From Bacteriovorax sp. MedPE-SWde (lineage in GTDB: Bacteria; Bdellovibrionota; Bacteriovoracia; Bacteriovoracales; Bacteriovoracaceae): a DNA stretch of 64,000 nt. This document shows positions 1-64,000 of this stretch, in pieces; the first letter of the stretch is position 1, and every line of letters begins with the position of its first letter. The stretch spans positions 62,001-126,000 of the forward strand of contig MPCU01000006.1 in NCBI GenBank assembly GCA_001874305.1. Reading direction: 5' to 3'. The position numbers and the translations under genes were made by a program. Under the pieces are notes generated by a model. It saw only the letters and a list, made by a program, of their open reading frames with translations, was not told the DNA's origin and did not search any database.

Positions 1-156
1 CATAGTTGCACCAGCACCACCACCACGAACATCTTCGATCTTGTGGATCATGTCACAGTAAAAAAGGATTCTTTCAGTAAGAGTTGTCTTACCAGAGTCA
101 ATGTGGGCAGAGATTCCGATATTTCTCGTCTTTGCCATAAGCTTGTTAGTAATCAT
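1..156 (-). CDS. fusA: Elongation factor G, N-terminal part (runs off the left edge)
   Basis: Translation GTPase that moves tRNA and mRNA through the ribosome. Only the first 52 codons are present. The P-loop AHIDSGKTT and the following switch I approach ([17 protein letters not shown], then GATM) are clear. The S in HIDSGKTT and the IHKIEDVRG stretch resemble the mitochondrial/spirochaete-type EF-G1 lineage more than the E. coli type, which has HIDAGKTTTTER and NHKIGEVH. Two in-frame ATG codons exist, at 156 and 138. The upstream one is preferred because GGAG lies 6 bases before it; it adds the residues MITNKL to the familiar MAKTRNIG start. Confidence 0.9.
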
Positions 157-234
157 TGCGTTCTCCACGTATGAAATTATCTTATCTACAATGTTAGACA
201 TTATTAGTTAATTTTATTCGATATACAGTCGCAC

Positions 235-263
235 ATCTTAGTGAAATTCAATGCATGAGTCAA
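235..263 (-). promoter_or_regulatory. Sigma-70-type promoter of the EF-G gene
   Basis: On the minus strand TTGACT (263-258) is followed after exactly 17 bases by TAAGAT (240-235), close to the TTGACA-N17-TATAAT consensus. It points at the EF-G start about 80 bases downstream. Recognised by eye only. Confidence 0.6.
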
Positions 264-400
264 TCAGGTAGGCAAAAAAAATATACAAAACAGACATTGT
301 TGAGCAAAAAACTTTTTTTCATGAAATGAAAACTCTGTATTGACAATAAATGCTGAAATCCTTAAAAAAATCGGTACTATTCCACGGAGACATTTTCAAT

Positions 401-1030
401 ATGAGCGATATTTCAAAGCAAGACCTATATGAGTCTGTAAAAACACTTGTTGAGACTACAGATAAGCATATCCACCTAGGTCAGCACAAGCTGTTTACAC
501 TTGTTACAGTGGCCTTTCAGTACTTCCTATTTCATTCTACAAAGAATCCTGGGGCCTATATTGTCAGGATTGAAGACGCTAAGCTCGCAGATAAACTTGC
601 TAAGAAATGTAAAGATCCTTCAACGAGAAAGTTCATTCAACAATTATTGATGCCAAGAAAGATCAAATTTAATAAATCTATGATCTATTTGGACTTCTTC
701 AATATTAATAGCTGGAATATGACGGCGGAAATCCCTAAAGAGAAAATCAAGGGCGCTTTAATCATCAAAGATTCTGGTGAAAAGCCAATGGACCCAGTAC
801 TTGAAGCCTCCGAGGCAGATGACGAGCACGCAGCGATGCTGGCCGGTCTACCTGAAGACTACTTCATGTCTTCTCTAACAGACTTTGTACCTAAAACGAT
901 AACTATATCTTTTGAAGAGAGTATTCAAGGCCTCACATCTGTAAATTTCCCATTTATTGTTAAAGAAGAGAATAAGACAATTTCTGGCGTAACGATCGGA
1001 AATGATGTTAAGTGGGATAACTTAGATTAG
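401..1030 (+). CDS. Hypothetical cytoplasmic protein
   Basis: I do not recognise a family. The product is about 209 residues, soluble, without signal peptide or membrane segment, with an alpha-helical N-terminal half and a central acidic stretch (EASEADDEHAAM). An in-frame ATG at 350 would add 17 residues, but the ATG at 401 is preceded by GGAGA (386-390) and nothing like a ribosome site precedes 350, so 401 is preferred. It is divergent from the EF-G gene and followed by a hairpin, so it is probably its own transcript. Confidence 0.6.
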   Translation: MSDISKQDLYESVKTLVETTDKHIHLGQHKLFTLVTVAFQYFLFHSTKNPGAYIVRIEDAKLADKLAKKCKDPSTRKFIQQLLMPRKIKFNKSMIYLDFFNINSWNMTAEIPKEKIKGALIIKDSGEKPMDPVLEASEADDEHAAMLAGLPEDYFMSSLTDFVPKTITISFEESIQGLTSVNFPFIVKEENKTISGVTIGNDVKWDNLD

Positions 1031-1080
1031 TTAATTCAACTACTTACGATCTAAAAATCATATCTATCAAAGACTTTTTA

Positions 1081-1101
1081 CACAGTGCGTTGCGCACTGT
1101 G
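1081..1101. other. Perfect 9-bp hairpin in the gap before dacB
   Basis: CACAGTGCG and CGCACTGTG are perfect inverted repeats with a 3-base loop. No T-run follows on either strand, so a classical intrinsic terminator is not certain. It may end the upstream transcript or act as an operator or leader structure for dacB, whose start codon is 56 bases further on. Confidence 0.5.
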
Positions 1102-1156
1102 CCACATCATGCTACTAATCCCCTATTCTAAATCAATTAAGTTTTACGGGGGTAAA

Positions 1157-2479
1157 ATGCTAAACCTTAGATGTCTATTAAAGAATACTCTTATCTTAGG
1201 TGCCATATCTGCTAACACAATGGCCGCACCAACTGTTGATATGACAGAGAGATGGAACGACCTTATGGGCGACTTCAATATGGATCCTCAGTATCATGGT
1301 TTCTGCTATCTTGACCCATCAGGTGAACTCAAAGGTCCCAATCCCCATAGAAGAATAAGACTTGCCTCAACTACAAAGCTAGTAACAGCGCTTATGGCCA
1401 TTGAAAAACTAGGGCCAGACTATGAATATACGACAAAGTTCTATTGGAATGGAAAAGACTTACACATCAAAGGTGATCAAGACCCAGTCCTGAGTATGAG
1501 AAAGCTATTCTTTCTTATCTCTCAGCTAAATAATGTTGGGATTACCAAAATAGAGAACTTAACTTTTGATGGAAACTTTAAAGTCTTTTCTAAAGTAGAA
1601 TCAGTAGCTATGTCTGAATTTAAACCAAGTATAAAATCTACTAAGAAATATCTTAAAGACTACTTCACTGTTTCTGAGTGGAATATAATAGCAAAGCTAT
1701 ATAAGAATTTTATTAAATCCACACCTAAAGAAGTCATTGATGACCTTCAAATTAGAACAGACATTTCTGATATTAAACTTGAAGTTGGAAACATAAGCAA
1801 TGCTGAAGAAAATCCGTTAAAAGAAAAAGACCTACAAACATATGAGATGGTTTCACCAAAAATTGCAAAGTACCTTAAAGTTATGAATGTCGCCTCTAAC
1901 AACTACATAGCAGATCAGGTCTTTGAAAAAATTGGTGGTAAGGCCGCTTACCATGAGTATATTCAGAATTTTATCAAAGAGAAATTTGGTAATTATACAG
2001 CAATCAGAAAAGAGTTCTCTAAAGGAGAACACTCAACATATATTTACACTGGGTCCGGACTTAACGTAGGAAATGGTAAAGGTAGAGTTGATAACTACTC
2101 AACCTGTGCCATTATGGTAAACCTCGTTAAAGAGCTTGATACTAAACTTGAAGATATTCAAAGAGGTATGCAAGAAGTTGTAGCTGTACCAGGCGTCGAC
2201 AAAGGAACATTTAGACGTCGTTTAAACTCTCCAAGGCTTGCAAAGTCAATTCTTGCAAAGACTGGAACACTAATGCATACATCAACGCTTGCAGGAAAAG
2301 TATCCGCTCAAGACGGAGATGTATACTTTGGAATGTTTCATCAAATGAGAGGCTGGAAAGGTAATGCAAAGATGGTTCAAAACCAAATTGTATCTGACCT
2401 CATAGACTTTCACGGTGGTACGAAGAAGTTTGAATATAAGAAAGAGAGATTCTTCCCTGCGAAAGGTCCATTAAAATAA
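1157..2479 (+). CDS. dacB: D-alanyl-D-alanine carboxypeptidase/endopeptidase, S13 (PBP4) family
   Basis: Periplasmic penicillin-binding protein that trims or cleaves peptidoglycan stem peptides. The 440-residue product starts with a Sec signal peptide (MLNLRCLLKNTLILG, ending near NTMAAP). The three active-site motifs are visible in order: STTK at residues 71-74, SNN at 247-249 and KTG at 368-370. A GSGL motif like that of PBP4 enzymes lies between the last two. The start at 1157 is chosen because GGGGG sits 4 bases upstream and the signal peptide begins there; longer in-frame starts at 1085 lack this. An exported phosphatase and an ankyrin protein follow closely and may be co-transcribed. 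In predatory bacteria such enzymes help remodel prey walls; that link is inference here. Confidence 0.88.
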   Translation: MLNLRCLLKNTLILGAISANTMAAPTVDMTERWNDLMGDFNMDPQYHGFCYLDPSGELKGPNPHRRIRLASTTKLVTALMAIEKLGPDYEYTTKFYWNGKDLHIKGDQDPVLSMRKLFFLISQLNNVGITKIENLTFDGNFKVFSKVESVAMSEFKPSIKSTKKYLKDYFTVSEWNIIAKLYKNFIKSTPKEVIDDLQIRTDISDIKLEVGNISNAEENPLKEKDLQTYEMVSPKIAKYLKVMNVASNNYIADQVFEKIGGKAAYHEYIQNFIKEKFGNYTAIRKEFSKGEHSTYIYTGSGLNVGNGKGRVDNYSTCAIMVNLVKELDTKLEDIQRGMQEVVAVPGVDKGTFRRRLNSPRLAKSILAKTGTLMHTSTLAGKVSAQDGDVYFGMFHQMRGWKGNAKMVQNQIVSDLIDFHGGTKKFEYKKERFFPAKGPLK

Positions 2480-2492
2480 CTCTGAGGCAATA

Positions 2493-3071
2493 ATGAGATA
2501 TTTAATTTTACTATTTATTTTTCAACTTTCAGTATCAGCAAATCTCTTTCCCAATAAGAGAACTGTACAAAAGAATAATCTATATAGAAGCGCACAACTT
2601 TCCGCGAAACAGATAAAGAGAGCGATAAAGAAATGGAAAATTAAAACGGTTATTAATCTTCGAGGTGAAAGTCCCAACAAAGACTGGTGGCGAAAAGAAG
2701 TTGTAGCGGTTAGGGAATCCGGGGCGAAGTATCATAATATAGGAATGAGTGCACAGAGATTACCTCACAGAAAAGATTTAATTAAACTCATAGAGCTCTA
2801 TGAAACAGCAGAGAGGCCAATTCTAATTCATTGTGCTGGTGGTGCTGACAGAACAGGGGAAGCGTCCGCGATGTGGAAGCTAGACCAAATGAAAACGAGT
2901 AAAAAGAAAGCACTAAAACAACTAACAATTCTCACAAGACATATACCGTTCAGATTCCCTGCCAAGCGTTACTTCATTAAGAAAATCTATCAAGGAAGTG
3001 ACTGGGCCAAAGAGAACTACTACCCTTGTGAAGCGAATTACAAGTATTACGACAAGAGCAATTGCAATTAA
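2493..3071 (+). CDS. Exported dual-specificity/tyrosine phosphatase-like protein
   Basis: The 192-residue protein has an N-terminal signal peptide (MRYLILLFIFQLSVSA) and the cysteine-phosphatase signature HCAGGADRTG, with C114 and R120 placed as in HCx5R enzymes, so phosphatase activity is plausible. GAGG lies just upstream of the ATG. It begins 13 bases after dacB and probably shares its transcript. Substrate unknown; it would act in the periplasm or outside the cell. Confidence 0.8.
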   Translation: MRYLILLFIFQLSVSANLFPNKRTVQKNNLYRSAQLSAKQIKRAIKKWKIKTVINLRGESPNKDWWRKEVVAVRESGAKYHNIGMSAQRLPHRKDLIKLIELYETAERPILIHCAGGADRTGEASAMWKLDQMKTSKKKALKQLTILTRHIPFRFPAKRYFIKKIYQGSDWAKENYYPCEANYKYYDKSNCN

Positions 3072-3095
3072 AATCCCCAGTGCTAAACTAGGGGT

Positions 3096-3893
3096 ATGAA
3101 AGACTTTAATACTCCTAGAATTATATTTCTCGCCATAACGGTCGCATTTGCAATTTCTACATTTAAAATCTACTTTCCGAATAAAGATGAAATAAAGAAA
3201 GTCTCTGCTCCACAAAAAAAGACAAAAGAAAACGAAAGTAAGAGACCTCGATCCTTTAACTTTAGTGATAAGCAAACACCAGTAAAAGACAAAATAGAAA
3301 GCCTAAAAAATCTTCAAAATACAAAGAAAACACCAAAGAAGTTCATTCAAGTTATAGAGCTTAAAAATGAGTTCCTCGCTATTCAATACCTTAAAGAAGT
3401 GAGTCCAGATTATATTTATGAGCAAGACCTCATGACACCTTTGATGCTTCTAATAGAAGCTAATATGAAAACTGCATTTACAGAAGTTCTAGATCGAGTA
3501 AAGAATGTCGATCATCAGAATAAATATGGTGCAACTGCCCTGGTTCTAAGCTCAGGAGGAGGAGACTTAAGTATCTCTAAGGCGCTACTAGAAAAAGGTG
3601 CTAATCCCAATATAAAGTTTAACAAGAGAAACTTCACTCTCCTCATGGATGCCTCATTTGAAGGTAACCAAGAGCTCCTAGAGCTTCTTATAAAGTTTGG
3701 AGCAGAGATTAACACTCAAGATAAGGATGGTAAGTCTGCGCTTCACTATGCGGCAAAAGAAGGCCATCAAGGCCTAATTCCAACACTACTATCTAAGGGT
3801 GCTGATAAAACCCAAAGGGATAATAAGGGAATGACCGCATATGACTACGCGTTCAAAGAAGGTTTTTTAAAAATTGTCGAGGACCTAAAATAG
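3096..3893 (+). CDS. Membrane-anchored or exported ankyrin-repeat protein
   Basis: The 265-residue product has one N-terminal hydrophobic segment (about residues 8-25), a lysine-rich linker, then ankyrin repeats from about residue 105 to the end, with typical signatures such as GATALVLSSGGGDL, GKSALHYAAKEGHQGL and LLSKGADKTQRDNKG. Ankyrin repeats usually bind proteins; the partner is unknown. GGGG precedes the start closely. It follows the phosphatase by 24 bases, so dacB, the phosphatase and this gene look like one operon. Confidence 0.82.
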   Translation: MKDFNTPRIIFLAITVAFAISTFKIYFPNKDEIKKVSAPQKKTKENESKRPRSFNFSDKQTPVKDKIESLKNLQNTKKTPKKFIQVIELKNEFLAIQYLKEVSPDYIYEQDLMTPLMLLIEANMKTAFTEVLDRVKNVDHQNKYGATALVLSSGGGDLSISKALLEKGANPNIKFNKRNFTLLMDASFEGNQELLELLIKFGAEINTQDKDGKSALHYAAKEGHQGLIPTLLSKGADKTQRDNKGMTAYDYAFKEGFLKIVEDLK

Positions 3894-3894
3894 G

Positions 3895-4020
3895 CGGCCC
3901 TGACTTAGTAAAAATTGAAAGAAGAAATGATCTAGGTAGGATGTTGATGAGCTTCCATTCGGATTCTCAAAAGAGGTTGGTGAAGGTAGGATTGAAGACT
4001 TTCTATTTTCATCAGGGCCG
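3895..4020 (+). ncRNA. Candidate structured RNA in a 322-bp gene-free gap
   Basis: No gene is seen between 3893 and 4216, but the stretch is highly structured. CGGCCCTGA (3895-3903) pairs perfectly with TCAGGGCCG (4012-4020). After a 5-base bulge the helix resumes for 13 positions (3909-3921 with 3999-4011), 11 of them Watson-Crick. The 77-base interior holds a repeated GGTAGGAT (3935, 3985). GGTTGGT at 3975-3981 can alternatively pair with ACCAACC at 4022-4028, a possible pseudoknot or switch. It does not match any riboswitch, 6S, SRP or tmRNA pattern I could recall. Strand is inferred from the flanking genes. Confidence 0.4.
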
Positions 4021-4032
4021 AACCAACCGGTG

Positions 4033-4050
4033 TTGCTTTATATAAAGCAA
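4033..4050. other. 18-bp perfect palindrome next to the candidate RNA
   Basis: TTGCTTTAT followed directly by ATAAAGCAA forms a perfect palindrome with no spacer. It could be an operator or the 3' hairpin of the preceding candidate RNA. No T-run follows, so it is not a standard terminator. The remaining bases to 4215 show nothing further that I can name. Confidence 0.4.
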
Positions 4051-4215
4051 GGACCATGCCAACTTTCTAATTAAGTAAAAGGTATATTAAGGGCCACAAT
4101 GACATTAAGTTCGCCCAAACTCCGCTATTTCATTGGTGTCGTAATGAATTTAGTATCCAAAGAGCACCTCGCTACGCGTCATTACAAAGAATATAATATA
4201 AACTAAAAATGGTGA

Positions 4216-5496
4216 ATGAATGAAAACTCAAGAGAAAGGTCAGAGATCTTTATTCAGCCATTCATAATAGCACTAAGTCTATCTGGGATATTCTTTGCAC
4301 TGCTTTATAAGTATTACTATCAAACAACAACCGCTCATGCTCATATGCTATTTGCTGTTGGCCTTGCATGGCTCTATATCCCCATAAAGAAAATATTTAG
4401 TAATTATAATTTATATGCAAACTGGTTAGTAATTTGCCTCTTATATGGACTTACCTACACCTCTTATCTTATGGGCTCATTAAATAGCCCGTCAGTATGG
4501 TGGCTCATTTTTGTTCCTATACTATCGGCATTTCTTCTAGGCTTAATAGAAACGTTTATCTGGTCACTAATATCACTATCAGCTGCTGCACTTCTTACGC
4601 TTTCACACCTCAATGCTTTTGACTGGTTAGAATATACTAATGAACTTGGAACTGATAATCCTACTCTTGCAAACTCCTTAAGCTTATTCTCAATTTTAAT
4701 TTGTGCAGTATCATTAATACTCTACCTTAGGGCAATAATTGATAGACTTGAAGAACAGAGGAAAGGACTTCTTGAAGAGTCATATATACATTCTAGTACT
4801 CAATCTCTTGGGGAGTTGGCATCAAGCATTGCACATGAAATCAATAACCCATTAGCTATTATTCAGGGCCATGCTAATTTTCTAGAGTTAAAATTATCTA
4901 AGATTTCTATTACTGATAAAGAGAAAGAAGAACTTATCTCACATCTACAAAGGATCACTGTCTCCACGTCAAATGCAAGTGCGACAGTTAAATCTCTTGG
5001 CTACCTGACAAGAGGAATTAACTCTGAAAAACCAGAAATATTTAAGGCCCATGAAGTTATAGAAGTCGTTAAAGATCTTAATAGTAAGAAATTTCTGCTT
5101 AAGAATATCGAGATTGCAACTAATGAAGATAACTCTCTTCACAATCACCAAGTATATGCTTCTAAAGGACAAATCATTCAAGTGATGGTTAATCTTTTAA
5201 ATAACTCCTTTGATGCTGTAAAAAATGATCTTAGCAGCTGGGTTAAAATTGATTACTCTCTTGCACGAAACGAAGACTACCTACTTATAAAGGTTATTGA
5301 TAGCGGTCTTTCTGCAGCTCTACTCAATAGCGAAAGTATTTTCAAGCCGCTATATACGACAAAGGAAATTGGTAATGGCCAAGGTCTAGGCCTCAGTCTG
5401 GCAAAAGCGATCATGCTAAAGAACAATGGAGATATCTACCTCGACAGATCTGCCTATAACACAACTTTCGTGATTAAAATCCCTTATGTTAAATAG
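4216..5496 (+). CDS. Membrane histidine kinase
   Basis: Two-component sensor of 426 residues. About six hydrophobic segments span residues 10-172 with no large periplasmic sensor domain. A short coiled coil leads to the phospho-acceptor motif SIAHEINNPL (H207), followed by an HATPase domain with the N-box NLLNNSFDAV (N330), G1 box DSGLS (degenerate: the usual DxGxG glycine is replaced) and G2 box GNGQGLGLSLA. No response regulator is adjacent, so the partner must be encoded elsewhere, possibly one of the stand-alone receivers in this window. The ribosome site at the start is weak. Confidence 0.88.
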   Translation: MNENSRERSEIFIQPFIIALSLSGIFFALLYKYYYQTTTAHAHMLFAVGLAWLYIPIKKIFSNYNLYANWLVICLLYGLTYTSYLMGSLNSPSVWWLIFVPILSAFLLGLIETFIWSLISLSAAALLTLSHLNAFDWLEYTNELGTDNPTLANSLSLFSILICAVSLILYLRAIIDRLEEQRKGLLEESYIHSSTQSLGELASSIAHEINNPLAIIQGHANFLELKLSKISITDKEKEELISHLQRITVSTSNASATVKSLGYLTRGINSEKPEIFKAHEVIEVVKDLNSKKFLLKNIEIATNEDNSLHNHQVYASKGQIIQVMVNLLNNSFDAVKNDLSSWVKIDYSLARNEDYLLIKVIDSGLSAALLNSESIFKPLYTTKEIGNGQGLGLSLAKAIMLKNNGDIYLDRSAYNTTFVIKIPYVK

Positions 5497-5501
5497 TGCT
5501 A

Positions 5502-6665
5502 CTAAAGAATAAAACGATCAAAGACAGTTTCAATTTTTGCGAAGTAAGATTTCGCTTGGCCCTTTTCAGTATTGTAAGGGAGTGAGATTCTAATAGAATT
5601 TTTGGCCTCTTCTTCAGAGTACCCCATAGATAATAGAACTCGACTTGCTTTTACAGTTCCTGAAGAACATGCACTTCCTGAGCTCACATCTATCTGGGCC
5701 ATATCAAAAGCTGTTAACATTATATCAATCTTAACATCAGAGACTATGAGATAAATTGTATTATAATTTCTCTTAGCGTTTACAGCTACAACATGTACTC
5801 GACTTCCATATTTCTCTTGAATAGATTTTTCTAAGAATTCTTTTTCAAATTTTAAAACTTCAGGTTGATAATTCTTTAGAACCTCTTTCAGGGCGAGTTT
5901 TAAAGAGTAAATACCAAGAGTATTCTCCGTCCCAGATCTTAAGTTTCCTTGCTGTCCACCACCAGTGATTAAAGGAAACAAACTTGAACTGGCTTCATTA
6001 GCAAAGGTGAAGCCAACGCCTTTCATAGCGCCAAATTTATGACCAGAAAAAGTATAAAAGTCGATGCTACTAGAAAGCTCAAAAGAACAATCAGTCTTAC
6101 CGATGAGCTGAACCGCATCGACATGAATTTTTGCTTCTGTTTGATCTTTGATACTTTCGATGTCTGACAATTTCCAAACTACTCCTGTCTCATTATTCAC
6201 AAGAGTAAAATTAATCAGCACACTACCACTTAATTCATTTATATATTTAATAACAGAGTCTTTGTTATAGTGACCGTCCTTATCTACACCTAGTAAATGA
6301 AACGAGCCTCCCAATAACTCAACATGCTCTTTTTGAGCAAATACACAAGAGTGATCTGTTGAAAATGAAACGAAATGGAACTCAGATTTTTCACGAAGCA
6401 TCTGAAAACAGAATCCCTTAACAATATTGTTAATTCCTTCTGTAGCTCCTGAATGATAGAACAGCGCATGCGACTGAAGGCCAAAGACAGACTTCAAATA
6501 TGCAGAAGTATCATTTACTAATTTCTTTGATTTCTTTCCTGTAGAATGTACAGAACTGGGATTGCCAAAAGGCAAAGCCCCTGAAGCTAACCACTGTTGA
6601 ACAGTGTCTGCTAAAGGGGCCGTTGCATTATAATCTAAATAAATTCTTTTACTGATTAATTTCAC
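5502..6665 (-). CDS. iscS: Cysteine desulfurase, IscS/NifS family
   Basis: PLP enzyme that takes sulfur from cysteine for Fe-S clusters and tRNA thiolation. The PLP lysine lies in SGHKFGAMKG (K210) and the persulfide cysteine in SSGSACSSG (C333); IYLDYNATAPL and the ETG/DAVQ motifs are also typical. It starts with GTG at 6665, inside the end of the upstream iscR-like gene (17-bp overlap), so translation is probably coupled. No iscU, iscA, hscBA or fdx follows; the next gene is convergent with only 5 bp between stops. Confidence 0.92.
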   Translation of the reverse strand: MKLISKRIYLDYNATAPLADTVQQWLASGALPFGNPSSVHSTGKKSKKLVNDTSAYLKSVFGLQSHALFYHSGATEGINNIVKGFCFQMLREKSEFHFVSFSTDHSCVFAQKEHVELLGGSFHLLGVDKDGHYNKDSVIKYINELSGSVLINFTLVNNETGVVWKLSDIESIKDQTEAKIHVDAVQLIGKTDCSFELSSSIDFYTFSGHKFGAMKGVGFTFANEASSSLFPLITGGGQQGNLRSGTENTLGIYSLKLALKEVLKNYQPEVLKFEKEFLEKSIQEKYGSRVHVVAVNAKRNYNTIYLIVSDVKIDIMLTAFDMAQIDVSSGSACSSGTVKASRVLLSMGYSEEEAKNSIRISLPYNTEKGQAKSYFAKIETVFDRFIL

Positions 6666-7212
6666 CGATATTTGTTCTTATTCCAGAAGCAAACTCGCTA
6701 AATGCACTTTCAGTAGTAGTTGTTGCTGGTGCAACGTTTTGTACTTGTGCAGCTTGTTCTCTTCTTTCAGCTTCAACTTTTTCAACATCAGCTTTAACTT
6801 CTTGAGATTTTCTCACAAGGTCACCTAAAGATGTTGTTGATAGGTATTCGCTCATGATGAAACCTAAGTTTTGGAAGTAATTCTTAGACAGGTGAAATTC
6901 AACTGTATTAGATACTTCAGCTTCAGTTCCTAAAATGTCTTTAGCTGGGTTAATATTCTCACCAACACAATCAAGGATGTCTTTTACTGTGATCTCATCC
7001 ATTGATCTAGCTAAAACATAACCACCACCTGGTCCTCTTACAGACTTAACTGCTTGACCATTTCTTAACTTTCTAAATAACTGCTCTAGATAGTGTAAGC
7101 TGATGTTTTGTCTTTCTGAAATTTCCTGTAAACGAACAGGGCTTCCATTGCTGTTAGTAGTTAAATCGAGCATTGCTCTTACTGCGTAACGTCCTTTCGA
7201 AGTGAGTCTCAT
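6649..7212 (-). CDS. Rrf2-family regulator, IscR-like but without cluster cysteines
   Basis: Winged-helix DNA-binding protein of 187 residues. The N-terminal 70 residues are strikingly IscR-like (MRLTSKGRYAV, ISERQNISLHYLEQLF, SVRGPGGGY). IscR binds its [2Fe-2S] cluster with three cysteines and a histidine at about residues 92-107. Here the matching stretch (about 86-112) has no cysteine at all; the only cysteine is C82. The C-terminal 50 residues are low-complexity (E/A/T-rich). It heads an operon with iscS. GGAGG lies 8 bases before the ATG. It probably senses something other than an Fe-S cluster, or acts constitutively. Confidence 0.88.
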   Translation of the reverse strand: MRLTSKGRYAVRAMLDLTTNSNGSPVRLQEISERQNISLHYLEQLFRKLRNGQAVKSVRGPGGGYVLARSMDEITVKDILDCVGENINPAKDILGTEAEVSNTVEFHLSKNYFQNLGFIMSEYLSTTSLGDLVRKSQEVKADVEKVEAERREQAAQVQNVAPATTTTESAFSEFASGIRTNIGEINQ

Positions 7213-7359
7213 TGGTCTTCCTCCATAAATCCAAATGTAAAGTTTCTTTGCGTATTCTAATTAATTTTAAAGCAAGTGTGTGCTTTCTGGGCTTCGCGTT
7301 CCTTGCTTACCCATTCCATATGAAGAATTATTGTTTATAATAATTTCTTCGTCACAATA

Positions 7360-7389
7360 AGTATGGCTTGTGTAATCGGGTTACGTCAA
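7360..7389 (-). promoter_or_regulatory. Candidate promoter of the iscR-like/iscS operon
   Basis: On the minus strand TTGACG (7389-7384) and CATACT (7365-7360) are 18 bases apart, resembling a sigma-70 promoter about 150 bases before the start codon. The surrounding 336-bp gap (7213-7548) contains no gene; besides this promoter it holds an inverted repeat and the tsaE-side hairpin described separately. A FliA-like reading of the same area (TAAATCAT-N10-CCCGATTA) is also possible but has non-ideal spacing. Confidence 0.45.
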
Positions 7390-7439
7390 CATGATTTAAT
7401 CAAATATTAAAAAAATAATTTTCATAGGCCAACAAAAGC

Positions 7440-7464
7440 TGTCAACTAATCAAAAACGTTGACA
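7440..7464. promoter_or_regulatory. Inverted repeat TGTCAAC-N11-GTTGACA upstream of the iscR-like gene
   Basis: Perfect 7-bp arms at 7440-7446 and 7458-7464; a further GTCAAC copy lies at 7385-7390, within the proposed -35 element. The arrangement fits a dimeric regulator, possibly autoregulation by the IscR-like protein. The protein assignment is inference. Confidence 0.35.
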
Positions 7465-7504
7465 TTACAATAGCTTAAGCTGTCTTCAGGTTGTCTTTAG
7501 ATAA

Positions 7505-7526
7505 CCGAGTAAAAGTTTTCACTCGG
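7505..7526 (-). terminator. Possible terminator after tsaE
   Basis: CCGAGT (7505-7510) and ACTCGG (7521-7526) can form a 6-bp stem with a 10-base loop 23 bases beyond the tsaE stop. The tract that follows on the minus strand is only TTATCT, so termination would be weak. Confidence 0.35.
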
Positions 7527-7548
7527 ACAAATTTGCACCCTTGAATGT

Positions 7549-8013
7549 CTAAAATTTTATCTGATTTAGAGCGAAGTTTCGCGTTGCCTGACTGGCATGG
7601 TCTTCTTTTTTTTCGTTAACAGTTATCTCTAACTCGTAATACTTGTAACTATCTCCAACTTCTCTAGATATGTCGTAGATATAGTCTTTGCCCCATTCAA
7701 CCAAGAAGTACTTCTTATCCTCTAGGTACAAAGGGATTTCCAAATGGATGATTTCTTCACGGGATTCGAGTCTATAAAAGTCAGCATGAACAACTTCTCC
7801 ACTGTCATTAATAATCGAATACGTTGGTGACATGGCCTGTTCTGTATCACCAATAAACTTCTTGGTGAAAGTAGTCTTACCGGCACCTACGACACCTGAG
7901 AGAATAACTACAGATGCTTCAGAGATTGCCTCTTTAAGCTCAATAATAATATTATCAAGGTCACACTCATAAACCTTCTTCCATGAGCGGATTTCCTTGG
8001 AGTCAAAAGTCAT
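7549..8013 (-). CDS. tsaE: tRNA t6A biosynthesis ATPase TsaE
   Basis: Small ATPase (154 residues) that works with TsaB and TsaD to make N6-threonylcarbamoyl-adenosine at position 37 of ANN-decoding tRNAs. The P-loop GVVGAGKTT is followed by the family signature SPTYSIIN, then HADFYRLES and LVEWG. AAGGGG lies just upstream of the start. It follows pdxJ after 123 bp, so it may have its own promoter or be last in the cdaA operon. TsaB and TsaD are not in the window. Confidence 0.92.
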   Translation of the reverse strand: MTFDSKEIRSWKKVYECDLDNIIIELKEAISEASVVILSGVVGAGKTTFTKKFIGDTEQAMSPTYSIINDSGEVVHADFYRLESREEIIHLEIPLYLEDKKYFLVEWGKDYIYDISREVGDSYKYYELEITVNEKKEDHASQATRNFALNQIKF

Positions 8014-8136
8014 AAAACCCCTTAAACTTTTATAAGAATCAATTGTAGTTATATTGTCTCTAATCTATGAATTAATGGATACTAGGAAAAATTGGAGCGT
8101 GTAGCGAAGACTAAAACTCTCCGCTACAAAACTAAT

Positions 8137-8889
8137 CTATAATTCGTGTTCTTTAAATACTTTACAAAATTTTTGAATAACTGGCTGAAGGCCTTCGAAT
8201 ACCGCTTGTGAGACAATCCAGTGTCCAATATTATATTCCTTAAATATATTTAATTGCAAAAGAGGTATAACGCTATCAAGAGATAGTCCATGTCCAGCAT
8301 GATAACCAACAGACGTATCTTTAACTACATTATAGGCCTTCTTATATAGCTCAATATGAGAATCTGTATCTCCATTGTCTAAGAATTCTTTTGCATATTG
8401 GCCTGTATGGATTTCAACAGCATCAGCACCAAGCTCAATACTCTTTCTCATCACTTCTTCATCTGCCTCAACAAAGAGAGAAATTTTTACATCAGAGATT
8501 CCTTCTCTAAGCTTGGCCATCATCGATTTAATTTTGGTGAAGTTTTCTTCACCCATAACGTCTAGACCACCTTCAGTAGTCTTCTCTTCTCTTTTTTCCG
8601 GTACTAAGCAAATCCATTCAGGTTGAGATACTATAGCAATTTCTGCAATTTCGTCAGAACAGCCCATCTCAAGATTTAGAGGTTTTCCAAACTCTTTTGT
8701 TACAAGATGTACACTTTGAACATCTGTATCTTGAATATGTCTTCTGTCTTCACGTAAATGAATTGTAATCTGGTCAGCACCACCTCTAAGAGCATGTGTA
8801 GCAGCATCCACAATACTTGGGTACCCTTCATCTCTTTGTTGTCTTAAAGTAGCAACGTGATCTATATTTACGCCTAATCGAGGTATCAT
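8137..8889 (-). CDS. pdxJ: Pyridoxine 5'-phosphate synthase
   Basis: Condenses 1-deoxyxylulose 5-phosphate with 3-amino-2-oxopropyl phosphate to form pyridoxine 5'-phosphate, the last ring-forming step of DXP-dependent vitamin B6 synthesis. The N-terminal LGVNIDHVATLRQ, the ITIHLREDRRHI loop and AVEIHTGQYA are family hallmarks, and the length (250 residues) is normal. It begins 2 bases after glmM, and its ribosome site (AGGA) lies inside the end of glmM, so the two are co-translated. Confidence 0.95.
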   Translation of the reverse strand: MIPRLGVNIDHVATLRQQRDEGYPSIVDAATHALRGGADQITIHLREDRRHIQDTDVQSVHLVTKEFGKPLNLEMGCSDEIAEIAIVSQPEWICLVPEKREEKTTEGGLDVMGEENFTKIKSMMAKLREGISDVKISLFVEADEEVMRKSIELGADAVEIHTGQYAKEFLDNGDTDSHIELYKKAYNVVKDTSVGYHAGHGLSLDSVIPLLQLNIFKEYNIGHWIVSQAVFEGLQPVIQKFCKVFKEHEL

Positions 8890-8891
8890 AA

Positions 8892-10256
8892 TTATCCTAA
8901 TTCTTTCTTTAAAATTTGTATTAAGTCATCACAGATTTGATTAACTTCTTTTTCCTTTTCACCCTCAACCATCACACGTGCTAATGATTCAGTACCAGAG
9001 TAGCGTATAACAACTCGTCCCTTACCGTTGAGTTTCTTATTGGCCTCAACTATACCGGCCTGGAGGTCCTTAAGCTCGCCCAGAGGTCTTTTCTCTCCTA
9101 CTCTAATATTTTTTAGTATCTGTGGAAAGAGATCTATTTCACTAGCAAGTTCGTCTATTTCTTTTTCAAAAAATTTTGTTGCTTCAACTGTTTTAAGCGC
9201 CGCAAGAGTTCCGTCACCAGTCGTTGCATGGTCAAAGAATATAATATGACCAGATGGCTCACCACCTAGCTTAGAACCGTTATCTCTCATGAATTCCATA
9301 ATGTATCGGTCACCAACTTTAGTTCTATGAAACTTTAAACCTAAGCTCTGAATATATAGTTCAAGCCCTATATTAGACATTACTGTTCCAACAACAGTGT
9401 CGCCTTTTTTAAGTTCACCTTTTGCAAGCATAGACTTTGCCATGATTCCAATAAGCTTATCTCCATCTATAACTTCACCGTTCTTATCAATAACCTGAAT
9501 TCTGTCAGCGTCACCGTCTAGACAAAAACCAATATCAGCTCTTAACTTACTCACTTCAGTACATGCAAGTTCAGTGTGAAGACTTCCACAGTTTAAGTTA
9601 ATATTTTCTCCGTTAGGACTTACTCCTAAAGAGAAAACTTCAGCTCCTAACTCACTAAGAACCATAGGAGCAACTTTGTAGCTGGCACCGTTAGCACAAT
9701 CAACTACAACTCTCATTCCCGCAAGATCATACTCATGCGCCAGAGCAGTTTTTACGTGAACGATATATCGTCCATCAACACCTTCAAGACGCTTCGCTCG
9801 ACCAATATCTCCTCCTGTCTTAGGAAGGATTTTCTCTGGGTTTAAAACAAGGTCTTCTAAAATTAATTCAACTTCGTCTGGAAGCTTGAACCCTTCTGCA
9901 TCAAATAGTTTTATTCCATTATCATCAAAGTTATTATGCGATGCTGAAATCATAACTCCAGCATCTGCACGCATACTATTAGTCACAAATGCAACTCCAG
10001 GAGTTGGCAGAGGACCAGTAAATATAACCTTACCACCTTGAGAACATACACCTGAGGCAAACGCCTGCTCGAGCATATAGCAACTTAAGCGTGTATCTTT
10101 ACCAACAATGACGAGGGGCCTCTTTTCATTACCACTCTTTTTTTGAAAGTAGTAAGTCACCGCTCGCCCTAGGGCCGTTGCGACTTCTGAAGTCATTGGA
10201 TAAATATTCGCTTTTCCACGAATCCCATCTGTTCCAAATAATTTTCTTTCTGACAT
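8892..10256 (-). CDS. glmM: Phosphoglucosamine mutase
   Basis: Converts glucosamine-6-phosphate to glucosamine-1-phosphate for UDP-GlcNAc, peptidoglycan and LPS. GTDGIRG at the N-terminus, the phosphoserine loop ISASHNNFDDNG (S106), the metal loop DGDADR and the phosphate-binding RYSGTE near the C-terminus are all intact in 454 residues. It sits 10 bp after cdaR, repeating the cdaA-cdaR-glmM order known from Firmicutes. Confidence 0.96.
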   Translation of the reverse strand: MSERKLFGTDGIRGKANIYPMTSEVATALGRAVTYYFQKKSGNEKRPLVIVGKDTRLSCYMLEQAFASGVCSQGGKVIFTGPLPTPGVAFVTNSMRADAGVMISASHNNFDDNGIKLFDAEGFKLPDEVELILEDLVLNPEKILPKTGGDIGRAKRLEGVDGRYIVHVKTALAHEYDLAGMRVVVDCANGASYKVAPMVLSELGAEVFSLGVSPNGENINLNCGSLHTELACTEVSKLRADIGFCLDGDADRIQVIDKNGEVIDGDKLIGIMAKSMLAKGELKKGDTVVGTVMSNIGLELYIQSLGLKFHRTKVGDRYIMEFMRDNGSKLGGEPSGHIIFFDHATTGDGTLAALKTVEATKFFEKEIDELASEIDLFPQILKNIRVGEKRPLGELKDLQAGIVEANKKLNGKGRVVIRYSGTESLARVMVEGEKEKEVNQICDDLIQILKKELG

Positions 10257-10266
10257 TGATTACCTT

Positions 10267-11190
10267 TTAGTATTTTCTAACTTTAATAAATTCTGGGTTA
10301 ATCTGTAAGAGGTGTACTCCTTCTGGAAGAATTGCTCTTAACTTTACTTTAAACTTCCCTTTTTTCTTTGCGGGAATTTCTGCATATACTTTAACTTCAC
10401 TACTTCTTAAACTCTTTCCTTCAGGTGCAAGAACATCTAAAGAGACCTTTCTCTTGGAAGGCTTAAACTTATGTGATGTAGAAATAAAGTTAATCGATAT
10501 ATTCTTTAAGTTGAGATTCGCCTTCTTTGGCCTAATATCATATTTCAACTTAAAGCTCTTATCCCCTAAATAGCGGACAAATTGAGGCAACTCGGCAAGA
10601 GTAACGTCAACCTCGCCCATTCCAGAAAAAGTGCTGATATCCACAAGGCGAGACTTAGTAACACCTACTTTCTTCATGAGACTTCGAGGCCCTTCGATAG
10701 ACACATAACTAGGTGTTACCTTCGCTGTAATTAGCCTAAGGTCATCTGGCAGGTTCGATATAACATTGGCCTTAATATTTATTTTCTTATTTATGACTTT
10801 ATCAAAGTGAAGCGCCAACATCTCAGGCTCTAATTTCACAACATCAACACCGAAAGGAAGAACGATATCGTTATCTTTTATAGAGTATTGAATCTCACGC
10901 TTACCTTTTAACTTTTTCTTTGAAAGATCTATAAATATTTTTAAATCTTCATCCTGATACTCTTTTAAGAAAGCTCGGGCTCCCTTAAGGGTCACTCTAA
11001 CTTTACTAGCAGAAAGCTTATCAACTCCAAGGCCAACGGGAGACTTTACAGAGACGTCAAAACTTCTCTGAACAGTAATAGGCTCAGAGTTTACAACGTA
11101 GAACCAAAGAAAAACTGACGTAATTAAACTTAATATTTTTAATACGTGGCCTTCAAGCCACTTTACCTTTATATCTCTTTTCATATTCAC
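10267..11190 (-). CDS. cdaR: YbbR-domain protein, CdaR-like regulator of diadenylate cyclase
   Basis: The 307-residue protein has one N-terminal membrane segment (about 17-32, ILSLITSVFLWFYVV) followed by a periplasmic region with YbbR-type beta-rich repeats. In Firmicutes CdaR binds and modulates CdaA. The start overlaps the end of cdaA by 4 bp, so the two are co-translated. The sequence is divergent, so regulation of CdaA is inferred from domain and position. Confidence 0.82.
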   Translation of the reverse strand: MNMKRDIKVKWLEGHVLKILSLITSVFLWFYVVNSEPITVQRSFDVSVKSPVGLGVDKLSASKVRVTLKGARAFLKEYQDEDLKIFIDLSKKKLKGKREIQYSIKDNDIVLPFGVDVVKLEPEMLALHFDKVINKKINIKANVISNLPDDLRLITAKVTPSYVSIEGPRSLMKKVGVTKSRLVDISTFSGMGEVDVTLAELPQFVRYLGDKSFKLKYDIRPKKANLNLKNISINFISTSHKFKPSKRKVSLDVLAPEGKSLRSSEVKVYAEIPAKKKGKFKVKLRAILPEGVHLLQINPEFIKVRKY

Positions 11191-11990
11191 CTGGCCTCAA
11201 TCTTAGCAAGACCGTCTTTTAACTTTTCTCCAGACCAGAGATGATTCACATATTGTCGCAAGACATTCTCATCTGCGCATGCGTAGAAAACCCCATCAAG
11301 ACAGATATTAATTTTCCCAGTCTCTTCACTCACTGTTATAACGACAGCATCAGATACTTCAGATATCCCAAGGGCAGCTCTGTGCCTTGTTCCATAGTGA
11401 CGGTCAATGTCGACATTTTTAGATAGTGGTAGAAAACAAGCTGCCGCAGCAACTCTATCGTCCCTAATAATGATTGCACCGTCGTGAAGTGGTGATGACG
11501 TAGTAAAGATTGAATAAAGAAGGTCAGAGTGAACTTCACAATCTAGAAAAGTTCCGGTTTCAATATAGTTCTGTAGACCATTCTTTCTTTCAAGAACAAT
11601 TAGTCCACCAATTCTTTCTTTACTCATTACCGCAGTGGCCCTAACAACCTCCTCAACATCAAACCCTACAGGAGATCGGTCAAAGAATTGAAACATCTTT
11701 CTACCTGTACCAACATTGGCCAGTGCAGCTCGTAGTTGATCCTGAAATAGGATGATAAATATAATGAAGAAATAATCAAAGAAGTGATCTAAGATCCAAT
11801 TTAACGTGTAGAGGTTATAGTTAATCCCTAGGGCATAAATACCCGACAAAAAAACCATTCCTATCAATATCTGTACAGCCCTTGTTCCGTGCACAATCTT
11901 TAAGACTTGATAGATCATCAGAGCGACAATCCCCATATCTACAAAATCTTTAACGGATAGCTGTTTTAGTAAAATACCAAAAAAGTTCAT
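11187..11990 (-). CDS. cdaA: Membrane diadenylate cyclase (c-di-AMP synthase)
   Basis: Makes cyclic di-AMP from two ATP. Three hydrophobic segments in the first 85 residues anchor a DisA_N cyclase domain in which the catalytic DGA (170-172, in SPLHDGAII) and RHR (202-204, in GTRHRAALG) motifs are intact. It is the first gene of a leftward operon with cdaR, glmM and pdxJ. c-di-AMP is less widespread in Gram-negatives, so its presence here is informative about lineage. Confidence 0.93.
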   Translation of the reverse strand: MNFFGILLKQLSVKDFVDMGIVALMIYQVLKIVHGTRAVQILIGMVFLSGIYALGINYNLYTLNWILDHFFDYFFIIFIILFQDQLRAALANVGTGRKMFQFFDRSPVGFDVEEVVRATAVMSKERIGGLIVLERKNGLQNYIETGTFLDCEVHSDLLYSIFTTSSPLHDGAIIIRDDRVAAAACFLPLSKNVDIDRHYGTRHRAALGISEVSDAVVITVSEETGKINICLDGVFYACADENVLRQYVNHLWSGEKLKDGLAKIEAR

Positions 11991-12056
11991 AAAATCTCTT
12001 ATTAAAGTACCAACAAATTATGTCATAATATATTGATATACTTAAGGAGTACTATC

Positions 12057-12473
12057 ATGCCTACAAAATCAGTAATAGTAAATACTTCAGGCGAAGCCTT
12101 CTATGACATAACGGAAAGCGTAAAACGTGAGGCCACAAAGCTAATCAACTCTCAAGAAGGTCTTCTTTATATATTCACGGTGCATACAAGCTGCGCTCTA
12201 ACATGCAATGAAGCTTTTGACCCAAGTGCGAAAATTGATATGGAAGAATTTATGAAGCACCTCGCTCCTAGAAACTTAAAGTTTATTACTCATACTGCGG
12301 AAGGTCCTGATGACTCACCTTCCCATATGAAGTCGATTCTTCTTAACCAGAACCTCTGCTTTCCTGTCATAAACAACAAATTACAACTTGGAACTTGGCA
12401 AGGAATATACCTCGCAGAGTTTAGAGACGGAACAAGAGACAGAAGTATTTTGATCAAGTACATTTCGGGCTAG
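12057..12473 (+). CDS. YjbQ/UPF0047 family protein
   Basis: A 138-residue protein of the widespread YjbQ family. The core has the typical VHTSCALTCNEAFDPS and GTWQGIYLAEFRDG segments, the first carrying the conserved histidine. E. coli YjbQ has been reported to have weak thiamin phosphate synthase activity, but the physiological role is unsettled. The start at 12057 is chosen over an in-frame ATG at 12033 because AAGGAG precedes it by 7 bases. Confidence 0.85.
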   Translation: MPTKSVIVNTSGEAFYDITESVKREATKLINSQEGLLYIFTVHTSCALTCNEAFDPSAKIDMEEFMKHLAPRNLKFITHTAEGPDDSPSHMKSILLNQNLCFPVINNKLQLGTWQGIYLAEFRDGTRDRSILIKYISG

Positions 12474-12475
12474 CT

Positions 12476-12503
12476 TTGACGTCGATCTAAGATTGAGTAT
12501 AAT
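12476..12503 (+). promoter_or_regulatory. Promoter placing the SpoIID-domain mRNA start at its ATG
   Basis: TTGACG (12476-12481), 16 bases, then a perfect TATAAT (12498-12503). Transcription should begin about 7 bases after the -10, that is at about 12510, which is the A of the ATG. No ribosome site precedes the ATG, so the mRNA may be leaderless. Confidence 0.55.
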
Positions 12504-12509
12504 TTTTAT

Positions 12510-13835
12510 ATGAAAAAATTTATAACTATTGTAACTCTAGTCCTTTTTAAGATTAACCTTCTTGCTGCGGATGAATTCTTTATTCATAATCCGTCTAGTA
12601 GTATTCCACCTAATTTTAAAGAAGGTGCTCTATCTCTTCCAGAGAATATTGAATCTTTAAAAGAAATTAAGGTACTCATTTACCCACATGACCTCAAAAA
12701 TGACTGGCGTCACGGAAAACCAGATGACCCAACGAAATTCTCTATTGTATCTAATAACAATATTACTATTACGAGTAACACAGGAAAGAAACTAAGTCTT
12801 AAGAAGGCGACTCTATACAAGCAAAAATCATCTATTCTTATAATTAAAGAAGATGGATCAAGAACATTCCTTGAAGCACCATTGAAATTTAATGCGACTA
12901 AACCTGTTAAAATTGAAAGGTTTGGTAATGAAGAGAAATCTAACTCATATGTTGGCCAATTTAAAGTTGGGCTAAATAGTAAAGGTCTTTATCTTGTAAA
13001 CACTATTGATATGGAGACTTACCTATTGGGAGTTGTTCCAAGTGAGAGTTCACCATCATGGCCAATTGAATCTTTAAAAGCGCAAGCTCTCGCTGCAAGA
13101 AGTTATGCAATTTATCATCTCGTAAATGGTAGAGAAAGCAGTAGAGATTGGGATGTAGACGACACTGCCAGGTATCAAGTATATACAGGTGTTAGTCACA
13201 GAAAGCCTAGTACGGATAAAGCTGTTAACGACACTGCAAATGAAGTTATTCTATATAAAGGAAAAATTATTGTCGCATTTTTTCATGCTTACTCTGGTGG
13301 GTGGACTGATAAAGGAAGTGTGATATTTGAAAATGACACTGTCCCATACTGTGATCGATCTAAAGAAATCTTTTCAAGAGATGCACTAAGAGAAAACCTT
13401 TCGTCTCGAAGTCAGTGGATCGTTGAGTGGAAGAAAGCGTGGACGAAAAAAGATGTTCTTACGAAACTAAAGAGTCACAGGGATTTAAAGAAGAAGTTCA
13501 CAAAGTTTAATCCAGAACTAACTTATGAGTTTAATGTTTTAGATAGAAATCCTAACTATGATAGTGCTCGAACAATTCAAATAGTTCAGGGGGATAATAG
13601 CGAAACAATGTATTTTAAAAAAATGCGTGGAGCTCTAGGATGGAGTAACTTCAATTCTTATCACTACTATATTGAGAATGAAACAAATTCAGATGTGTCA
13701 TTTAGAGGCTTTGGTTGGGGACACCATATTGGTCTTTCACAATGGGGCGCTTATATGATGTCAAAGTATTATGGGTATAAGTATAAAGATATAATCAAGC
13801 ACTACTATCACAATATTGAAATTCAAAAAATCTAG
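12510..13835 (+). CDS. Exported SpoIID/LytB-domain protein
   Basis: A 441-residue protein with a signal peptide (MKKFITIVTLVLFKINLLAA) and a SpoIID/LytB domain. The signature is the block YLLGVVPSESSPSWP followed by LKAQALAARSYA, and GFGWGHHIGLSQWGA near the C-terminus. SpoIID of Bacillus is a lytic transglycosylase acting on denuded peptidoglycan; LytB is an amidase enhancer. In this non-sporulating context a role in cell-wall remodelling is likely. It ends at a hairpin shared with the convergent receiver gene. Confidence 0.87.
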   Translation: MKKFITIVTLVLFKINLLAADEFFIHNPSSSIPPNFKEGALSLPENIESLKEIKVLIYPHDLKNDWRHGKPDDPTKFSIVSNNNITITSNTGKKLSLKKATLYKQKSSILIIKEDGSRTFLEAPLKFNATKPVKIERFGNEEKSNSYVGQFKVGLNSKGLYLVNTIDMETYLLGVVPSESSPSWPIESLKAQALAARSYAIYHLVNGRESSRDWDVDDTARYQVYTGVSHRKPSTDKAVNDTANEVILYKGKIIVAFFHAYSGGWTDKGSVIFENDTVPYCDRSKEIFSRDALRENLSSRSQWIVEWKKAWTKKDVLTKLKSHRDLKKKFTKFNPELTYEFNVLDRNPNYDSARTIQIVQGDNSETMYFKKMRGALGWSNFNSYHYYIENETNSDVSFRGFGWGHHIGLSQWGAYMMSKYYGYKYKDIIKHYYHNIEIQKI

Positions 13836-13841
13836 TATTCA

Positions 13842-13875
13842 ATCCAGGGTGACGATCTTATTGGTTACCCTGGAT
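13842..13875. terminator. Hairpin between convergent genes
   Basis: A 12-bp stem with one G-T wobble (13842-13853 with 13864-13875) and a 10-base loop lies between the stop codons of the SpoIID-domain gene and the receiver gene. It probably terminates both, although the T-tracts are weak. Confidence 0.6.
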
Positions 13876-13879
13876 ATAA

Positions 13880-14407
13880 TTAATTCTTCTTGTTAACTGA
13901 CTTCAGCTCTAACATTGCCATTAAGGCCTCAAGATACTCTGCTCTTTTTTCATAATCTAATAAGTCATAATTAAGCTTAGAGTTATAATCAAAGAATTTC
14001 GTTACAGATTCAAAGAACTTTCTTTCACATCGTGCTGAGACAATTTTATTACATGCATTGTGTAGTCGAGAAATAAGGATGTCGTTATTAATAGGTTTAT
14101 CAATTATATCAAAGGCACCCATTCTCATAACTTTTTGAACTAAATTCTTATCAGCAAATGCTGTTAGAAAAATTGTCTCTCCACTAAAGTCTTGTTCAAT
14201 TAATTTATAGAATAACTCATCTCCAGTCATTCTCGGCATACTTATATCACTAAGAACAACGTCTATAGAGTTTTTTGATATTACTTCAAGTGCTTCAACA
14301 CCATCACCGGCCTGAAAAACATTAGTAACATGTTCCTCTAGAATATCGACAAGAAGTTCTCTGATAATTTCTTCATCTTCAACAATTAATAAATTGATAC
14401 TTTTAAT
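13880..14407 (-). CDS. Stand-alone response-regulator receiver, probable ATT start
   Basis: The first ATG (14239) would drop the first 56 residues of the receiver domain. The frame continues open upstream and gives a perfect CheY-like N-terminus, KSINLLIVEDEE. The only plausible start is ATT at 14407, preceded by GAGAGG with 5-base spacing; an in-frame TGA lies just upstream at 14419-14417. The resulting 175-residue protein has the acidic pair E10/D11, phospho-acceptor D54 (LSDISMP), T82 and K104 (DKPI). The last about 50 residues form a helical tail without a recognised output domain. Confidence 0.8.
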   Translation of the reverse strand: MKSINLLIVEDEEIIRELLVDILEEHVTNVFQAGDGVEALEVISKNSIDVVLSDISMPRMTGDELFYKLIEQDFSGETIFLTAFADKNLVQKVMRMGAFDIIDKPINNDILISRLHNACNKIVSARCERKFFESVTKFFDYNSKLNYDLLDYEKRAEYLEALMAMLELKSVNKKN

Positions 14408-14472
14408 GGGAACCTCTCAACTGATAATACTCTTAAAGTTTAGCACATCTATAAAGTTGAACAAGTTTCAAC

Positions 14473-14518
14473 TTATTAAAAAATCAAAAAAAAGGAGTAG
14501 GTCAAACACCTACTCCTT
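14473..14518 (-). terminator. Intrinsic terminator of the PilZ-GAF-AAA+ gene
   Basis: AAGGAGTAGG (14492-14501) pairs perfectly with CCTACTCCTT (14509-14518). On the minus strand the hairpin is followed by a run of T residues (from the A-rich stretch 14478-14491). It ends the leftward gene at 14551. Confidence 0.85.
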
Positions 14519-14550
14519 GAATAATGTAAATATATTAACAGTCAATAAAA

Positions 14551-16536
14551 CTATGCTACTTTCTTTTCTTCAGTCACTTCATCTGTAAAAGAAGTCTCTT
14601 CATTTTCAACTTTCTCTTTAGACTTTCCTTCAAGATTATCGAGAACAGAATTTGAAATAATTAATTTCTTTCTTAGGGCCTCTCTTGAGATTCCCATCTC
14701 TTTAGCTGCCTTAGATTTATTACCGTGATTTCTTTTTATTTCAGAAAGAATCATCTCTCTCTCAATCAATGCAAGTCGATCTTTTAAAGTAATACTATGA
14801 TCACTTACAAATGGAATTGATCCAAACATTCTTTGCTTTTGTACAACATCCACTAAAGGGATTGCACTATTTTCAAAACCTATTTCAGTTATAATATGTG
14901 ATTTAGGATTATAAAGTACCGCGCGTTCAACACATTTTCTTAGCTCTTTTACATTACCTGGCCAGTCATGTTGCTTAAGCTTTTCAAAGGCCTTTGGTGA
15001 GAAACTCTTAAGTAGAAGACCTTGCTTCTTACATTCTAGTTTCAAAAAGTATTCAATGAGATGTTCAATATCATCAGCTCTTCTTCTAAGAGGTTCCATA
15101 TGAACAAAGGCACTTGAAAGTACTTCAAATAGCTCTTTATTCCATTCACCATTTTCAGACATTTGGGCCAGATCTTTTGAAGTTGTTGCAATTATTCTTG
15201 CATCAAAACTGACTTTTCCGCCTTCCAGACCTTTATTCTTAATGACCTCTAGTAAACGTGCCTGCCATTCAAACCCAAGGTTATGTATTTCATGCAGGAT
15301 AACTGTTCCGCCTTTGGTTGATGTAAAAGCACAATCATGCTCATTAGGTCCAAAGAGTTGTTTTTCTAGTGTATCAAAATCTTTTAATTCACAATCAACT
15401 GTTTTAACTTCATTGAGACCACGGCGCCCCTCATGATGAAGAATTGTTCCATAAAGACTCTTACCAACACCAGGTTCACCATACACCATAACTGGAGTTG
15501 TGATATCTTTTAGCTTAATAATTGAGTTTCTTAATGAGCCAACATGTGGTGTTTTCCCAACAAGTGCAAACTTCCTATCAAAAGGAGTTGAAAATCTTCT
15601 AATCTGCGACTTATCAGAGATCGGGTTATAGTTATGAAATACTGAAGAGAAAACAAGAGCTAGTACTTTCATCGTCTTCTCATCTTCAATCGTAAATCGA
15701 TCTTGGTTTCTCTTATTGATAACTTCGATAACACCAATAATTTTATCTTCTCTATTATGAATAGGATGACAAATAATAGATTTTGTTTCATAGCTAAAAA
15801 GAGTATCAAATTGATTATTAAATCTAGAACGATCACTCTTGGTGTCTATATTTAGAGCAACACCTGTTGTAAAAACTGATCCGGCAATTCCAAGTCTATA
15901 ATCAAATTTTAAATTGTCCTTTTCAACTCCTAGAGCACCGACGGCCTCTAGTTCATTTGTATCTGGGTTAATTAAAAAGATACTAGATCTTTGAGCATTT
16001 AAAAGTCTAATAACTTCCTCGAGCATACTATCAAGGAAACCGTCTTTATCACCAAAGTGCGTAATATCTTTAAAGAGTGAAAGTAGAAGTGAGAACATTT
16101 CAAAACCATCACTAGCTTTTGTATATCTTTCTTTTATCGCTGAATCAATAAGACAATCTTTTAGTCTGTCAGACGAGAAACTTAGAATAAAGTTTTCTAA
16201 GAATTTATTAATTTTGTCTTCATGGTCAATCTCGACACCATAAATAATATCTTCATCTTCAAGACTGTTAGTAAATGCTCTAACTACTCTTCCAGTTAAA
16301 TCAAGATGATGTTTTTTAAACTGAAGAGAGATTGCCAATTCAGTCCCTACAGAGATTCTATCTTTTGTAGAAAATCCAAAACCAGTTAGAGAAATATCAA
16401 CGAGTTTTGCATCAGTAATATATTGCATATTTGCGAGATCATCTTCCTTTTCAATCAGAAACCTCACATCATCTGCTTCCTCAACAGGGATTCTAAATGA
16501 CTGATAAAACTTAAACTCTGAAAAACTGGCCAACAT
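14551..16536 (-). CDS. PilZ-GAF-AAA+-Fis regulator with degenerate sigma-54 motifs
   Basis: A 661-residue protein laid out like an NtrC-family activator: PilZ-like domain (about 10-110, with DISLTGFGFS), GAF domain (about 150-310), AAA+ ATPase (about 330-560) and C-terminal Fis-type helix-turn-helix (GNKSKAAKEMGISREALRKKL). Walker A GEPGVGKS is intact. The sigma-54 contact loop, normally GAFTGA, reads CAFTST, and Walker B, normally GGTLFLDEI, reads GGTVILHEI with the key Asp replaced by His. Classical sigma-54 activation and efficient ATP hydrolysis are therefore doubtful. The PilZ domain suggests c-di-GMP input, but the RxxxR part is not obvious. Confidence 0.88.
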   Translation of the reverse strand: MLASFSEFKFYQSFRIPVEEADDVRFLIEKEDDLANMQYITDAKLVDISLTGFGFSTKDRISVGTELAISLQFKKHHLDLTGRVVRAFTNSLEDEDIIYGVEIDHEDKINKFLENFILSFSSDRLKDCLIDSAIKERYTKASDGFEMFSLLLSLFKDITHFGDKDGFLDSMLEEVIRLLNAQRSSIFLINPDTNELEAVGALGVEKDNLKFDYRLGIAGSVFTTGVALNIDTKSDRSRFNNQFDTLFSYETKSIICHPIHNREDKIIGVIEVINKRNQDRFTIEDEKTMKVLALVFSSVFHNYNPISDKSQIRRFSTPFDRKFALVGKTPHVGSLRNSIIKLKDITTPVMVYGEPGVGKSLYGTILHHEGRRGLNEVKTVDCELKDFDTLEKQLFGPNEHDCAFTSTKGGTVILHEIHNLGFEWQARLLEVIKNKGLEGGKVSFDARIIATTSKDLAQMSENGEWNKELFEVLSSAFVHMEPLRRRADDIEHLIEYFLKLECKKQGLLLKSFSPKAFEKLKQHDWPGNVKELRKCVERAVLYNPKSHIITEIGFENSAIPLVDVVQKQRMFGSIPFVSDHSITLKDRLALIEREMILSEIKRNHGNKSKAAKEMGISREALRKKLIISNSVLDNLEGKSKEKVENEETSFTDEVTEEKKVA

Positions 16537-16573
16537 AGTGACTCCTTATAAATTAGCAACTTTACTCACCTAC

Positions 16574-16600
16574 TTTTCGGAACTAATGAGAAAACCTTTA
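16574..16600 (-). promoter_or_regulatory. FliA (sigma-28)-type promoter of the PilZ-GAF-AAA+ gene
   Basis: On the minus strand TAAAGGTT (16600-16593), 11 bases, then TCCGAAAA (16581-16574). This follows the E. coli FliA consensus TAAAGTTT-N11-GCCGATAA with ideal spacing, with a -10 that lacks the usual T. It lies about 40 bases before the start codon. Confidence 0.5.
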
Positions 16601-16666
16601 CACTTGTGCCAACAAAAGATGGCAAAGGTAATGATTACAGCGAGTTAATATATGAAGAGACAAAAT

Positions 16667-16695
16667 AAGTTATTCTAGCGCTAGACAGATAACTT
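16667..16695. promoter_or_regulatory. Nested palindrome in the divergent regulator/speD gap
   Basis: TCTAGCGCTAGA (16674-16685) is a perfect 12-bp palindrome and is itself flanked by AAGTTAT (16667-16673) and ATAACTT (16689-16695). It lies 54 bp before the speD start and could be an operator for the polyamine genes or for the divergent regulator. No known operator was matched. Confidence 0.4.
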
Positions 16696-16748
16696 CGAAA
16701 AAGGCACATTTTAATGTACAATTACAATAACTTATTCAAGGTGTAGCC

Positions 16749-17681
16749 GTGATTTTTGAAGGATCTGAAAAGAAGGCCGAAATCATACTTAATAAAGAAC
16801 ACCAAGGACTACTTTCTAAAAAAGATAGTTTTTGGGAACAATTAGTGACGAAGGCCAATGCTTCTATACTGTCAAAAATAGAAAATAGTGTCGTAAAAGC
16901 ATTCCTACTATCAGAGTCTAGCCTCTTTGTTTGGGAAGATAGGATTCTTCTAATAACATGTGGCCAAACGACTCTCATAGATGCGATTAAGTTCTTTGTT
17001 AAAGAGTTGGGACAAGATTGTATTAATCAAATTATATTTCAAAGAAAGAATGAATACTTCTCACACCTTCAGCCAACAACTTTCTATGACGATATAGAAC
17101 GTCTCCAAGAAGACTTTGACGGTGTTGCTCTTAGAATGGGGAATATAGATGATCATCATAATTTTATCTATCATCTAAAAAGAGATTATACCCCCAACAC
17201 TACTGATCATACTTTTGAGTTTCTCATCTATGAGATATGTGGTGAAGCACGAAGCTTCCTCATGCAAGAAGGTCTTACGTCGATTCAAGTAAGAGAATTT
17301 CTCAAACTAGATAGAATTCTTCCAGGGTTTACGATTGATGATTTTGTATTTAAACCTTATGGTTATTCCCTAAATGCGATTAACGGTGACAACTATCTAA
17401 CGATACATATTACACCACAACAAGTTAGTCCATACGTTAGCTTTGAAACTGACATTGATATTAGAGAACATATTCCAACACTAATAGATATTTTCCAACC
17501 AGGCTCTTATGACTTTATAGAGTTTCAACCTGATAGGGAAAACTCTTGTGGAAAGCAAAGACCACAACAATATGAGTTAAAAACTGAAGTAGAGAGTTTT
17601 CTTTCATGTGGCTACAAAATGTATTTCTCACACTACTACAAGAAAAGAAAAGATAAGTTAAAACCATTTCAATTATTATAA
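16749..17681 (+). CDS. speD: S-adenosylmethionine decarboxylase proenzyme, eukaryotic type
   Basis: Makes decarboxylated AdoMet, the aminopropyl donor for spermidine. The protein does not look like bacterial SpeD/SpeH but like the eukaryotic enzyme. FEGSEK at the N-terminus carries the essential glutamates (E4, E7). LLSESSLFV holds the self-cleavage site, with the pyruvoyl precursor S57 after E56. C71 lies in LITCGQTTL, and S207 and H220 lie in GYSLNA and LTIHITP. All these residues match human Ser68, Cys82, Ser229 and His243 in order. Start is GTG with AAGG upstream. It is directly followed by speE. Confidence 0.92.
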   Translation: MIFEGSEKKAEIILNKEHQGLLSKKDSFWEQLVTKANASILSKIENSVVKAFLLSESSLFVWEDRILLITCGQTTLIDAIKFFVKELGQDCINQIIFQRKNEYFSHLQPTTFYDDIERLQEDFDGVALRMGNIDDHHNFIYHLKRDYTPNTTDHTFEFLIYEICGEARSFLMQEGLTSIQVREFLKLDRILPGFTIDDFVFKPYGYSLNAINGDNYLTIHITPQQVSPYVSFETDIDIREHIPTLIDIFQPGSYDFIEFQPDRENSCGKQRPQQYELKTEVESFLSCGYKMYFSHYYKKRKDKLKPFQLL

Positions 17682-17697
17682 TAAAAAAGAGGTATAT

Positions 17698-18561
17698 ATG
17701 TTTAGTGATCTATGGATAGAAGAAAAGCACGAAGTTGGGTACGGAATGAGATATCAAGTAGAGCAAGTTCTCTACTCGAAAAAGAGTGAATTTCAAACTG
17801 TGGATATTGTAGAAACAAAGGGGCATGGAAAAATGCTTCTTAACGATGGACTCGTCATGGTTTCAGAACGAGATGAATTTATCTACCATGATATGATCAC
17901 CCATGTGCCAATGTTAATTCATCCGGCCCCTAAGAATATCCTAGTTATTGGAGGTGGTGATGGTGGGACAGCGAGAGAAGTACTAAGACATAATTCAGTT
18001 GAAAAGTGTACAATGGTCGAAATTGACAAGCTCGTCTGTGAAGCCTGTATCGAGCACATCCCACAAACAGCAGAAGTGTTAAAAGGCCATAAAAAGTTAA
18101 ATTTAATTATTGGAGATGGAGTTAAATTTGTTCAGGAAACAAAGGAAAAATTTGATATTATCATCGTTGATTCGACTGATCCAATAGGGCCAGCAGCACC
18201 ACTCTTCGGTCCTGAGTTCTATGGAAATGTTAAGAAGTGCCTTGCTCCAAATGGTATTGTTGTTTCACAAGGAGAATCTCCATTCTTCAACGAAGATATC
18301 CAAAAGAGTATGTTAGAAGTTCTAAGTTCAGCATTTGAAAATACATATATCTATAACTTCTCAAACCTAACTTATCCCGGAGGCCTGTGGTCATTTACCT
18401 TTGCCTCAAATAGTTTAGATCCAATTGCTGACTTTAAACAATCAAGAATTGATGAATCAGGTCTAGAGTTCAATTACTACAACGAAGGCATACATAAAGC
18501 TGCTTTTAAGTTACCTACTTTTCAAAGAAAGAATTTAGAAGGACTCATAAAGAACCCATAG
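17698..18561 (+). CDS. speE: Spermidine synthase
   Basis: Transfers the aminopropyl group from decarboxylated AdoMet to putrescine. The nucleotide-binding VIGGGDGGTAREVLRH, the acidic MVEID and the catalytic DSTDPIGPA motif are all present in 287 residues. It starts 16 bp after speD, with GAGG upstream, so the pair is an operon completing spermidine synthesis from the agmatine/putrescine made by the arginine decarboxylase at 21.8-23.7 kb. Confidence 0.95.
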   Translation: MFSDLWIEEKHEVGYGMRYQVEQVLYSKKSEFQTVDIVETKGHGKMLLNDGLVMVSERDEFIYHDMITHVPMLIHPAPKNILVIGGGDGGTAREVLRHNSVEKCTMVEIDKLVCEACIEHIPQTAEVLKGHKKLNLIIGDGVKFVQETKEKFDIIIVDSTDPIGPAAPLFGPEFYGNVKKCLAPNGIVVSQGESPFFNEDIQKSMLEVLSSAFENTYIYNFSNLTYPGGLWSFTFASNSLDPIADFKQSRIDESGLEFNYYNEGIHKAAFKLPTFQRKNLEGLIKNP

Positions 18562-18570
18562 GATAGTGAT

Positions 18571-19026
18571 ATGAAATACTGGCTAATGAAATCAGAACCT
18601 GATGCTTTTTCCATTGATGATCTCAAAGAAAAGAAGGCCAAGGGAGAACATTGGGACGGCGTGAGAAATTACCAGGCGAGGAACTTCATGAGAGATAATA
18701 TGAAACTCGGTGATAAAGTTCTCTTCTACCATTCAAGCTGTAAAGTACCAGGCGTAGTCGGTATTGCAAGTGTCATAAAAGAATCACATCCTGATCACAC
18801 GAGCTGGGACCCAAAAAGTAACTACTATGATCCCAAATCTACTCCTGAAGATCCACGTTGGTTTATGGTTGATATAAAGTTTGAAAAGAAATTCTCTCGA
18901 ACAATTTCGTTGAAAGAGCTAAAGGAACATATTGAACTTAAAGACTTAAAACTCCTTCAAAAGGGCTGTCGACTATCCATTATGCCGATAGCGAAGAAAG
19001 AGTTTGAATTTATAAAGTCACTTTAG
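18571..19026 (+). CDS. EVE-domain protein
   Basis: A 151-residue protein that is almost entirely an EVE domain, a PUA-like fold thought to bind modified bases. MKYWLMKSEPDAFSIDDL, WDGVRNYQARNFMR and DKVLFYHSSC are diagnostic of the family that includes human THYN1. It starts 9 bases after speE, so it is probably in the same transcript, though no functional link with polyamines is known to me. Confidence 0.9.
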   Translation: MKYWLMKSEPDAFSIDDLKEKKAKGEHWDGVRNYQARNFMRDNMKLGDKVLFYHSSCKVPGVVGIASVIKESHPDHTSWDPKSNYYDPKSTPEDPRWFMVDIKFEKKFSRTISLKELKEHIELKDLKLLQKGCRLSIMPIAKKEFEFIKSL

Positions 19027-19041
19027 TTATAGTAATAAAGA

Positions 19042-19818
19042 TCAGTGCTCGTGAACAAACCACTCTCGAGGAAAGCGTACTTGAGGTCCGTAAACTCCAT
19101 CTTCTGACCTATTTCCTGCAGCTATCGCCATTACAATATGATCGTGTCGACCCAACTTAAGCATTTTCTTGACTCTTTTTTCATCTAACCCTTCCATTGG
19201 AAGAGAGTCATGACCTTGCGCCCTAAGAGAAAGCATAATATTTTCACAACCTAAGGCACATGATTTAACCGCCCAAGTTCTAAGATCACTTGGCCAAACT
19301 GGACCTCTGGCCATAACTTGAAAAAGTCCAATCGTATTTAAGAGTAGCCACTTAAATGGAGACAATATCCCGAAAGGTCCCATCATACCGTAGGCAGCAG
19401 GAGCAATCTTCTTATAGTATTGCTCTACAACAGGAGGTACATCCTCACCTGCCTTTTTAAAGCTATTAAGCATTTCATGGCAATGCTTCTTCCAAGTATT
19501 TGTCTTAGCGACACAGACAATTATATGTGAAGCTGTCCTTGCACCATTTTGAGAAAAGCAATACTTAGCGAGTTCTTTTTTCGCAGCACTACTCTTAACA
19601 ATATGAAACTCCCAAGGTTGTAAATTAGATGAATTAGGTGCTAATAGAGCATGGTCTATGGCCTTGTGGACATCCTCATCAGATATCAACTCATCTTTAA
19701 AAACTCTAACTGAGCGACGACTACGTACAACTTTATCGAATTCTTTAAAATCTATTTCGAGGGCAGGTTCACGATATTTATTATCTAGCTTTTTTGTAAA
19801 TATATTCTCATCTTTCAT
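19042..19818 (-). CDS. Nitroreductase-family flavoprotein
   Basis: FMN-dependent NAD(P)H oxidoreductase family. The N-terminal SRRSVRVFKDELISDEDV and the FMN-binding LLAPNSSNLQPWEFHIV are typical, and 258 residues is a normal length. The substrate cannot be told from sequence. It begins 23 bp after the small membrane-protein gene and may be co-transcribed from its FliA-like promoter. Confidence 0.88.
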   Translation of the reverse strand: MKDENIFTKKLDNKYREPALEIDFKEFDKVVRSRRSVRVFKDELISDEDVHKAIDHALLAPNSSNLQPWEFHIVKSSAAKKELAKYCFSQNGARTASHIIVCVAKTNTWKKHCHEMLNSFKKAGEDVPPVVEQYYKKIAPAAYGMMGPFGILSPFKWLLLNTIGLFQVMARGPVWPSDLRTWAVKSCALGCENIMLSLRAQGHDSLPMEGLDEKRVKKMLKLGRHDHIVMAIAAGNRSEDGVYGPQVRFPREWFVHEH

Positions 19819-19841
19819 AGCTAAACTTTAACAAGCTAATC

Positions 19842-20153
19842 TTAAAAAATGAAGAACTTTAAACCTTGTAGAAAACTTCTTCCAATCGATGTGTAGGAAA
19901 AAATAAGTAGAGCACTTGTCATTACGATTGAGATTGCAAAGAAAGCGATTATTACGATACCTGTAGTTCCAAGTTTTGCTTTCCAACTCTGTCTAAAATA
20001 GAGATGTAAATCTTCTGTCTTACTATGGGAACTATCTTCTTCATCACTAGAGGTAGGCCCCTCTGATATCGCAAATTCATCATCGTGACCATGTAGAGTT
20101 GCCTCACCTTCGCTGGCTCCGCCGTCTAAGTCAATTTCTGATAAGTCTGCCAC
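19842..20153 (-). CDS. Small acidic single-pass membrane protein
   Basis: A 103-residue protein not recognised from any family. The first 60 residues are very acidic and Ser/His-rich (for example SDEEDSSHSK), followed by one membrane segment (about 68-90, IVIIAFFAISIVMTSALLIF). The start is GTG, decided by AGGAG six bases upstream. It has a strong FliA-like promoter overlapping the stop codon of the chemoreceptor gene, pointing to expression with motility genes. Confidence 0.7.
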   Translation of the reverse strand: MADLSEIDLDGGASEGEATLHGHDDEFAISEGPTSSDEEDSSHSKTEDLHLYFRQSWKAKLGTTGIVIIAFFAISIVMTSALLIFSYTSIGRSFLQGLKFFIF

Positions 20154-20183
20154 AGGATTCTCCTATTACCTTTGCTATAGGTA

Positions 20184-20210
20184 ATATCGGAGAATCCAAA
20201 GAAATATTTA
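20184..20210 (-). promoter_or_regulatory. FliA (sigma-28)-type promoter of the small membrane-protein gene
   Basis: On the minus strand TAAATATT (20210-20203), 11 bases, then TCCGATAT (20191-20184), a close match to the FliA consensus with ideal spacing. It overlaps the last codon of the upstream chemoreceptor gene and lies about 30 bases before the GTG. Confidence 0.6.
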
Positions 20211-21698
20211 ATTTTGTCTAGAAAAGTCCGCGTACTGCATATCAACCCCAAGAATATGACTAACTAACCAGTTTTTAAGGAATGCAACGAATTTCTTCTT
20301 ATTAAGACTCCCCTCAAAGAGAGCTTTTTCATAGGTTCCAAATTGTGCCAACATATTTTCATGTATTTTACTATGGGCCTCAAAATCAGGGTATTGAATT
20401 GACCTCATAAAGTCTTCTTCATCACTAAAGTGTAAAACTGTATAATCTCTTAAATCAATAAAGTTATTTTCCATTTCACTCTGTTGTGCTCCATTTAAAG
20501 ACACAACAAGCTTATTAATTTTTCCAATTAATATCTTATGCTCTTCATCCATCTTATCGACTTTTAAGAGAAATTTATCATTCCAATCAAATGCCTTTAA
20601 ATCAATTTTTGGAGTTTCACCCTTCTTATATATCGTATTAAAGATACTAGTAAACTCACTTTCAAGCTCATTAAATTCTTCATTTAGAGAGACTGATATT
20701 TCAAAAGCTTGTTTTGCAACAAGTGTAGATCTTTGGTTATTTTGTTCAAGCATATTAATCGCTTTAGATATTTCTTGAACACCAATTGATTGTTCATTAG
20801 ACGCATTTGAAATTTCAGAGATTTTATCAGTCACAGTTGCAACACGATTAGAGATTTCATCAAAGGCAATAAGGCTATTTTCTACTTGCCCTTCACCCTT
20901 TTCTATATTCTTAGTAGCATCACGAACAAGACCTTCAACACTAGTTGTTGTCTCATCAACTATTTTATTAACAGTGCCAAGGCCTGTTTCTAGCATTTCT
21001 GAAATTTCATTGGCAGCTGTACCAGACATGGTAGCAAGATTCCCAACTTCTTCAGCGACAACAGAGAACCCTTTACCATGTTCACCAGCTCTAGCTGCTT
21101 CAACTGAAGCATTGAAAGCGAGGAGTTTTGTTTGAAATACGATATCGTTAATAACTTGAGTCTTCTCAGAGATATCCGAGATTACTGTTTTTATCTCATC
21201 AAACTTCTGATTATTATTTTTAACAAACTCTTCAAATTCTAAATTACCATTTTTAATAGTTGAAAAAGCAACCTTAAGTTCATTCATGAGCTTACTACTT
21301 TCAGTAACACTTGTCAGACATTGTTGAGTTTCACTCTTTGACTCTTCAGTAAAATCACGATTTCTTTGGACAGTGGCATTGATTTCATCCATAGCACTAA
21401 CTGTTTGCTGTAGACCTTCCGCCTGCTCTGTTGCACCTTCAGAAAGGTTACTACTTGTACTTGATATTTGATCTGATACACCTGATAGCGCATCAACTTT
21501 TGATTTTAAAGTGATAAGCATTTGATAGACAGATTTAACTTGTAGGGCCTCTTTTGTTAAAAAGAAGATTGAAAGTAAAAGAGATACTGCTCCAGCTATA
21601 AGCAACAGTAATTCAGTTTGACCCTTCGTTAAAAACCAATTTAAAGCTAGCAAAGAGTTACTGATGAAGATCAGCGATCCTACAATGATATAATTCAT
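20208..21698 (-). CDS. Methyl-accepting chemotaxis protein with C-terminal hemerythrin domain
   Basis: A 496-residue chemoreceptor. Two hydrophobic segments near the N-terminus (about 2-46) leave almost no periplasmic domain. The signalling hairpin tip is intact ([24 protein letters not shown]). From about residue 365 a bacteriohemerythrin domain follows, with the iron ligands in [25 protein letters not shown] and the final [12 protein letters not shown]. Hemerythrin binds O2 or iron, so the protein probably senses oxygen, redox state or iron in the cytoplasm and signals to CheA. Confidence 0.9.
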
Positions 21699-21790
21699 AA
21701 TCTCTCCATGATTATTTTTTTATATAATGGTACTAGAGCATTATAACTTAATCAACTAACTGATTTTGTTGATGATATAAATCACTATTG

Positions 21791-23695
21791 TCATTTTAAG
21801 TATGTGTAAGATCTTAAGCAATCTTCATAGAAGTCGGTTAACTTAACACCTTGTCTAGGGTTTAGATTACCCTCACGAATTTGGAGATCAATTGCCTTTT
21901 TAATGGTAAAGGCCATATATTGGGGATTGTACTGCATAGTAGAGAGAACATTTTCCGCCGATGATCCCTTAATTACTTCTTCAATATAGAACCCTTTTGA
22001 GTCTTGCTCATGTGCATATACATGAACTTCATTAAGCCTTCCAAAGAGATTGTGCATATCTCCCATAACGTCCTGATAGGCGCCAGTAAGGAAAATACCC
22101 AAGTAATATGGCTCCTTATCTAGTTCATGAACAGGAATAGTTTTCTTTATACCTTCTTCATCACTTATAAATTTATCAATCTTTCCATCACTATCACATG
22201 TAATGTCAACGAGTGAACATCTCTTAGTAGGCTTCTTCTCAAGTCTATCAATAGGTACAACAGGGAGGATTTGATCAATCGCCCAACTATCAGCGGCCGA
22301 TTGAAAAACAGAAAAATTACATAGGTACTGCCCAGACAAGAATTCTTCTAACTCTTCACCTTGCTCAAAGTTGATTTCATTCTTTGAGATATATTTAGCA
22401 ACCTTCTTTAAGATTCGCCAATATATCGTTTCAATTTTTGCCCGTTCAACAAGACTTAAAATACCAAGTTTAAACGCATTTAATGAGTCTTCTTTAAATT
22501 TTACTGTATCGTTATAAACCTCTTGCCAGTTTTTTAGCTTATCAAACTCTTCTTCGGCCTCTCTCATATTAGACACAAGATGAGACTCTCCTTCGATCGC
22601 CTGAGTATCAAAAGAAACGGAACTGGTATCAATCTCACCAATTATATTTGTAATCACACAACTATGATGTGCAGTTAAGGCACGACCACTTTCAGTAATA
22701 ATATTAGGATGGCCTACACCTTCTAAGTCACATATTTGCTTGAGTCCATAAACAATATCTGCAACATACTCATCTAGTTGATAATTAATTGAAGAGTCAT
22801 TAGTCGAAGCAGTTCCATCATAGTCAACGCCCAGGCCTCCCCCAACATCAAAGTATTCGAGATCAACTCCAAGCTGAGAAAGTTTACAATAAATTCTTCC
22901 TCCTTCTGCAATCGCCTCTTTTATCGCTCTAATATCTGTTATCTGACTTCCAATATGGAAATGGAATAACTTTAAACAATCAAGAAGTTCCTTTCCTTTT
23001 AAAAGTTCAACAGCATTTATAATTTCACTTATAGTTAAACCAAACTTTGCCTTATCTCCACCTGAAGATTCCCATTTACCTCTTCCCTTAACTGTCATTC
23101 GCGAACGAATCCCTATAATAGGCCTAACTCCAGTTTCCTCACAAAGAGATATAAGTTTAGTAAGTTCACTAAACTTTTCAATAACTACAACTATCTTTCG
23201 GCCAAGCTTACAACCAAGTAGGGCAAGCCTTAGATAATCTTCATCTTTATAGCCATTAAGTATAGTGAGAGAGTTTTCATTGGTATTATAAGCTAAAACA
23301 GAGAGAAGCTCGGCCTTACTACCGGCCTCAAGCCCAAAGTTATACCTTTGCCCTGCTTCAACTATTTCTTCAACCACTTCTCGCATTTGATTTACTTTTA
23401 CAGGATAAACGCCAAAGAATTTGCCATTGTATGAGGCCTCATCAATTATGTCATCAAAGGTTTTATTAAGAGTGCGAACTTGGGCACGCAGTATATCGTG
23501 AAATCTAATGACGACTGGAAAGCTAACACCTTGAGAGATCATCTCATCAACAACATCTTTTATAGCTATATCTTGAGAAGGAAATTCTTTATTAGGTATG
23601 ACAGCTAATTGACCACTGTCATTAATTGAAAAATGGCCGGCACCCCATTTCGAGACGCCATATGTCTTATCTGCTTCTTCTAGAGACCATGTCAT
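21791..23695 (-). CDS. speA: Biosynthetic arginine decarboxylase
   Basis: PLP enzyme (634 residues) that makes agmatine from arginine, the first step to putrescine. The N-terminal barrel has the PLP lysine in YPVKVNQ, then FGLEAGSKAEL, HFHIGSQ and the glycine loop DVGGGLGVDYDG; the C-terminal part has VDITCDSDGKID and YLGIFLTGAYQD. Agmatinase or agmatine deiminase genes are not in the window. The speDE pair lies 3 kb away, so polyamine genes are loosely clustered. Confidence 0.95.
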   Translation of the reverse strand: MTWSLEEADKTYGVSKWGAGHFSINDSGQLAVIPNKEFPSQDIAIKDVVDEMISQGVSFPVVIRFHDILRAQVRTLNKTFDDIIDEASYNGKFFGVYPVKVNQMREVVEEIVEAGQRYNFGLEAGSKAELLSVLAYNTNENSLTILNGYKDEDYLRLALLGCKLGRKIVVVIEKFSELTKLISLCEETGVRPIIGIRSRMTVKGRGKWESSGGDKAKFGLTISEIINAVELLKGKELLDCLKLFHFHIGSQITDIRAIKEAIAEGGRIYCKLSQLGVDLEYFDVGGGLGVDYDGTASTNDSSINYQLDEYVADIVYGLKQICDLEGVGHPNIITESGRALTAHHSCVITNIIGEIDTSSVSFDTQAIEGESHLVSNMREAEEEFDKLKNWQEVYNDTVKFKEDSLNAFKLGILSLVERAKIETIYWRILKKVAKYISKNEINFEQGEELEEFLSGQYLCNFSVFQSAADSWAIDQILPVVPIDRLEKKPTKRCSLVDITCDSDGKIDKFISDEEGIKKTIPVHELDKEPYYLGIFLTGAYQDVMGDMHNLFGRLNEVHVYAHEQDSKGFYIEEVIKGSSAENVLSTMQYNPQYMAFTIKKAIDLQIREGNLNPRQGVKLTDFYEDCLRSYTYLK

Positions 23696-23715
23696 GACTC
23701 CAAACTCCTAAAAGT

Positions 23716-24840
23716 TTAGTTGCTCTTTTTCTGCTCTTCATCTTCAGACTTTTCGTTAAGAACGATTTTATTAGTCATCGGCGCATGAAAGAGAGCATAG
23801 TGAATTGAGCTCTTGAAAGTACCCCAAAACTCCTTATGTCTTCTATTATCACTAGAAGGGAGCTCTAAAGTAAATGTTGGAATATTTCTTTCATTACCTG
23901 CGTAGTTACCAAGGCTTCCAGGAAAGAAAGGATAATTTTTAATTCTATATCCCTTGGCCTTCTTACTCATTTGAATAAGAAGATTATTCGCTTTATGTGC
24001 AACGGAATGAAAATCTAAATTCGATACTGTTGGTCCATCGTAATCAATGATTGTTAACGGAGCATGGACAGAAATTATCTTATTAGGCTTATATCTCTTT
24101 ATTAGGTTAACTTGAAATAGAGTCTCTGGTTCAGAAACTGATTTCTTTCCAGGGTTCCTTCTCTTATCTTTCCTATAGCGAGTTCTCCAGATTTTCTGTG
24201 CTTTCTTATTCCAGTCTTTTGTAGGGAAGTTTCTGTTAACATCAACACCCCTAGCATTCGTCCTTGTTGGCCATCTCTTAAAGAATGAATCAGGATTAAC
24301 AACAGGAACAACAACAATTAAGTTATCTTTTAATCTTTCTTCTGTAAGGTGGTTATGTAAGTGGTGAAGAATATCATAACAAAACTTTACAGGAGTAATC
24401 TCGTCTCCATGTACTCCACAAAGTACCATAGTCATATTCTTAGGTTTTTCCTTGTGCGCCTTTTCATCTCCAAAAGTAACCCACATCAGAGGATCACCCC
24501 ATACGGAGTTTCTAACATGGTTCCACTTAAATGAATTACAACGACTATGACCCCAACCGTAATTGAGAAACTTCTTACTTATCTTCTTGCAGAATTTATT
24601 AACTTTCTTTGTATTCTTAACTCTTACAAATTTCTTAGGAACAACAGCTGTTTCGGCCTTAATAGAATTCAAGTCCTTTTCGACTTTCTCTTTTAGGGTT
24701 AACTCTTTCTTCTGTTCTGTAACTTTAGTTTGAGGCTGAGCGCTTGCATCCTTGCCACCATCACGGTTTACAACAGAGATCTTTGAACAACTTAATGTTA
24801 GAGTAATAAGTAATATAGTTTTTATTAGTTTTTTCATCAT
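23716..24840 (-). CDS. M14-family zinc carboxypeptidase, probable lipoprotein
   Basis: The 374-residue product begins with a lipobox (LTLSCS, Cys18), so it is probably lipid-anchored. The M14 fold shows zinc ligands in GVHGDE and SVHAP, the arginine block RTNARGVDVNRNFP and the catalytic Glu in FTLELPSS. The GVHGDE/SLGNYAG arrangement is closest to MpaA-like murein-peptide amidases, so cleavage of peptidoglycan peptides is a reasonable guess. It is divergent from a RimK-like ATP-grasp gene. Confidence 0.86.
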   Translation of the reverse strand: MMKKLIKTILLITLTLSCSKISVVNRDGGKDASAQPQTKVTEQKKELTLKEKVEKDLNSIKAETAVVPKKFVRVKNTKKVNKFCKKISKKFLNYGWGHSRCNSFKWNHVRNSVWGDPLMWVTFGDEKAHKEKPKNMTMVLCGVHGDEITPVKFCYDILHHLHNHLTEERLKDNLIVVVPVVNPDSFFKRWPTRTNARGVDVNRNFPTKDWNKKAQKIWRTRYRKDKRRNPGKKSVSEPETLFQVNLIKRYKPNKIISVHAPLTIIDYDGPTVSNLDFHSVAHKANNLLIQMSKKAKGYRIKNYPFFPGSLGNYAGNERNIPTFTLELPSSDNRRHKEFWGTFKSSIHYALFHAPMTNKIVLNEKSEDEEQKKSN

Positions 24841-24899
24841 TTTTATATCCGTTTTGAGATATCATTATATACAGGCACTTTGATAATGGCAGCTTTTTT

Positions 24900-25757
24900 A
24901 TGAAATTTCTTATCCTTACAGTAAATTCCACGCTTCATAGTATCTGTGAATTATCACGATCTCTTAATAATTATAACCTAGAGCATCAAATAATGGACCC
25001 ATTTAAATTCAATCAAGATGAAGTTATGAACACCTCTTATGATTGTATTCTTAATCGAGTAAGTGGAATCTCTTATAATGATCAGGATCTAGAATTTCTT
25101 GAAAACTATTCAAAAAGATGGCCAAAAACATTGATAATAAATGATCCGATTCAAACAAGAGTATTTCGAGATAAGTACAAGCAGTTTGAACTTTATAAAG
25201 CTTCAAGTATCCCTACTATCGAATCTTTAAACCTAGAGAATACTTCTGTTAAACATATAGAAGACTTTACGAAAGCTCACACGTCATTAAAGTATCTTTT
25301 AAAACCACTGAGAAGTAACCAAGCAAGAGGTATTCAAATAACAGAAATACCCGTTAATAACTTTAAAAAGCTTCAAGAGCTAAAAGATACGAAATATATT
25401 CTACAACCTTTAATACTTAAGAAGTGCGAATGGCGTGTCTTATTAATTGATAATCAAATTCTTGGAATACTAAAAAAAGAAACTAGCAATGATGATGAGT
25501 TACTTAATTGTGAAGTAGCAACTCTTACAGAAGTAAGCCAAAGCGATACTCCAAAGGAGCTTAGGGAACTTGTTTCTAAAGTTATAATCGCTTCAAAACT
25601 CTATATCCAAGCACTAGATATCCTAGAGGATCATCAAGGCAATTACCTTCTTATTGAAGTAAATAACGTCCCAGGCCTTAAGTATTTTGAAAAAACTACA
25701 GGGATTTCACCTGCTAAAAAACTGACTCAACGTATTATCAGCAACTTGCGTAGCTAA
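24900..25757 (+). CDS. RimK-like ATP-grasp ligase
   Basis: A 285-residue protein of the ATP-grasp superfamily. A Rossmann-like N-terminus is followed by the ATP lobe (LLKPLRSNQARGIQ, YILQPLIL) and the metal-binding E-x-N motif near the end (LIEVNNVPGLKYF). RimK-type ligases add amino acids to proteins or peptides. The substrate is unknown. It is divergent from an M14 peptidase, an association often seen for ligase/peptidase pairs. No ribosome site is visible before the ATG. Confidence 0.83.
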   Translation: MKFLILTVNSTLHSICELSRSLNNYNLEHQIMDPFKFNQDEVMNTSYDCILNRVSGISYNDQDLEFLENYSKRWPKTLIINDPIQTRVFRDKYKQFELYKASSIPTIESLNLENTSVKHIEDFTKAHTSLKYLLKPLRSNQARGIQITEIPVNNFKKLQELKDTKYILQPLILKKCEWRVLLIDNQILGILKKETSNDDELLNCEVATLTEVSQSDTPKELRELVSKVIIASKLYIQALDILEDHQGNYLLIEVNNVPGLKYFEKTTGISPAKKLTQRIISNLRS

Positions 25758-25791
25758 AGTCATACGAAAGTATCTCCGACAAATAATTAGT

Positions 25792-25820
25792 TTGATACAC
25801 GAAACTTTTTTGTGTATACT
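25792..25820 (+). promoter_or_regulatory. Promoter of bfd with overlapping inverted repeat
   Basis: TTGATA (25792-25797), 17 bases, then TATACT (25815-25820) is a good sigma-70 promoter. ATACAC (25795-25800) and GTGTAT (25812-25817) form an inverted repeat that spans both elements, so a regulator bound there would block the promoter. It does not look like a classical Fur box. Confidence 0.6.
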
Positions 25821-25841
25821 CTAATTCGAAGAGGTAATCGT

Positions 25842-26045
25842 ATGTATGTATGCGTATGCAATGGAATCACAGAAGAAATGTTAGACACTGCTCAAAAGCA
25901 GGGCCTTTCAGATAGAGAAATACTAAACCGTCTAGGTGTTGGTAACTCTTGTGGTGTCTGCGTAATCGACGCACTAGATAATATGAGATCAAACTCTCTA
26001 AAGTCTCAAAAGACAAGTAATCGCAAAGACTCTAAAAAATCCTAA
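25842..26045 (+). CDS. bfd: Bacterioferritin-associated ferredoxin
   Basis: Small [2Fe-2S] protein that reduces bacterioferritin to release stored iron. The four ligands C4, C6, C37 and C40 (CVC near the start and CGVC) are all present; the C-terminal 20 residues are basic. The 67-residue start at 25842 is chosen because AGAGG precedes it and earlier in-frame codons lie within the promoter. The bacterioferritin gene follows. Confidence 0.9.
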   Translation: MYVCVCNGITEEMLDTAQKQGLSDREILNRLGVGNSCGVCVIDALDNMRSNSLKSQKTSNRKDSKKS

Positions 26046-26076
26046 TCAAATTCTAGACACTAATTCCTTTCAGGCC

Positions 26077-26098
26077 TACAATATTTTAAATTATTGTA
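26077..26098. promoter_or_regulatory. Inverted repeat TACAATA-N8-TATTGTA before bfr
   Basis: Perfect 7-bp arms (26077-26083, 26092-26098) around an AT-only spacer, about 30 bp before the bfr start. It may be an operator for an iron- or peroxide-responsive regulator; no specific match is claimed. Confidence 0.4.
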
Positions 26099-26128
26099 TT
26101 AAATCTTAACGTTTTAAAAGGACATCCT

Positions 26129-26605
26129 ATGAAAGGTGATAAGAAAATAATAGATGCATTAAATAGCGTTCTAACAAGAGAGCTTACTGCTATAAATCAG
26201 TACTTTCTTCATGCAAGAATGTTGGAGGATTGGGGTCTAGAGAGACTTGGCCACCTTGAATATAAAGCTTCAATTGATGAAATGAAGCATGCTGATGAAC
26301 TAATTAAAAGAATCCTATTCCTTGAAGGACTACCAAATCTTCAAAAATTAGATAGAATTAAAATTGGTCAAAATGTTCAAGAGATTATTGAATGTGACCT
26401 TGAAGTTGAATATCACGCAATTCCACTTTTAAAAGAGTCTATAGAGCTCTGTGAAAAAGAGCAAGACTATGTATCTCGTGAGCTATTCACTGATATCCTA
26501 GCAAGTGAGGAAGAGCATATTGATTGGCTTGAAACTCAAAAAGGACTAATTGATAAAGTTGGTCTTCAAAATTACATGCAATCACAAATCTCATCTGAAG
26601 AATAA
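26129..26605 (+). CDS. bfr: Bacterioferritin
   Basis: Iron-storage protein forming a 24-subunit shell with heme between subunits. Ferroxidase residues E18, E51, H54, E94, E127 and H130 and the heme ligand M52 are all at the canonical positions in the 158-residue chain. AAAGGA precedes the start. It follows bfd by 83 bp and ends at a strong terminator facing the ferrochelatase-MFS gene. Confidence 0.96.
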   Translation: MKGDKKIIDALNSVLTRELTAINQYFLHARMLEDWGLERLGHLEYKASIDEMKHADELIKRILFLEGLPNLQKLDRIKIGQNVQEIIECDLEVEYHAIPLLKESIELCEKEQDYVSRELFTDILASEEEHIDWLETQKGLIDKVGLQNYMQSQISSEE

Positions 26606-26607
26606 AG

Positions 26608-26637
26608 AAAGGCTCCACTTAGGAGCCTTTTTTATTT
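26608..26637 (+). terminator. Intrinsic terminator after bfr
   Basis: AAAGGCTCC (26608-26616) pairs perfectly with GGAGCCTTT (26622-26630) around a 5-base loop and is followed by TTTATTT. It begins 3 bases after the bfr stop and may also serve the convergent gene. Confidence 0.9.
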
Positions 26638-29053
26638 AAGCAACTTTTTTATAATCTGGTAACTTCGCTGTCATTAGAATTGGAATAATTAAAAATGCTG
26701 ACCCAACAAGATATGGCATTGCAGAGTTATATTTCCAATAGATTAAAGAAGCAGCAATCGGTCCAATCACTCGTGAAAGAGCTCCAAGTGACCTAAAGAC
26801 ACCAATACTCTGACCTTGATTTTCAACAGGAGTATAAAGAGATACAAGAGAAGTTAAACAAGGTATTGCCATTGAACTTCCTACAGCTAGAAAGAATAAA
26901 CCACCATAAATAAGAAATGAACTTTGAGCATAAGCAATTAACAACAGACCTGGAATAATTGAAATTAGTCCCATTAGCGCCATCTTTCTTTCACCAACCG
27001 AGTGAGCTTTTCTTCGAACAACTCCACCTTGAACTAGGGCAATAATAAAGCCAATAAAGATAAACATATAAGCGTTATCCATAGAAGAGTAACCTAATCT
27101 TTCAGCAGCTAAGAAAGTTAGTGTAAACTCCATTCCAGAGAAGGCCATTAAGAAAAAGAAATGTCCAATATTAACTAAGTTAATACCCGGAAATGGAAGA
27201 GGCTTAAATAGCTTGAAAATATTAGCCGTTCTAGTCCCCTTCTCTTTTCCTCTTTTTTCTTCTGGAAGTGTTTCTTCAAATTTTTGAATTAAATTTTTAA
27301 CATTATAAAGAGCAAGTAGCCCAGCAAGTGCCGCAGGCATAGAGAATGGATTAACTCCATAGGCAGCAAGACTTGGGTAGTAGTCTAGTAAATTAATCAT
27401 TGAGAGAATTCCCCCCATAGCAGGACCAATTATAAACCCAAGGGCGAATGCAATACCAATCGTGGCCATTCCTCTCGCTCTATTTTCTTTTTGAGTTACA
27501 TCAGCAACAACCGCCGTCGCAGTTGAAATATTCCCACCCATGATTCCACCAATCAGGCGAGCAAGAAGTAGAACAGTAAAGCTTCCAGAGAAGAACCAAA
27601 GTACGTAACTTAGAAATAGTCCAAATACAGAAACGATAAGAACTGGTCTTCTACCTATTCTATCTGAGATCGCTCCCCAAATTGGAGCAGCAAAGAATTG
27701 TAGTAGAGAGTATATTGCACCAAGAGCACCACCAAAGAGAACAATAGAGCTAAAGTTTGTTGCTCCTCCTGATTCAGTCAGTGCCGTAATTGAGCCAAAT
27801 ATTGCTTTTAGAAATACATTGTCGGCATCAACAGTTAAGTAGTGTTTTGCAAGAGAAGGAAATAGTGGAAAGATTATTGAGAAACCAACAAGATCTAAGA
27901 ATAGAGTTAAGAAGACAATCTTCAGTGACTTCTTGGCCTTATCCGTTAAAGGTGGTACTTCCATTTCTTGATTTGGCATTTCCATATAATCTTCCTCTTT
28001 TATTTCTTTTTCAAGATTTGATATTTTTGATTCTTCATTGGCCAAACATTCAACATATTCAGCAAAATCCTTATTCCACTTTTCATCAGTATTTAAACAT
28101 GGCACGTGGTGAATGACACCGCCATGGTCTTTTACGTCTTCTTGTAGTTCATGCCCTATTTCGTCAATTGTCTCAAGACAGTCAGCAACAAACGATGGAC
28201 AGTAAACTGCAATATTCTTTCTTCCACCCTCTACAAGGTTTTCAACATAACTATCAGTGTATGGAGTTAACCACTCCTCTGAACCAAATCGAGATTGGAA
28301 AGTCATATGAATTCTTTCTCGTGGAATTGATGTCACTCTATCTGTAATCAGTTTAAAGGTTTCAAAGCAATGTTGAAAGTATGGATCCCTCTTATAGATA
28401 ACTCTTCTTTTTGGAATACCATGAAATGAGATAACTAATTCATCAACATTTTTTTCACTTAGAGTTTTCTCAATATTAGCAACAGAGTTTTCAATAAAAG
28501 CATTTGAGCGATGAAACTGAGTAATGATTGTGAAGTTAGGAATTCTCACCCTACTCTTTAGTACTGAAGCAAAGAAATCTATCCCACTTGCAATTGTACT
28601 TTCTGAGTATTGAGGGAACATTGGAATAATAATTAAGCGCGACGCTGGGTGTGCTTTTTCATCAAGCTCTTTTTCCCAGGCATCGTAAACATCATCCACT
28701 CTAGGATCGCAGAGCAAGAAGGCATGTTCTACTTCAACATTTTCACTCGTTAGGTCATTGACCTTTTCTGTAAATTCTCTTGTGATTCTTGTTAGAGGAA
28801 ACTCACTCCCCTCCCAGATTCGTGAATAAAGAGCAGCAGACTTCTTTGGACGAAATGGAATTACAAAGAAGTTAAGAATAATCTTCCACAAAAGAGGGTT
28901 AATATCGACGACTCTTGGGTCACCCAAGAACTCCTTTAAAAATACCCTTACATCACTAATAGATGGGGATTTTGGAGAACCAAGTTGAACAAGAACCACC
29001 TTCGTTACAGGTCGTCCTTTTGGAAAGTTTAATAATGGGTGACGTTTTGCCAT
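26636..29053 (-). CDS. hemH: Ferrochelatase fused to an MFS transporter
   Basis: One uninterrupted 805-residue frame. Residues 1-345 are a full ferrochelatase, which inserts iron into protoporphyrin IX: LVQLGSPKSP at the start, catalytic H211 in ISFHGIPKR and E294 in CLETIDEIG. A charged linker (about 345-375) leads into a 12-segment MFS permease of the DHA1/TetA type, with motif A as GAISDRIGRRP. No stop or frame shift separates them. An in-frame ATG in the linker could give a separate transporter. The fusion suggests heme or porphyrin export or uptake coupled to the last heme step. The convergent neighbours are iron-storage genes. Confidence 0.92.
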   Translation of the reverse strand: MAKRHPLLNFPKGRPVTKVVLVQLGSPKSPSISDVRVFLKEFLGDPRVVDINPLLWKIILNFFVIPFRPKKSAALYSRIWEGSEFPLTRITREFTEKVNDLTSENVEVEHAFLLCDPRVDDVYDAWEKELDEKAHPASRLIIIPMFPQYSESTIASGIDFFASVLKSRVRIPNFTIITQFHRSNAFIENSVANIEKTLSEKNVDELVISFHGIPKRRVIYKRDPYFQHCFETFKLITDRVTSIPRERIHMTFQSRFGSEEWLTPYTDSYVENLVEGGRKNIAVYCPSFVADCLETIDEIGHELQEDVKDHGGVIHHVPCLNTDEKWNKDFAEYVECLANEESKISNLEKEIKEEDYMEMPNQEMEVPPLTDKAKKSLKIVFLTLFLDLVGFSIIFPLFPSLAKHYLTVDADNVFLKAIFGSITALTESGGATNFSSIVLFGGALGAIYSLLQFFAAPIWGAISDRIGRRPVLIVSVFGLFLSYVLWFFSGSFTVLLLARLIGGIMGGNISTATAVVADVTQKENRARGMATIGIAFALGFIIGPAMGGILSMINLLDYYPSLAAYGVNPFSMPAALAGLLALYNVKNLIQKFEETLPEEKRGKEKGTRTANIFKLFKPLPFPGINLVNIGHFFFLMAFSGMEFTLTFLAAERLGYSSMDNAYMFIFIGFIIALVQGGVVRRKAHSVGERKMALMGLISIIPGLLLIAYAQSSFLIYGGLFFLAVGSSMAIPCLTSLVSLYTPVENQGQSIGVFRSLGALSRVIGPIAASLIYWKYNSAMPYLVGSAFLIIPILMTAKLPDYKKVA

Positions 29054-29141
29054 ATGAGTTACCTAATGATAATAATTTTGTTATAATTTTAAATATTTGT
29101 ATCAAGAAAAATAGAAATTGAAAACTAAAGGTGGAGACCTA

Positions 29142-29687
29142 ATGGCAATTAAGAAGAAGACTAAAGTAAGGAAGACAAAGCTCTCTCAAGGCCGTGAGAA
29201 GAAGGAACTAAAAGAGCTTGCACTAGGTTCTAACAGAACAGATTATCCAGATACTTACTCTCCAGACATCTTAGAGGTCTTCCCTAATAAAAATCCAGAT
29301 AATGACGCATGGACAACTTTTGTTTGTACAGAGTTTACATCTCTGTGCCCAAAAACAAATCAACCAGACTTTGCAAGAATCTATATAAACTATATTGCAG
29401 ATAAGAAAATGGTAGAATCTAAATCAATGAAGTTATACCTGTTCAGTTTTAGAAACCACGGAGACTTCCATGAGGACTGCATTCAAAAGATTTGTAATGA
29501 TCTCACGAAGATAATGAAGCCTAAGTATCTAGAAGTAGTTGGTGAGTTTACACCTCGTGGTGGAATTTGTATTTATCCATTTGCATCTAGTAGCAATAGT
29601 AAGAGACAATATAAAGACATAAAGAATAAGAGATTTGCTGAATATGCCCCAGGGAAGTATTCAATGGAACTCTCAAAAATATACTAA
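29142..29687 (+). CDS. queF: NADPH-dependent preQ0 reductase (short, YkvM type)
   Basis: Reduces 7-cyano-7-deazaguanine to preQ1 in queuosine synthesis. FTSLCPKTNQPDFA carries the catalytic C69 and D76, followed by ESKSMKLYLFSFRNHGDFHEDC, the NADPH/substrate site. The 181-residue form starts at 29142, preceded by AGGTGGAG; an earlier in-frame ATG at 29118 lacks a ribosome site. The basic N-terminal about 20 residues are an extension of unknown role. tatA follows 9 bp later. Confidence 0.94.
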   Translation: MAIKKKTKVRKTKLSQGREKKELKELALGSNRTDYPDTYSPDILEVFPNKNPDNDAWTTFVCTEFTSLCPKTNQPDFARIYINYIADKKMVESKSMKLYLFSFRNHGDFHEDCIQKICNDLTKIMKPKYLEVVGEFTPRGGICIYPFASSSNSKRQYKDIKNKRFAEYAPGKYSMELSKIY

Positions 29688-29696
29688 GGAGTTACC

Positions 29697-29888
29697 ATGT
29701 TTGGACTAGGAATTTCAGAAGCACTTATATTACTTGCCATCGTTGTCCTAATGTTTGGAGGTAAGAAACTTCCTCAACTAGGAAAGTCAATGGGTCAGGC
29801 CATTACAGGATTTAAGAAGGGTCTCAACGAAAGCCCAGAAGAAGAAAGCAAAGATAAAATAGAAGATACTACAAAGAAGAATACATAG
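29697..29888 (+). CDS. tatA: Twin-arginine translocase subunit TatA/E
   Basis: Pore-forming subunit of the Tat pathway, which exports folded proteins. The 63 residues show the single N-terminal membrane helix (ISEALILLAIVVLMFGG), the hinge KKLPQLGKSMGQAITGFKKG and an acidic/basic tail. tatB and tatC are not in the window. A Tat-type signal (RRDFLK) occurs on the protein at 54.2-55.9 kb. Confidence 0.95.
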   Translation: MFGLGISEALILLAIVVLMFGGKKLPQLGKSMGQAITGFKKGLNESPEEESKDKIEDTTKKNT

Positions 29889-29913
29889 AAAAAGCTCCAC
29901 CAAGGAGCTTTTT
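29889..29913. terminator. Bidirectional terminator between tatA and a receiver gene
   Basis: AAAAAGCTCC (29889-29898) and GGAGCTTTTT (29904-29913) are perfect arms around ACCAA. T-runs on both strands make it work in both directions for the two convergent genes. Confidence 0.9.
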
Positions 29914-30286
29914 ACTTATTAGCACCATTTTCGACCTGTTTTATAAGATCATCAATATCATAAGGCTTACCAATAAAGCCTGAAACACCCTTATCTTTTA
30001 ATCCTTTTTCATCAAGATCAATTGCCCCTGAAGATAGAAAGAACGGCGGCATCTCTCCACCAAGAAGCTCTGTTGCTTTAACGAAGAATTGTTCTCCCGT
30101 CATTTCAGGCATCTTAGAGTCAGAGATTATAATATCGTATTTTTCAGATGATAATGTTTCAAGAGCTTCAGCACCACTAAGGCAACCTTTTACAATATGG
30201 CCCTCCATATCAAAGGCATCTGCACATAATTCAAGAAGGTCAGGCTCGTCATCAACGAGCAAAATATTTAATTTAGGTTTTGACAT
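29912..30286 (-). CDS. Stand-alone response-regulator receiver
   Basis: A 124-residue CheY-like protein made only of a receiver domain: acidic pair D12/D13 (LLVDDEPD), phospho-acceptor D56 (IISDSKMPEMTG), S/T switch in FLSSGA and K in GKPYD. No output domain, so it must act on another protein. It lies after the khpA terminator and may have its own weak FliA-like promoter. Confidence 0.9.
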   Translation of the reverse strand: MSKPKLNILLVDDEPDLLELCADAFDMEGHIVKGCLSGAEALETLSSEKYDIIISDSKMPEMTGEQFFVKATELLGGEMPPFFLSSGAIDLDEKGLKDKGVSGFIGKPYDIDDLIKQVENGANK

Positions 30287-30299
30287 GGGCTAATTATGT

Positions 30300-30325
30300 A
30301 TCGATTTAGAAAAAGAGAAAAGTTA
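30300..30325 (-). promoter_or_regulatory. Weak FliA-like promoter before the receiver gene
   Basis: On the minus strand TAAC (30325) is followed 21 bases later by TCGATA (30304 onward). It resembles the other FliA-like sites of the window, but with TAAC for TAAA, TCGAT for CCGAT and one extra spacer base. Its position between the khpA terminator and the receiver start is appropriate. Confidence 0.25.
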
Positions 30326-30335
30326 ATTTTTGGTT

Positions 30336-30361
30336 AAAAAAAAACCTCCAAATGGAGGTTT
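30336..30361 (-). terminator. Terminator of the rpsP-khpA operon
   Basis: AAACCTCC (30342-30349) pairs with GGAGGTTT (30354-30361); on the minus strand the hairpin is followed by at least nine T residues. Confidence 0.9.
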
Positions 30362-30390
30362 CTTATATAAAAAATCACCTAAGCGACTGA

Positions 30391-30630
30391 TTATTCAATA
30401 ATTTCAAGAACAGATCTCTTTTTAAGCTTTGTTGAAGCTGCATTTAAGATTGTTCTAAGAGCTCTAGCTGTTTTACCTTGCTTACCGATAACCTTCCCTA
30501 AGTCAGACTTATCAACTTTAAGCTCGATAACAGTTGTTTGCTCACCAACTATTTCACCTACGCTAACTTTCTCTGGCATATCTACCAGTGCTTTACTAAC
30601 GTACTCAATTAAATCTTTGAGTTCACTCAT
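30391..30630 (-). CDS. khpA: KH-domain RNA-binding protein KhpA
   Basis: A 79-residue single KH domain with the GXXG loop as GKQG (in [16 protein letters not shown]). KhpA homologues (YlqC) bind RNA and often pair with KhpB/Jag. It follows rpsP as in most bacteria, but rimM and trmD, which normally come next, are absent; a terminator and a receiver gene follow instead. Confidence 0.92.
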
Positions 30631-30709
30631 TGTTATACTCTCTTGGATAAGAAGTTAATTAAGTTCACTAATGGCAAAGATCTAAGACCTTTGCCCAATC
30701 TAAAATAAA

Positions 30710-30958
30710 TTAGTTAAGTGTAACTTTATTCTTCTTAAGAAGTGTTCTAACAGTGTCAGAAATAGTTGCTCCACCAGAGATAAGGGCTTGAATTCTTTCA
30801 GCTTTAACGTCAAGAAGTGTACCACTTTCTAAGTGTGGGTTGTATTGTCCTAGCTTCTCGCTGAAACGTCCATCTCTTGGATTTCTTGAATCTGCTGCTA
30901 CGATTGTGTAAATTGGCATGTGTGTTCTACCACCACGTTGTAATCTAATTGTAAGCAT
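30710..30958 (-). CDS. rpsP: 30S ribosomal protein bS16
   Basis: A small-subunit ribosomal protein of 82 residues, beginning MLTIRLQRGGRTHMPIY and containing VVAADSRNPRDGRFSEKLGQYNP, the family signature with slight changes (typical members have KK.PFY in the first strand). GGAG precedes the start. It heads a two-gene operon with khpA. Confidence 0.95.
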   Translation of the reverse strand: MLTIRLQRGGRTHMPIYTIVAADSRNPRDGRFSEKLGQYNPHLESGTLLDVKAERIQALISGGATISDTVRTLLKKNKVTLN

Positions 30959-31082
30959 TAAGTACTCCTACTTGTATTTAAACACTAATTAATTTCGTTA
31001 TATTCGCTGTAAAAATAATCAATTTTTTTAAATAAATCAACTACTTTCTATCAGACAGCTAATGTATTAAAATCTTTATAGG

Positions 31083-31781
31083 ATGACAAGCGAAGAATTG
31101 AAAAATGCAAAATTTATCGATATCCACTCTCACCAAGGCAGAGAGGCCTCCAAAGATGTCATTATCTATAGTTATAACCCTGGAATCAATAGCAGCCCCT
31201 CAAAAGGCCAGCTCTTCTCAATAGGAATTCATCCTTGGTCAATAAATGATACTGATATAGAAGAGCATTGGAATACTCTTAAAGAAAATATTCAATCAAA
31301 TGATCTGGTCTTTATCGGGGAGGCCGGAATTGATCTCACAATCAATGTCTCCCTCAAAGAGCAAGAAGAGATCCTTTTGAGACATATACAATTGAGTGAA
31401 GAACACAAAAGGCCACTTATTCTTCATGTCGTTAAGTCTCAACAAGAGATTCTTAAAATAAGAAAAGAGAGTAAGGCAGAGCAGGGCTGGATACTCCATG
31501 ATTATAATGGAAATAAGCAAATGATAGAGCAATGTCTTAAATACAGTGGACTCTATTTCTCCATCGGCCCAAGATTTTTTAACTCTCCAAATTCTAAGAT
31601 TGCAAAAGACTTAATGAGCATACCAATCGATAGACTGCTCTTTGAAACTGATGATCAAACGACCTTTAGCATTGAAAGAATTTATACTGAATATTCTAAG
31701 CTCTCAAATATTAGAATTGAGGAGCTCAAAGGTATTATAGAATCTAACTTTAAGCGGCTTCTTCCTTATTATGAAGAGTAA
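31083..31781 (+). CDS. TatD-family metal-dependent hydrolase
   Basis: A 232-residue TIM-barrel hydrolase of the TatD DNase family. The metal ligands appear in order in DIHSH, GEAGID, LHVVKS, LHDYNG and LLFETDD. The family includes 3'-5' DNases and D-aminoacyl-tRNA deacylases, so the exact activity is open. Its 3' end overlaps the convergent receiver gene by 32 bp. Confidence 0.83.
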   Translation: MTSEELKNAKFIDIHSHQGREASKDVIIYSYNPGINSSPSKGQLFSIGIHPWSINDTDIEEHWNTLKENIQSNDLVFIGEAGIDLTINVSLKEQEEILLRHIQLSEEHKRPLILHVVKSQQEILKIRKESKAEQGWILHDYNGNKQMIEQCLKYSGLYFSIGPRFFNSPNSKIAKDLMSIPIDRLLFETDDQTTFSIERIYTEYSKLSNIRIEELKGIIESNFKRLLPYYEE

Positions 31782-32163
31782 CAGAAATCTTCTTTAATAA
31801 AGTCTCAGCACTTACTGGCTTAACCATATAATTATCGACGCCCGTGCTTATTGCTTGAATGACATGTTCTTTATCGTTATCACTTGTTACCATAATAAAT
31901 GGGACATCTTTAAATCTCTTGTCCGTTCTCATTTTTGACAAGAATTCAATTCCATCCATGTCAGGCATTTGCCAGTCTGCAAGAACTAGAGACACTGGCT
32001 CATACTCGTCAAAACTTTTCTTGAGCATTTCAATACCTTCAAAACCATCATTTGCACCAAATACCTTCTTAAAGCCCTTTTTACGAAGGATTAGTTTTAT
32101 GTGATTACGGGTATCCATACAGTCATCAACGATCAGTATTTTCATTCCCTGGTTTACTTTCAT
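31750..32163 (-). CDS. CheY-like receiver protein
   Basis: A 137-residue single receiver domain: D13/D14 (ILIVDDCMD), D63 (LADWQMPDMDG), T93 (IMVTSD) and K in VKPVS are all in place. The WQMPDMDG block is typical of CheY-type proteins. It is 26 bp downstream of another receiver gene, and both probably form one transcript. Confidence 0.9.
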   Translation of the reverse strand: MKVNQGMKILIVDDCMDTRNHIKLILRKKGFKKVFGANDGFEGIEMLKKSFDEYEPVSLVLADWQMPDMDGIEFLSKMRTDKRFKDVPFIMVTSDNDKEHVIQAISTGVDNYMVKPVSAETLLKKISVTLHNKEEAA

Positions 32164-32189
32164 TGATCTATCCTCGCTATACTCTCTAT

Positions 32190-32660
32190 CTACGACGCTA
32201 TGGTATCGGCCTGCTCCTCTTCTTCATCAGAAGAATGAGTATGAATTTTATGTTTTAAAAGGTCATGCCAAAGGTCTAAGAAATCTATACAGCTTCTCAC
32301 TGTGGCCCTAAAAGCAGTTTTATCAATTGGTTTATCGAGGTAATACTTTGCCCCACGATTAAAACAATCTATTGCAGTCATTAGTCTCTTATCAGCAGAG
32401 AGAGCGATTACCTGAATACCTTTTTGCATCTCTAAGCATTTTGAAATAACATCTGCTCCATTCTTATCTTCAAGTTGAAGATCAGTTATTACAATGTGAA
32501 CCTGATGTTTTTGAATAAACGCCAGAGCTTCCTCTGGGTGTGAAAATGCGCTGAAAGTTATTTCATCGTCTGGAAATTGTGATAAGTATTTCCATGTAAG
32601 ATTTAGAATACATTCATCGTCATCAATAATGACAATTCTAAAAGGGCGGTTAAAAATCAT
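32190..32660 (-). CDS. Response-regulator receiver with acidic tail
   Basis: A 156-residue receiver protein with acidic triad DDDE (residues 13-16), D60 in VITDLQLEDKNG, S in IALSADK and K in DKPID. The C-terminal 20 residues are His/Ser/Glu-rich without a known output domain. The start at 32660 is preferred over an in-frame one at 32705 because GGAG lies 5 bases upstream. Confidence 0.88.
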   Translation of the reverse strand: MIFNRPFRIVIIDDDECILNLTWKYLSQFPDDEITFSAFSHPEEALAFIQKHQVHIVITDLQLEDKNGADVISKCLEMQKGIQVIALSADKRLMTAIDCFNRGAKYYLDKPIDKTAFRATVRSCIDFLDLWHDLLKHKIHTHSSDEEEEQADTIAS

Positions 32661-32760
32661 GAACACTCCAGCATAAAATATTAAAGACTCTATAATCTTA
32701 CTCAATAAAATTATATCAGATAAACATCTTTAATTGACATATATCTTATGGCCCTAAACA

Positions 32761-33816
32761 ATGGAAAATAATCAAAATACGAATACCCTAGATTCTTTAG
32801 TCAACTTTCCCATACTACTAGCACCAATGGTTGGCATCACTCACGCAGCAATGAGAAAGTCTCTCTCAAAGTTCATACCTACAGAGGCCAGAACAATTTG
32901 GCCCACAGAGATGTTGAGCTCAAGAAAGATACCAGACCAAAAACTTGACGAGCTCCCACAAACAGTAAAGTGGAGTGGCGATACAAACCTATGTCCACAG
33001 ATCCTAGGAAACCAAGAGACACATATACGAAATACTATAATTAAGCTTGAACAATGGGGTGCAAAGGCAATAGATATCAATATGGGCTGTTCTGTCAAAA
33101 AAGCACTAAGACACAATTACGGTGTGTCTTTAATGGGAGACACAGAGTACGCGTCCTCAGTCGTTAGAATGGCAAAGAGAAGCTCTAAACTTCCAGTCTC
33201 GGTTAAGCTTAGAGCAGGGCTTCAAAAAGATTTAAGCTATCTATTAGATTTTACCCAATCTCTAGTTGATGCCGGCGCAAGTTGGCTCTGTCTCCATCCA
33301 AGACTTTCCACCGAGGGACGAAAAGGATCTGCAGACTGGTCGCAAATAAAATATCTCAAAGATAATTTATCTGTACCTATTATTGGAAATGGGGATATTC
33401 AAACTTTCCAAGACATTCAAGATATGTTCGAGCAAACTAATTGTGATGCCGTTATGATTGGTCGAGTCCTTACGGCAAAACCATGGCTATTAACTGAATA
33501 TGCTAAACACAAGGGATTTAAACTTACTCAAAAACAAGAGGAGCTAATCCCAAGTAATGGGCAACAGCGCTCTAAAATCTATGGTGAATACCTCTATGAT
33601 TTTGTAGTAAATTGCTATGATCTATTTGAAGAAGATGATGCCTTAAAGAGAGTGAGATTCTTTGTAAAAGTTGGTCATCCATGGCTTAACTTTGGTCACA
33701 AACTTTATAAAGAGATCCATAAACTTACGAATAAGGATGACCTTCTAAAATTTCTTGAAACTTACTTTAAGAACTCTTGCTTATCACAGAGTGATAGAAC
33801 ACAGTTAAGATATTAA
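32761..33816 (+). CDS. tRNA-dihydrouridine synthase paralogue with altered active-site loop
   Basis: Flavoenzyme family that reduces uridine in tRNA. The 351-residue product shows LLAPMVGITHAAMR, IDINMGC, VSVKLRAG and the FMN phosphate site (PIIGNGDIQT, VMIGRVL). The catalytic-cysteine loop reads NMGCSVKKALRHNYG instead of the near-universal NMGCPxxKVxxxGxG, so substrate or activity may differ. A second, canonical Dus is at 38.7 kb. The 3' end overlaps the convergent merC-like gene by 4 bp. Confidence 0.88.
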   Translation: MENNQNTNTLDSLVNFPILLAPMVGITHAAMRKSLSKFIPTEARTIWPTEMLSSRKIPDQKLDELPQTVKWSGDTNLCPQILGNQETHIRNTIIKLEQWGAKAIDINMGCSVKKALRHNYGVSLMGDTEYASSVVRMAKRSSKLPVSVKLRAGLQKDLSYLLDFTQSLVDAGASWLCLHPRLSTEGRKGSADWSQIKYLKDNLSVPIIGNGDIQTFQDIQDMFEQTNCDAVMIGRVLTAKPWLLTEYAKHKGFKLTQKQEELIPSNGQQRSKIYGEYLYDFVVNCYDLFEEDDALKRVRFFVKVGHPWLNFGHKLYKEIHKLTNKDDLLKFLETYFKNSCLSQSDRTQLRY

Positions 33817-34235
33817 TGATGACAAGTTTTACAACGACATAGTTTGATATTGAATAGGTGCGCGCTAACGAGAGCTAGTCCACCAATAATTGATGATGCC
33901 AATTCTAAAGGTTCACCAATATCATGTGCTAGAAACTCGTGACACAAATGTCCAATAATCACAAAGCTCATACCTACTAAACCGACATAGAGAGGTCTCT
34001 TATCTTCATGAACCTTTAGCTTAGAAATAAAAGCATAGAGACCAAGAGGAACAACAAAGATAAATCCAAGAAGGTGAATCCACTCTTCTTCAAACATTTG
34101 ACCAATTGATGGAGCAAAGATCATAAGAAATGGAATTGCCATACAGTGTATGCAACAAATTACGGATAGGATAATTCCTGCCTTATCTGAAACTTCTTCT
34201 GTCTTTACATTTAAATCTTTCAAATGATTCTCCAT
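33813..34235 (-). CDS. MerC-domain membrane protein
   Basis: A 140-residue integral membrane protein with four hydrophobic segments. The motif CCIHCMAIP in the first segment is characteristic of MerC-like proteins, which are implicated in metal uptake; the C-terminal end CRCKTCHH could also bind metal. No mer operon is nearby, so the metal is unknown. It overlaps the protease stop codon by 1 base (TAATG), indicating coupled translation. Confidence 0.8.
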   Translation of the reverse strand: MENHLKDLNVKTEEVSDKAGIILSVICCIHCMAIPFLMIFAPSIGQMFEEEWIHLLGFIFVVPLGLYAFISKLKVHEDKRPLYVGLVGMSFVIIGHLCHEFLAHDIGEPLELASSIIGGLALVSAHLFNIKLCRCKTCHH

Positions 34236-35149
34236 TATTTTGAGAGACTGTTATCTATTCCAGCAGGGATCTTGTCAAGAACCACATCTATTTTTGTGAC
34301 CCCCTCCCCTTTGACATAGTCATATTCATAGAAGCAGGCCTTTCCATTATTATCGCAGCGGTTTACGCGCTGGCATTGGGCCTTTTCATCATAAATATAA
34401 TCCGTCTTTCCACTTACAAGAATCCCAACAACATCACCGGCCTTATCTAATACGGGTGAGCCAGAGTTTCCTTGGAATGAATCTAGCGCAGCATAGAACT
34501 TACTCGAGCTTCCATTAGTATCAATGACCTTTCCACCCGGAGCAACCTTCTTAGGAAGACCTGAAGGATGTCCAATAACAACTAGTTCTGTACTATCAAC
34601 TAATTGTGCAGTCTTTAGAGGCTTTACGCCTTCTACAGCTTTTTCAAGCTTGATAATGGCATAATCATGGGCAAAGTTATATTTGGCCTCAATAACCTCT
34701 TTGCAATTATATACTTGCTTCAGGCTCACTTTATTCTCGTAGGCCTTTGTCTGAGTAAAATCGAAGCTCCAGACAAAGTCCTCACACATTTTTTCAGGAT
34801 TACCATTGTATGGATATGGAAGGGCCTTTACACAGTGTCCTGCAGTAATTAATGTATCAGGAGAAATAAGGAATCCACTACATTCTGATAAGACTGGCTC
34901 ACTATAGAACCTTTCATCAGAGCAGAGGCTATATTGTTCTCCTAATGTCATGAAAGTTGAAGCTTTGTAATATGAAGCAAACTCTTTTAGCTTAGACTTT
35001 CTGATCATTGAGGCGACCGCAGCAGACTTATGCTGCCAGAATATTCCTGAATTTAAGGCATTTACACGGTTATCTTGTCCGTAAATGACCTTATTAACAG
35101 CGAATGTGTTCCCACAGAATATAAATGATAGTCCAATAATAAGCTTCAA
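34235..35149 (-). CDS. Exported trypsin-like serine protease (S1)
   Basis: A 304-residue protein with a signal peptide (MKLIIGLSFIFCGNTFA) and a chymotrypsin-fold domain. The catalytic triad is visible: H105 in LITAGHCV, D162 in HDYAIIKL and S229 in GNSGSPV. Several cysteines near the C-terminus suggest disulfides. The start is TTG, chosen because AGGAGA precedes it and the signal peptide begins there. Its stop is coupled to the MerC-like gene. A secreted protease fits a predatory lifestyle, which is inference. Confidence 0.88.
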   Translation of the reverse strand: MKLIIGLSFIFCGNTFAVNKVIYGQDNRVNALNSGIFWQHKSAAVASMIRKSKLKEFASYYKASTFMTLGEQYSLCSDERFYSEPVLSECSGFLISPDTLITAGHCVKALPYPYNGNPEKMCEDFVWSFDFTQTKAYENKVSLKQVYNCKEVIEAKYNFAHDYAIIKLEKAVEGVKPLKTAQLVDSTELVVIGHPSGLPKKVAPGGKVIDTNGSSSKFYAALDSFQGNSGSPVLDKAGDVVGILVSGKTDYIYDEKAQCQRVNRCDNNGKACFYEYDYVKGEGVTKIDVVLDKIPAGIDNSLSK

Positions 35150-35244
35150 AGCTTTCTCCTAGTACATGTGTTGTATAAAAAAACGCATGATATTAAAAGG
35201 AAACGCTAATATTTACACGAAAACATTAATTATTGACTCATATT

Positions 35245-35271
35245 TAAGGTATACTACTGAAAACCCGATAA
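35245..35271 (+). promoter_or_regulatory. FliA (sigma-28)-type promoter of the Hpt-receiver gene
   Basis: TAAGGTAT (35245-35252), 11 bases, then CCCGATAA (35264-35271) fits TAAAGTTT-N11-GCCGATAA with ideal spacing, 38 bases before the ATG. Confidence 0.6.
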
Positions 35272-35309
35272 GAACTTAACCTATAGAACGAATTTTAAGG
35301 AATTTGATA

Positions 35310-36479
35310 ATGTCATTTAATTTTGATGAACAATTTGACGAGTTAAAAAATGAATATCTACATTCAATTGTAGATGACTTAGATCAGATAGAAGGTCTAC
35401 TTGTTAAAGATAGCTTTAGTACAGATGACGTTAAAGAAGTATTCAGAACAATTCACTCTTTAAAAGGTGGAGCATCAAGCCATGAGATGACGCTCTTAGG
35501 AACAATCTGTCATCACTTTGAGGACTTCATATCCAATCACCTTTCTCAAAAAGAAATATCATCAGACCTAATAGATACAGCGTTAAAGTTCGTAGACCTT
35601 TTAAGAAAGGCCACAAAAGATTTCCAAGAAAATGATGTAACAAACTTTCAAAAGTATATTGATCAACTTGCAGAATTAAGAGTTGGAGATGTTGAAGAAC
35701 ACCAGGAGTATAAAGGTCGTATTCTAGTTGTTGAAGGGACTGTCACAATGGCAAATATAATCAAGAAGGGCTTAAGCCAAATTGGTTATGATTGTACTCT
35801 TGCTAAAAATGGTCTTGCAGCATTTAATCGTCTAGTAACAGAGAAGTTCGATGTCTTAATTACAAGTCTCAACATTGAGCAGCTCGATGGAATCTCTCTT
35901 ATAACAGCTGTTAAAACAACCAATAATGTAAATTCAAATATTCCCACTGTCGTTATCTCGGCAAGTACCAATATCAAAGATAGATTTCCAAGAGAGTATA
36001 GACCGTCTTTTGTTATAGAAAAGAATACGCAGTTAATGAAGAACCTCATGGGTATTTTGGAAAATGCATTTAACGAAGAAGGCGATAGTCTTCCGTCTCA
36101 AGAAGATATCGCAGGTCCAGAGAAAATTCTCTATGTTGAAGATGATCCAAGAATGCAAAAGCTCTTTGCCCTTGCTTTAAAGAAGTATGCAAATGTCGAA
36201 GTAGAGTTTGCAACGACAAGAGAAGAGGCCCTTAGAAAATGTAAATCATTCAAGCCACAGCTTCTACTTTTAGACAACTTTCTAAAAGGCTGTACAGGCC
36301 AAGATATATTTAATGATGTGCTTGATCAGAGAATTCCTTCCATATTCTTAACGGCAAGTGAAGCTGCCGTTGATGTAAAGAGCTTAGGAAAGCATAAGGA
36401 GTTTTTGGGAATAATCACCAAGCCGTTTAGGCCTGGTGCAATCTATGGTCAGGTGTGCAGGTTCTACAAGAACCGCTAA
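35310..36479 (+). CDS. Hpt-pseudoreceiver-receiver signalling protein
   Basis: A 389-residue phosphorelay protein. An Hpt domain (about 1-110) has the phospho-histidine H49 in TIHSLKGGA. A first receiver-like domain (about 128-250) is degenerate: the acidic cluster reads VVEG and the phospho-Asp position is Ser (LITSLNIEQLDG). A second receiver (about 265-389) is intact, with EDD and D in LLLLDNFLKG and K in TKPFR. There is no output domain. The ATG at 35310, with AAGGA 8 bases upstream, is preferred over a TTG at 35304. A FliA-like promoter links it to motility. Confidence 0.87.
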   Translation: MSFNFDEQFDELKNEYLHSIVDDLDQIEGLLVKDSFSTDDVKEVFRTIHSLKGGASSHEMTLLGTICHHFEDFISNHLSQKEISSDLIDTALKFVDLLRKATKDFQENDVTNFQKYIDQLAELRVGDVEEHQEYKGRILVVEGTVTMANIIKKGLSQIGYDCTLAKNGLAAFNRLVTEKFDVLITSLNIEQLDGISLITAVKTTNNVNSNIPTVVISASTNIKDRFPREYRPSFVIEKNTQLMKNLMGILENAFNEEGDSLPSQEDIAGPEKILYVEDDPRMQKLFALALKKYANVEVEFATTREEALRKCKSFKPQLLLLDNFLKGCTGQDIFNDVLDQRIPSIFLTASEAAVDVKSLGKHKEFLGIITKPFRPGAIYGQVCRFYKNR

Positions 36480-36497
36480 ACTTAGTAAGTGTGGATC

Positions 36498-37922
36498 CTA
36501 AAAGAATCCACCACCCCATTGTCCACCCTTTTTACGTTTCTTCTTTGGCTTACCCATTCCTGGCATACCAGGCATTCCGCCCATTCCAGGCATACTTGGC
36601 ATTCCACCACCTTTCATCATCTGCATCATTCCACCCATCATCTTCTCCATTTGCTTAAACTTAGCAATGAAGTCCTTGACTTGAACAACAGTGTTTCCAG
36701 AACCTTTTGCGATTCTTTCAATGCGTGACTCTTTTACTATTTTGTAGTTTTGTCTTTCTGCTTTTGTCATCGAGTTAATAATAACTCTCATTCGCTTCAT
36801 CTCGTCTTCAGCAGGACTAAGATCACCTACTTCACGAAGCATTCCCCCCATTCCAGGAATCATTTTCATGATACTTCCCATTGAGCCAAGGTTCTTCATC
36901 ATATCCATTTGCTTCATAAAGTCATCAACGGTGAACTTACCTTTTTCAAGGTTCTTCATCATGCTTTCAGCTTCATTTTGATCAATTGCCTGCTCTGCTT
37001 TTTCAACTAGAGAGAGAACATCCCCCATATCTAGAATACGGCCAGCAAGACGATCAGGGTGAAAGAGCTCAAGGTCTTTCATTTTTTCACCTGTAGAGAT
37101 GAACTTAATTGGAACACCTGTTACATGCTTAATTGAGAGCGCCGCTCCCCCTCTTGCATCTGAGTCCATTTTTGATAGTACAACACCTGTTAGACCTACA
37201 GTTTCATGAAAGCTCTTAGCAACGTTAACCGCTTCTTGACCAGTCATTGCATCTGCAACCATGAGGACTTCAGGGTTATAACCATTAAGAGACTCTCTAA
37301 CCTCTTTGATTTGTCCCATGAGTTCTTCATCGACATGAAGACGTCCAGCAGTATCGATAATAACAATGTCTATATCGTTGCTCTTTGCAAAAGCAAGAGC
37401 ATCTTGAGCAATATCTTTTGGGTGTTTTGCAAGATCACTATCAAATATGTCCATGTCCATATTCTTAGCAAGTGTCTTTAATTGGTCCTTTGCTGCTGGT
37501 CTGAATGTATCAGCAGGAACAAGAAGGACTTTCTTCTTTTCTTTATTTCTTAAATGTAGTGAAAGCTTTCCAGAGAAAGTTGTCTTACCTTGTCCGTTAA
37601 GACCTACGATAAGAATTGGAATAGGACCAGTTCTTTCGATATCAAGAGATGTGTTCTCATCTCCCATAACCTTTGCAAGTTCCTCATGAACGATTTTTAC
37701 AAATTGCTCACCAGGGTTAACACCTTTTAGAACTTTCTCTCCAAGGGCCTCTTCTTTAACGTTGTTAATAAAATTCTTAACAACTTTAAAATTTACATCG
37801 GCCTCAAGTAAGGCGGTTTTGACTAGTTTTAAAGTTTCATCAATATTAGACTCAGAGATCTTCCCTTTACCTGAAATATTCTTAAACGCGTCAGAGAACT
37901 TCTCACTTAAATTATCAAACAT
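36498..37922 (-). CDS. ffh: Signal recognition particle protein Ffh
   Basis: GTPase that binds signal sequences and SRP RNA and delivers nascent membrane proteins to FtsY. The N domain, the P-loop GLNGQGKTT (usual GLQGSGKTT), DTFRPAAKDQL, DTAGR and LSKMDSDARGGAAL are followed by a methionine-rich M domain ending in repeated GMPGM segments and GGQWGGGFF. Length 474 is normal. It converges with the Hpt-receiver gene with 18 bp between stops. Its usual neighbour rpsP is 5.5 kb away. Confidence 0.97.
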   Translation of the reverse strand: MFDNLSEKFSDAFKNISGKGKISESNIDETLKLVKTALLEADVNFKVVKNFINNVKEEALGEKVLKGVNPGEQFVKIVHEELAKVMGDENTSLDIERTGPIPILIVGLNGQGKTTFSGKLSLHLRNKEKKKVLLVPADTFRPAAKDQLKTLAKNMDMDIFDSDLAKHPKDIAQDALAFAKSNDIDIVIIDTAGRLHVDEELMGQIKEVRESLNGYNPEVLMVADAMTGQEAVNVAKSFHETVGLTGVVLSKMDSDARGGAALSIKHVTGVPIKFISTGEKMKDLELFHPDRLAGRILDMGDVLSLVEKAEQAIDQNEAESMMKNLEKGKFTVDDFMKQMDMMKNLGSMGSIMKMIPGMGGMLREVGDLSPAEDEMKRMRVIINSMTKAERQNYKIVKESRIERIAKGSGNTVVQVKDFIAKFKQMEKMMGGMMQMMKGGGMPSMPGMGGMPGMPGMGKPKKKRKKGGQWGGGFF

Positions 37923-37934
37923 GGTTTGCTTTCC

Positions 37935-38606
37935 TTATCCTATTAATTTTTCAATTAGTTTTAAGCAATCTTGGGGTGCTTTAGCAAGGGCCGAAGGGTC
38001 ATATTTACCCAAATACTCTTCTAAATCATCTCCTGCCCAACACGCCGCAATACTCTGACAGCCAAAGCTCATCGCCCCATATAAATCAGGGTAGCTGTCT
38101 CCTATCATAACCACCTTGGACTTATCATAGTCACCAACCATCTCTTCTAGGCCTCTTGGGTTAGGTTTTGGTGCGCAGTCATCGACACATCGAAACTCAA
38201 AAAAGTACTGAGCGATGCCTAACTCCTTTAAAATACGTAGAGTTGATTGACGGTCCCTTGCTGTCCATACGTAGAGCTGATATTTCTTATCAACGAGATC
38301 TAAAACAAGCTCTTTGATATTTGGAAAGAGTTTAAATTCATGTCTTTGCTTTGCAGCAACTTCTCTCCATGTATTTATCAACCTTTCTTGAAGCTCTCTG
38401 TCCTCAGAAGGATCTAAATCAAAGTTATTAGCAACCGTCATAAGATCAGCAGCATATTTCACACGCGCCTCATCAATAGTAACTTCACGAGCTAGAATAA
38501 TGGTCATTAGCTCTGCTAGACCCTCATAAATAGATTCTTGTGATGATATTAATGTCCCATCACAGTCAAAAACCACGTGTCCGCGGGGATTTTCTACAAA
38601 ACTCAT
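37935..38606 (-). CDS. HAD-superfamily phosphatase, phosphoglycolate phosphatase-like
   Basis: A 223-residue haloacid-dehalogenase-type hydrolase with motif I FDCDGTL, motif II around VWTARDR, motif III lysine in CAPKPNPRG and motif IV MIGDSYPDLYGA. The helical cap suggests phosphoglycolate phosphatase or beta-phosphoglucomutase-like enzymes; the substrate is not clear. The start at 38606 is chosen because GGAG lies upstream; a longer in-frame start at 38696 would overlap the divergent dus gene. It is 12 bp upstream of ffh. Confidence 0.83.
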   Translation of the reverse strand: MSFVENPRGHVVFDCDGTLISSQESIYEGLAELMTIILAREVTIDEARVKYAADLMTVANNFDLDPSEDRELQERLINTWREVAAKQRHEFKLFPNIKELVLDLVDKKYQLYVWTARDRQSTLRILKELGIAQYFFEFRCVDDCAPKPNPRGLEEMVGDYDKSKVVMIGDSYPDLYGAMSFGCQSIAACWAGDDLEEYLGKYDPSALAKAPQDCLKLIEKLIG

Positions 38607-38654
38607 ATAAACTTTGCTCCAGTAATTGACGAATTTCCAAGTCGCTGATAAATC

Positions 38655-39746
38655 ATGCCTATGGCAAATAATCTCACTTTTTCGACATCTCTTCAACAGA
38701 AGATTGACACCCTTAAAGCACGCAGGACTCCTGTGCAGCTGGGTTCAATTTCTTTTGACTCTCCACTACTGCTAGCACCAATGTCTAGTATTTGTACTGC
38801 ACCATATAGACTTCTTATGGAAGAACTTGGATGTGGTGGAACAGTGAGTGAGTTAGTTTCTTGTCATGGAATCAATTATAAGAATGAGAAGACTCATAAA
38901 ATGCTCGATATCCATAAGAGAGAAAAGAATATTGGTCTTCAACTCTTTGGTGAAGATAAAGAGGCCATGGCCAAAGCAGCAATCACTGCACAAGAAAGAA
39001 ATCCAAAATTCATTGATATCAATATGGGGTGCCCTGTAAGAAAAGTTGTTTCTAAAGGTGGAGGCTCTGCTCTTTTAAAAGATCCCACAGTTCTTGGTGA
39101 TTTCTTTTCAACAATTAAAAAGGCCATTGAAGTTCCACTTACTATAAAGATCAGAACAGGTTGGGACTCAGATTCAATAAACGCTCCAGAAGTCGCACAT
39201 ATCGCAAAAGAAGAAGGTGTAGAGTTTGTAGCAATTCATGGAAGAACTAGAACACAGGCGTATAAAGGTAAAGCAGATTGGGAACTTCTTGAAGACGTTG
39301 CAAAAGAAGGCATCCTTCCAATGATTGGAAATGGAGATCTTCATACTGCGGCAACAACAAGAAATAGAATGAACAACACCAACTGCGACGCTCTTATGTT
39401 AGGTCGTGGGCCACTTAGAAATCCATTTATTTTTCTAGAGTCTTACTTAAAAGAAGATGATGATATTTTCTTTTCACCACAAGATCACCTTGAGGTCATA
39501 GAGAGATTTAAAACATACATGGAAGAATATACTGATCGCGAAAGAACAATTCTTATCACTTTAAGAAAAAATATTGTTTGGATGGCCGCGGGTTATCCAG
39601 GTGTCGCTCAATTTAGAAATGCAATGTTTACTACTCCCGACCTCGATGGCACTATGGAAGTAGCTTGTGAATTCTTTCACAATTTAGGAAATATGCCCAA
39701 GAGAATTGATCATTCAAAAGACTTTATGGCCGGTGGACATGGTTAG
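38655..39746 (+). CDS. tRNA-dihydrouridine synthase (DusB-like)
   Basis: A 363-residue flavoenzyme with the canonical active-site block INMGCPVRKVVSKGGGSALL, TIKIRTGWD, VAIHGRTRTQAYKGKADW, the GNGDLHT phosphate site and MLGRGPLRNP, all typical of DusB-type enzymes. An alternative ATG six bases downstream (38661) is possible; neither has a clear ribosome site. Confidence 0.9.
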   Translation: MPMANNLTFSTSLQQKIDTLKARRTPVQLGSISFDSPLLLAPMSSICTAPYRLLMEELGCGGTVSELVSCHGINYKNEKTHKMLDIHKREKNIGLQLFGEDKEAMAKAAITAQERNPKFIDINMGCPVRKVVSKGGGSALLKDPTVLGDFFSTIKKAIEVPLTIKIRTGWDSDSINAPEVAHIAKEEGVEFVAIHGRTRTQAYKGKADWELLEDVAKEGILPMIGNGDLHTAATTRNRMNNTNCDALMLGRGPLRNPFIFLESYLKEDDDIFFSPQDHLEVIERFKTYMEEYTDRERTILITLRKNIVWMAAGYPGVAQFRNAMFTTPDLDGTMEVACEFFHNLGNMPKRIDHSKDFMAGGHG

Positions 39747-39851
39747 TGCCACCAAAAGTTGCTAGGTTTCAAACAATATATTTCTCAATATTTAGCCTTC
39801 TCAAAATTTCAAGTCATTGATTTTATACGTTTCTATATCAATTATTAATAC

Positions 39852-39879
39852 TAAAGTAATTTTCTGGTTTAACCGATGA
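39852..39879 (+). promoter_or_regulatory. FliA-like promoter of the 752-residue exported protein gene
   Basis: TAAAGTAA (39852-39859) is followed after 12 bases by ACCGATGA (39872-39879). It matches the FliA pattern except for one extra spacer base and one mismatch in the -10. Confidence 0.45.
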
Positions 39880-39903
39880 GTTAAGTCAGAATAAAGTATA
39901 GGT

Positions 39904-42162
39904 ATGAGAGATATGAAAATGAAATCCATATTTACAGTATTTTTATCAATCACACTTGCAACACAAGTGAGCGCTGCTACTTCATGTAAAAGTATCAGAG
40001 ATGAGATCGACTATATTAACAATAAGCAAAATCAGCTTGAGGTTAAAGTTGGTACTGAGAATATGACTCTTGAACAGGCCAAGAAAGCAAGAGACAGTGA
40101 ACTTGCTAAAGCAATGGCCATGCAGGCACTACTAGATATTAAGAATGATTATTTTGATTATGTTAAGGATGTTGCTAATAATGACTTTAGATCCATTATG
40201 GGCGACTCCGCTCTTGAGGTATTAGATAAGGCCGAAGAGAATATGCAGAAGGTTGTTAAATTTAGCCTTCTCCACAATACACTTAAAGAAATGAGAACTC
40301 ATCAGTCAACTGATGTTCTAAATGAGCTAAAAGCAAAACCCGGTAATGCTTACTTTTCAGATGCATGGGGTGCAGACAGGGACCTCTATGATTATATAGA
40401 TGAGTGTAAATCTAGATCAGGTGGTATTAGCGATAACTTTGACAAACTTTCTCAAGGTCTTGAAGGAAAACAACTTGAAGAACATAACCTTGCAAAAACA
40501 GAAGAGCTTAGAACACATAAAATAGCCTGTGATAATTCGAAGAAAATTCTGTCAGATATCGACAAGCTTTCTGATGATAGTCGTTTTAAAGTTGAAGAAA
40601 CTATCAATAGCTATGGAAAGTTAATGCAGAAAGTTCATGATCTAGATTCTTCTTCACTTAAAGATGAACTAGACCGCCACTATAACTTAATAACAGACCT
40701 TAACAGTGTAAAGTTTGATGCTAATGGAAACAAAGAAATTACTAAAGACAAGAAAGCATTTAATTTATTAACATCACAATACGATCATTTTAGTAAGCAC
40801 TATGACAATGTTAAAGCGGGTAATGATACGATCTTAAGCGAAGCAGCTAAGATGAAACCTGAATTGAGAGTCTTCAAAAACAAGAAAGACTTTAATTCCA
40901 TTAGTAAAGGTATCAATGCTATTAAACAAATATGTTCTAAAACTGCCCTTTCAGATTGTGGTCTATTAGCAAAAAGTAATAACGAAACGCTTAATGACTT
41001 TAAAGAGCAACTTAAGGCCCTGTCAGAAACTGTTGGAATTGATCTAAATGAAGACAAGATTTTTGATTTTGAAAAGAAAAAGAAAAAACAAGATAAGTTA
41101 AATGCAGATACTAATAAGAGAATTCAAAAATTTAAAGATAAGCTAAAGGCGCTACAAGCAAGGTCTGGCATATTAAAAGACAAGTCAGAAAACATGACAG
41201 GTCAAGACGCTGTTGCTTACTCTGAACTATCAGAAGTTGCGAAGGAACTTGGATGTAATGGAACAATATCTAAAAAAGGTAGTATAGATCTCTTAAAAAA
41301 TAATTCAACATTAGAGAAATGTCTTAAGCACATTGAAAATGGCGTTGGAGCAGGTGAAGCAATTAAGGCCTACTCAGAAAATGTAAAAAAGTATGATGAT
41401 GCAATTTCAAAGGCAATGAGAGCTGATAAAGAATTTAAAGACTATGAACATCTTAAGCATATTACTGTAATGGCCTACACAACTAGTTGTGGAACAGCAA
41501 ATACAAAAGAGAGAAAGATATCTCTAATTGATTATGATCAAAGCTGTATGAAAGATAGTTTCTCTAGAAATCCAGCGGTTGAAGGTCTATTTGAGAAAAC
41601 AAGTGACGCAGTATCTGAGCTTATCGCAGAAGACTATATAAGACATTTAAGTGATGATGGAAATAAAGATTTTGTATCTGACAGAGGTACTTGGATGAAA
41701 CTTAATAGTAAGTATTGTAAAGAAGTTGATAACGAAAGCTGTACAGATGAAGATCCAAGCAAGAGACCTAAAATGTGTACAACATGTAACTATGTTAAGT
41801 CACACAAGGAAAACCTCTTTAAGTATAACCAGACAAGAGAGAATAGAAGACTACCAAAAGGTCAGTATATTGAGTGGGATTCAAGTACACAGAAAATGGT
41901 GAGAAAGAAGCACCCTGTCTCAAATCTCTATGCTCATACCGCTATGTATATCTCTAAGAATCTAGGTGGAATTTTAGGGCCTAGAGCATCTCTATGGGGC
42001 TTTAAGAGCAACCTTATTCAACAAGAGAATAATGCGAAGTTCATGAAGCAACAGTATCACTGGCAGGCCCAAATGCAGGAGAGAATTGACCTTTCAAACC
42101 CTGCCCTATTTGGAAACTTCTATGGGACAACTCCTACAATGATGGGCTTCCCTGTCTACTAA
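39904..42162 (+). CDS. Large exported helical protein, function unknown
   Basis: A 752-residue protein with a signal peptide (MKSIFTVFLSITLATQVSA), mostly lysine/glutamate-rich predicted helices and coiled coils between residues 40 and 520, and paired cysteines in the C-terminal third (CTDEDPSKRPKMCTTC). I recognise no family. An alternative ATG three codons downstream (39913) is equally possible. It has its own FliA-like promoter and a terminator, so it is a single-gene transcript probably made with motility genes. Confidence 0.72.
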   Translation: MRDMKMKSIFTVFLSITLATQVSAATSCKSIRDEIDYINNKQNQLEVKVGTENMTLEQAKKARDSELAKAMAMQALLDIKNDYFDYVKDVANNDFRSIMGDSALEVLDKAEENMQKVVKFSLLHNTLKEMRTHQSTDVLNELKAKPGNAYFSDAWGADRDLYDYIDECKSRSGGISDNFDKLSQGLEGKQLEEHNLAKTEELRTHKIACDNSKKILSDIDKLSDDSRFKVEETINSYGKLMQKVHDLDSSSLKDELDRHYNLITDLNSVKFDANGNKEITKDKKAFNLLTSQYDHFSKHYDNVKAGNDTILSEAAKMKPELRVFKNKKDFNSISKGINAIKQICSKTALSDCGLLAKSNNETLNDFKEQLKALSETVGIDLNEDKIFDFEKKKKKQDKLNADTNKRIQKFKDKLKALQARSGILKDKSENMTGQDAVAYSELSEVAKELGCNGTISKKGSIDLLKNNSTLEKCLKHIENGVGAGEAIKAYSENVKKYDDAISKAMRADKEFKDYEHLKHITVMAYTTSCGTANTKERKISLIDYDQSCMKDSFSRNPAVEGLFEKTSDAVSELIAEDYIRHLSDDGNKDFVSDRGTWMKLNSKYCKEVDNESCTDEDPSKRPKMCTTCNYVKSHKENLFKYNQTRENRRLPKGQYIEWDSSTQKMVRKKHPVSNLYAHTAMYISKNLGGILGPRASLWGFKSNLIQQENNAKFMKQQYHWQAQMQERIDLSNPALFGNFYGTTPTMMGFPVY

Positions 42163-42176
42163 TGCCACAATATTTG

Positions 42177-42205
42177 GTCACCAGTTATCAATAAATACTG
42201 GTGAC
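42177..42205 (+). terminator. Terminator after the 752-residue protein gene
   Basis: GTCACCAGT (42177-42185) pairs perfectly with ACTGGTGAC (42197-42205); the following stretch is T-rich but interrupted. Confidence 0.65.
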
Positions 42206-42304
42206 GGCTTATTCTTTCAAACTCTTTTTTCCCTATATATTCAACAACTTACTTCCGCTACAGGCAAATACCATCCCCTTCATTTTAGGTTTCTATTATA
42301 GAAT

Positions 42305-42331
42305 TAAACTATTGATATCACTAACCGATAA
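42305..42331 (+). promoter_or_regulatory. FliA (sigma-28)-type promoter of the giant lipoprotein gene
   Basis: TAAACTAT (42305-42312), 11 bases, then ACCGATAA (42324-42331); ideal spacing and 7 of 8 bases of the -10 match. Transcription would start about 20 bases before the ATG. Confidence 0.62.
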
Positions 42332-42360
42332 GTATACTCGGAAGGGAAATAATTTTACGG

Positions 42361-45300
42361 ATGAAGAAACTATTTTTGCCAATATTCATTATGCTGATAC
42401 TCGCTGTCGTCTCATGTACGCCACAGAGTCCTAGTACAAATAGAATCTCTACAGCTAGCGAATCTAGTAGTGGTGGTACTTCAGGAGATGATAGTACAGA
42501 TAGTAGTGATGACAGCTCATCACTACCAGAGACTCCCCTAACTTGGTTTGCTTCAGGACTAACAGTTTCTGGGTATATAACTCAAAATGCATCTGATACA
42601 GCGTCTTTCTATCTTAGAGGAACAGCTGTTCAAAACTATATAACAAATAATAGCAAAGAAGGATCTATCTTCTGTATAGTTGCTAGTTATAATTCAACAA
42701 ACACAGCAATTAAGAAGCAACAGCTTAGGCTCAGAGCACTTCCGATTACCCTACTGGGAACTAGCGAAAAGGTTCTAAGAATTGATACTGCTTCATCAAG
42801 TGATAACCAATCATTTTGTGGCGGAGATGGGATTTCATCATTTACAGCATCAGGTGCTCTTATTGGTTTAATTAATGCTGCAGACGCGGCCTATACTTTT
42901 GCAGACATTTGTCCAACATGTACATCTAGTTTTTCTTCTACGAAGATTAATATATATGAATCTATAGCAGGAGCGATTTCACCTGCAACAGTTGTTTCTC
43001 AATCATCTGTCAATACAACTGGTCTTGGAATAAAAGTAGATAATACAAATAATGCAGGCTCACCTAGTAACTCTTGTTCAACATCCCAGTGTCAAACGCA
43101 GGGCTTTGATTGTTGTCTTGATGGTCAGTGTGTAAAAGATGGTGTTCTTAGATCTAACCCTGAGGCAGCACTCTATGTACCAGCAGTTTTAGACGTTGCT
43201 AAGGACTATCTTAACTTTAAGAATTGGCCAACAGTTTATTATGTATGTTCAGAAAATACTGGAAACGAACCACCAGATGACGGTAGTAGTGATACTGACC
43301 CAATTGATGATGCTAAGAAACAGCTCGAAGCAGATATCGCAGACTATAATTGTCTTGAAGAATATAAGGCAACTCAAACTGAAGTGCAATGTGTTCCAGA
43401 TCATCAAACAGTTCAACTTAATACATGGAAGAAGTGTGGGTGCCTCATTGATCTTGCATCAAACACTCCTATTGACCCAAGATGTCCTGACTATGGACTA
43501 AAGGCCATTAAAGATGCAAGTGATACAATTGTAAAAATAGAATGTGATGTACCACCAGTACTTTCAGATCCTAAACCTTTTCAAAACTTAGATATCAACG
43601 TATCTGCAAAAACAGCACCTCATAGATTCTTCGCCCTAAATGGAGCGACATATGATGACCTCTCAAAAGTACCTTCAGGTACTAACCAAGAGGGAACAGA
43701 GTTTTCATACTTAGATGATATTAATAAAGTTGCTCCAGTTAGTACTTCATACGAGATGAATGCTGTCCTTGGGCAAATGTCTCTTGCTCTTGATCAGGCG
43801 CTACCTGCGACAGCAATAGATCTTGATCTTGATCAAAGCTATATTATTAGTGCAACTAGCGCTTTCTATACACCATGTGAACAATGTCAAAAAGACCCAT
43901 GGTTTGTTGCCTTTTCTTCACAACCAGAAATCTTTCACGGTAATGGACTTGGTTGGACTGGATATACAACAAGTAGAACTACTTTTAGCGACAATAATAC
44001 AACTGGAAACTATGAGGATACACTCTTTGGTAGAGCATGTTGGCTACCACCAACAATGATTCCTCTAACACACAGAAAACAAGGTAATAAGGACCTCCAA
44101 CGCCAGCACAGACTTTCGGCACAGGCCGCACTTTATGTGAATGGATACCAAAGAGATTGGTTTGGATTCAACAAAGGTGCCCTCATCGCTTCATTTGATG
44201 GAGTTAAGTGGTTCTCTGTTGGAGCAGGTAGAAGAGTAAGATCAACGACTAAGAAATTATTCCTTGCAATCAACGCTCCTTTTGCGGATCTTGCTCAACC
44301 AACAAGTTATAGCGTGACAGTTATTCAAGATCTTGGTGGTCAATCAGCAAGTGACTATGACTACGACTTTAACAAAGGTCTTACAGACTCAGGTCAAAAT
44401 GCTGGAGCATCTTGTCAGTATATGCACCAATGTAATGTTGATAACGACTGTGTTACCAAACTAGGTTGGGAATATGCTTGTGCTGATGTAAATGATCTAC
44501 AAACAAACTGGCCTGTTTACGATATTAACGCTGATGAAAAAGCTAATTCAGAGAAATCCTCTGTCTCATTCAACGACATCCTCTTTGCAGGAATAAATGG
44601 ATCTAATACAAAGCGATGTGTATATCGAGGATCAGGATCTCTATGTAAGCTAGATTATTCAACTGGATTAGCAAAAGAAAATACGAAGAAATTACTAACC
44701 TGTGCACCAAACTTTTATTGCGCAAGACTAGACAGTTCAAGTTTTAGTGACGAACTTAAGAGAGAACCAAATCAACCTTCAACTGTACTCTTTGGACAAG
44801 GTGCAAATGTTCTAGGTAGACCAAAGAATTATATTGGTGGTACGAAATCCTTTACATCTGAAATCAAGGCTAACCTACTAGCAAACTTACAAGCATATGA
44901 TGCGACTGCAACAGAGGCCACAGTTGGTGTTTGTCTTCCTGGTAAATCATTAGGAACCTCAAATCACTTAGCTCAACATCAAGCAAAAGATAATGCAAAG
45001 AGAACAGATTATATATCTCAGATAGGATCTTGTGACTCTACCGCTACAGGAGACGCAAGAATAAGCTCTTGTTCAAATATAGGACCGGATGGTAACTATG
45101 ACCATACCCTATCAGTTGCAACAACAAGAGAAAGACATAGACAAAATATGTGTGGTGGTGAAAGTAAGACGGGAACAACAAGTACTTTTGCAAACATAGA
45201 AGCAGGTGTACTATCTGGCTCTATTGCCATTAATACACCATCAGTTACTCAAAGTGCATGCTTTAGAAGAGCAGGTAGTTCATGTCAAACAGACCTAGAC

Positions 45301-47292
45301 TGTGCACCTAATAATCTTCATGCAGAAGTTGCAAACACACTTGACAAGAATGACTTTGGTGGAACATTAGCAGAGCTAAACTTCTGGAAAGAAGAGTTAG
45401 TATGTGGACAATCTCAAACAAAACCAGTGCTAGCAACATCAGCTATAGCTGATTACCTAAACTTTGACTTAGCACAAAATAGATGTTGTAGAGAAGTCAG
45501 TAAAGACTTCACTATGTACAGTACAATAACTGGAACTGGTGCAAATCAAATTTCAGGATATGAATCAGATAATACAACACTTGATACAAATCAATACGCC
45601 TACCTCGACCCTAGCGCCAATGGTAGATATTCAAGGTATGCAGTTGCTGATCGCTCACTTCCAACAGTAGATGATGCGACGACAACGGCACTACCTCAAG
45701 TTGCAATAAATGCAGCAGGAGATGTTACAGCTGAACAATGGAAAACGATTGCTCAAACAGGAGAACTGACTTGTTGTGGTGGTGGATTTGTAAGAAAATT
45801 TGATGACGGAACTAATGACTGGTCTAATAGAAATAGACTTCGCCTATCTCCTGAAAACTTCGCTTGTCTCAACTATAGTACAGAGCTTTATAAGCAAGAA
45901 AATGCTGGTTCACAAAAATCTAATTGGACACTAGATTATACTAAGCTATGTCTATATCCAGGAACAACAGATAGTGACGGAAATGGATTATTAGGGTGTA
46001 TTCAAAATAATATTGAATCTGAATTTGTTGAATCATCAATTACAGCTCCTATCGCCTTTCCAGGAATTGGAGCTGCAGCGACTCTAACAACTTATCCAGG
46101 GGACGATTTTGACGGAAGTGGAACAATTGACCCACAAATTATAATAAAAGACCATGTCTTCTATCCACCTACTCTCTATCAATCTGGAAGTATTTTTACA
46201 AATAACCTTCTTATATTTAGAGATGCACCAAACTTTGATAATGTAAGTATTAAAGATGAAGTTGTAACATTCTATCTTCCATCTTACATAACTAATATAG
46301 GTCAAATTACTGCAGCAAGAGCGGAGTTAAGAGGAGAAGGCTTTGCTGATACAACTATCACACTACAAAATACCTTCCCTGCTGAAGCGGACTGTACATA
46401 TGGAAACTTAACAAGTGCAACAGACCCAGATATTAATGCTGACAACTGGTGTATTGGACGCGACGGAACAAGGCTATTCTTTGCAGCAAGAGTTGAAACA
46501 GATGGTAACCCAGGTAATGACTGGACATTTGGTTGGCTAGAAGTAGACTTTACAACAGACTATAATGCAGCAGCAACCACTCCAGGATCAGATCAATTCT
46601 ATGAAGATAAGCTTGCAAGACTAGAGCTCCTTGGTGTTCCTCAAATGACTTATGAGCCAGTGGCATGTAATGACAATAGTGCTAACCTTGTACCGGGAAT
46701 TTTTACACCGACAACGACAGCTGCTTTTGCAACCCTAGATACTCCAGGGAATAAAGTTCACTATAAAGAAGATGGGTCTACCGTGGCTCTTGGGAAAGTA
46801 TTTGCTGCCAACGATTTTAAATGTTGTTCAAAGCTGGGCTCAACTGTTAATTCAGCTCAAAAATGTTGTTCAGGATTTGCGGCATCAGTAGATGGACAAA
46901 CAGGTCTGACATGTAAGCTACCTTCAGGAACTAATCTAAATGTGTATCTTAATAAGTTCATATCGAGTGAATCAATTGTATCTGACAATATTGAGTTATC
47001 AATGACAGATGATGACTTTAATAGTGAGACTGGATATCCAAAATACTCAGAAACAGTTTATGCAAAAGTTAGAGCAATTGGTCAGGCATACTGTGATAAA
47101 GGTACGATAAAAAATGGAGGGGCCTTTGGTAAGTTCTTCCCACAACCAAATAATGGATCATTTATTGGAGATGGTGGTGAGTCTTATAATTCAATTGTTG
47201 ACTCAATATTTGACTTTGATCAGGATACTAACGCTGGTTATGGTGCATTTATGGCAGGCTTCAGATGGAATCTACACCAGTACTGTGAATAA
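42361..47292 (+). CDS. Giant cysteine-rich lipoprotein (1643 residues)
   Basis: The longest gene here. A signal peptide ends in a lipobox (AVVSC, C19), followed by a Ser/Asp-rich low-complexity linker (about 25-60), so it is a surface or periplasmic lipoprotein. The body contains many Cys pairs (FDCCLDGQC, RCCREV, TCCGGGF, KCCSKLG, KCCSGF) and CxxC groups (CPTC, CEQC), suggesting many disulfides, plus acidic Asp/Asn-rich loops (DTDPIDD, DSDGNGLLG, FDFDQDTNAGYGA) that could bind calcium. No catalytic motif was recognised. Codon use looks like its neighbours. A FliA-like promoter precedes it. Confidence 0.82.
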   Translation: MKKLFLPIFIMLILAVVSCTPQSPSTNRISTASESSSGGTSGDDSTDSSDDSSSLPETPLTWFASGLTVSGYITQNASDTASFYLRGTAVQNYITNNSKEGSIFCIVASYNSTNTAIKKQQLRLRALPITLLGTSEKVLRIDTASSSDNQSFCGGDGISSFTASGALIGLINAADAAYTFADICPTCTSSFSSTKINIYESIAGAISPATVVSQSSVNTTGLGIKVDNTNNAGSPSNSCSTSQCQTQGFDCCLDGQCVKDGVLRSNPEAALYVPAVLDVAKDYLNFKNWPTVYYVCSENTGNEPPDDGSSDTDPIDDAKKQLEADIADYNCLEEYKATQTEVQCVPDHQTVQLNTWKKCGCLIDLASNTPIDPRCPDYGLKAIKDASDTIVKIECDVPPVLSDPKPFQNLDINVSAKTAPHRFFALNGATYDDLSKVPSGTNQEGTEFSYLDDINKVAPVSTSYEMNAVLGQMSLALDQALPATAIDLDLDQSYIISATSAFYTPCEQCQKDPWFVAFSSQPEIFHGNGLGWTGYTTSRTTFSDNNTTGNYEDTLFGRACWLPPTMIPLTHRKQGNKDLQRQHRLSAQAALYVNGYQRDWFGFNKGALIASFDGVKWFSVGAGRRVRSTTKKLFLAINAPFADLAQPTSYSVTVIQDLGGQSASDYDYDFNKGLTDSGQNAGASCQYMHQCNVDNDCVTKLGWEYACADVNDLQTNWPVYDINADEKANSEKSSVSFNDILFAGINGSNTKRCVYRGSGSLCKLDYSTGLAKENTKKLLTCAPNFYCARLDSSSFSDELKREPNQPSTVLFGQGANVLGRPKNYIGGTKSFTSEIKANLLANLQAYDATATEATVGVCLPGKSLGTSNHLAQHQAKDNAKRTDYISQIGSCDSTATGDARISSCSNIGPDGNYDHTLSVATTRERHRQNMCGGESKTGTTSTFANIEAGVLSGSIAINTPSVTQSACFRRAGSSCQTDLDCAPNNLHAEVANTLDKNDFGGTLAELNFWKEELVCGQSQTKPVLATSAIADYLNFDLAQNRCCREVSKDFTMYSTITGTGANQISGYESDNTTLDTNQYAYLDPSANGRYSRYAVADRSLPTVDDATTTALPQVAINAAGDVTAEQWKTIAQTGELTCCGGGFVRKFDDGTNDWSNRNRLRLSPENFACLNYSTELYKQENAGSQKSNWTLDYTKLCLYPGTTDSDGNGLLGCIQNNIESEFVESSITAPIAFPGIGAAATLTTYPGDDFDGSGTIDPQIIIKDHVFYPPTLYQSGSIFTNNLLIFRDAPNFDNVSIKDEVVTFYLPSYITNIGQITAARAELRGEGFADTTITLQNTFPAEADCTYGNLTSATDPDINADNWCIGRDGTRLFFAARVETDGNPGNDWTFGWLEVDFTTDYNAAATTPGSDQFYEDKLARLELLGVPQMTYEPVACNDNSANLVPGIFTPTTTAAFATLDTPGNKVHYKEDGSTVALGKVFAANDFKCCSKLGSTVNSAQKCCSGFAASVDGQTGLTCKLPSGTNLNVYLNKFISSESIVSDNIELSMTDDDFNSETGYPKYSETVYAKVRAIGQAYCDKGTIKNGGAFGKFFPQPNNGSFIGDGGESYNSIVDSIFDFDQDTNAGYGAFMAGFRWNLHQYCE

Positions 47293-47317
47293 AAAAAGAG
47301 CGGTCATACAACCGCTC
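47291..47317 (-). terminator. Terminator of the nrf operon
   Basis: GAGCGGT (47298-47304) pairs with ACCGCTC (47311-47317); on the minus strand it is followed by seven T residues. It also lies just after the giant lipoprotein stop and may work for both. Confidence 0.8.
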
Positions 47318-47335
47318 CTCTACTAATGATTAAAT

Positions 47336-48748
47336 CTATTTCTTCTTCATCCATTTCTTAACTTGTACTTTCTTAAACTCTTCTTTTTCTTTCTTTAGTT
47401 TTTCAATATCAAGACCAATATATTTTTGTGCCTTCTTCTTAGATGATACATCCGCTAATTTAATAGGCGTAGCAACACCTAACTTTCCAAAAAGGCGCTC
47501 TAAAAGTATTTGCGCATTCTTAGACTTCTCAATAGATGTTCCAAGTACTCTAAGTGTTTCTTCTGGAGCATGAAAGTATCCACCGTGACTAGCAACCGCC
47601 ATATCCCAACGCCACTGAGAATGACGTATAAGAGTAAGAATCTCTTTCATATCCTCTTTCTTAGCTCCATTCTTCCATGCATGCTCAGCTTCTAAGTGAG
47701 TTCTAACAAGACTTTCTTCTGCCTTAACCTTAAGGTCCTTAACTGTCTTCTTAAGTGAATTTACATTACTAATAAGCTCTTCTTCACTTTGTCTGTGACA
47801 TGTCTGACAAGAGTTGTTCACATTCTCTAAAGGACTTCTTGCATGATGGTCAGTAAACTTAACTCCACCTTTTGCCGCATAAGGCATATGACAATCAACA
47901 CATGAAACGCCACGTTTTCCATGAATTCCTTTTTGCCATAACTCGTAGCCAGGATGTTGTGCTTTTAGCATTGGTGCTTTACTAAGCTTATGGGTCCAGT
48001 CCTTAAAGGCGGCTTCATCATAGTACTTTTCCATATCTTCTACACCAAGTCCCTTGTCCCAAGGAAATGTTAAGTACTTCCCCTTTCCTTTAAAGTAATA
48101 CTCAACATGGCATTGAGCACATACAAGAGTTCTCTTTTCTTGATAACTAACTTTGTTTATATCAAGTCCTCTTCTATCAAACGCCTCAATTAAAGCAGGT
48201 CTTGTAATAGTAAGCTCCATCGTTTTTGCATCATGACAGTCGGCACACCCAATAGCATTAGTTACCTCATGTCCACGAGAAGCCCACTTTCCTTTATAAA
48301 AGGCCTCAGGTCCTATTTCGGCCATTACTCTTGGAACATCTGGAGATTTACATGTCCAACAAGTATTTGGCATTGGACCGTCTTTAGCAGTCTTAGGAGC
48401 ACCAGTTCGAAGAGTATTTTGAATATCTTCGATAGCATAGGCATGACCAGCAGGAGCATTATAATCCTTAGAGAATCCATATCCTGCCCAAAGAATAACA
48501 AGAGCTGGATCTTGTTCAAGTTGATCTGATTTTGAAGCACCATCTCTTGTTTTAAGATATGACTCATACTGAAGAGGGAAATTTTTGGCCCATTTTGAGT
48601 TATCAGCTTCAAAATCTTTGATCTCACCCATGGGTGAAATCTTTTGTACTGTTACTTCGTATTTTCTATCAACGACAGAAGAGGCCAAAAGGCCTACAAC
48701 TATAGCAGCGATACCAAATACGATAAAAATTAATTTGTCTCTTTTCAT
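47336..48748 (-). CDS. nrfA: Ammonia-forming cytochrome c nitrite reductase
   Basis: Periplasmic pentaheme enzyme that reduces nitrite to ammonium with six electrons. The 470-residue chain has an N-terminal membrane/signal segment, the NrfA-specific CWTCK heme site (130-134) and four CxxCH sites (168, 210, 283, 314). The active-site Tyr in VEYYF and the His pair in TDHHARSP are also seen. It overlaps nrfH by 4 bp, so NrfH and NrfA are made together as the quinol-oxidising complex. Confidence 0.97.
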   Translation of the reverse strand: MKRDKLIFIVFGIAAIVVGLLASSVVDRKYEVTVQKISPMGEIKDFEADNSKWAKNFPLQYESYLKTRDGASKSDQLEQDPALVILWAGYGFSKDYNAPAGHAYAIEDIQNTLRTGAPKTAKDGPMPNTCWTCKSPDVPRVMAEIGPEAFYKGKWASRGHEVTNAIGCADCHDAKTMELTITRPALIEAFDRRGLDINKVSYQEKRTLVCAQCHVEYYFKGKGKYLTFPWDKGLGVEDMEKYYDEAAFKDWTHKLSKAPMLKAQHPGYELWQKGIHGKRGVSCVDCHMPYAAKGGVKFTDHHARSPLENVNNSCQTCHRQSEEELISNVNSLKKTVKDLKVKAEESLVRTHLEAEHAWKNGAKKEDMKEILTLIRHSQWRWDMAVASHGGYFHAPEETLRVLGTSIEKSKNAQILLERLFGKLGVATPIKLADVSSKKKAQKYIGLDIEKLKKEKEEFKKVQVKKWMKKK

Positions 48749-49308
48749 TTCTTCCCTCTTTTCAAATATTTCTTAATCCAATCTGCTTCAATATTTTTAG
48801 AATCAATCAGCCCATGCTTAGAAGAAGTTAAGCTTCTTTGACTACCATGTGGAACTTCTCTATGGCACTCCCAACATGTACGTTGATCCTTATTTTCAAT
48901 ATGTCTATTATGCGCACTCAACGCGTTGGTAAAGTAGTTACTATGACAACGAATGCAATTATTATTAACAACATTCTTACCCATATCTGCGATACGAATT
49001 GATTGAGGCTCCATTCTTAGAGTAAACATCGTTGCGTGTTTAGTACCATCCATCATTTTAAAGAGGTACTTTCTTGCAAAGCTATCATGTGGAAGGTGGC
49101 AATCATTACATGATGCGACCCTTGCATGAGAACTCTTTTGCCAACTAATATATTGAGGCTGCATAATATGACAATTGATACAGGCCTTTGGATCATCACT
49201 TACATAGGAAACTGCATTTGATTGAACAAAGAGAAAGCTTGATGTTGCGAGAAAGCAGCACAAAGAGATTAGCGCCAACAGTGTCCAGGCCTTATTAGTT
49301 TTATTCAT
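48745..49308 (-). CDS. nrfH: Tetraheme quinol dehydrogenase subunit NrfH
   Basis: NapC/NirT-family membrane cytochrome of 187 residues that passes electrons from menaquinol to NrfA. One N-terminal membrane helix is followed by four heme sites: CINCH (43-47), CNDCH (67-71), CIRCH (118-122) and CWECH (145-149); Met49 right after the first site is the expected unusual ligand. It overlaps ccsA by 8 bp upstream and nrfA by 4 bp downstream. Confidence 0.95.
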   Translation of the reverse strand: MNKTNKAWTLLALISLCCFLATSSFLFVQSNAVSYVSDDPKACINCHIMQPQYISWQKSSHARVASCNDCHLPHDSFARKYLFKMMDGTKHATMFTLRMEPQSIRIADMGKNVVNNNCIRCHSNYFTNALSAHNRHIENKDQRTCWECHREVPHGSQRSLTSSKHGLIDSKNIEADWIKKYLKRGKK

Positions 49309-50698
49309 AATTTTTCCGCTTTAAATATCTATTTACTAAAAACATAATTTGTATTGAGAGAAGTCCTACAACAAAGGAGACTCCCTTGCCTTCTTGAAAC
49401 CCATAGGTGTGCATACCTGTTGCAATTAAATAATTTACTCCAAACCATGCCATTATCACTGTAGAATAAGCAGCATTTACAAGAATAAAAAATTCGTATG
49501 GAGCTATCTTCTTTTTTAAGTCCCAATGAATTAAGGCCATATAGATTGCTACACATATTAGTGACCAGGTTTCTTTTGGATCCCAGGCCCAGAACCTACC
49601 CCATGCCTTATCTGCCCAAACGGCCCCTAGACAAATACCAATAAAGAGAAAGATACATCCAATTTTTATAATACTGAGAAGTAACTTCTTTCTTGAGACA
49701 GCTAAATTAGAATCAAAACGAATCGAATAATGTAGAGACATAATCCAACTAAGAGACAACATTCCATAAGCAAGAATGATAAAGACAACATGTGTAGAAA
49801 GCCAAAAATTATCTCTAAGTACAGGCCTTAATTCTACAATTTGACCATTAAAGAGATCTATTCCTACTACAAGTAAGAGGTATGATAACAAAGTAAAGGC
49901 AAGAGCATAATTGTGTAGTTTGTGTCCTTTTAACCGCGCAAAAAAAGTAAAAACAACAACTGAAAATGCTGTAAATCCAACAGTCTCATACATATTAGTA
50001 ATTGGAGCACGACCAGAAAGAAGAATTCGTGTAATTATTGGCAAAGAAGTTAGAACACCCAGACTAAACAGTGTTGGTACAAAAGGGATTTTCAAAAATA
50101 ATGAGAGGATTGAGATAATACTAACTATAAAAAGTATGATTCCATCAAAGTAATAGGCTTCATGAAGATACTCAATATATACTTTCAAGGATTCTATAGA
50201 CGAGACAATACTATTTTCTTCTATTAGTTCTTTCAAGTGAGAGCTCTCATGTCCTTCTAAGTTTGAAATCTTAAGCCAGTTATTAAAGTCATTGGCAGAA
50301 GATTGTACTTTCCATAAATCCCCTTTTAAAAGACCTTCAATATTTCGAAGTGTTTCAAATTTTAAATAGAAGGCCTTTCTCTTATCTTCTGATACAACGA
50401 GCAGCTGCTCTCTCATTTCTGGTATTGATTTAATAAGCTCTTCAACAGCTTCGCCATCTAACTTTAAGTTTTTAAGAGCACTTCTATCACCGTGGGATAA
50501 TTTACATATGACCTGTGATGTTGTTGAAGAAATTTCTAAATTTTTAAGAACCATATTGGCCCAAACAATAGTAGGCTTAACTCTTCCTCCGTTATAAGTA
50601 GGAAGCTTTCCTATGTCTTCATTAAGACAGATATCCGACTCTGCATATAGCAGCGAACTCACCAAAAGGTAGAATATCATAATGAAGAATTTTCTCAT
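49301..50698 (-). CDS. ccsA: Cytochrome c assembly protein, CcsA family (nrf-linked)
   Basis: System II heme-delivery protein of 465 residues. A signal peptide and a soluble periplasmic domain (about 20-175, starting LPTYNGGRVKP) precede eight or so membrane segments with the tryptophan-rich heme-handling motif WGRFWAWDPKETWSL. Related NrfI proteins fuse CcsB and CcsA for NrfA maturation; here only the CcsA part with the periplasmic extension is present, so the CcsB partner must be elsewhere. It is the first gene of the operon. Confidence 0.9.
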   Translation of the reverse strand: MRKFFIMIFYLLVSSLLYAESDICLNEDIGKLPTYNGGRVKPTIVWANMVLKNLEISSTTSQVICKLSHGDRSALKNLKLDGEAVEELIKSIPEMREQLLVVSEDKRKAFYLKFETLRNIEGLLKGDLWKVQSSANDFNNWLKISNLEGHESSHLKELIEENSIVSSIESLKVYIEYLHEAYYFDGIILFIVSIISILSLFLKIPFVPTLFSLGVLTSLPIITRILLSGRAPITNMYETVGFTAFSVVVFTFFARLKGHKLHNYALAFTLLSYLLLVVGIDLFNGQIVELRPVLRDNFWLSTHVVFIILAYGMLSLSWIMSLHYSIRFDSNLAVSRKKLLLSIIKIGCIFLFIGICLGAVWADKAWGRFWAWDPKETWSLICVAIYMALIHWDLKKKIAPYEFFILVNAAYSTVIMAWFGVNYLIATGMHTYGFQEGKGVSFVVGLLSIQIMFLVNRYLKRKNYE

Positions 50699-50711
50699 GG
50701 CCGAAGTATAA

Positions 50712-50762
50712 GTGATTTAAATCAATAGAAAAATACTAATGTACCAAAGCTGATTTAAGTCA
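50712..50762 (-). promoter_or_regulatory. Two FNR/CRP-like boxes upstream of the nrf operon
   Basis: GTGATTTAAATCAA (50712-50725) matches the FNR consensus TTGATNNNNATCAA at 9 of 10 fixed bases. A weaker copy, TGATTTAAGTCA, is at 50751-50762. If the weaker box sits at -41.5, transcription starts near 50714, with a TATTGA -10 at 50727-50722. The stronger box would then overlap the start site. Activation under low oxygen would make sense for nitrite ammonification; the regulator itself is not in the window. Confidence 0.5.
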
Positions 50763-50851
50763 TGCAATTAGTCAAAAGATATCAATTTCAGCTATTTATA
50801 AACAATAAATTGTATTCAGGGTGTATAATATAGAAGACACAGGAGGACCAG

Positions 50852-51295
50852 ATGATTAAAGCAACTAAGCTCCTATTAAATCTTGATAACCTTAACCAGG
50901 ATCAGCGACTTAAGGTCTATGATGAGATTTACAACGAAGTCATTAACGACCCATTGGTCGAGGTTAAGGAAAGTGAGAAGAAAATCCTTAAGGACGAACT
51001 TGATGATTTTCATGCTATGAACGAGCTTCACCACTATCACTTCGATCTACTTTTCTTCGCTTATTCAATTATCACTCTTGGACTAGCAACTGTTGAGTTT
51101 CACAAAGAGTATATGTTCAATTTTACAAATATATTACTCATAGTCATAGGCTTTTCGATGCTATACCTATCTCTCAGAATGAGATTTCCAGTGCTTGATC
51201 ATCAACAGCTACTCTTCAAGTATAGAGCAAAATGGATTGGCTCTCACCTTAGAGAGGCCCCACATCAAGAGCATAGTTTAAGCAAAGCGGCCTAA
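50852..51295 (+). CDS. Two-pass membrane protein, function unknown
   Basis: A 147-residue protein with a charged helical N-terminus (1-60), two membrane segments (about 64-84 and 92-108) and a basic C-terminus. No family recognised. AGGAGG precedes the start, and TATAAT (50824-50829) could be its -10. It is divergent from the nrf operon and shares the region with the FNR-like boxes. Confidence 0.7.
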   Translation: MIKATKLLLNLDNLNQDQRLKVYDEIYNEVINDPLVEVKESEKKILKDELDDFHAMNELHHYHFDLLFFAYSIITLGLATVEFHKEYMFNFTNILLIVIGFSMLYLSLRMRFPVLDHQQLLFKYRAKWIGSHLREAPHQEHSLSKAA

Positions 51296-51303
51296 GCCAA
51301 ATA

Positions 51304-51323
51304 GTGACCACTTCAGTGGTCAC
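51304..51323 (+). terminator. Hairpin after the two-pass membrane protein gene
   Basis: GTGACCAC and GTGGTCAC form a perfect 8-bp stem with a TTCA loop 8 bases after the stop codon. No T-run follows, so termination strength is uncertain. Confidence 0.5.
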
Positions 51324-51333
51324 GACCCCCATA

Positions 51334-51345
51334 GCAAACGTTTGC
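51334..51345. promoter_or_regulatory. LacI/PurR-type palindrome GCAAACGTTTGC
   Basis: A perfect 12-bp palindrome with central CG, the form bound by LacI-family regulators such as PurR (consensus core GCAAACGTTTGC). It lies 38 bp upstream of the FliA-like promoter of the next gene. No LacI-family gene is in the window. Confidence 0.45.
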
Positions 51346-51371
51346 AATTTCAACAGGTTAAAAATTTAACT

Positions 51372-51398
51372 TAAAATTAAAGTTAAAACACCCGATAA
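51372..51398 (+). promoter_or_regulatory. FliA (sigma-28)-type promoter of an exported protein gene
   Basis: TAAAATTA (51372-51379), 11 bases, then CCCGATAA (51391-51398); ideal spacing and 7 of 8 bases of the -10. It lies 34 bases before the ATG at 51433. Confidence 0.6.
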
Positions 51399-51432
51399 TA
51401 AGACTAGGTTATCAACTCTGCCATAGGTAATT

Positions 51433-52194
51433 ATGAAACATACTTTTAAAGCTCTTATCCTATTATCTTGTTTATCAACAGCAAGTGCTTTTAATTACCA
51501 AGATGGCATGATGATAAATGGTAAGACAGTTAATAACTGCCTATTAGTGAATAATAAACGTCTTGAGGCCTCGAATAAATCAAAGAGCGCAAAACAAGAG
51601 TTCTTGAAAGAGCAAAAATCAATATTCTTTTTACATATTGTTGAATCTAAGAGTTTAGATCTTAAGATAACAAATCTAAACCTTACTGGAGAGACCAAAA
51701 ATCAAGTTGAAAATCGTAGAATTATGGCCGTAAAGCAAAATGCTGATGAAGAACTAAGCTATAAGAACTTTAAAGGACCAAGAGTTTTTCCAGTTGAAGG
51801 TCGTAGTGATACTTCTCAAATGTGTTACTCAGTTGATATTGCTAAAGCAAATGACCCAAAGGCCAAGAAAATTCGATGTAAGCATAAGACCACTCAAATA
51901 AACGAGGTTCAAACTGCTGCAGAGTCATTTTGTGAAGGTGAAGAAGTTGGTGGTAAGCATACGATGAAAACTCTAGAGTCATCTACAGCAAAAGCTGGAG
52001 ATACTAAAGAATTCCCAACATTAGGAAAATGTAAAATTATAAACTCACAAGAGGTGATGTGTAAGAATGGACTTACTTACAAACTAGTTGATGAGAAGAT
52101 TGATGTCATAAGTAATGTCGCAGAAGCAAACTACAATGATGCTACAAAGGTAATGTTACGAGCACTAGACGACTTTAGAACAAAAGAAGACTAG
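51433..52194 (+). CDS. Exported protein, function unknown
   Basis: A 253-residue protein with a signal peptide (MKHTFKALILLSCLSTASA) and six or so cysteines that could form disulfides. No family recognised. It has an AGG-type ribosome site and a FliA-like promoter. Its last four bases overlap the end of the convergent cytochrome-like gene. Confidence 0.7.
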   Translation: MKHTFKALILLSCLSTASAFNYQDGMMINGKTVNNCLLVNNKRLEASNKSKSAKQEFLKEQKSIFFLHIVESKSLDLKITNLNLTGETKNQVENRRIMAVKQNADEELSYKNFKGPRVFPVEGRSDTSQMCYSVDIAKANDPKAKKIRCKHKTTQINEVQTAAESFCEGEEVGGKHTMKTLESSTAKAGDTKEFPTLGKCKIINSQEVMCKNGLTYKLVDEKIDVISNVAEANYNDATKVMLRALDDFRTKED

Positions 52195-53747
52195 AGTTTA
52201 GAAAAACTAGGATGCACAATTAAGTCGCTAAGTAATTGTTTAAGTTTTCTATGCTTGATAAACCTAGCTATAGCAGGTTGAAACTCAGAAGAAGTAAGTG
52301 TTTTAATATCTATATTTTCTCCATATATAAATTCTATCATTTTTGAGGCCTGACAATAGTAGAAGTCACTCTCATTCTCTAAGAATGTTGCTAACCCTCT
52401 CAGATCACTCACTCTTTCATAGTACTTTTTCTTACTTGTAATACTGTTGTATGCAATAACACCATCGTTACTTTTCACACTAGACTTAGCGGGAAAAGTA
52501 AACTGTAAGTATATATCATCTTCTCGATCATCCTCATCTAAGAGATCCACCTTGGGAGCAAAGCTATTATTATAATACATTCCAATATTACTTGTTAACT
52601 TTGCCATCCCATCTAAAGTAACATGACAAGACATACACTCTTTAGAACGACGAAACGAAATGTGAGATTTCTTTTTAACATGAACCTTTGCTAATGAGTT
52701 TTCAATTACCGGAAGCTTTCTACAAAGGAAATCATTGATAATTCTCTTAGACCATCTTCTGTGATTGCGCAGCTCCGTATTAGAAACCTCTCCTACATCA
52801 AGACCATTATTTGAAATAAAGTATGAAGGTGCTCCGAGAACTCCACCACCCAGGGATTTTCCTAGCTTAGCATCTGACGACTGACATTCTCGAAGATTTA
52901 CACCATGGCACTTATTCATGACACTATAGTGCTTTGATCTTATCTTCACATCACTCAACTCCCCTTTCTCAATTAAAGGAACGGGCTTCATTATTTTTTT
53001 ATCGTTATTAAAACTTCCATAGAAGTATCGCAGATTATCTTTTTTATAAAGGTACTTATTATATTGTTTCGTAAAAAGAAAAGGGTCATTCGAACTCTTA
53101 AGTCGCATAGAGTCAAAGAGATTATTCTCCTTAAAGATATATGTTATATCTTTGTCCTTTAGAAGAGAGTAGATCAATGCTAATGGAATTTGATTAATAT
53201 CATATACTTCAAAAGAGCCCCAATCTTGATTATTAAATGACATGTTATATGATGGAAACGATGAACTTAAAAAAGTATAGAAAGAGAAAAGACCTCTTTT
53301 ATTGTTTCCAATATTTTTTATAATCTGCTGGCAAAACTTACCACTATCTTTTTTCGTGTTAAGAGACTTAATCCTTTTAATATCAGATGGTGTGACAATT
53401 CCATTAGAGAAGAGATTCAAACATCTCACAGCAACTTCTCTCGGTGTTAACTCCACACTATCATCTTGCTCATTATTTGAGACAACATGACCATGCCATT
53501 GAGAAATTTGCTTCACTTCAAGAGTACTGAGTTTTTTTCCTGGAGGCATATATGAAAGAGATTCGAGAAACTTCTCTCTTCCTTCTTCTGTTTTAACAAA
53601 GCGTGTTTTTGAAAACACAGATTCACCAGACAAGTAATCATGACAAGTAGAACACTTGTTTAAAATAACTTCAGGTAATCTTTTGGCCAGAACATCTGAA
53701 CCAATAAGAGTAACACTTAAATATATTGCCAGAACGGTGATTTGCAT
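52191..53747 (-). CDS. Exported c-type cytochrome-like protein
   Basis: A 518-residue protein with a signal peptide and two heme-attachment motifs, CSTCH (32-36) and CMSCH (about residue 370), separated by a long unrecognised region. The layout recalls the large planctomycete-type cytochromes encoded beside DUF1501 proteins, and indeed a DUF1501-like protein is encoded two genes upstream. It overlaps the preceding gene by 31 bp. Heme attachment fits the CcsA system encoded nearby. Confidence 0.7.
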   Translation of the reverse strand: MQITVLAIYLSVTLIGSDVLAKRLPEVILNKCSTCHDYLSGESVFSKTRFVKTEEGREKFLESLSYMPPGKKLSTLEVKQISQWHGHVVSNNEQDDSVELTPREVAVRCLNLFSNGIVTPSDIKRIKSLNTKKDSGKFCQQIIKNIGNNKRGLFSFYTFLSSSFPSYNMSFNNQDWGSFEVYDINQIPLALIYSLLKDKDITYIFKENNLFDSMRLKSSNDPFLFTKQYNKYLYKKDNLRYFYGSFNNDKKIMKPVPLIEKGELSDVKIRSKHYSVMNKCHGVNLRECQSSDAKLGKSLGGGVLGAPSYFISNNGLDVGEVSNTELRNHRRWSKRIINDFLCRKLPVIENSLAKVHVKKKSHISFRRSKECMSCHVTLDGMAKLTSNIGMYYNNSFAPKVDLLDEDDREDDIYLQFTFPAKSSVKSNDGVIAYNSITSKKKYYERVSDLRGLATFLENESDFYYCQASKMIEFIYGENIDIKTLTSSEFQPAIARFIKHRKLKQLLSDLIVHPSFSKL

Positions 53748-54238
53748 AAATTATAAATAACCTCATCAGTCTTAACAAACTTTCTAACACCTTTTAAAAG
53801 GGTCTTCTTCTTTTTAACATTCATAAAAGGTGCCAATTTTTCTACAATATAACTTGCGACACCTTCCTTTTTACTTTTCTCTTTAACAAATTTTATTATA
53901 TTTTGATCTTTAGATATTTCAGAGCAAGTCTTATTTACGAGGCTAACTCGTACAGGAGATTCTTCGGCCCAATACTTATACTTAGACTCTTGAGTACCGT
54001 TAAAGCATTTATAGTTTTTAGAAATAGTTTTAGAGTGAGACTGAAAAGACTTATATGGATCACAGGGGCCAGCGAAGACATCACCATTCCTTAATATATT
54101 ATTTTCAATATAAGAGATAGAGCTCTCACCGAAGGTAGATGATAGTTTATTTAACATAAAGTACCGGTTACCAAGTTTGGCTGCATAAGAAGCCTCAAAT
54201 ATAAGAAAAACAAGAAGAGTTAGTTTTATAGACGTCAT
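53717..54238 (-). CDS. Small exported protein in the DUF1501-like operon
   Basis: A 173-residue protein with a signal peptide (MTSIKLTLLVFLIFEASYA) and four cysteines; no family recognised. It overlaps the upstream gene by 4 bp and the downstream gene by 31 bp, so the three products are very likely made together and may act as a complex outside the cytoplasm. Confidence 0.68.
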   Translation of the reverse strand: MTSIKLTLLVFLIFEASYAAKLGNRYFMLNKLSSTFGESSISYIENNILRNGDVFAGPCDPYKSFQSHSKTISKNYKCFNGTQESKYKYWAEESPVRVSLVNKTCSEISKDQNIIKFVKEKSKKEGVASYIVEKLAPFMNVKKKKTLLKGVRKFVKTDEVIYNLCKSPFWQYI

Positions 54239-55929
54239 ATATTCTTACACTCTATTGTAATAGGTTTTATCTCACCATTTTTCATTTCGAGCAAACTCTC
54301 CCTATTACTCGTAGGTGATGGAATCCCAATTAACTTTGCTATAGTTGAAGAGATATTACCATACTCAAGTGTTCTCCCATTTAAGGATTTCATAGGGGCC
54401 GCGGCACCCCACGTCCCACTATCTTTATACATAGTACTCTTAGGGTTCGCTAGAATATTACCTATCACTTGAGTTTTCTTAATGGACCCAGAAAAGAAAG
54501 TAGAACAGTGACCATTCCATCCATGCTCAGACCCCATTTGCGAAGTTGCAGGCTCTCTTTCAAATTCAGAAGTTAAATGTATCAATGACTTATTAAAGAG
54601 ATTACTTCCATCGATTTCTGTAGCTTTTAGAAAGTCTGTAAAATGATGAATACACCCCATCAAGGCCCTTTGCGCATAAGTGTTTGCAACAAGAGTTAGT
54701 ATTGACCCGGAATTATGACTATCAAATTCAAATGTTATATCTTTTCTTTGTGGACGAGTTGAAAGAGTGATTTTATCTCCTACTTTCTTAAGGGTCTCTA
54801 TTTCAATGGCGCGATCAAAGAATATATCAGTAATAGAGTTTGGGATGATTACAGCTGACTGTATTATTTCGAACTTCGTCAAAGCTTGGGTCATTGCAAA
54901 CTGGTCCGCAAGATTATTCCACTTTGCATTTTCAAAGGCCTTATCCCAGCCATCAAGAAGAATATCTTCTTCATGTCTCCACTTCGCAAAAAGCCACTTG
55001 AGATCCCAGTCTCTTTGACCATCATTAGGATAGAACGGAAACTGTATATTCTTCGTATCAAAATCATTGATACCTTTTAGTGTCTCTTTAAATGTAGAAT
55101 CTATTATTTTCTGATAATCTTTTTTGGCCTTTGTAAAATATAGGAAGATTTCATCAAATGATTTATCAATTAATTTTTTCGCTTTATTCGAATTATACTT
55201 ATATTTTCTTTGAACGCTCTTTGGCAACCCAGACAAGCCTAAATCATCGTCACCAACAATAGTTGAAGAGCTAAACCACTTCTTGAAAACTTCCTCAACG
55301 CTTTGATCTGCCATTTTTACTGTACCAGCATAAGAAGAAAACTTTGCTTTAAAGGCAGAGTCAGCAATATCAGAAGGAAGCTCTTCACCAACAAGGTGTA
55401 TAACAGGGATCGGTCTTTCAGAAATATCAGAAATGGAGCCGGTTAGACTAACTTCTCCAGGAATAGGAGCAACTAGCTTCCTATTATTTAACTCATGTCC
55501 ATCCTGGCCCATATCGCAACCACGAATAGTAATCATATTTGTCAGTAGCTCATCAATATTGATGATTTTCTCACCAACTTTGATTGGTAGAGACCATAAG
55601 TAGGGAACCTGATAATCCCCTCTTCTCACGGTAACATAGTCTAGAGTTGGGAAATTATACTTATCAACAGATTTAGTATTTAAAACTGTTCCTATCATCT
55701 TATTAGGAAGGTAGTTATCGTTATTTTGTGTTTTTAAAAATGAATCTAGTGTCCAGCGAGCGGGAGACCCGAAGAGATTAATCTGAAAGTAATATTCGAT
55801 ATTTTTTGAGTCAACGCTATATTCAAAGCTTTGTGGATCAGAGGTCTGCTTACATCCCTGCAATAATCCAAGTAATAAACTATTACTCATTGTTGCAGTT
55901 ATATATTTTAAGAAATCTCTTCGTTCCAT
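54235..55929 (-). CDS. Tat-exported lipoprotein with DUF1501-like C-terminal region
   Basis: A 564-residue protein starting MERRDFLKYI, a twin-arginine signal (RRxFLK), with a lipobox ending in GLLQGC (C26), so it is probably a Tat-dependent lipoprotein. The C-terminal segment TSEFEREPATSQMGSEHGWNGH resembles the TSEFGR...GRDHW block of DUF1501 (alkaline-phosphatase-like) proteins; HNSG and GCDMGQDGHE may add metal ligands. Enzyme activity is unproven. First gene of a three-gene operon with a small exported protein and a cytochrome. Confidence 0.72.
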   Translation of the reverse strand: MERRDFLKYITATMSNSLLLGLLQGCKQTSDPQSFEYSVDSKNIEYYFQINLFGSPARWTLDSFLKTQNNDNYLPNKMIGTVLNTKSVDKYNFPTLDYVTVRRGDYQVPYLWSLPIKVGEKIINIDELLTNMITIRGCDMGQDGHELNNRKLVAPIPGEVSLTGSISDISERPIPVIHLVGEELPSDIADSAFKAKFSSYAGTVKMADQSVEEVFKKWFSSSTIVGDDDLGLSGLPKSVQRKYKYNSNKAKKLIDKSFDEIFLYFTKAKKDYQKIIDSTFKETLKGINDFDTKNIQFPFYPNDGQRDWDLKWLFAKWRHEEDILLDGWDKAFENAKWNNLADQFAMTQALTKFEIIQSAVIIPNSITDIFFDRAIEIETLKKVGDKITLSTRPQRKDITFEFDSHNSGSILTLVANTYAQRALMGCIHHFTDFLKATEIDGSNLFNKSLIHLTSEFEREPATSQMGSEHGWNGHCSTFFSGSIKKTQVIGNILANPKSTMYKDSGTWGAAAPMKSLNGRTLEYGNISSTIAKLIGIPSPTSNRESLLEMKNGEIKPITIECKNI

Positions 55930-56045
55930 AGTACTTAATAAACTCTGTAGTGTTTTCTATATAAGTAACTAATAGTTTAAGTGAAAAGTTAAGTTTTTAC
56001 TATATTTAATACGTTCAATTATACTTTAGAAATAAGAATAACTTA

Positions 56046-56747
56046 TCAAAGATTACAATAGCTAGGATTTACGCTTTTTATCGCTTCATCTAACCTGCTT
56101 TTAAGCTGCCTGTAGTTTTTAGTCTTTTTACTAATCAGGATTCTCATATCTGACTTCTTTAAGGAAAATTCTTTAAGGCCTTTAGGAATTACAGCATCAA
56201 ATTTTCCACTATAGGCGAGCAAATAGTCTATCCTCTTTCGTCTTAACATTTTTATACCTATATCGTGTGAGATAATATCTAAAAGTTTAATAGACTTTTT
56301 CTTTTCAAATTGTTTTCTTATACCTAAATAACTAAGTCCACGAACTAGTCCTACAGTCCCATTTAATTCCTCCAGGACACCAGAAAATCTTGTTTTTGAA
56401 ATTAAACTCACTCCAACATTTCCAATTGTACAATCAGTAAACACTATATTTTCTTTTACCAAGGCAGGTACTTGTGTTATTCCTCCAAATAAGTGAACCT
56501 TACCTTGTGACAAATAAAGATATAATCTTTTTCCTGGAAGAGTTAGCCACTCATTTTTAATCTGAGCTATATTAATAATTTTTTCCATATAATCATATAA
56601 TGGCCCGCTATCAATATTTTTACCATTTGAAGATACGTAATAAGGAGGAATAGAAGTTGCACCAACAACAAGAGTCTTACCAAGTGCGATGGACGATAGA
56701 ATCACACAGAATAAAAAAGTAATTCCATATAGTTTTATATTTTTCAT
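56046..56747 (-). CDS. Periplasmic solute-binding protein-like (SBP family 3)
   Basis: A 233-residue protein with a signal peptide (to about residue 23, ending ALG) followed by KTLVVGATSIPPYYV, the usual start of family-3 binding proteins, and GTVGLVRGLSYLG in the second lobe. No ABC transporter genes accompany it, so it may be a stand-alone sensor or binding protein. The ligand is unknown. Confidence 0.72.
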   Translation of the reverse strand: MKNIKLYGITFLFCVILSSIALGKTLVVGATSIPPYYVSSNGKNIDSGPLYDYMEKIINIAQIKNEWLTLPGKRLYLYLSQGKVHLFGGITQVPALVKENIVFTDCTIGNVGVSLISKTRFSGVLEELNGTVGLVRGLSYLGIRKQFEKKKSIKLLDIISHDIGIKMLRRKRIDYLLAYSGKFDAVIPKGLKEFSLKKSDMRILISKKTKNYRQLKSRLDEAIKSVNPSYCNL

Positions 56748-57013
56748 ATAGAGACAATTATATCAAGCTTTAGAAAAAGTGGTTATAGAAAAATCTCTCC
56801 ATTAAATTCGCCATTAAAAGAACTTCAAATATCAAGATTTATCCAAATTTGTGAAGATTTACTTATTATCGAAGTATCAGTGAACGCATTTTCATACTCA
56901 GAGACTACAAAGAGAGTACTACGGCCAGATTTAAGTACTATAAATAGAAGCTTAAACTAACTATGACATAAATCAGCTGATATATATCCACGTTATTGTT
57001 AGAATAAGATTAT

Positions 57014-57616
57014 ATGGACTCAATACCCGACAAAAACATACACGATGCCTTCCAGACTATTGTGCAAAACTATGATCAACTAACCATAAAGGTAAATGAT
57101 CAAGATGCCTTTAACAAATTAGCTCGCGTAGAAGGTAGCTTAGTATCAAGTTACTCAAAGAACTCTAAAAGCGAACAATACTTTCAAACTATAGTAATCT
57201 ATTACGCCGATCATCTTATTGGAGCTATTTCATTTTTCGTAGCTAAAAATGAGATGCGAAAAGTAAAAAACAATTTATATGAAAGAATCGATATAGTTGT
57301 TGTTCCTAAAAGATTTCGTGGGAATGGAATTTCAAAAGCACTAGTTTTACTTGCTATACATTATTGTAATATTTCTTTTGGGAATAGGATTTATTCAATC
57401 AGCTGCTTAGCTGCACATGAAGCAATATCACGAGTACTAGATGGTCTTAATTTTCGTTGTAATCGAGGTAATGATGAAAACTTTTCAAGACACAGTATTT
57501 ATTTTGATCCTTCTGAAAGTCAGGAATATGCAAAACTCATTGAAGAAAACTTAAAAAGTGCTATACATAGAATTAATTACAAACTTCATAAAGAAATAGG
57601 ATCTATTAAATCATGA
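57014..57616 (+). CDS. GNAT-family N-acetyltransferase
   Basis: A 200-residue protein; the acetyl-CoA-binding motif A is seen as DIVVVPKRFRGNGISKALV (RxxGxG/I form) with beta strands before and helices after, as in GNAT enzymes. The acceptor is unknown. It overlaps the following HDAC-family gene by 4 bp (ATGA), so the two are translated together. No ribosome site is visible; the mRNA may start very near the ATG. The 266-bp gap before it (56748-57013) shows no convincing gene. Confidence 0.75.
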   Translation: MDSIPDKNIHDAFQTIVQNYDQLTIKVNDQDAFNKLARVEGSLVSSYSKNSKSEQYFQTIVIYYADHLIGAISFFVAKNEMRKVKNNLYERIDIVVVPKRFRGNGISKALVLLAIHYCNISFGNRIYSISCLAAHEAISRVLDGLNFRCNRGNDENFSRHSIYFDPSESQEYAKLIEENLKSAIHRINYKLHKEIGSIKS

Positions 57617-58545
57617 GTTCTCACTACTATTGGAATAGAAAACTAGAACAAAGAGATACTGGCCAGGCGTGTCCAGAAAGACCACAAAGGTGCTCAGTTT
57701 TAGATCCCTCAGAAATACTGGCCGATAATCCTAAAATGCTATCAAAGAGTTTTTCAGAGGTAGACGAAAGTATTTTATCTCTCACCCATACTAGTGAATA
57801 TATAGAAAAGGTCAAAACCTCATTCGAAGATAAACTAAGGTCTCTTGATTCTGGAGATACAAAAGTCACAGAGAATACTTATTCACAAGCATTACTTGCA
57901 GCAAGTGCAGGTATCTATGCTGCAGATGCTTGTTTTAACGATGGTATAAAGACTTCGTTTTGCGCAATTCGTCCACCAGGGCACCATGCCAACAAAATGA
58001 AAGCTCTTGGCTTTTGCATCTTTAACAATATCGCTATTACTGCGAATTACTGCCTCTCAAAGAATTACGCTAATAAAGTTTTAATCATTGACTTTGATGT
58101 TCATCCTGGAAATGGAACACAAGAAATCTTCTACGAAAGTGATGAAGTCTTTGTTCTTTCTATTCATCAAGATGAGCAATTTCCCTTCGCTGGTAATTCA
58201 GATTTACAAGGAAAAGGACAAGGGTTAGGCCATAACTTGAATGTCCCCTTAAAAAAGTCTACGACGAGGACAGAGTACCTACTAGCTTTAGAATCAGCAC
58301 TAGAACAAGTATTGAAAAAGTTCTCCCCAGATTTAACATTAATTTCAGCTGGTTTTGATGCTCACAAGCAAGATCCTTCAAGAACAATGAATCTTGAAAC
58401 AGAAGATTACTTTAAGATTACAAGGTCAATTATTGAAAAGACTGCGCCACTTACAAATGGTAGGACAATCAGTTTCTTAGAGGGAGGGTATAACACTTCA
58501 AAACTTAGAGATTGTGTTATTCAACACTGTAAAGCACTGGTATGA
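57613..58545 (+). CDS. HDAC-family zinc deacetylase
   Basis: A 310-residue member of the arginase/deacetylase fold family (class II HDAC and acetylpolyamine amidohydrolases). The active site is complete: RPPGHHA (H124, H125), zinc ligands in DFDVHPGNGT (D162, H164) and SAGFDAH, and the Tyr of LEGGYN. The substrate may be acetyl-lysine or an acetylpolyamine. Its coupling to a GNAT gene suggests an add/remove pair. Confidence 0.9.
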   Translation: MSSHYYWNRKLEQRDTGQACPERPQRCSVLDPSEILADNPKMLSKSFSEVDESILSLTHTSEYIEKVKTSFEDKLRSLDSGDTKVTENTYSQALLAASAGIYAADACFNDGIKTSFCAIRPPGHHANKMKALGFCIFNNIAITANYCLSKNYANKVLIIDFDVHPGNGTQEIFYESDEVFVLSIHQDEQFPFAGNSDLQGKGQGLGHNLNVPLKKSTTRTEYLLALESALEQVLKKFSPDLTLISAGFDAHKQDPSRTMNLETEDYFKITRSIIEKTAPLTNGRTISFLEGGYNTSKLRDCVIQHCKALV

Positions 58546-58661
58546 GATTTTCATTAAGAAAGTGTTCAATATTTTTACACCGTCTGAAATAACTTCCAAC
58601 AAGGAACTTCTTCAACAAAGAAATGCTACATTCTCATAAATATATTAAATGAGAGGAATGA

Positions 58662-59534
58662 ATGAAGAAAGTCTTACCCTTAGTTATCATTGCATGCTTA
58701 AGTACAAGTGCTGTATCAGCAAAGAACTCTTGTAAAGACTTACAGATAGGAGAATCTCTTAGAGTTAAAAAGTCTCCCAAGAAAAGTAAGTCAGGTATTG
58801 AAATGAAATATACTCTTAATCGAGTATCTGAAAATGGATACGACGTTTTTATTAATCCGGACTTCTTGCCACACAAAAGTTACGATGGAAAATTCCCAAG
58901 TAATGTGACAGGGACAATTACTCTTCGAAAACTAAGACCATTTGTTAACCAATTATATAAGAAACGATTTAACTATTGTTTTGGCCACTTTAATAAAAAA
59001 CTCTATGATGGATATTATCGTAAAATTAATCTCAAGGTATGGGATAAAGAGTTGCACTCATCTATAAAAGAGCCGCCTAAAGTAAAAATTAAAATAGTTA
59101 GTAGTCGGGCAAGAAGTAATTCGAGAAACTATGCTTCAAATGCAAGCTGTAGCACAATTGTACACGAAGTCCTTCATATACTTGGACTACCAGATGAATA
59201 CAGAGAGAAAGTCAGTAACTGGAATCCTAATATTCTAGGTAGGATGTTTAGGCCACTTGTAAATGATAGACATGGAAAACTTGCTTTTAACTGTAGATCA
59301 ATGGGTAAAGGTGCCTCAATTATGGCCAACCCTCATAACACTCAATACTACAGAAGAAATATCTTCTCTAAGCACATAGATGTTATTCTCTATCCAAACT
59401 GTACTAAGAAGAATGAGACATTCTACAAGTGTGCAAAGAATGCATATCGAACTTCTAAAGACCATGGTGGATTTTTAGGCTGCCGTAAAAATACACCAGA
59501 CATTTGTGGAACAACAAATTGGATAGGTATCTAA
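58662..59534 (+). CDS. Secreted metzincin-like zinc metalloprotease
   Basis: A 290-residue protein with a signal peptide (MKKVLPLVIIACLSTSAVSA). The zinc site HEVLHILGLPD (H168, E169, H172, D178) fits HExxHxxGxxD of metzincins, where the third ligand can be Asp, and SIMANP downstream could be the Met-turn. Eight or so cysteines suggest disulfides. The catalytic Glu is present, so it is probably an active secreted protease. GAGG precedes the start. Confidence 0.8.
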   Translation: MKKVLPLVIIACLSTSAVSAKNSCKDLQIGESLRVKKSPKKSKSGIEMKYTLNRVSENGYDVFINPDFLPHKSYDGKFPSNVTGTITLRKLRPFVNQLYKKRFNYCFGHFNKKLYDGYYRKINLKVWDKELHSSIKEPPKVKIKIVSSRARSNSRNYASNASCSTIVHEVLHILGLPDEYREKVSNWNPNILGRMFRPLVNDRHGKLAFNCRSMGKGASIMANPHNTQYYRRNIFSKHIDVILYPNCTKKNETFYKCAKNAYRTSKDHGGFLGCRKNTPDICGTTNWIGI

Positions 59535-59571
59535 TTAGAGTCAAAAAAAAAAAAATTAAAAGGAGTATATT

Positions 59572-59868
59572 ATGAAGACACTTATTTTAACAGTTAGTTT
59601 AGTAGTAACATTATCACAAAGTGCATTTGCTGACGACAGTGGCTGTCATGAGTTCTATAAGGATAAAGCTGACTCTTTAAGAGTAGAAGTTAGAGACCTT
59701 CAAAAGAATGGAGATATTTCAATGTATCATGCCATAACTTTTCAAAACGCTATAAAAGGTGCTGTGATCAGTAGTGATGACCTTATGAGTCCTTGCAGCG
59801 GCCTTGAAAGTAACCTACGTCAAATAGATCTAGCGATTTTGCATGCAAAGAGAAATATCAATAAGTAA
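59572..59868 (+). CDS. Small exported protein, function unknown
   Basis: A 98-residue product with a clear signal peptide (MKTLILTVSLVVTLSQSAFA), a charged helical mature part and two cysteines (C25 and C75). No family recognised. AGGAG precedes the start. It follows the metzincin-like gene by 37 bp across an A-rich stretch, so the two may be co-transcribed. Confidence 0.65.
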   Translation: MKTLILTVSLVVTLSQSAFADDSGCHEFYKDKADSLRVEVRDLQKNGDISMYHAITFQNAIKGAVISSDDLMSPCSGLESNLRQIDLAILHAKRNINK

Positions 59869-59896
59869 TTAGACAACAAGAAAGCACTATCGAAGA

Positions 59897-60364
59897 TTAT
59901 CTTACAATCTTCTTTAGTGCATTTAGTGATTCATTAGAAAGGTACTCTCCGTACTCCATCCAAATTTCCTTTACTTCTTCTTTAGTCATATCAGATGATA
60001 CTTGAGAAACAACTTCAGAGAAAACAAGATTTACTTCATCAATCTCATTATTAAATGCCATCATTTCATTCTTAGTTATATCTTTTACTGACGCATCTTC
60101 GCTGGAGATTTCTTTAAACGCCAAAGACTCAGAGGATTCATCTAGTAGTAGAAAACCAGGAATAAAGAGAAGTTTTCCTAATAAAGGATTTTTTGCGTGA
60201 ATCTTAGAAGCTGGATAGTTCCAACCAATAGTGATAAGTGCATACTTTGCAGCAACGCCAAAAGCTCCACCCATAAATGCAATTGATGTAACTGCAGCAT
60301 TAGACGTTTGAGCTATAGACAAACTTAGTGCAGAAGCTAATATTATAGTTTTAAAAGTTTTCAT
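59897..60364 (-). CDS. Exported protein, function unknown
   Basis: A 155-residue protein with a signal peptide (MKTFKTIILASALSLSIAQ) and a second hydrophobic stretch (about 25-65), then an acidic helical C-terminus. No family recognised. The start at 60364 is preferred over one at 60385 because GGAG lies 7 bases upstream and the signal peptide begins there. Confidence 0.65.
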   Translation of the reverse strand: MKTFKTIILASALSLSIAQTSNAAVTSIAFMGGAFGVAAKYALITIGWNYPASKIHAKNPLLGKLLFIPGFLLLDESSESLAFKEISSEDASVKDITKNEMMAFNNEIDEVNLVFSEVVSQVSSDMTKEEVKEIWMEYGEYLSNESLNALKKIVR

Positions 60365-60450
60365 ATATTTCTCCATTTTTCTCACTCTTTATATAGGCGA
60401 TTACCACCATAATGAAATATATTTTGTAGTCCTTGTAATTATTCCTTAAG

Positions 60451-60662
60451 GGTACGCGCGTCCATATCGTGATAACATGAAGTTATGTACATATAAGTCA
60501 CATACCATCTTCTAAGATGCCAAACCGAGTGCTTTTCTCTGTAAAACTTAAGTCTTATTTTTGGAGAACTTATTCGAATTCTGAGAATACTATAGCTTCA
60601 CAGAGATATTACAATATATTCATTCTTCAAGTTACTGAAGTCACGATACGGACGCGCGTACC
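60451..60662. repeat. 212-bp imperfect palindrome in a divergent gene-free gap
   Basis: The outer 22-bp arms (60451-60472 and 60641-60662) are inverted copies with one mismatch and begin GGTACGCGCGTCC, far more GC-rich than the surroundings. After a 6-base bulge on the right, 60473-60482 pairs with 60625-60634 at 9 of 10 positions, and TCTCTGT (60536-60542) with ACAGAGA (60600-60606). The interior has no gene. It could be a miniature mobile element or encode a structured RNA. No target-site duplication was found. The rest of the 452-bp gap (60365-60816) shows nothing else nameable. Confidence 0.7.
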
Positions 60663-60816
60663 TGTACTAATTGCACTCGCTGACTAAATTCTAGACAATT
60701 TTTAACATTATCCTATCTAAATATCATACACTTAGAATTCCCTAAATTGGCACACCTCTTGCTTTATATAAATTGAATCTAAAAAGAATAAATGAACACA
60801 GACAATGGAGTATCAC

Positions 60817-61776
60817 ATGACGGGGAAATTACTAACACTTACTATTTTATCTACATTGGCCTTTTCAGCTCAAGCCAAGCTTAGCTGTAAAATTTTAATG
60901 GATGGCTTTGATGCTGATGGAAAGAAAACTATCTATGATCTTTCTTCTCGAGAAAAAGAAAAATATAAGAAGTGTCTTGATGATATGAGACTTGTTCCAA
61001 ATAATTATAAATCATTTGAAGAAAGAACAGAGCGCGAGGCCTCAAAAAGAAAGCAGGCCTATAAGAAAAAAGAAAGATCAAAGAAAGATGCTGAGGAACA
61101 AAAACAGATTGCTAAAACCCGAGAATTCTATACGTTCTCGGCGGCAGATCTCGAAGATATATTCAATAAGCCAGTCTATGGTTATAGATTTGCAAAGAGA
61201 GCACGTTTTACTGACGGTTTAGATCACTCTCACCACTCACTACAAAAACTAACCGATATATCAGAGCTATGTGCTGCGATCGGAAAAGAATATGAGATGA
61301 AAGGTTTTAAGGCCATTGATGCCAAAATGAAACTTGAAGACGGTGTAAGAGAGAGAAATAATCTCAATGAGCAAGGTGTAATTATTCCTGACTCATTTTG
61401 GACAAGTCATGAGCTCTTTGAAACAGATCAGAAAACAAGAGATAAAATGAGACAAGCAGGAGCTAATAAGTTTCAAATCCTTCAATTCTCAGAAGTAACT
61501 TGTTCTAACAATGAAAATAAGAAAGATGACTACGAAGATATAACTCCAGAAGTGACTCTACTAACAAAGACTAAAGAGTTCACTGACGATGCAGAAAGTG
61601 AATATATCACTCTTGCTGAAGACTTAGAGGTTGGAGAAGCGGTATCACGCGACAGAGTTGGAAGTAAGCACGACGGTGACTACAAGCGTGAGCCAAAAAC
61701 AAGTATTCAAAGTGAAGTCGATGCAATCCTAGGATTAGATGTCGATGTAAGAGAAGACTTATCAACATTTAGATAA
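60817..61776 (+). CDS. Exported protein, function unknown
   Basis: A 319-residue protein with a signal peptide (MTGKLLTLTILSTLAFSAQA), then a highly charged Lys/Glu-rich helix (about 50-110) and an acidic C-terminal third. No family recognised. The start at 60817 is preferred over an in-frame ATG at 60805 because GGAG sits 6 bases before it. It ends at a strong terminator. Confidence 0.68.
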   Translation: MTGKLLTLTILSTLAFSAQAKLSCKILMDGFDADGKKTIYDLSSREKEKYKKCLDDMRLVPNNYKSFEERTEREASKRKQAYKKKERSKKDAEEQKQIAKTREFYTFSAADLEDIFNKPVYGYRFAKRARFTDGLDHSHHSLQKLTDISELCAAIGKEYEMKGFKAIDAKMKLEDGVRERNNLNEQGVIIPDSFWTSHELFETDQKTRDKMRQAGANKFQILQFSEVTCSNNENKKDDYEDITPEVTLLTKTKEFTDDAESEYITLAEDLEVGEAVSRDRVGSKHDGDYKREPKTSIQSEVDAILGLDVDVREDLSTFR

Positions 61777-61804
61777 ATATAACACACCTCCCTATTGTGT
61801 TTTG

Positions 61805-61851
61805 AAGAGGCCTAAGCGTTCCCCCCTATACGCTTAGGCCTCTTTCTTTTT
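61805..61851 (+). terminator. Strong intrinsic terminator
   Basis: AAGAGGCCTAAGCG (61805-61818) and CGCTTAGGCCTCTT (61831-61844) are perfect 14-bp arms around a 12-base loop, followed by TCTTTTT. Confidence 0.95.
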
Positions 61852-61879
61852 GACCGCCCTTTAAGTTTATTGCTACAAT
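61850..61879 (+). promoter_or_regulatory. Promoter of the 235-residue exported protein gene
   Basis: TTGACC (61850-61855), 18 bases, then TACAAT (61874-61879). The start site would be at about 61886, next to the ATG at 61887, which has no ribosome site. This is a second candidate leaderless mRNA. Confidence 0.5.
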
Positions 61880-61886
61880 ATATTTA

Positions 61887-62594
61887 ATGCGCAAATTACT
61901 ATTGTTAACTCTATTTATCACATGCTCTTTTGCACAAGTTCCGGCTGAGAAGTTTCTTCCTCACATGGCGATTCATATGAATAAAGGATGTCAGCAAAAC
62001 TCAAGCTGTACGGCGCTAATTGGCAAAATGAATAGAGAACTAGATAAAGCTTTAAAGACGGGTAATCAATCTAGACTTAACTCATTTCAACGTCGATACG
62101 GTATCCCTCTCTCTTTTTGGACATTGAAAGAAGATGATTTAAATACTGTAACCTTTGATTCACGATGCGCGAGACACAGAAAGAAAGACTCTAAAATCTA
62201 TGAAGGAATTCGCTATATAAAGAAGACTTCAACATTATTAAAAGATCCCTCTATCCTAATGAATATCGCTATATCAGAAGATGATATTGATTCATTCTAT
62301 ATAATGCCAAGAAAGGCACTGCCCAATGGTATCTCAAAGGGAGCTCTTCACTTTACACAAGAAAGAGAAGGCTTATTCTACTATCTCAACCTTTCTAGAC
62401 AAAAGATTCATGCAAGCTTTAAAAAGCTACCTGAAAAAGAAATCCTCGAAACATCTTGTCCTTTAAAACTACGTGAGAGTTTCGCAAAGAGACAGAAGAG
62501 CGCTAATCTCTATAAGTCTAGCTTCTGTAAGAAGATTTGGAATTTCGATAAGCAAAAGTATTCAACTCTAATTTTTGGCTGGAGCTGCCTGTGA
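61887..62594 (+). CDS. Exported protein, function unknown
   Basis: A 235-residue protein with a signal peptide (MRKLLLLTLFITCSFA) and several cysteines. No family recognised. Its stop overlaps the GTG of the next gene by 4 bp (GTGA), so the two are translationally coupled and may act together. Confidence 0.66.
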   Translation: MRKLLLLTLFITCSFAQVPAEKFLPHMAIHMNKGCQQNSSCTALIGKMNRELDKALKTGNQSRLNSFQRRYGIPLSFWTLKEDDLNTVTFDSRCARHRKKDSKIYEGIRYIKKTSTLLKDPSILMNIAISEDDIDSFYIMPRKALPNGISKGALHFTQEREGLFYYLNLSRQKIHASFKKLPEKEILETSCPLKLRESFAKRQKSANLYKSSFCKKIWNFDKQKYSTLIFGWSCL

Positions 62595-63535
62595 AGATAA
62601 CGATCTCTGTTTACAATATTGAGAACCTCTTCATCCAAAAGGCCAACCCTGATCTTCCTCCCTTTACGCCTTACAAGTCAGATAAGAAACTTGAGCAGCT
62701 AAAGAAAGTTTTTGAAGATATCGATGCTGACATTTATGCCCTAAGTGAAGTTGGTGGACTTGATAGTCTCACCTACTTTAACAATGAGTATCTCAACAGT
62801 GAATATGTACCAGCACTAATAAAAGGAAACTCTGATAGAGGAATAGAAATTGGATTTCTTGTAAAAAAAGGTCTTGAACTTCGATACGCTCAGTATACTT
62901 ATAAGAACCATCCCATTGACTTTAATTATCCACATGAGCTTAACTGGCTTAAAGAGGACCCAAAGAGTTCGCTACCAACATACTATATGAGTCGTGATCT
63001 TAGTGAGCTTCAGATATTTCACAAGGCCGATACAAATAAAGAAAATCCTCTCGCGATACTATTTAATGTCCACCTCAAGTCCCAAAGAGATCCAGAGGGA
63101 ATTGATCCCAGAAGTAAAAAGAGAAGACAAGCGGAGCTAGAGTTTACACTTAAGAGTTACTATAAAACTCAAGAAGCACACCCTCATATTCCAATTCTCA
63201 TCTGTGGGGACTTTAATGGAAATGCCTCAGATCTAAAAACAGATGAAGAGTTTAAAAAAATATATTCTCACTACCACCTAAGAGATGTTCTAAGTATTGC
63301 AGACCTTCCCCACGACAGAAGACCAACCTACTTTCTCTTTAATGGTCAGAGTAAACTACCAATTCAGCTCGACTATGCTTTTATTGATGAAAAGAAAGTT
63401 CACCTTATTGAGGATATTGCGATATATCGCTACAAGAACGATCTAGGAAACCCAAAGCATCTTCCAAGAACTAAATATGATGTATGGAATAATCCTTCTG
63501 ATCACTATCCCATTGTTTTCACATTAGAAATATAA
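62591..63535 (+). CDS. Endonuclease/exonuclease/phosphatase (DNase I-like) family protein
   Basis: A 314-residue EEP-fold protein without signal peptide. Active-site motifs: SVYNIENLF, the metal Glu in LSEVGG, FNVHLKSQRD, CGDFNGN and the C-terminal SDHYPI with catalytic His. Members cleave DNA, RNA or phosphoesters; the substrate is not clear. The start is GTG, overlapping the upstream stop, with GGAG 6 bases before it. Confidence 0.88.
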   Translation: MKITISVYNIENLFIQKANPDLPPFTPYKSDKKLEQLKKVFEDIDADIYALSEVGGLDSLTYFNNEYLNSEYVPALIKGNSDRGIEIGFLVKKGLELRYAQYTYKNHPIDFNYPHELNWLKEDPKSSLPTYYMSRDLSELQIFHKADTNKENPLAILFNVHLKSQRDPEGIDPRSKKRRQAELEFTLKSYYKTQEAHPHIPILICGDFNGNASDLKTDEEFKKIYSHYHLRDVLSIADLPHDRRPTYFLFNGQSKLPIQLDYAFIDEKKVHLIEDIAIYRYKNDLGNPKHLPRTKYDVWNNPSDHYPIVFTLEI

Positions 63536-63552
63536 TGCGCACGGGGTCAAGT

Positions 63553-63580
63553 TTGACGACCCATGTCTATCTTTGATAAA
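63553..63580 (+). promoter_or_regulatory. Candidate promoter of the subtilase gene
   Basis: TTGACG (63553-63558), 16 bases, then GATAAA (63575-63580), about 25 bases before the ATG. Confidence 0.4.
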
Positions 63581-63605
63581 AATGACCTCTACTCGAGGGG
63601 AAAAC

Positions 63606-64000
63606 ATGTTCAAAACGCTATTTGCATTGATTCAATTAACTCTAGCTCAAGCAGTCCTAGCATCTTCAACTGTTGCCATACTAGATAATCAAATAGACTA
63701 CACACACTTTAAGCTCGCTGATCATCTCTGGGCCAATAAAAATGAAGTTCTCAACGAAATAGACGACGACAATAATGGATTTGTTGATGATATTAATGGT
63801 TGGAGTTTCATCGATAATTCAAATAAGTTATTTAACTTTTCCGACTATGGAAAATTTCCATCAGAAGTCTACCGCTACTATGAAATTAGAGCGAAGAAGT
63901 ATCTTGGAACAATCACTGACGAAGAAAAAGATTGGTATAATACAATTAGAAAAGATGAAGAGTTCAAGGTTCTAAGAAAGAAGTTTTCAAAATTTGCCCA
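63606..64000 (+). CDS. Exported subtilase (S8), N-terminal part (runs off the right edge)
   Basis: The first 131 codons. A signal peptide (MFKTLFALIQLTLAQAVLA) is followed directly by a subtilisin-type Asp box, VAILDNQIDYTH, with no obvious propeptide, then EIDDDNNGFVDDINGWSFID, the calcium-loop-like block usual in bacterial subtilases. The His box (HGTHVAG) expected soon after is replaced so far by a charged about 65-residue stretch, so the family insertion is long or the enzyme is atypical. GAGGGG precedes the start. Confidence 0.78.
   Translation, partial: MFKTLFALIQLTLAQAVLASSTVAILDNQIDYTHFKLADHLWANKNEVLNEIDDDNNGFVDDINGWSFIDNSNKLFNFSDYGKFPSEVYRYYEIRAKKYLGTITDEEKDWYNTIRKDEEFKVLRKKFSKFA

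Follow-up and report, generated by a model that had tools for sequence, protein, structure and literature searches.

The spermidine locus in the 64,000-nucleotide stretch of Bacteriovorax sp. MedPE-SWde that we analysed (the window) raises the question of how a bacterium came to encode an S-adenosylmethionine (AdoMet) decarboxylase (AdoMetDC) of the eukaryotic type next to a spermidine synthase gene. The sequence-only reading had taken the product for a eukaryotic-type proenzyme unlike SpeD or SpeH, encoded directly upstream of speE, and had suggested either lateral acquisition or an old bacterial source. We have now confirmed that the open reading frame, here called amd (Table 1), is a complete class 2 (eukaryotic-type) AdoMetDC proenzyme gene, and speE does follow it directly. 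In a Pfam profile search, the product matched PF01536 over its whole length (residues 2-293, E=1.1e-54, 186 bits against a curated cut-off of 22.2), and the class 1 SpeD/SpeH profile PF02675 was absent from its Pfam matches. The top PDB match was human AdoMetDC (1msv; residues 3-302, E=2e-29). The gene starts with GTG, with a Shine-Dalgarno-like AAGGTG close by on the 5' side, and the same start (M-x-FEG) is common to its relatives. With TIGR00535, a stricter, eukaryote-centred NCBIfam equivalog, the product scored 115 bits, below the cut-off of 233, which marks it as a divergent class 2 member and no near copy of a eukaryotic gene. The window gene adds one member to the bacterial class 2 AdoMetDCs, which have already been published; as far as the available text of those papers describes them, they are of the same kind as amd (Li et al. 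2019, Biochem J 476:2579; Li et al. 2023, PMC10407285).

Table 1 Features of the spermidine locus (positions counted from the first nucleotide of the window)
Gene	Product	Position	Strand	Evidence
	Regulator with PilZ, GAF, sigma-54 activation and Fis-type HTH domains, adjoining the operon on the other strand	14551..16536	-	
amd	Class 2 S-adenosylmethionine decarboxylase proenzyme, 310 aa	16749..17681	+	ORF, Pfam, PDB match, alignments, fold
speE	Spermidine synthase (polyamine aminopropyltransferase), 287 aa	17698..18561	+	TIGR00417 and NF002010 over cut-off
	EVE-domain protein, 151 aa, third gene of the probable operon	18571..19026	+	Domain match
speA	Biosynthetic arginine decarboxylase, 634 aa, first step to putrescine	21791..23695	-	TIGR01273 and NF003763 over cut-off

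For alignment with the product we used the AdoMetDCs of human, potato and Trypanosoma brucei, each verified against PDB chains. All the motifs named in the sequence-only reading aligned with the human enzyme: FEG.E, LLSES/S (the slash marks the cleavage site), TCG and GYS...TIHITP correspond to human F7-E11, L65-S69, T81-G83 and G227-P246, respectively. The predicted self-cleavage bond lies between E56 and S57 (codons 16914-16919). Every residue required for self-processing and catalysis is present (F3, E4, E7, L54, E56/S57, C71, F201, S207 and H220); among them S57, C71, S207, H220, E4 and E7 are the equivalents of human S68, C82, S229, H243, E8 and E11. The ES/S-type cleavage site, the putative pyruvoyl serine and the counterparts of C82, S229 and H243 are thus shared with the human enzyme (AMD1). 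Across 39 bacterial sequences including that of the window, the equivalents of human F7, E8, E11, L65, E67, S68, C82, D174, F223, S229, H243 and E256 are invariant; F7, L65, E67 and F223 are substrate residues. Differences from the human protein were also found. Identity is only about 29-31%, the 310-residue chain is without several eukaryotic loops, human K80 is replaced by I, and the gene adjoins speE. Human E247, a substrate contact, is replaced by Q224, as it is by Q in 27 of the 39 bacterial sequences.

The residues that contact putrescine in human AdoMetDC are E15, D174 and T176 (PMC3686867). Their predicted equivalents in the amd product are E11, D153 and T155, and the three positions are kept in 38, 39 and 38 of the 39 bacterial sequences, respectively, so that the bacterial enzymes are predicted to be stimulated by putrescine. 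The T. brucei enzyme has Q at the T176 position. Plant AdoMetDCs are not stimulated by putrescine, and the putrescine site is therefore no strict requirement of class 2.

An AlphaFold model of the product (mean pLDDT 93.5) matched the human proenzyme 1jl0 along its whole length (Z 35.9, rmsd 2.3, 295 residues), and the two-domain fold is that of the human structures 1jen, 1msv and 1jl0. The N-terminal half of the model resembles class 1b SpeD of Thermotoga maritima (1tlu; Z 9.3) and the C-terminal half resembles the SpeD-like domain of human spermine synthase (Z 7.9). The protein therefore appears as two fused class 1b-like domains with a cleavage site, the single SES, in the first only. Class 1b SpeD is likewise a self-processing pyruvoyl enzyme, often encoded next to speE, but it has about 120 aa and one domain, forms a homodimer and shares no Pfam sequence match with the amd product. 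The SpeD-SpeDC fusions of Victivallis and Desulfotignum, which have two domains and were proposed as precursors of class 2 (PMC10407285), differ in their length of about 270 aa and in their recognisable class 1b domains. A profile-profile comparison of class 1 SpeD with class 2 gave a weak, short similarity in the expected register in both domains (P 0.002-0.03).

Family, residues, fold, gene order, distribution and trees were computed, and with them we infer self-processing, activity and co-transcription. By analogy with the human enzyme, the 310-residue chain would fold into a two-domain alpha-beta-beta-alpha sandwich and cleave itself between E56 and S57 via an ester intermediate and beta-elimination, which would leave a pyruvoyl group at the new N terminus of the alpha chain. 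This group would form a Schiff base with AdoMet, and decarboxylation would follow with C71 as the likely proton donor. SpeE, probably translated from the same mRNA, would then move the aminopropyl group onto putrescine supplied by SpeA and agmatinase.

The gene order agrees with such a role. The amd stop and the speE start are separated by 16 bp, a spacing that suggests co-transcription, and speE has its own RBS-like AAGAGGT; a promoter and terminator scan gave results no better than chance. The EVE-domain gene directly follows speE in 14 of 16 loci of the same family, the order amd-speE-EVE being kept. The speA gene lies about 3 kb beyond this group on the opposite strand, an agmatinase over the curated cut-off is encoded elsewhere in the genome, and no class 1 SpeD (PF02675) was found in the genome. 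Taken together, the position of amd 16 bp upstream of speE, the missing class 1 speD and the presence of speA and agmatinase make it probable that spermidine synthesis depends on amd alone for its decarboxylated AdoMet. Read most simply, the host would convert arginine into agmatine, then putrescine and finally spermidine, and would draw its decarboxylated AdoMet from the class 2 enzyme only. It could be argued that the product is a neofunctionalised AdoMetDC homologue acting on arginine or ornithine, since such substrate shifts are common among class 1b SpeD homologues (PMC10407285) and human E247 is replaced by Q224. We consider this very improbable: the gene adjoins speE in a genome with no other AdoMetDC, speA and agmatinase are already present, and the equivalents of F7, L65, E67 and F223 are invariant.

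The class 2 gene is common in the phylum of the host. PF01536 was detected in 74 of 290 Bdellovibrionota genomes (73 over the cut-off), representing 46 of the 152 genera sampled, and class 1 SpeD in 136. Both classes occurred together in 8 genomes against 34 expected (nominal P 9e-14, with the relatedness of genomes ignored), and PF02675 was found in none of the 23 other class 2 genomes checked in groups outside Bdellovibrionota. The bacterial class 2 gene thus mostly stands in place of speD, usually upstream of speE, and in the lineage of the window it would have replaced class 1 SpeD. Across GTDB species, at least 386 class 2 loci in at least 8 phyla were confirmed, a lower bound since each was picked up by a match to one of two short motifs. 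The best 80 of them belong to Desulfobacterota, Spirochaetota, Bdellovibrionota, Myxococcota, Elusimicrobiota, Acidobacteriota, Planctomycetota and Gammaproteobacteria. As most of these are metagenome assemblies, an isolated unexpected label may reflect a binning error. In random genome samples of five phyla outside Bdellovibrionota the gene was rare: 3/245 Planctomycetota, 1/246 Desulfobacterota, 1/119 Elusimicrobiota, 2/148 Acidobacteriota and 6/139 Myxococcota, counted without the genome on which each sample was centred. No class 2 relative was found in the plasmids or viral contigs searched, the latter in agreement with a published virosphere survey. Weak PF01536 matches in ABC-transporter-like open reading frames (L139, L141) were dismissed as chance.

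Several unusual relatives were observed in the course of this survey. A 266-aa protein of one Bdellovibrionota genome (G231, L138:587-1387, minus strand), encoded next to a membrane protein gene, has a class 2-like N-terminal half (VLSESTLL...LTCG; PF01536 E=4e-8) and a C-terminal half with a faint PF02675 match (E=0.09); it may be a truncated or intermediate form of AdoMetDC. Open frames of 410-447 aa in Acidobacteriota (L157:661-1884, plus strand; L158; L159) match weakly and only to the class 2 C-terminal GYS..HVTP block. The L157 protein (407 aa, E=3e-4) has no visible ES/S site, and these frames are perhaps a distant paralogue family. In Bdellovibrionota groups f6 and f17 (L128-L137), class 1b SpeD-aminopropyltransferase fusions of about 430 aa occur in place of class 2 and SpeE; animal spermine synthase has been traced to fusions of this type (PMC12803844). 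Genome G134 encodes a 363-aa protein (L144:787-1878, plus strand) with a SpeD-like N-terminal domain followed by a multi-helix membrane domain, and several of the few genomes with both AdoMetDC classes contain SpeD-matching open frames of about this length. In genome G260 (L142:695-1267, plus strand), a disrupted class 2 gene is joined in frame with the 3' end of speE; unknown residues from a scaffold gap lie inside the open reading frame, and an assembly collapse is the probable cause.

The linkage to speE reaches far beyond the host family. In 108 of 143 loci speE lies directly downstream of the class 2 gene on the same strand (4 further loci are cut by contig ends, and some genomes were counted twice). 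The pair was seen in members of Bdellovibrionota, Desulfobacterota, Spirochaetota, Elusimicrobiota, Acidobacteriota and Planctomycetota. Among these 143 loci it was absent from the Myxococcota and Gammaproteobacteria, and the use of a SpeE partner therefore varies across the class 2 family. In a careful SpeE tree, the partners of class 2 genes formed one clade (100/99). Outside it lay the Desulfobacterota SpeE proteins with a linked class 1 SpeD, the synthases fused to SpeD in other Bdellovibrionota, and the eukaryotic spermidine synthases. This indicates that the pair was formed once, in bacteria; according to the best reading, it was then inherited and transferred as a unit. A quick SpeE tree had nested the Desulfobacterota-type within the Bdellovibrionota-type clade, whereas the careful tree made them sister groups and the single Brocadiia sequence switched sides; no direction of transfer was therefore drawn from SpeE.

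The careful decarboxylase tree contained 82 sequences, three of them eukaryotic, and its bootstrap was not fully settled. The window protein grouped with its congeners (100/96), one of them 66% identical to it, next with its own family, and within a large bacterial clade B (Bdellovibrionota, Elusimicrobiota, Acidobacteriota, Myxococcota, other Planctomycetota and Gammaproteobacteria). The outcome that would have refuted the sequence-only reading, nesting among ordinary SpeD proteins, was not obtained. Nor was lateral acquisition by this bacterium from a eukaryote supported. That the host species or genus recently took the gene from a eukaryote, such as a protist prey or host, is a natural thought for a eukaryotic-type family found in a bacterium, but it is contradicted by this nesting, by the low identity to the human enzyme, by the amd-speE-EVE order kept in the family and by the many genera of the phylum that have the gene, and we regard it as extremely improbable. 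We are, on the other hand, highly confident that amd encodes a class 2 AdoMetDC proenzyme that feeds SpeE and replaces class 1 SpeD, and that it was inherited within Bdellovibrionota in an old bacterial amd-speE pair with no recent eukaryotic uptake.

The deeper origin of the class is a separate matter. A branch of 100/99 separates clade B from the eukaryotes and a second bacterial clade A, which consists of Desulfobacterota, Spirochaetota, one Brocadiia and one record labelled Myxococcota. The eukaryotes are monophyletic (99/90) and attach between A and B, closer to A. Class 1 SpeD was rejected as an outgroup, the profile-profile similarity being too weak and short for a tree. The minimal ancestor deviation (MAD) and minimum variance methods both placed the root between B and A plus eukaryotes (MAD 0.188, as compared with 0.241 for the eukaryotic stem), under which the eukaryotic enzyme would be a branch of the bacterial family. 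In the NQ.pfam non-reversible test the best root was only about 1 log unit better than others, and the eukaryotic stem lay only 0.4 log units below the root separating A plus eukaryotes from B, so that this test favoured neither clearly. With three eukaryotes and an unsettled bootstrap, the position of the eukaryotes relative to the bacterial clades and the rooting are suggestive only. The old bacterial source of the sequence-only reading fits better than lateral acquisition, given the eukaryotes lying between two bacterial clades and the single bacterial amd-speE pair; the domain of the original donor is not fixed by the rooting.

One reading, which we put a little short of an even chance, is that class 2 AdoMetDC arose and was paired with speE in bacteria, and that the eukaryotic ancestor acquired the decarboxylase, but not speE, from a bacterium related to the donors of the Desulfobacterota-type clade. 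According to Li et al. (2023; PMC10407285), citing Li et al. (2019), in the text available, some bacteria have class 2 enzymes whose phylogeny points to a eukaryotic source, and the class is a eukaryotic invention. One ancient transfer from a eukaryote would then have seeded all bacterial copies, which would later have gained speE and spread. This published view, a serious but somewhat doubtful possibility, accords with the single eukaryotic clade, since the bacteria all fall together if the root is set on the eukaryotic stem, and with the small deficit of that root in the non-reversible test. It is opposed by the MAD and minimum variance roots, requires one transfer followed by spread to at least 8 phyla, and leaves speE uncarried, as eukaryotic spermidine synthase lies outside the linked SpeE clade. 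Being a view on the remote ancestry of the class, it does not conflict with the function proposed for amd. What we found differs from the picture of "some bacteria" with a eukaryotic source given in that text: the genomes number in the hundreds, an amd-speE pair is shared, and the eukaryotes join between two bacterial clades.

A literature search on spermidine or AdoMetDC in Bacteriovorax or Bdellovibrio found no relevant report. Four points may be new: how large the bacterial family is, that it stands in for speD, that its pairing with speE goes back to a single ancestral event, and that the tree splits three ways, so that the direction of transfer given in the literature is still open. AdoMetDC is an essential eukaryotic enzyme and a drug target. 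The breadth and depth of bacterial class 2 and its linkage to speE make the claim of eukaryotic invention directly testable. If the class was a bacterial invention, the putrescine-binding site would predate eukaryotes. The bacterial class 2 proteins also provide compact, divergent enzymes for studying self-processing and putrescine activation.
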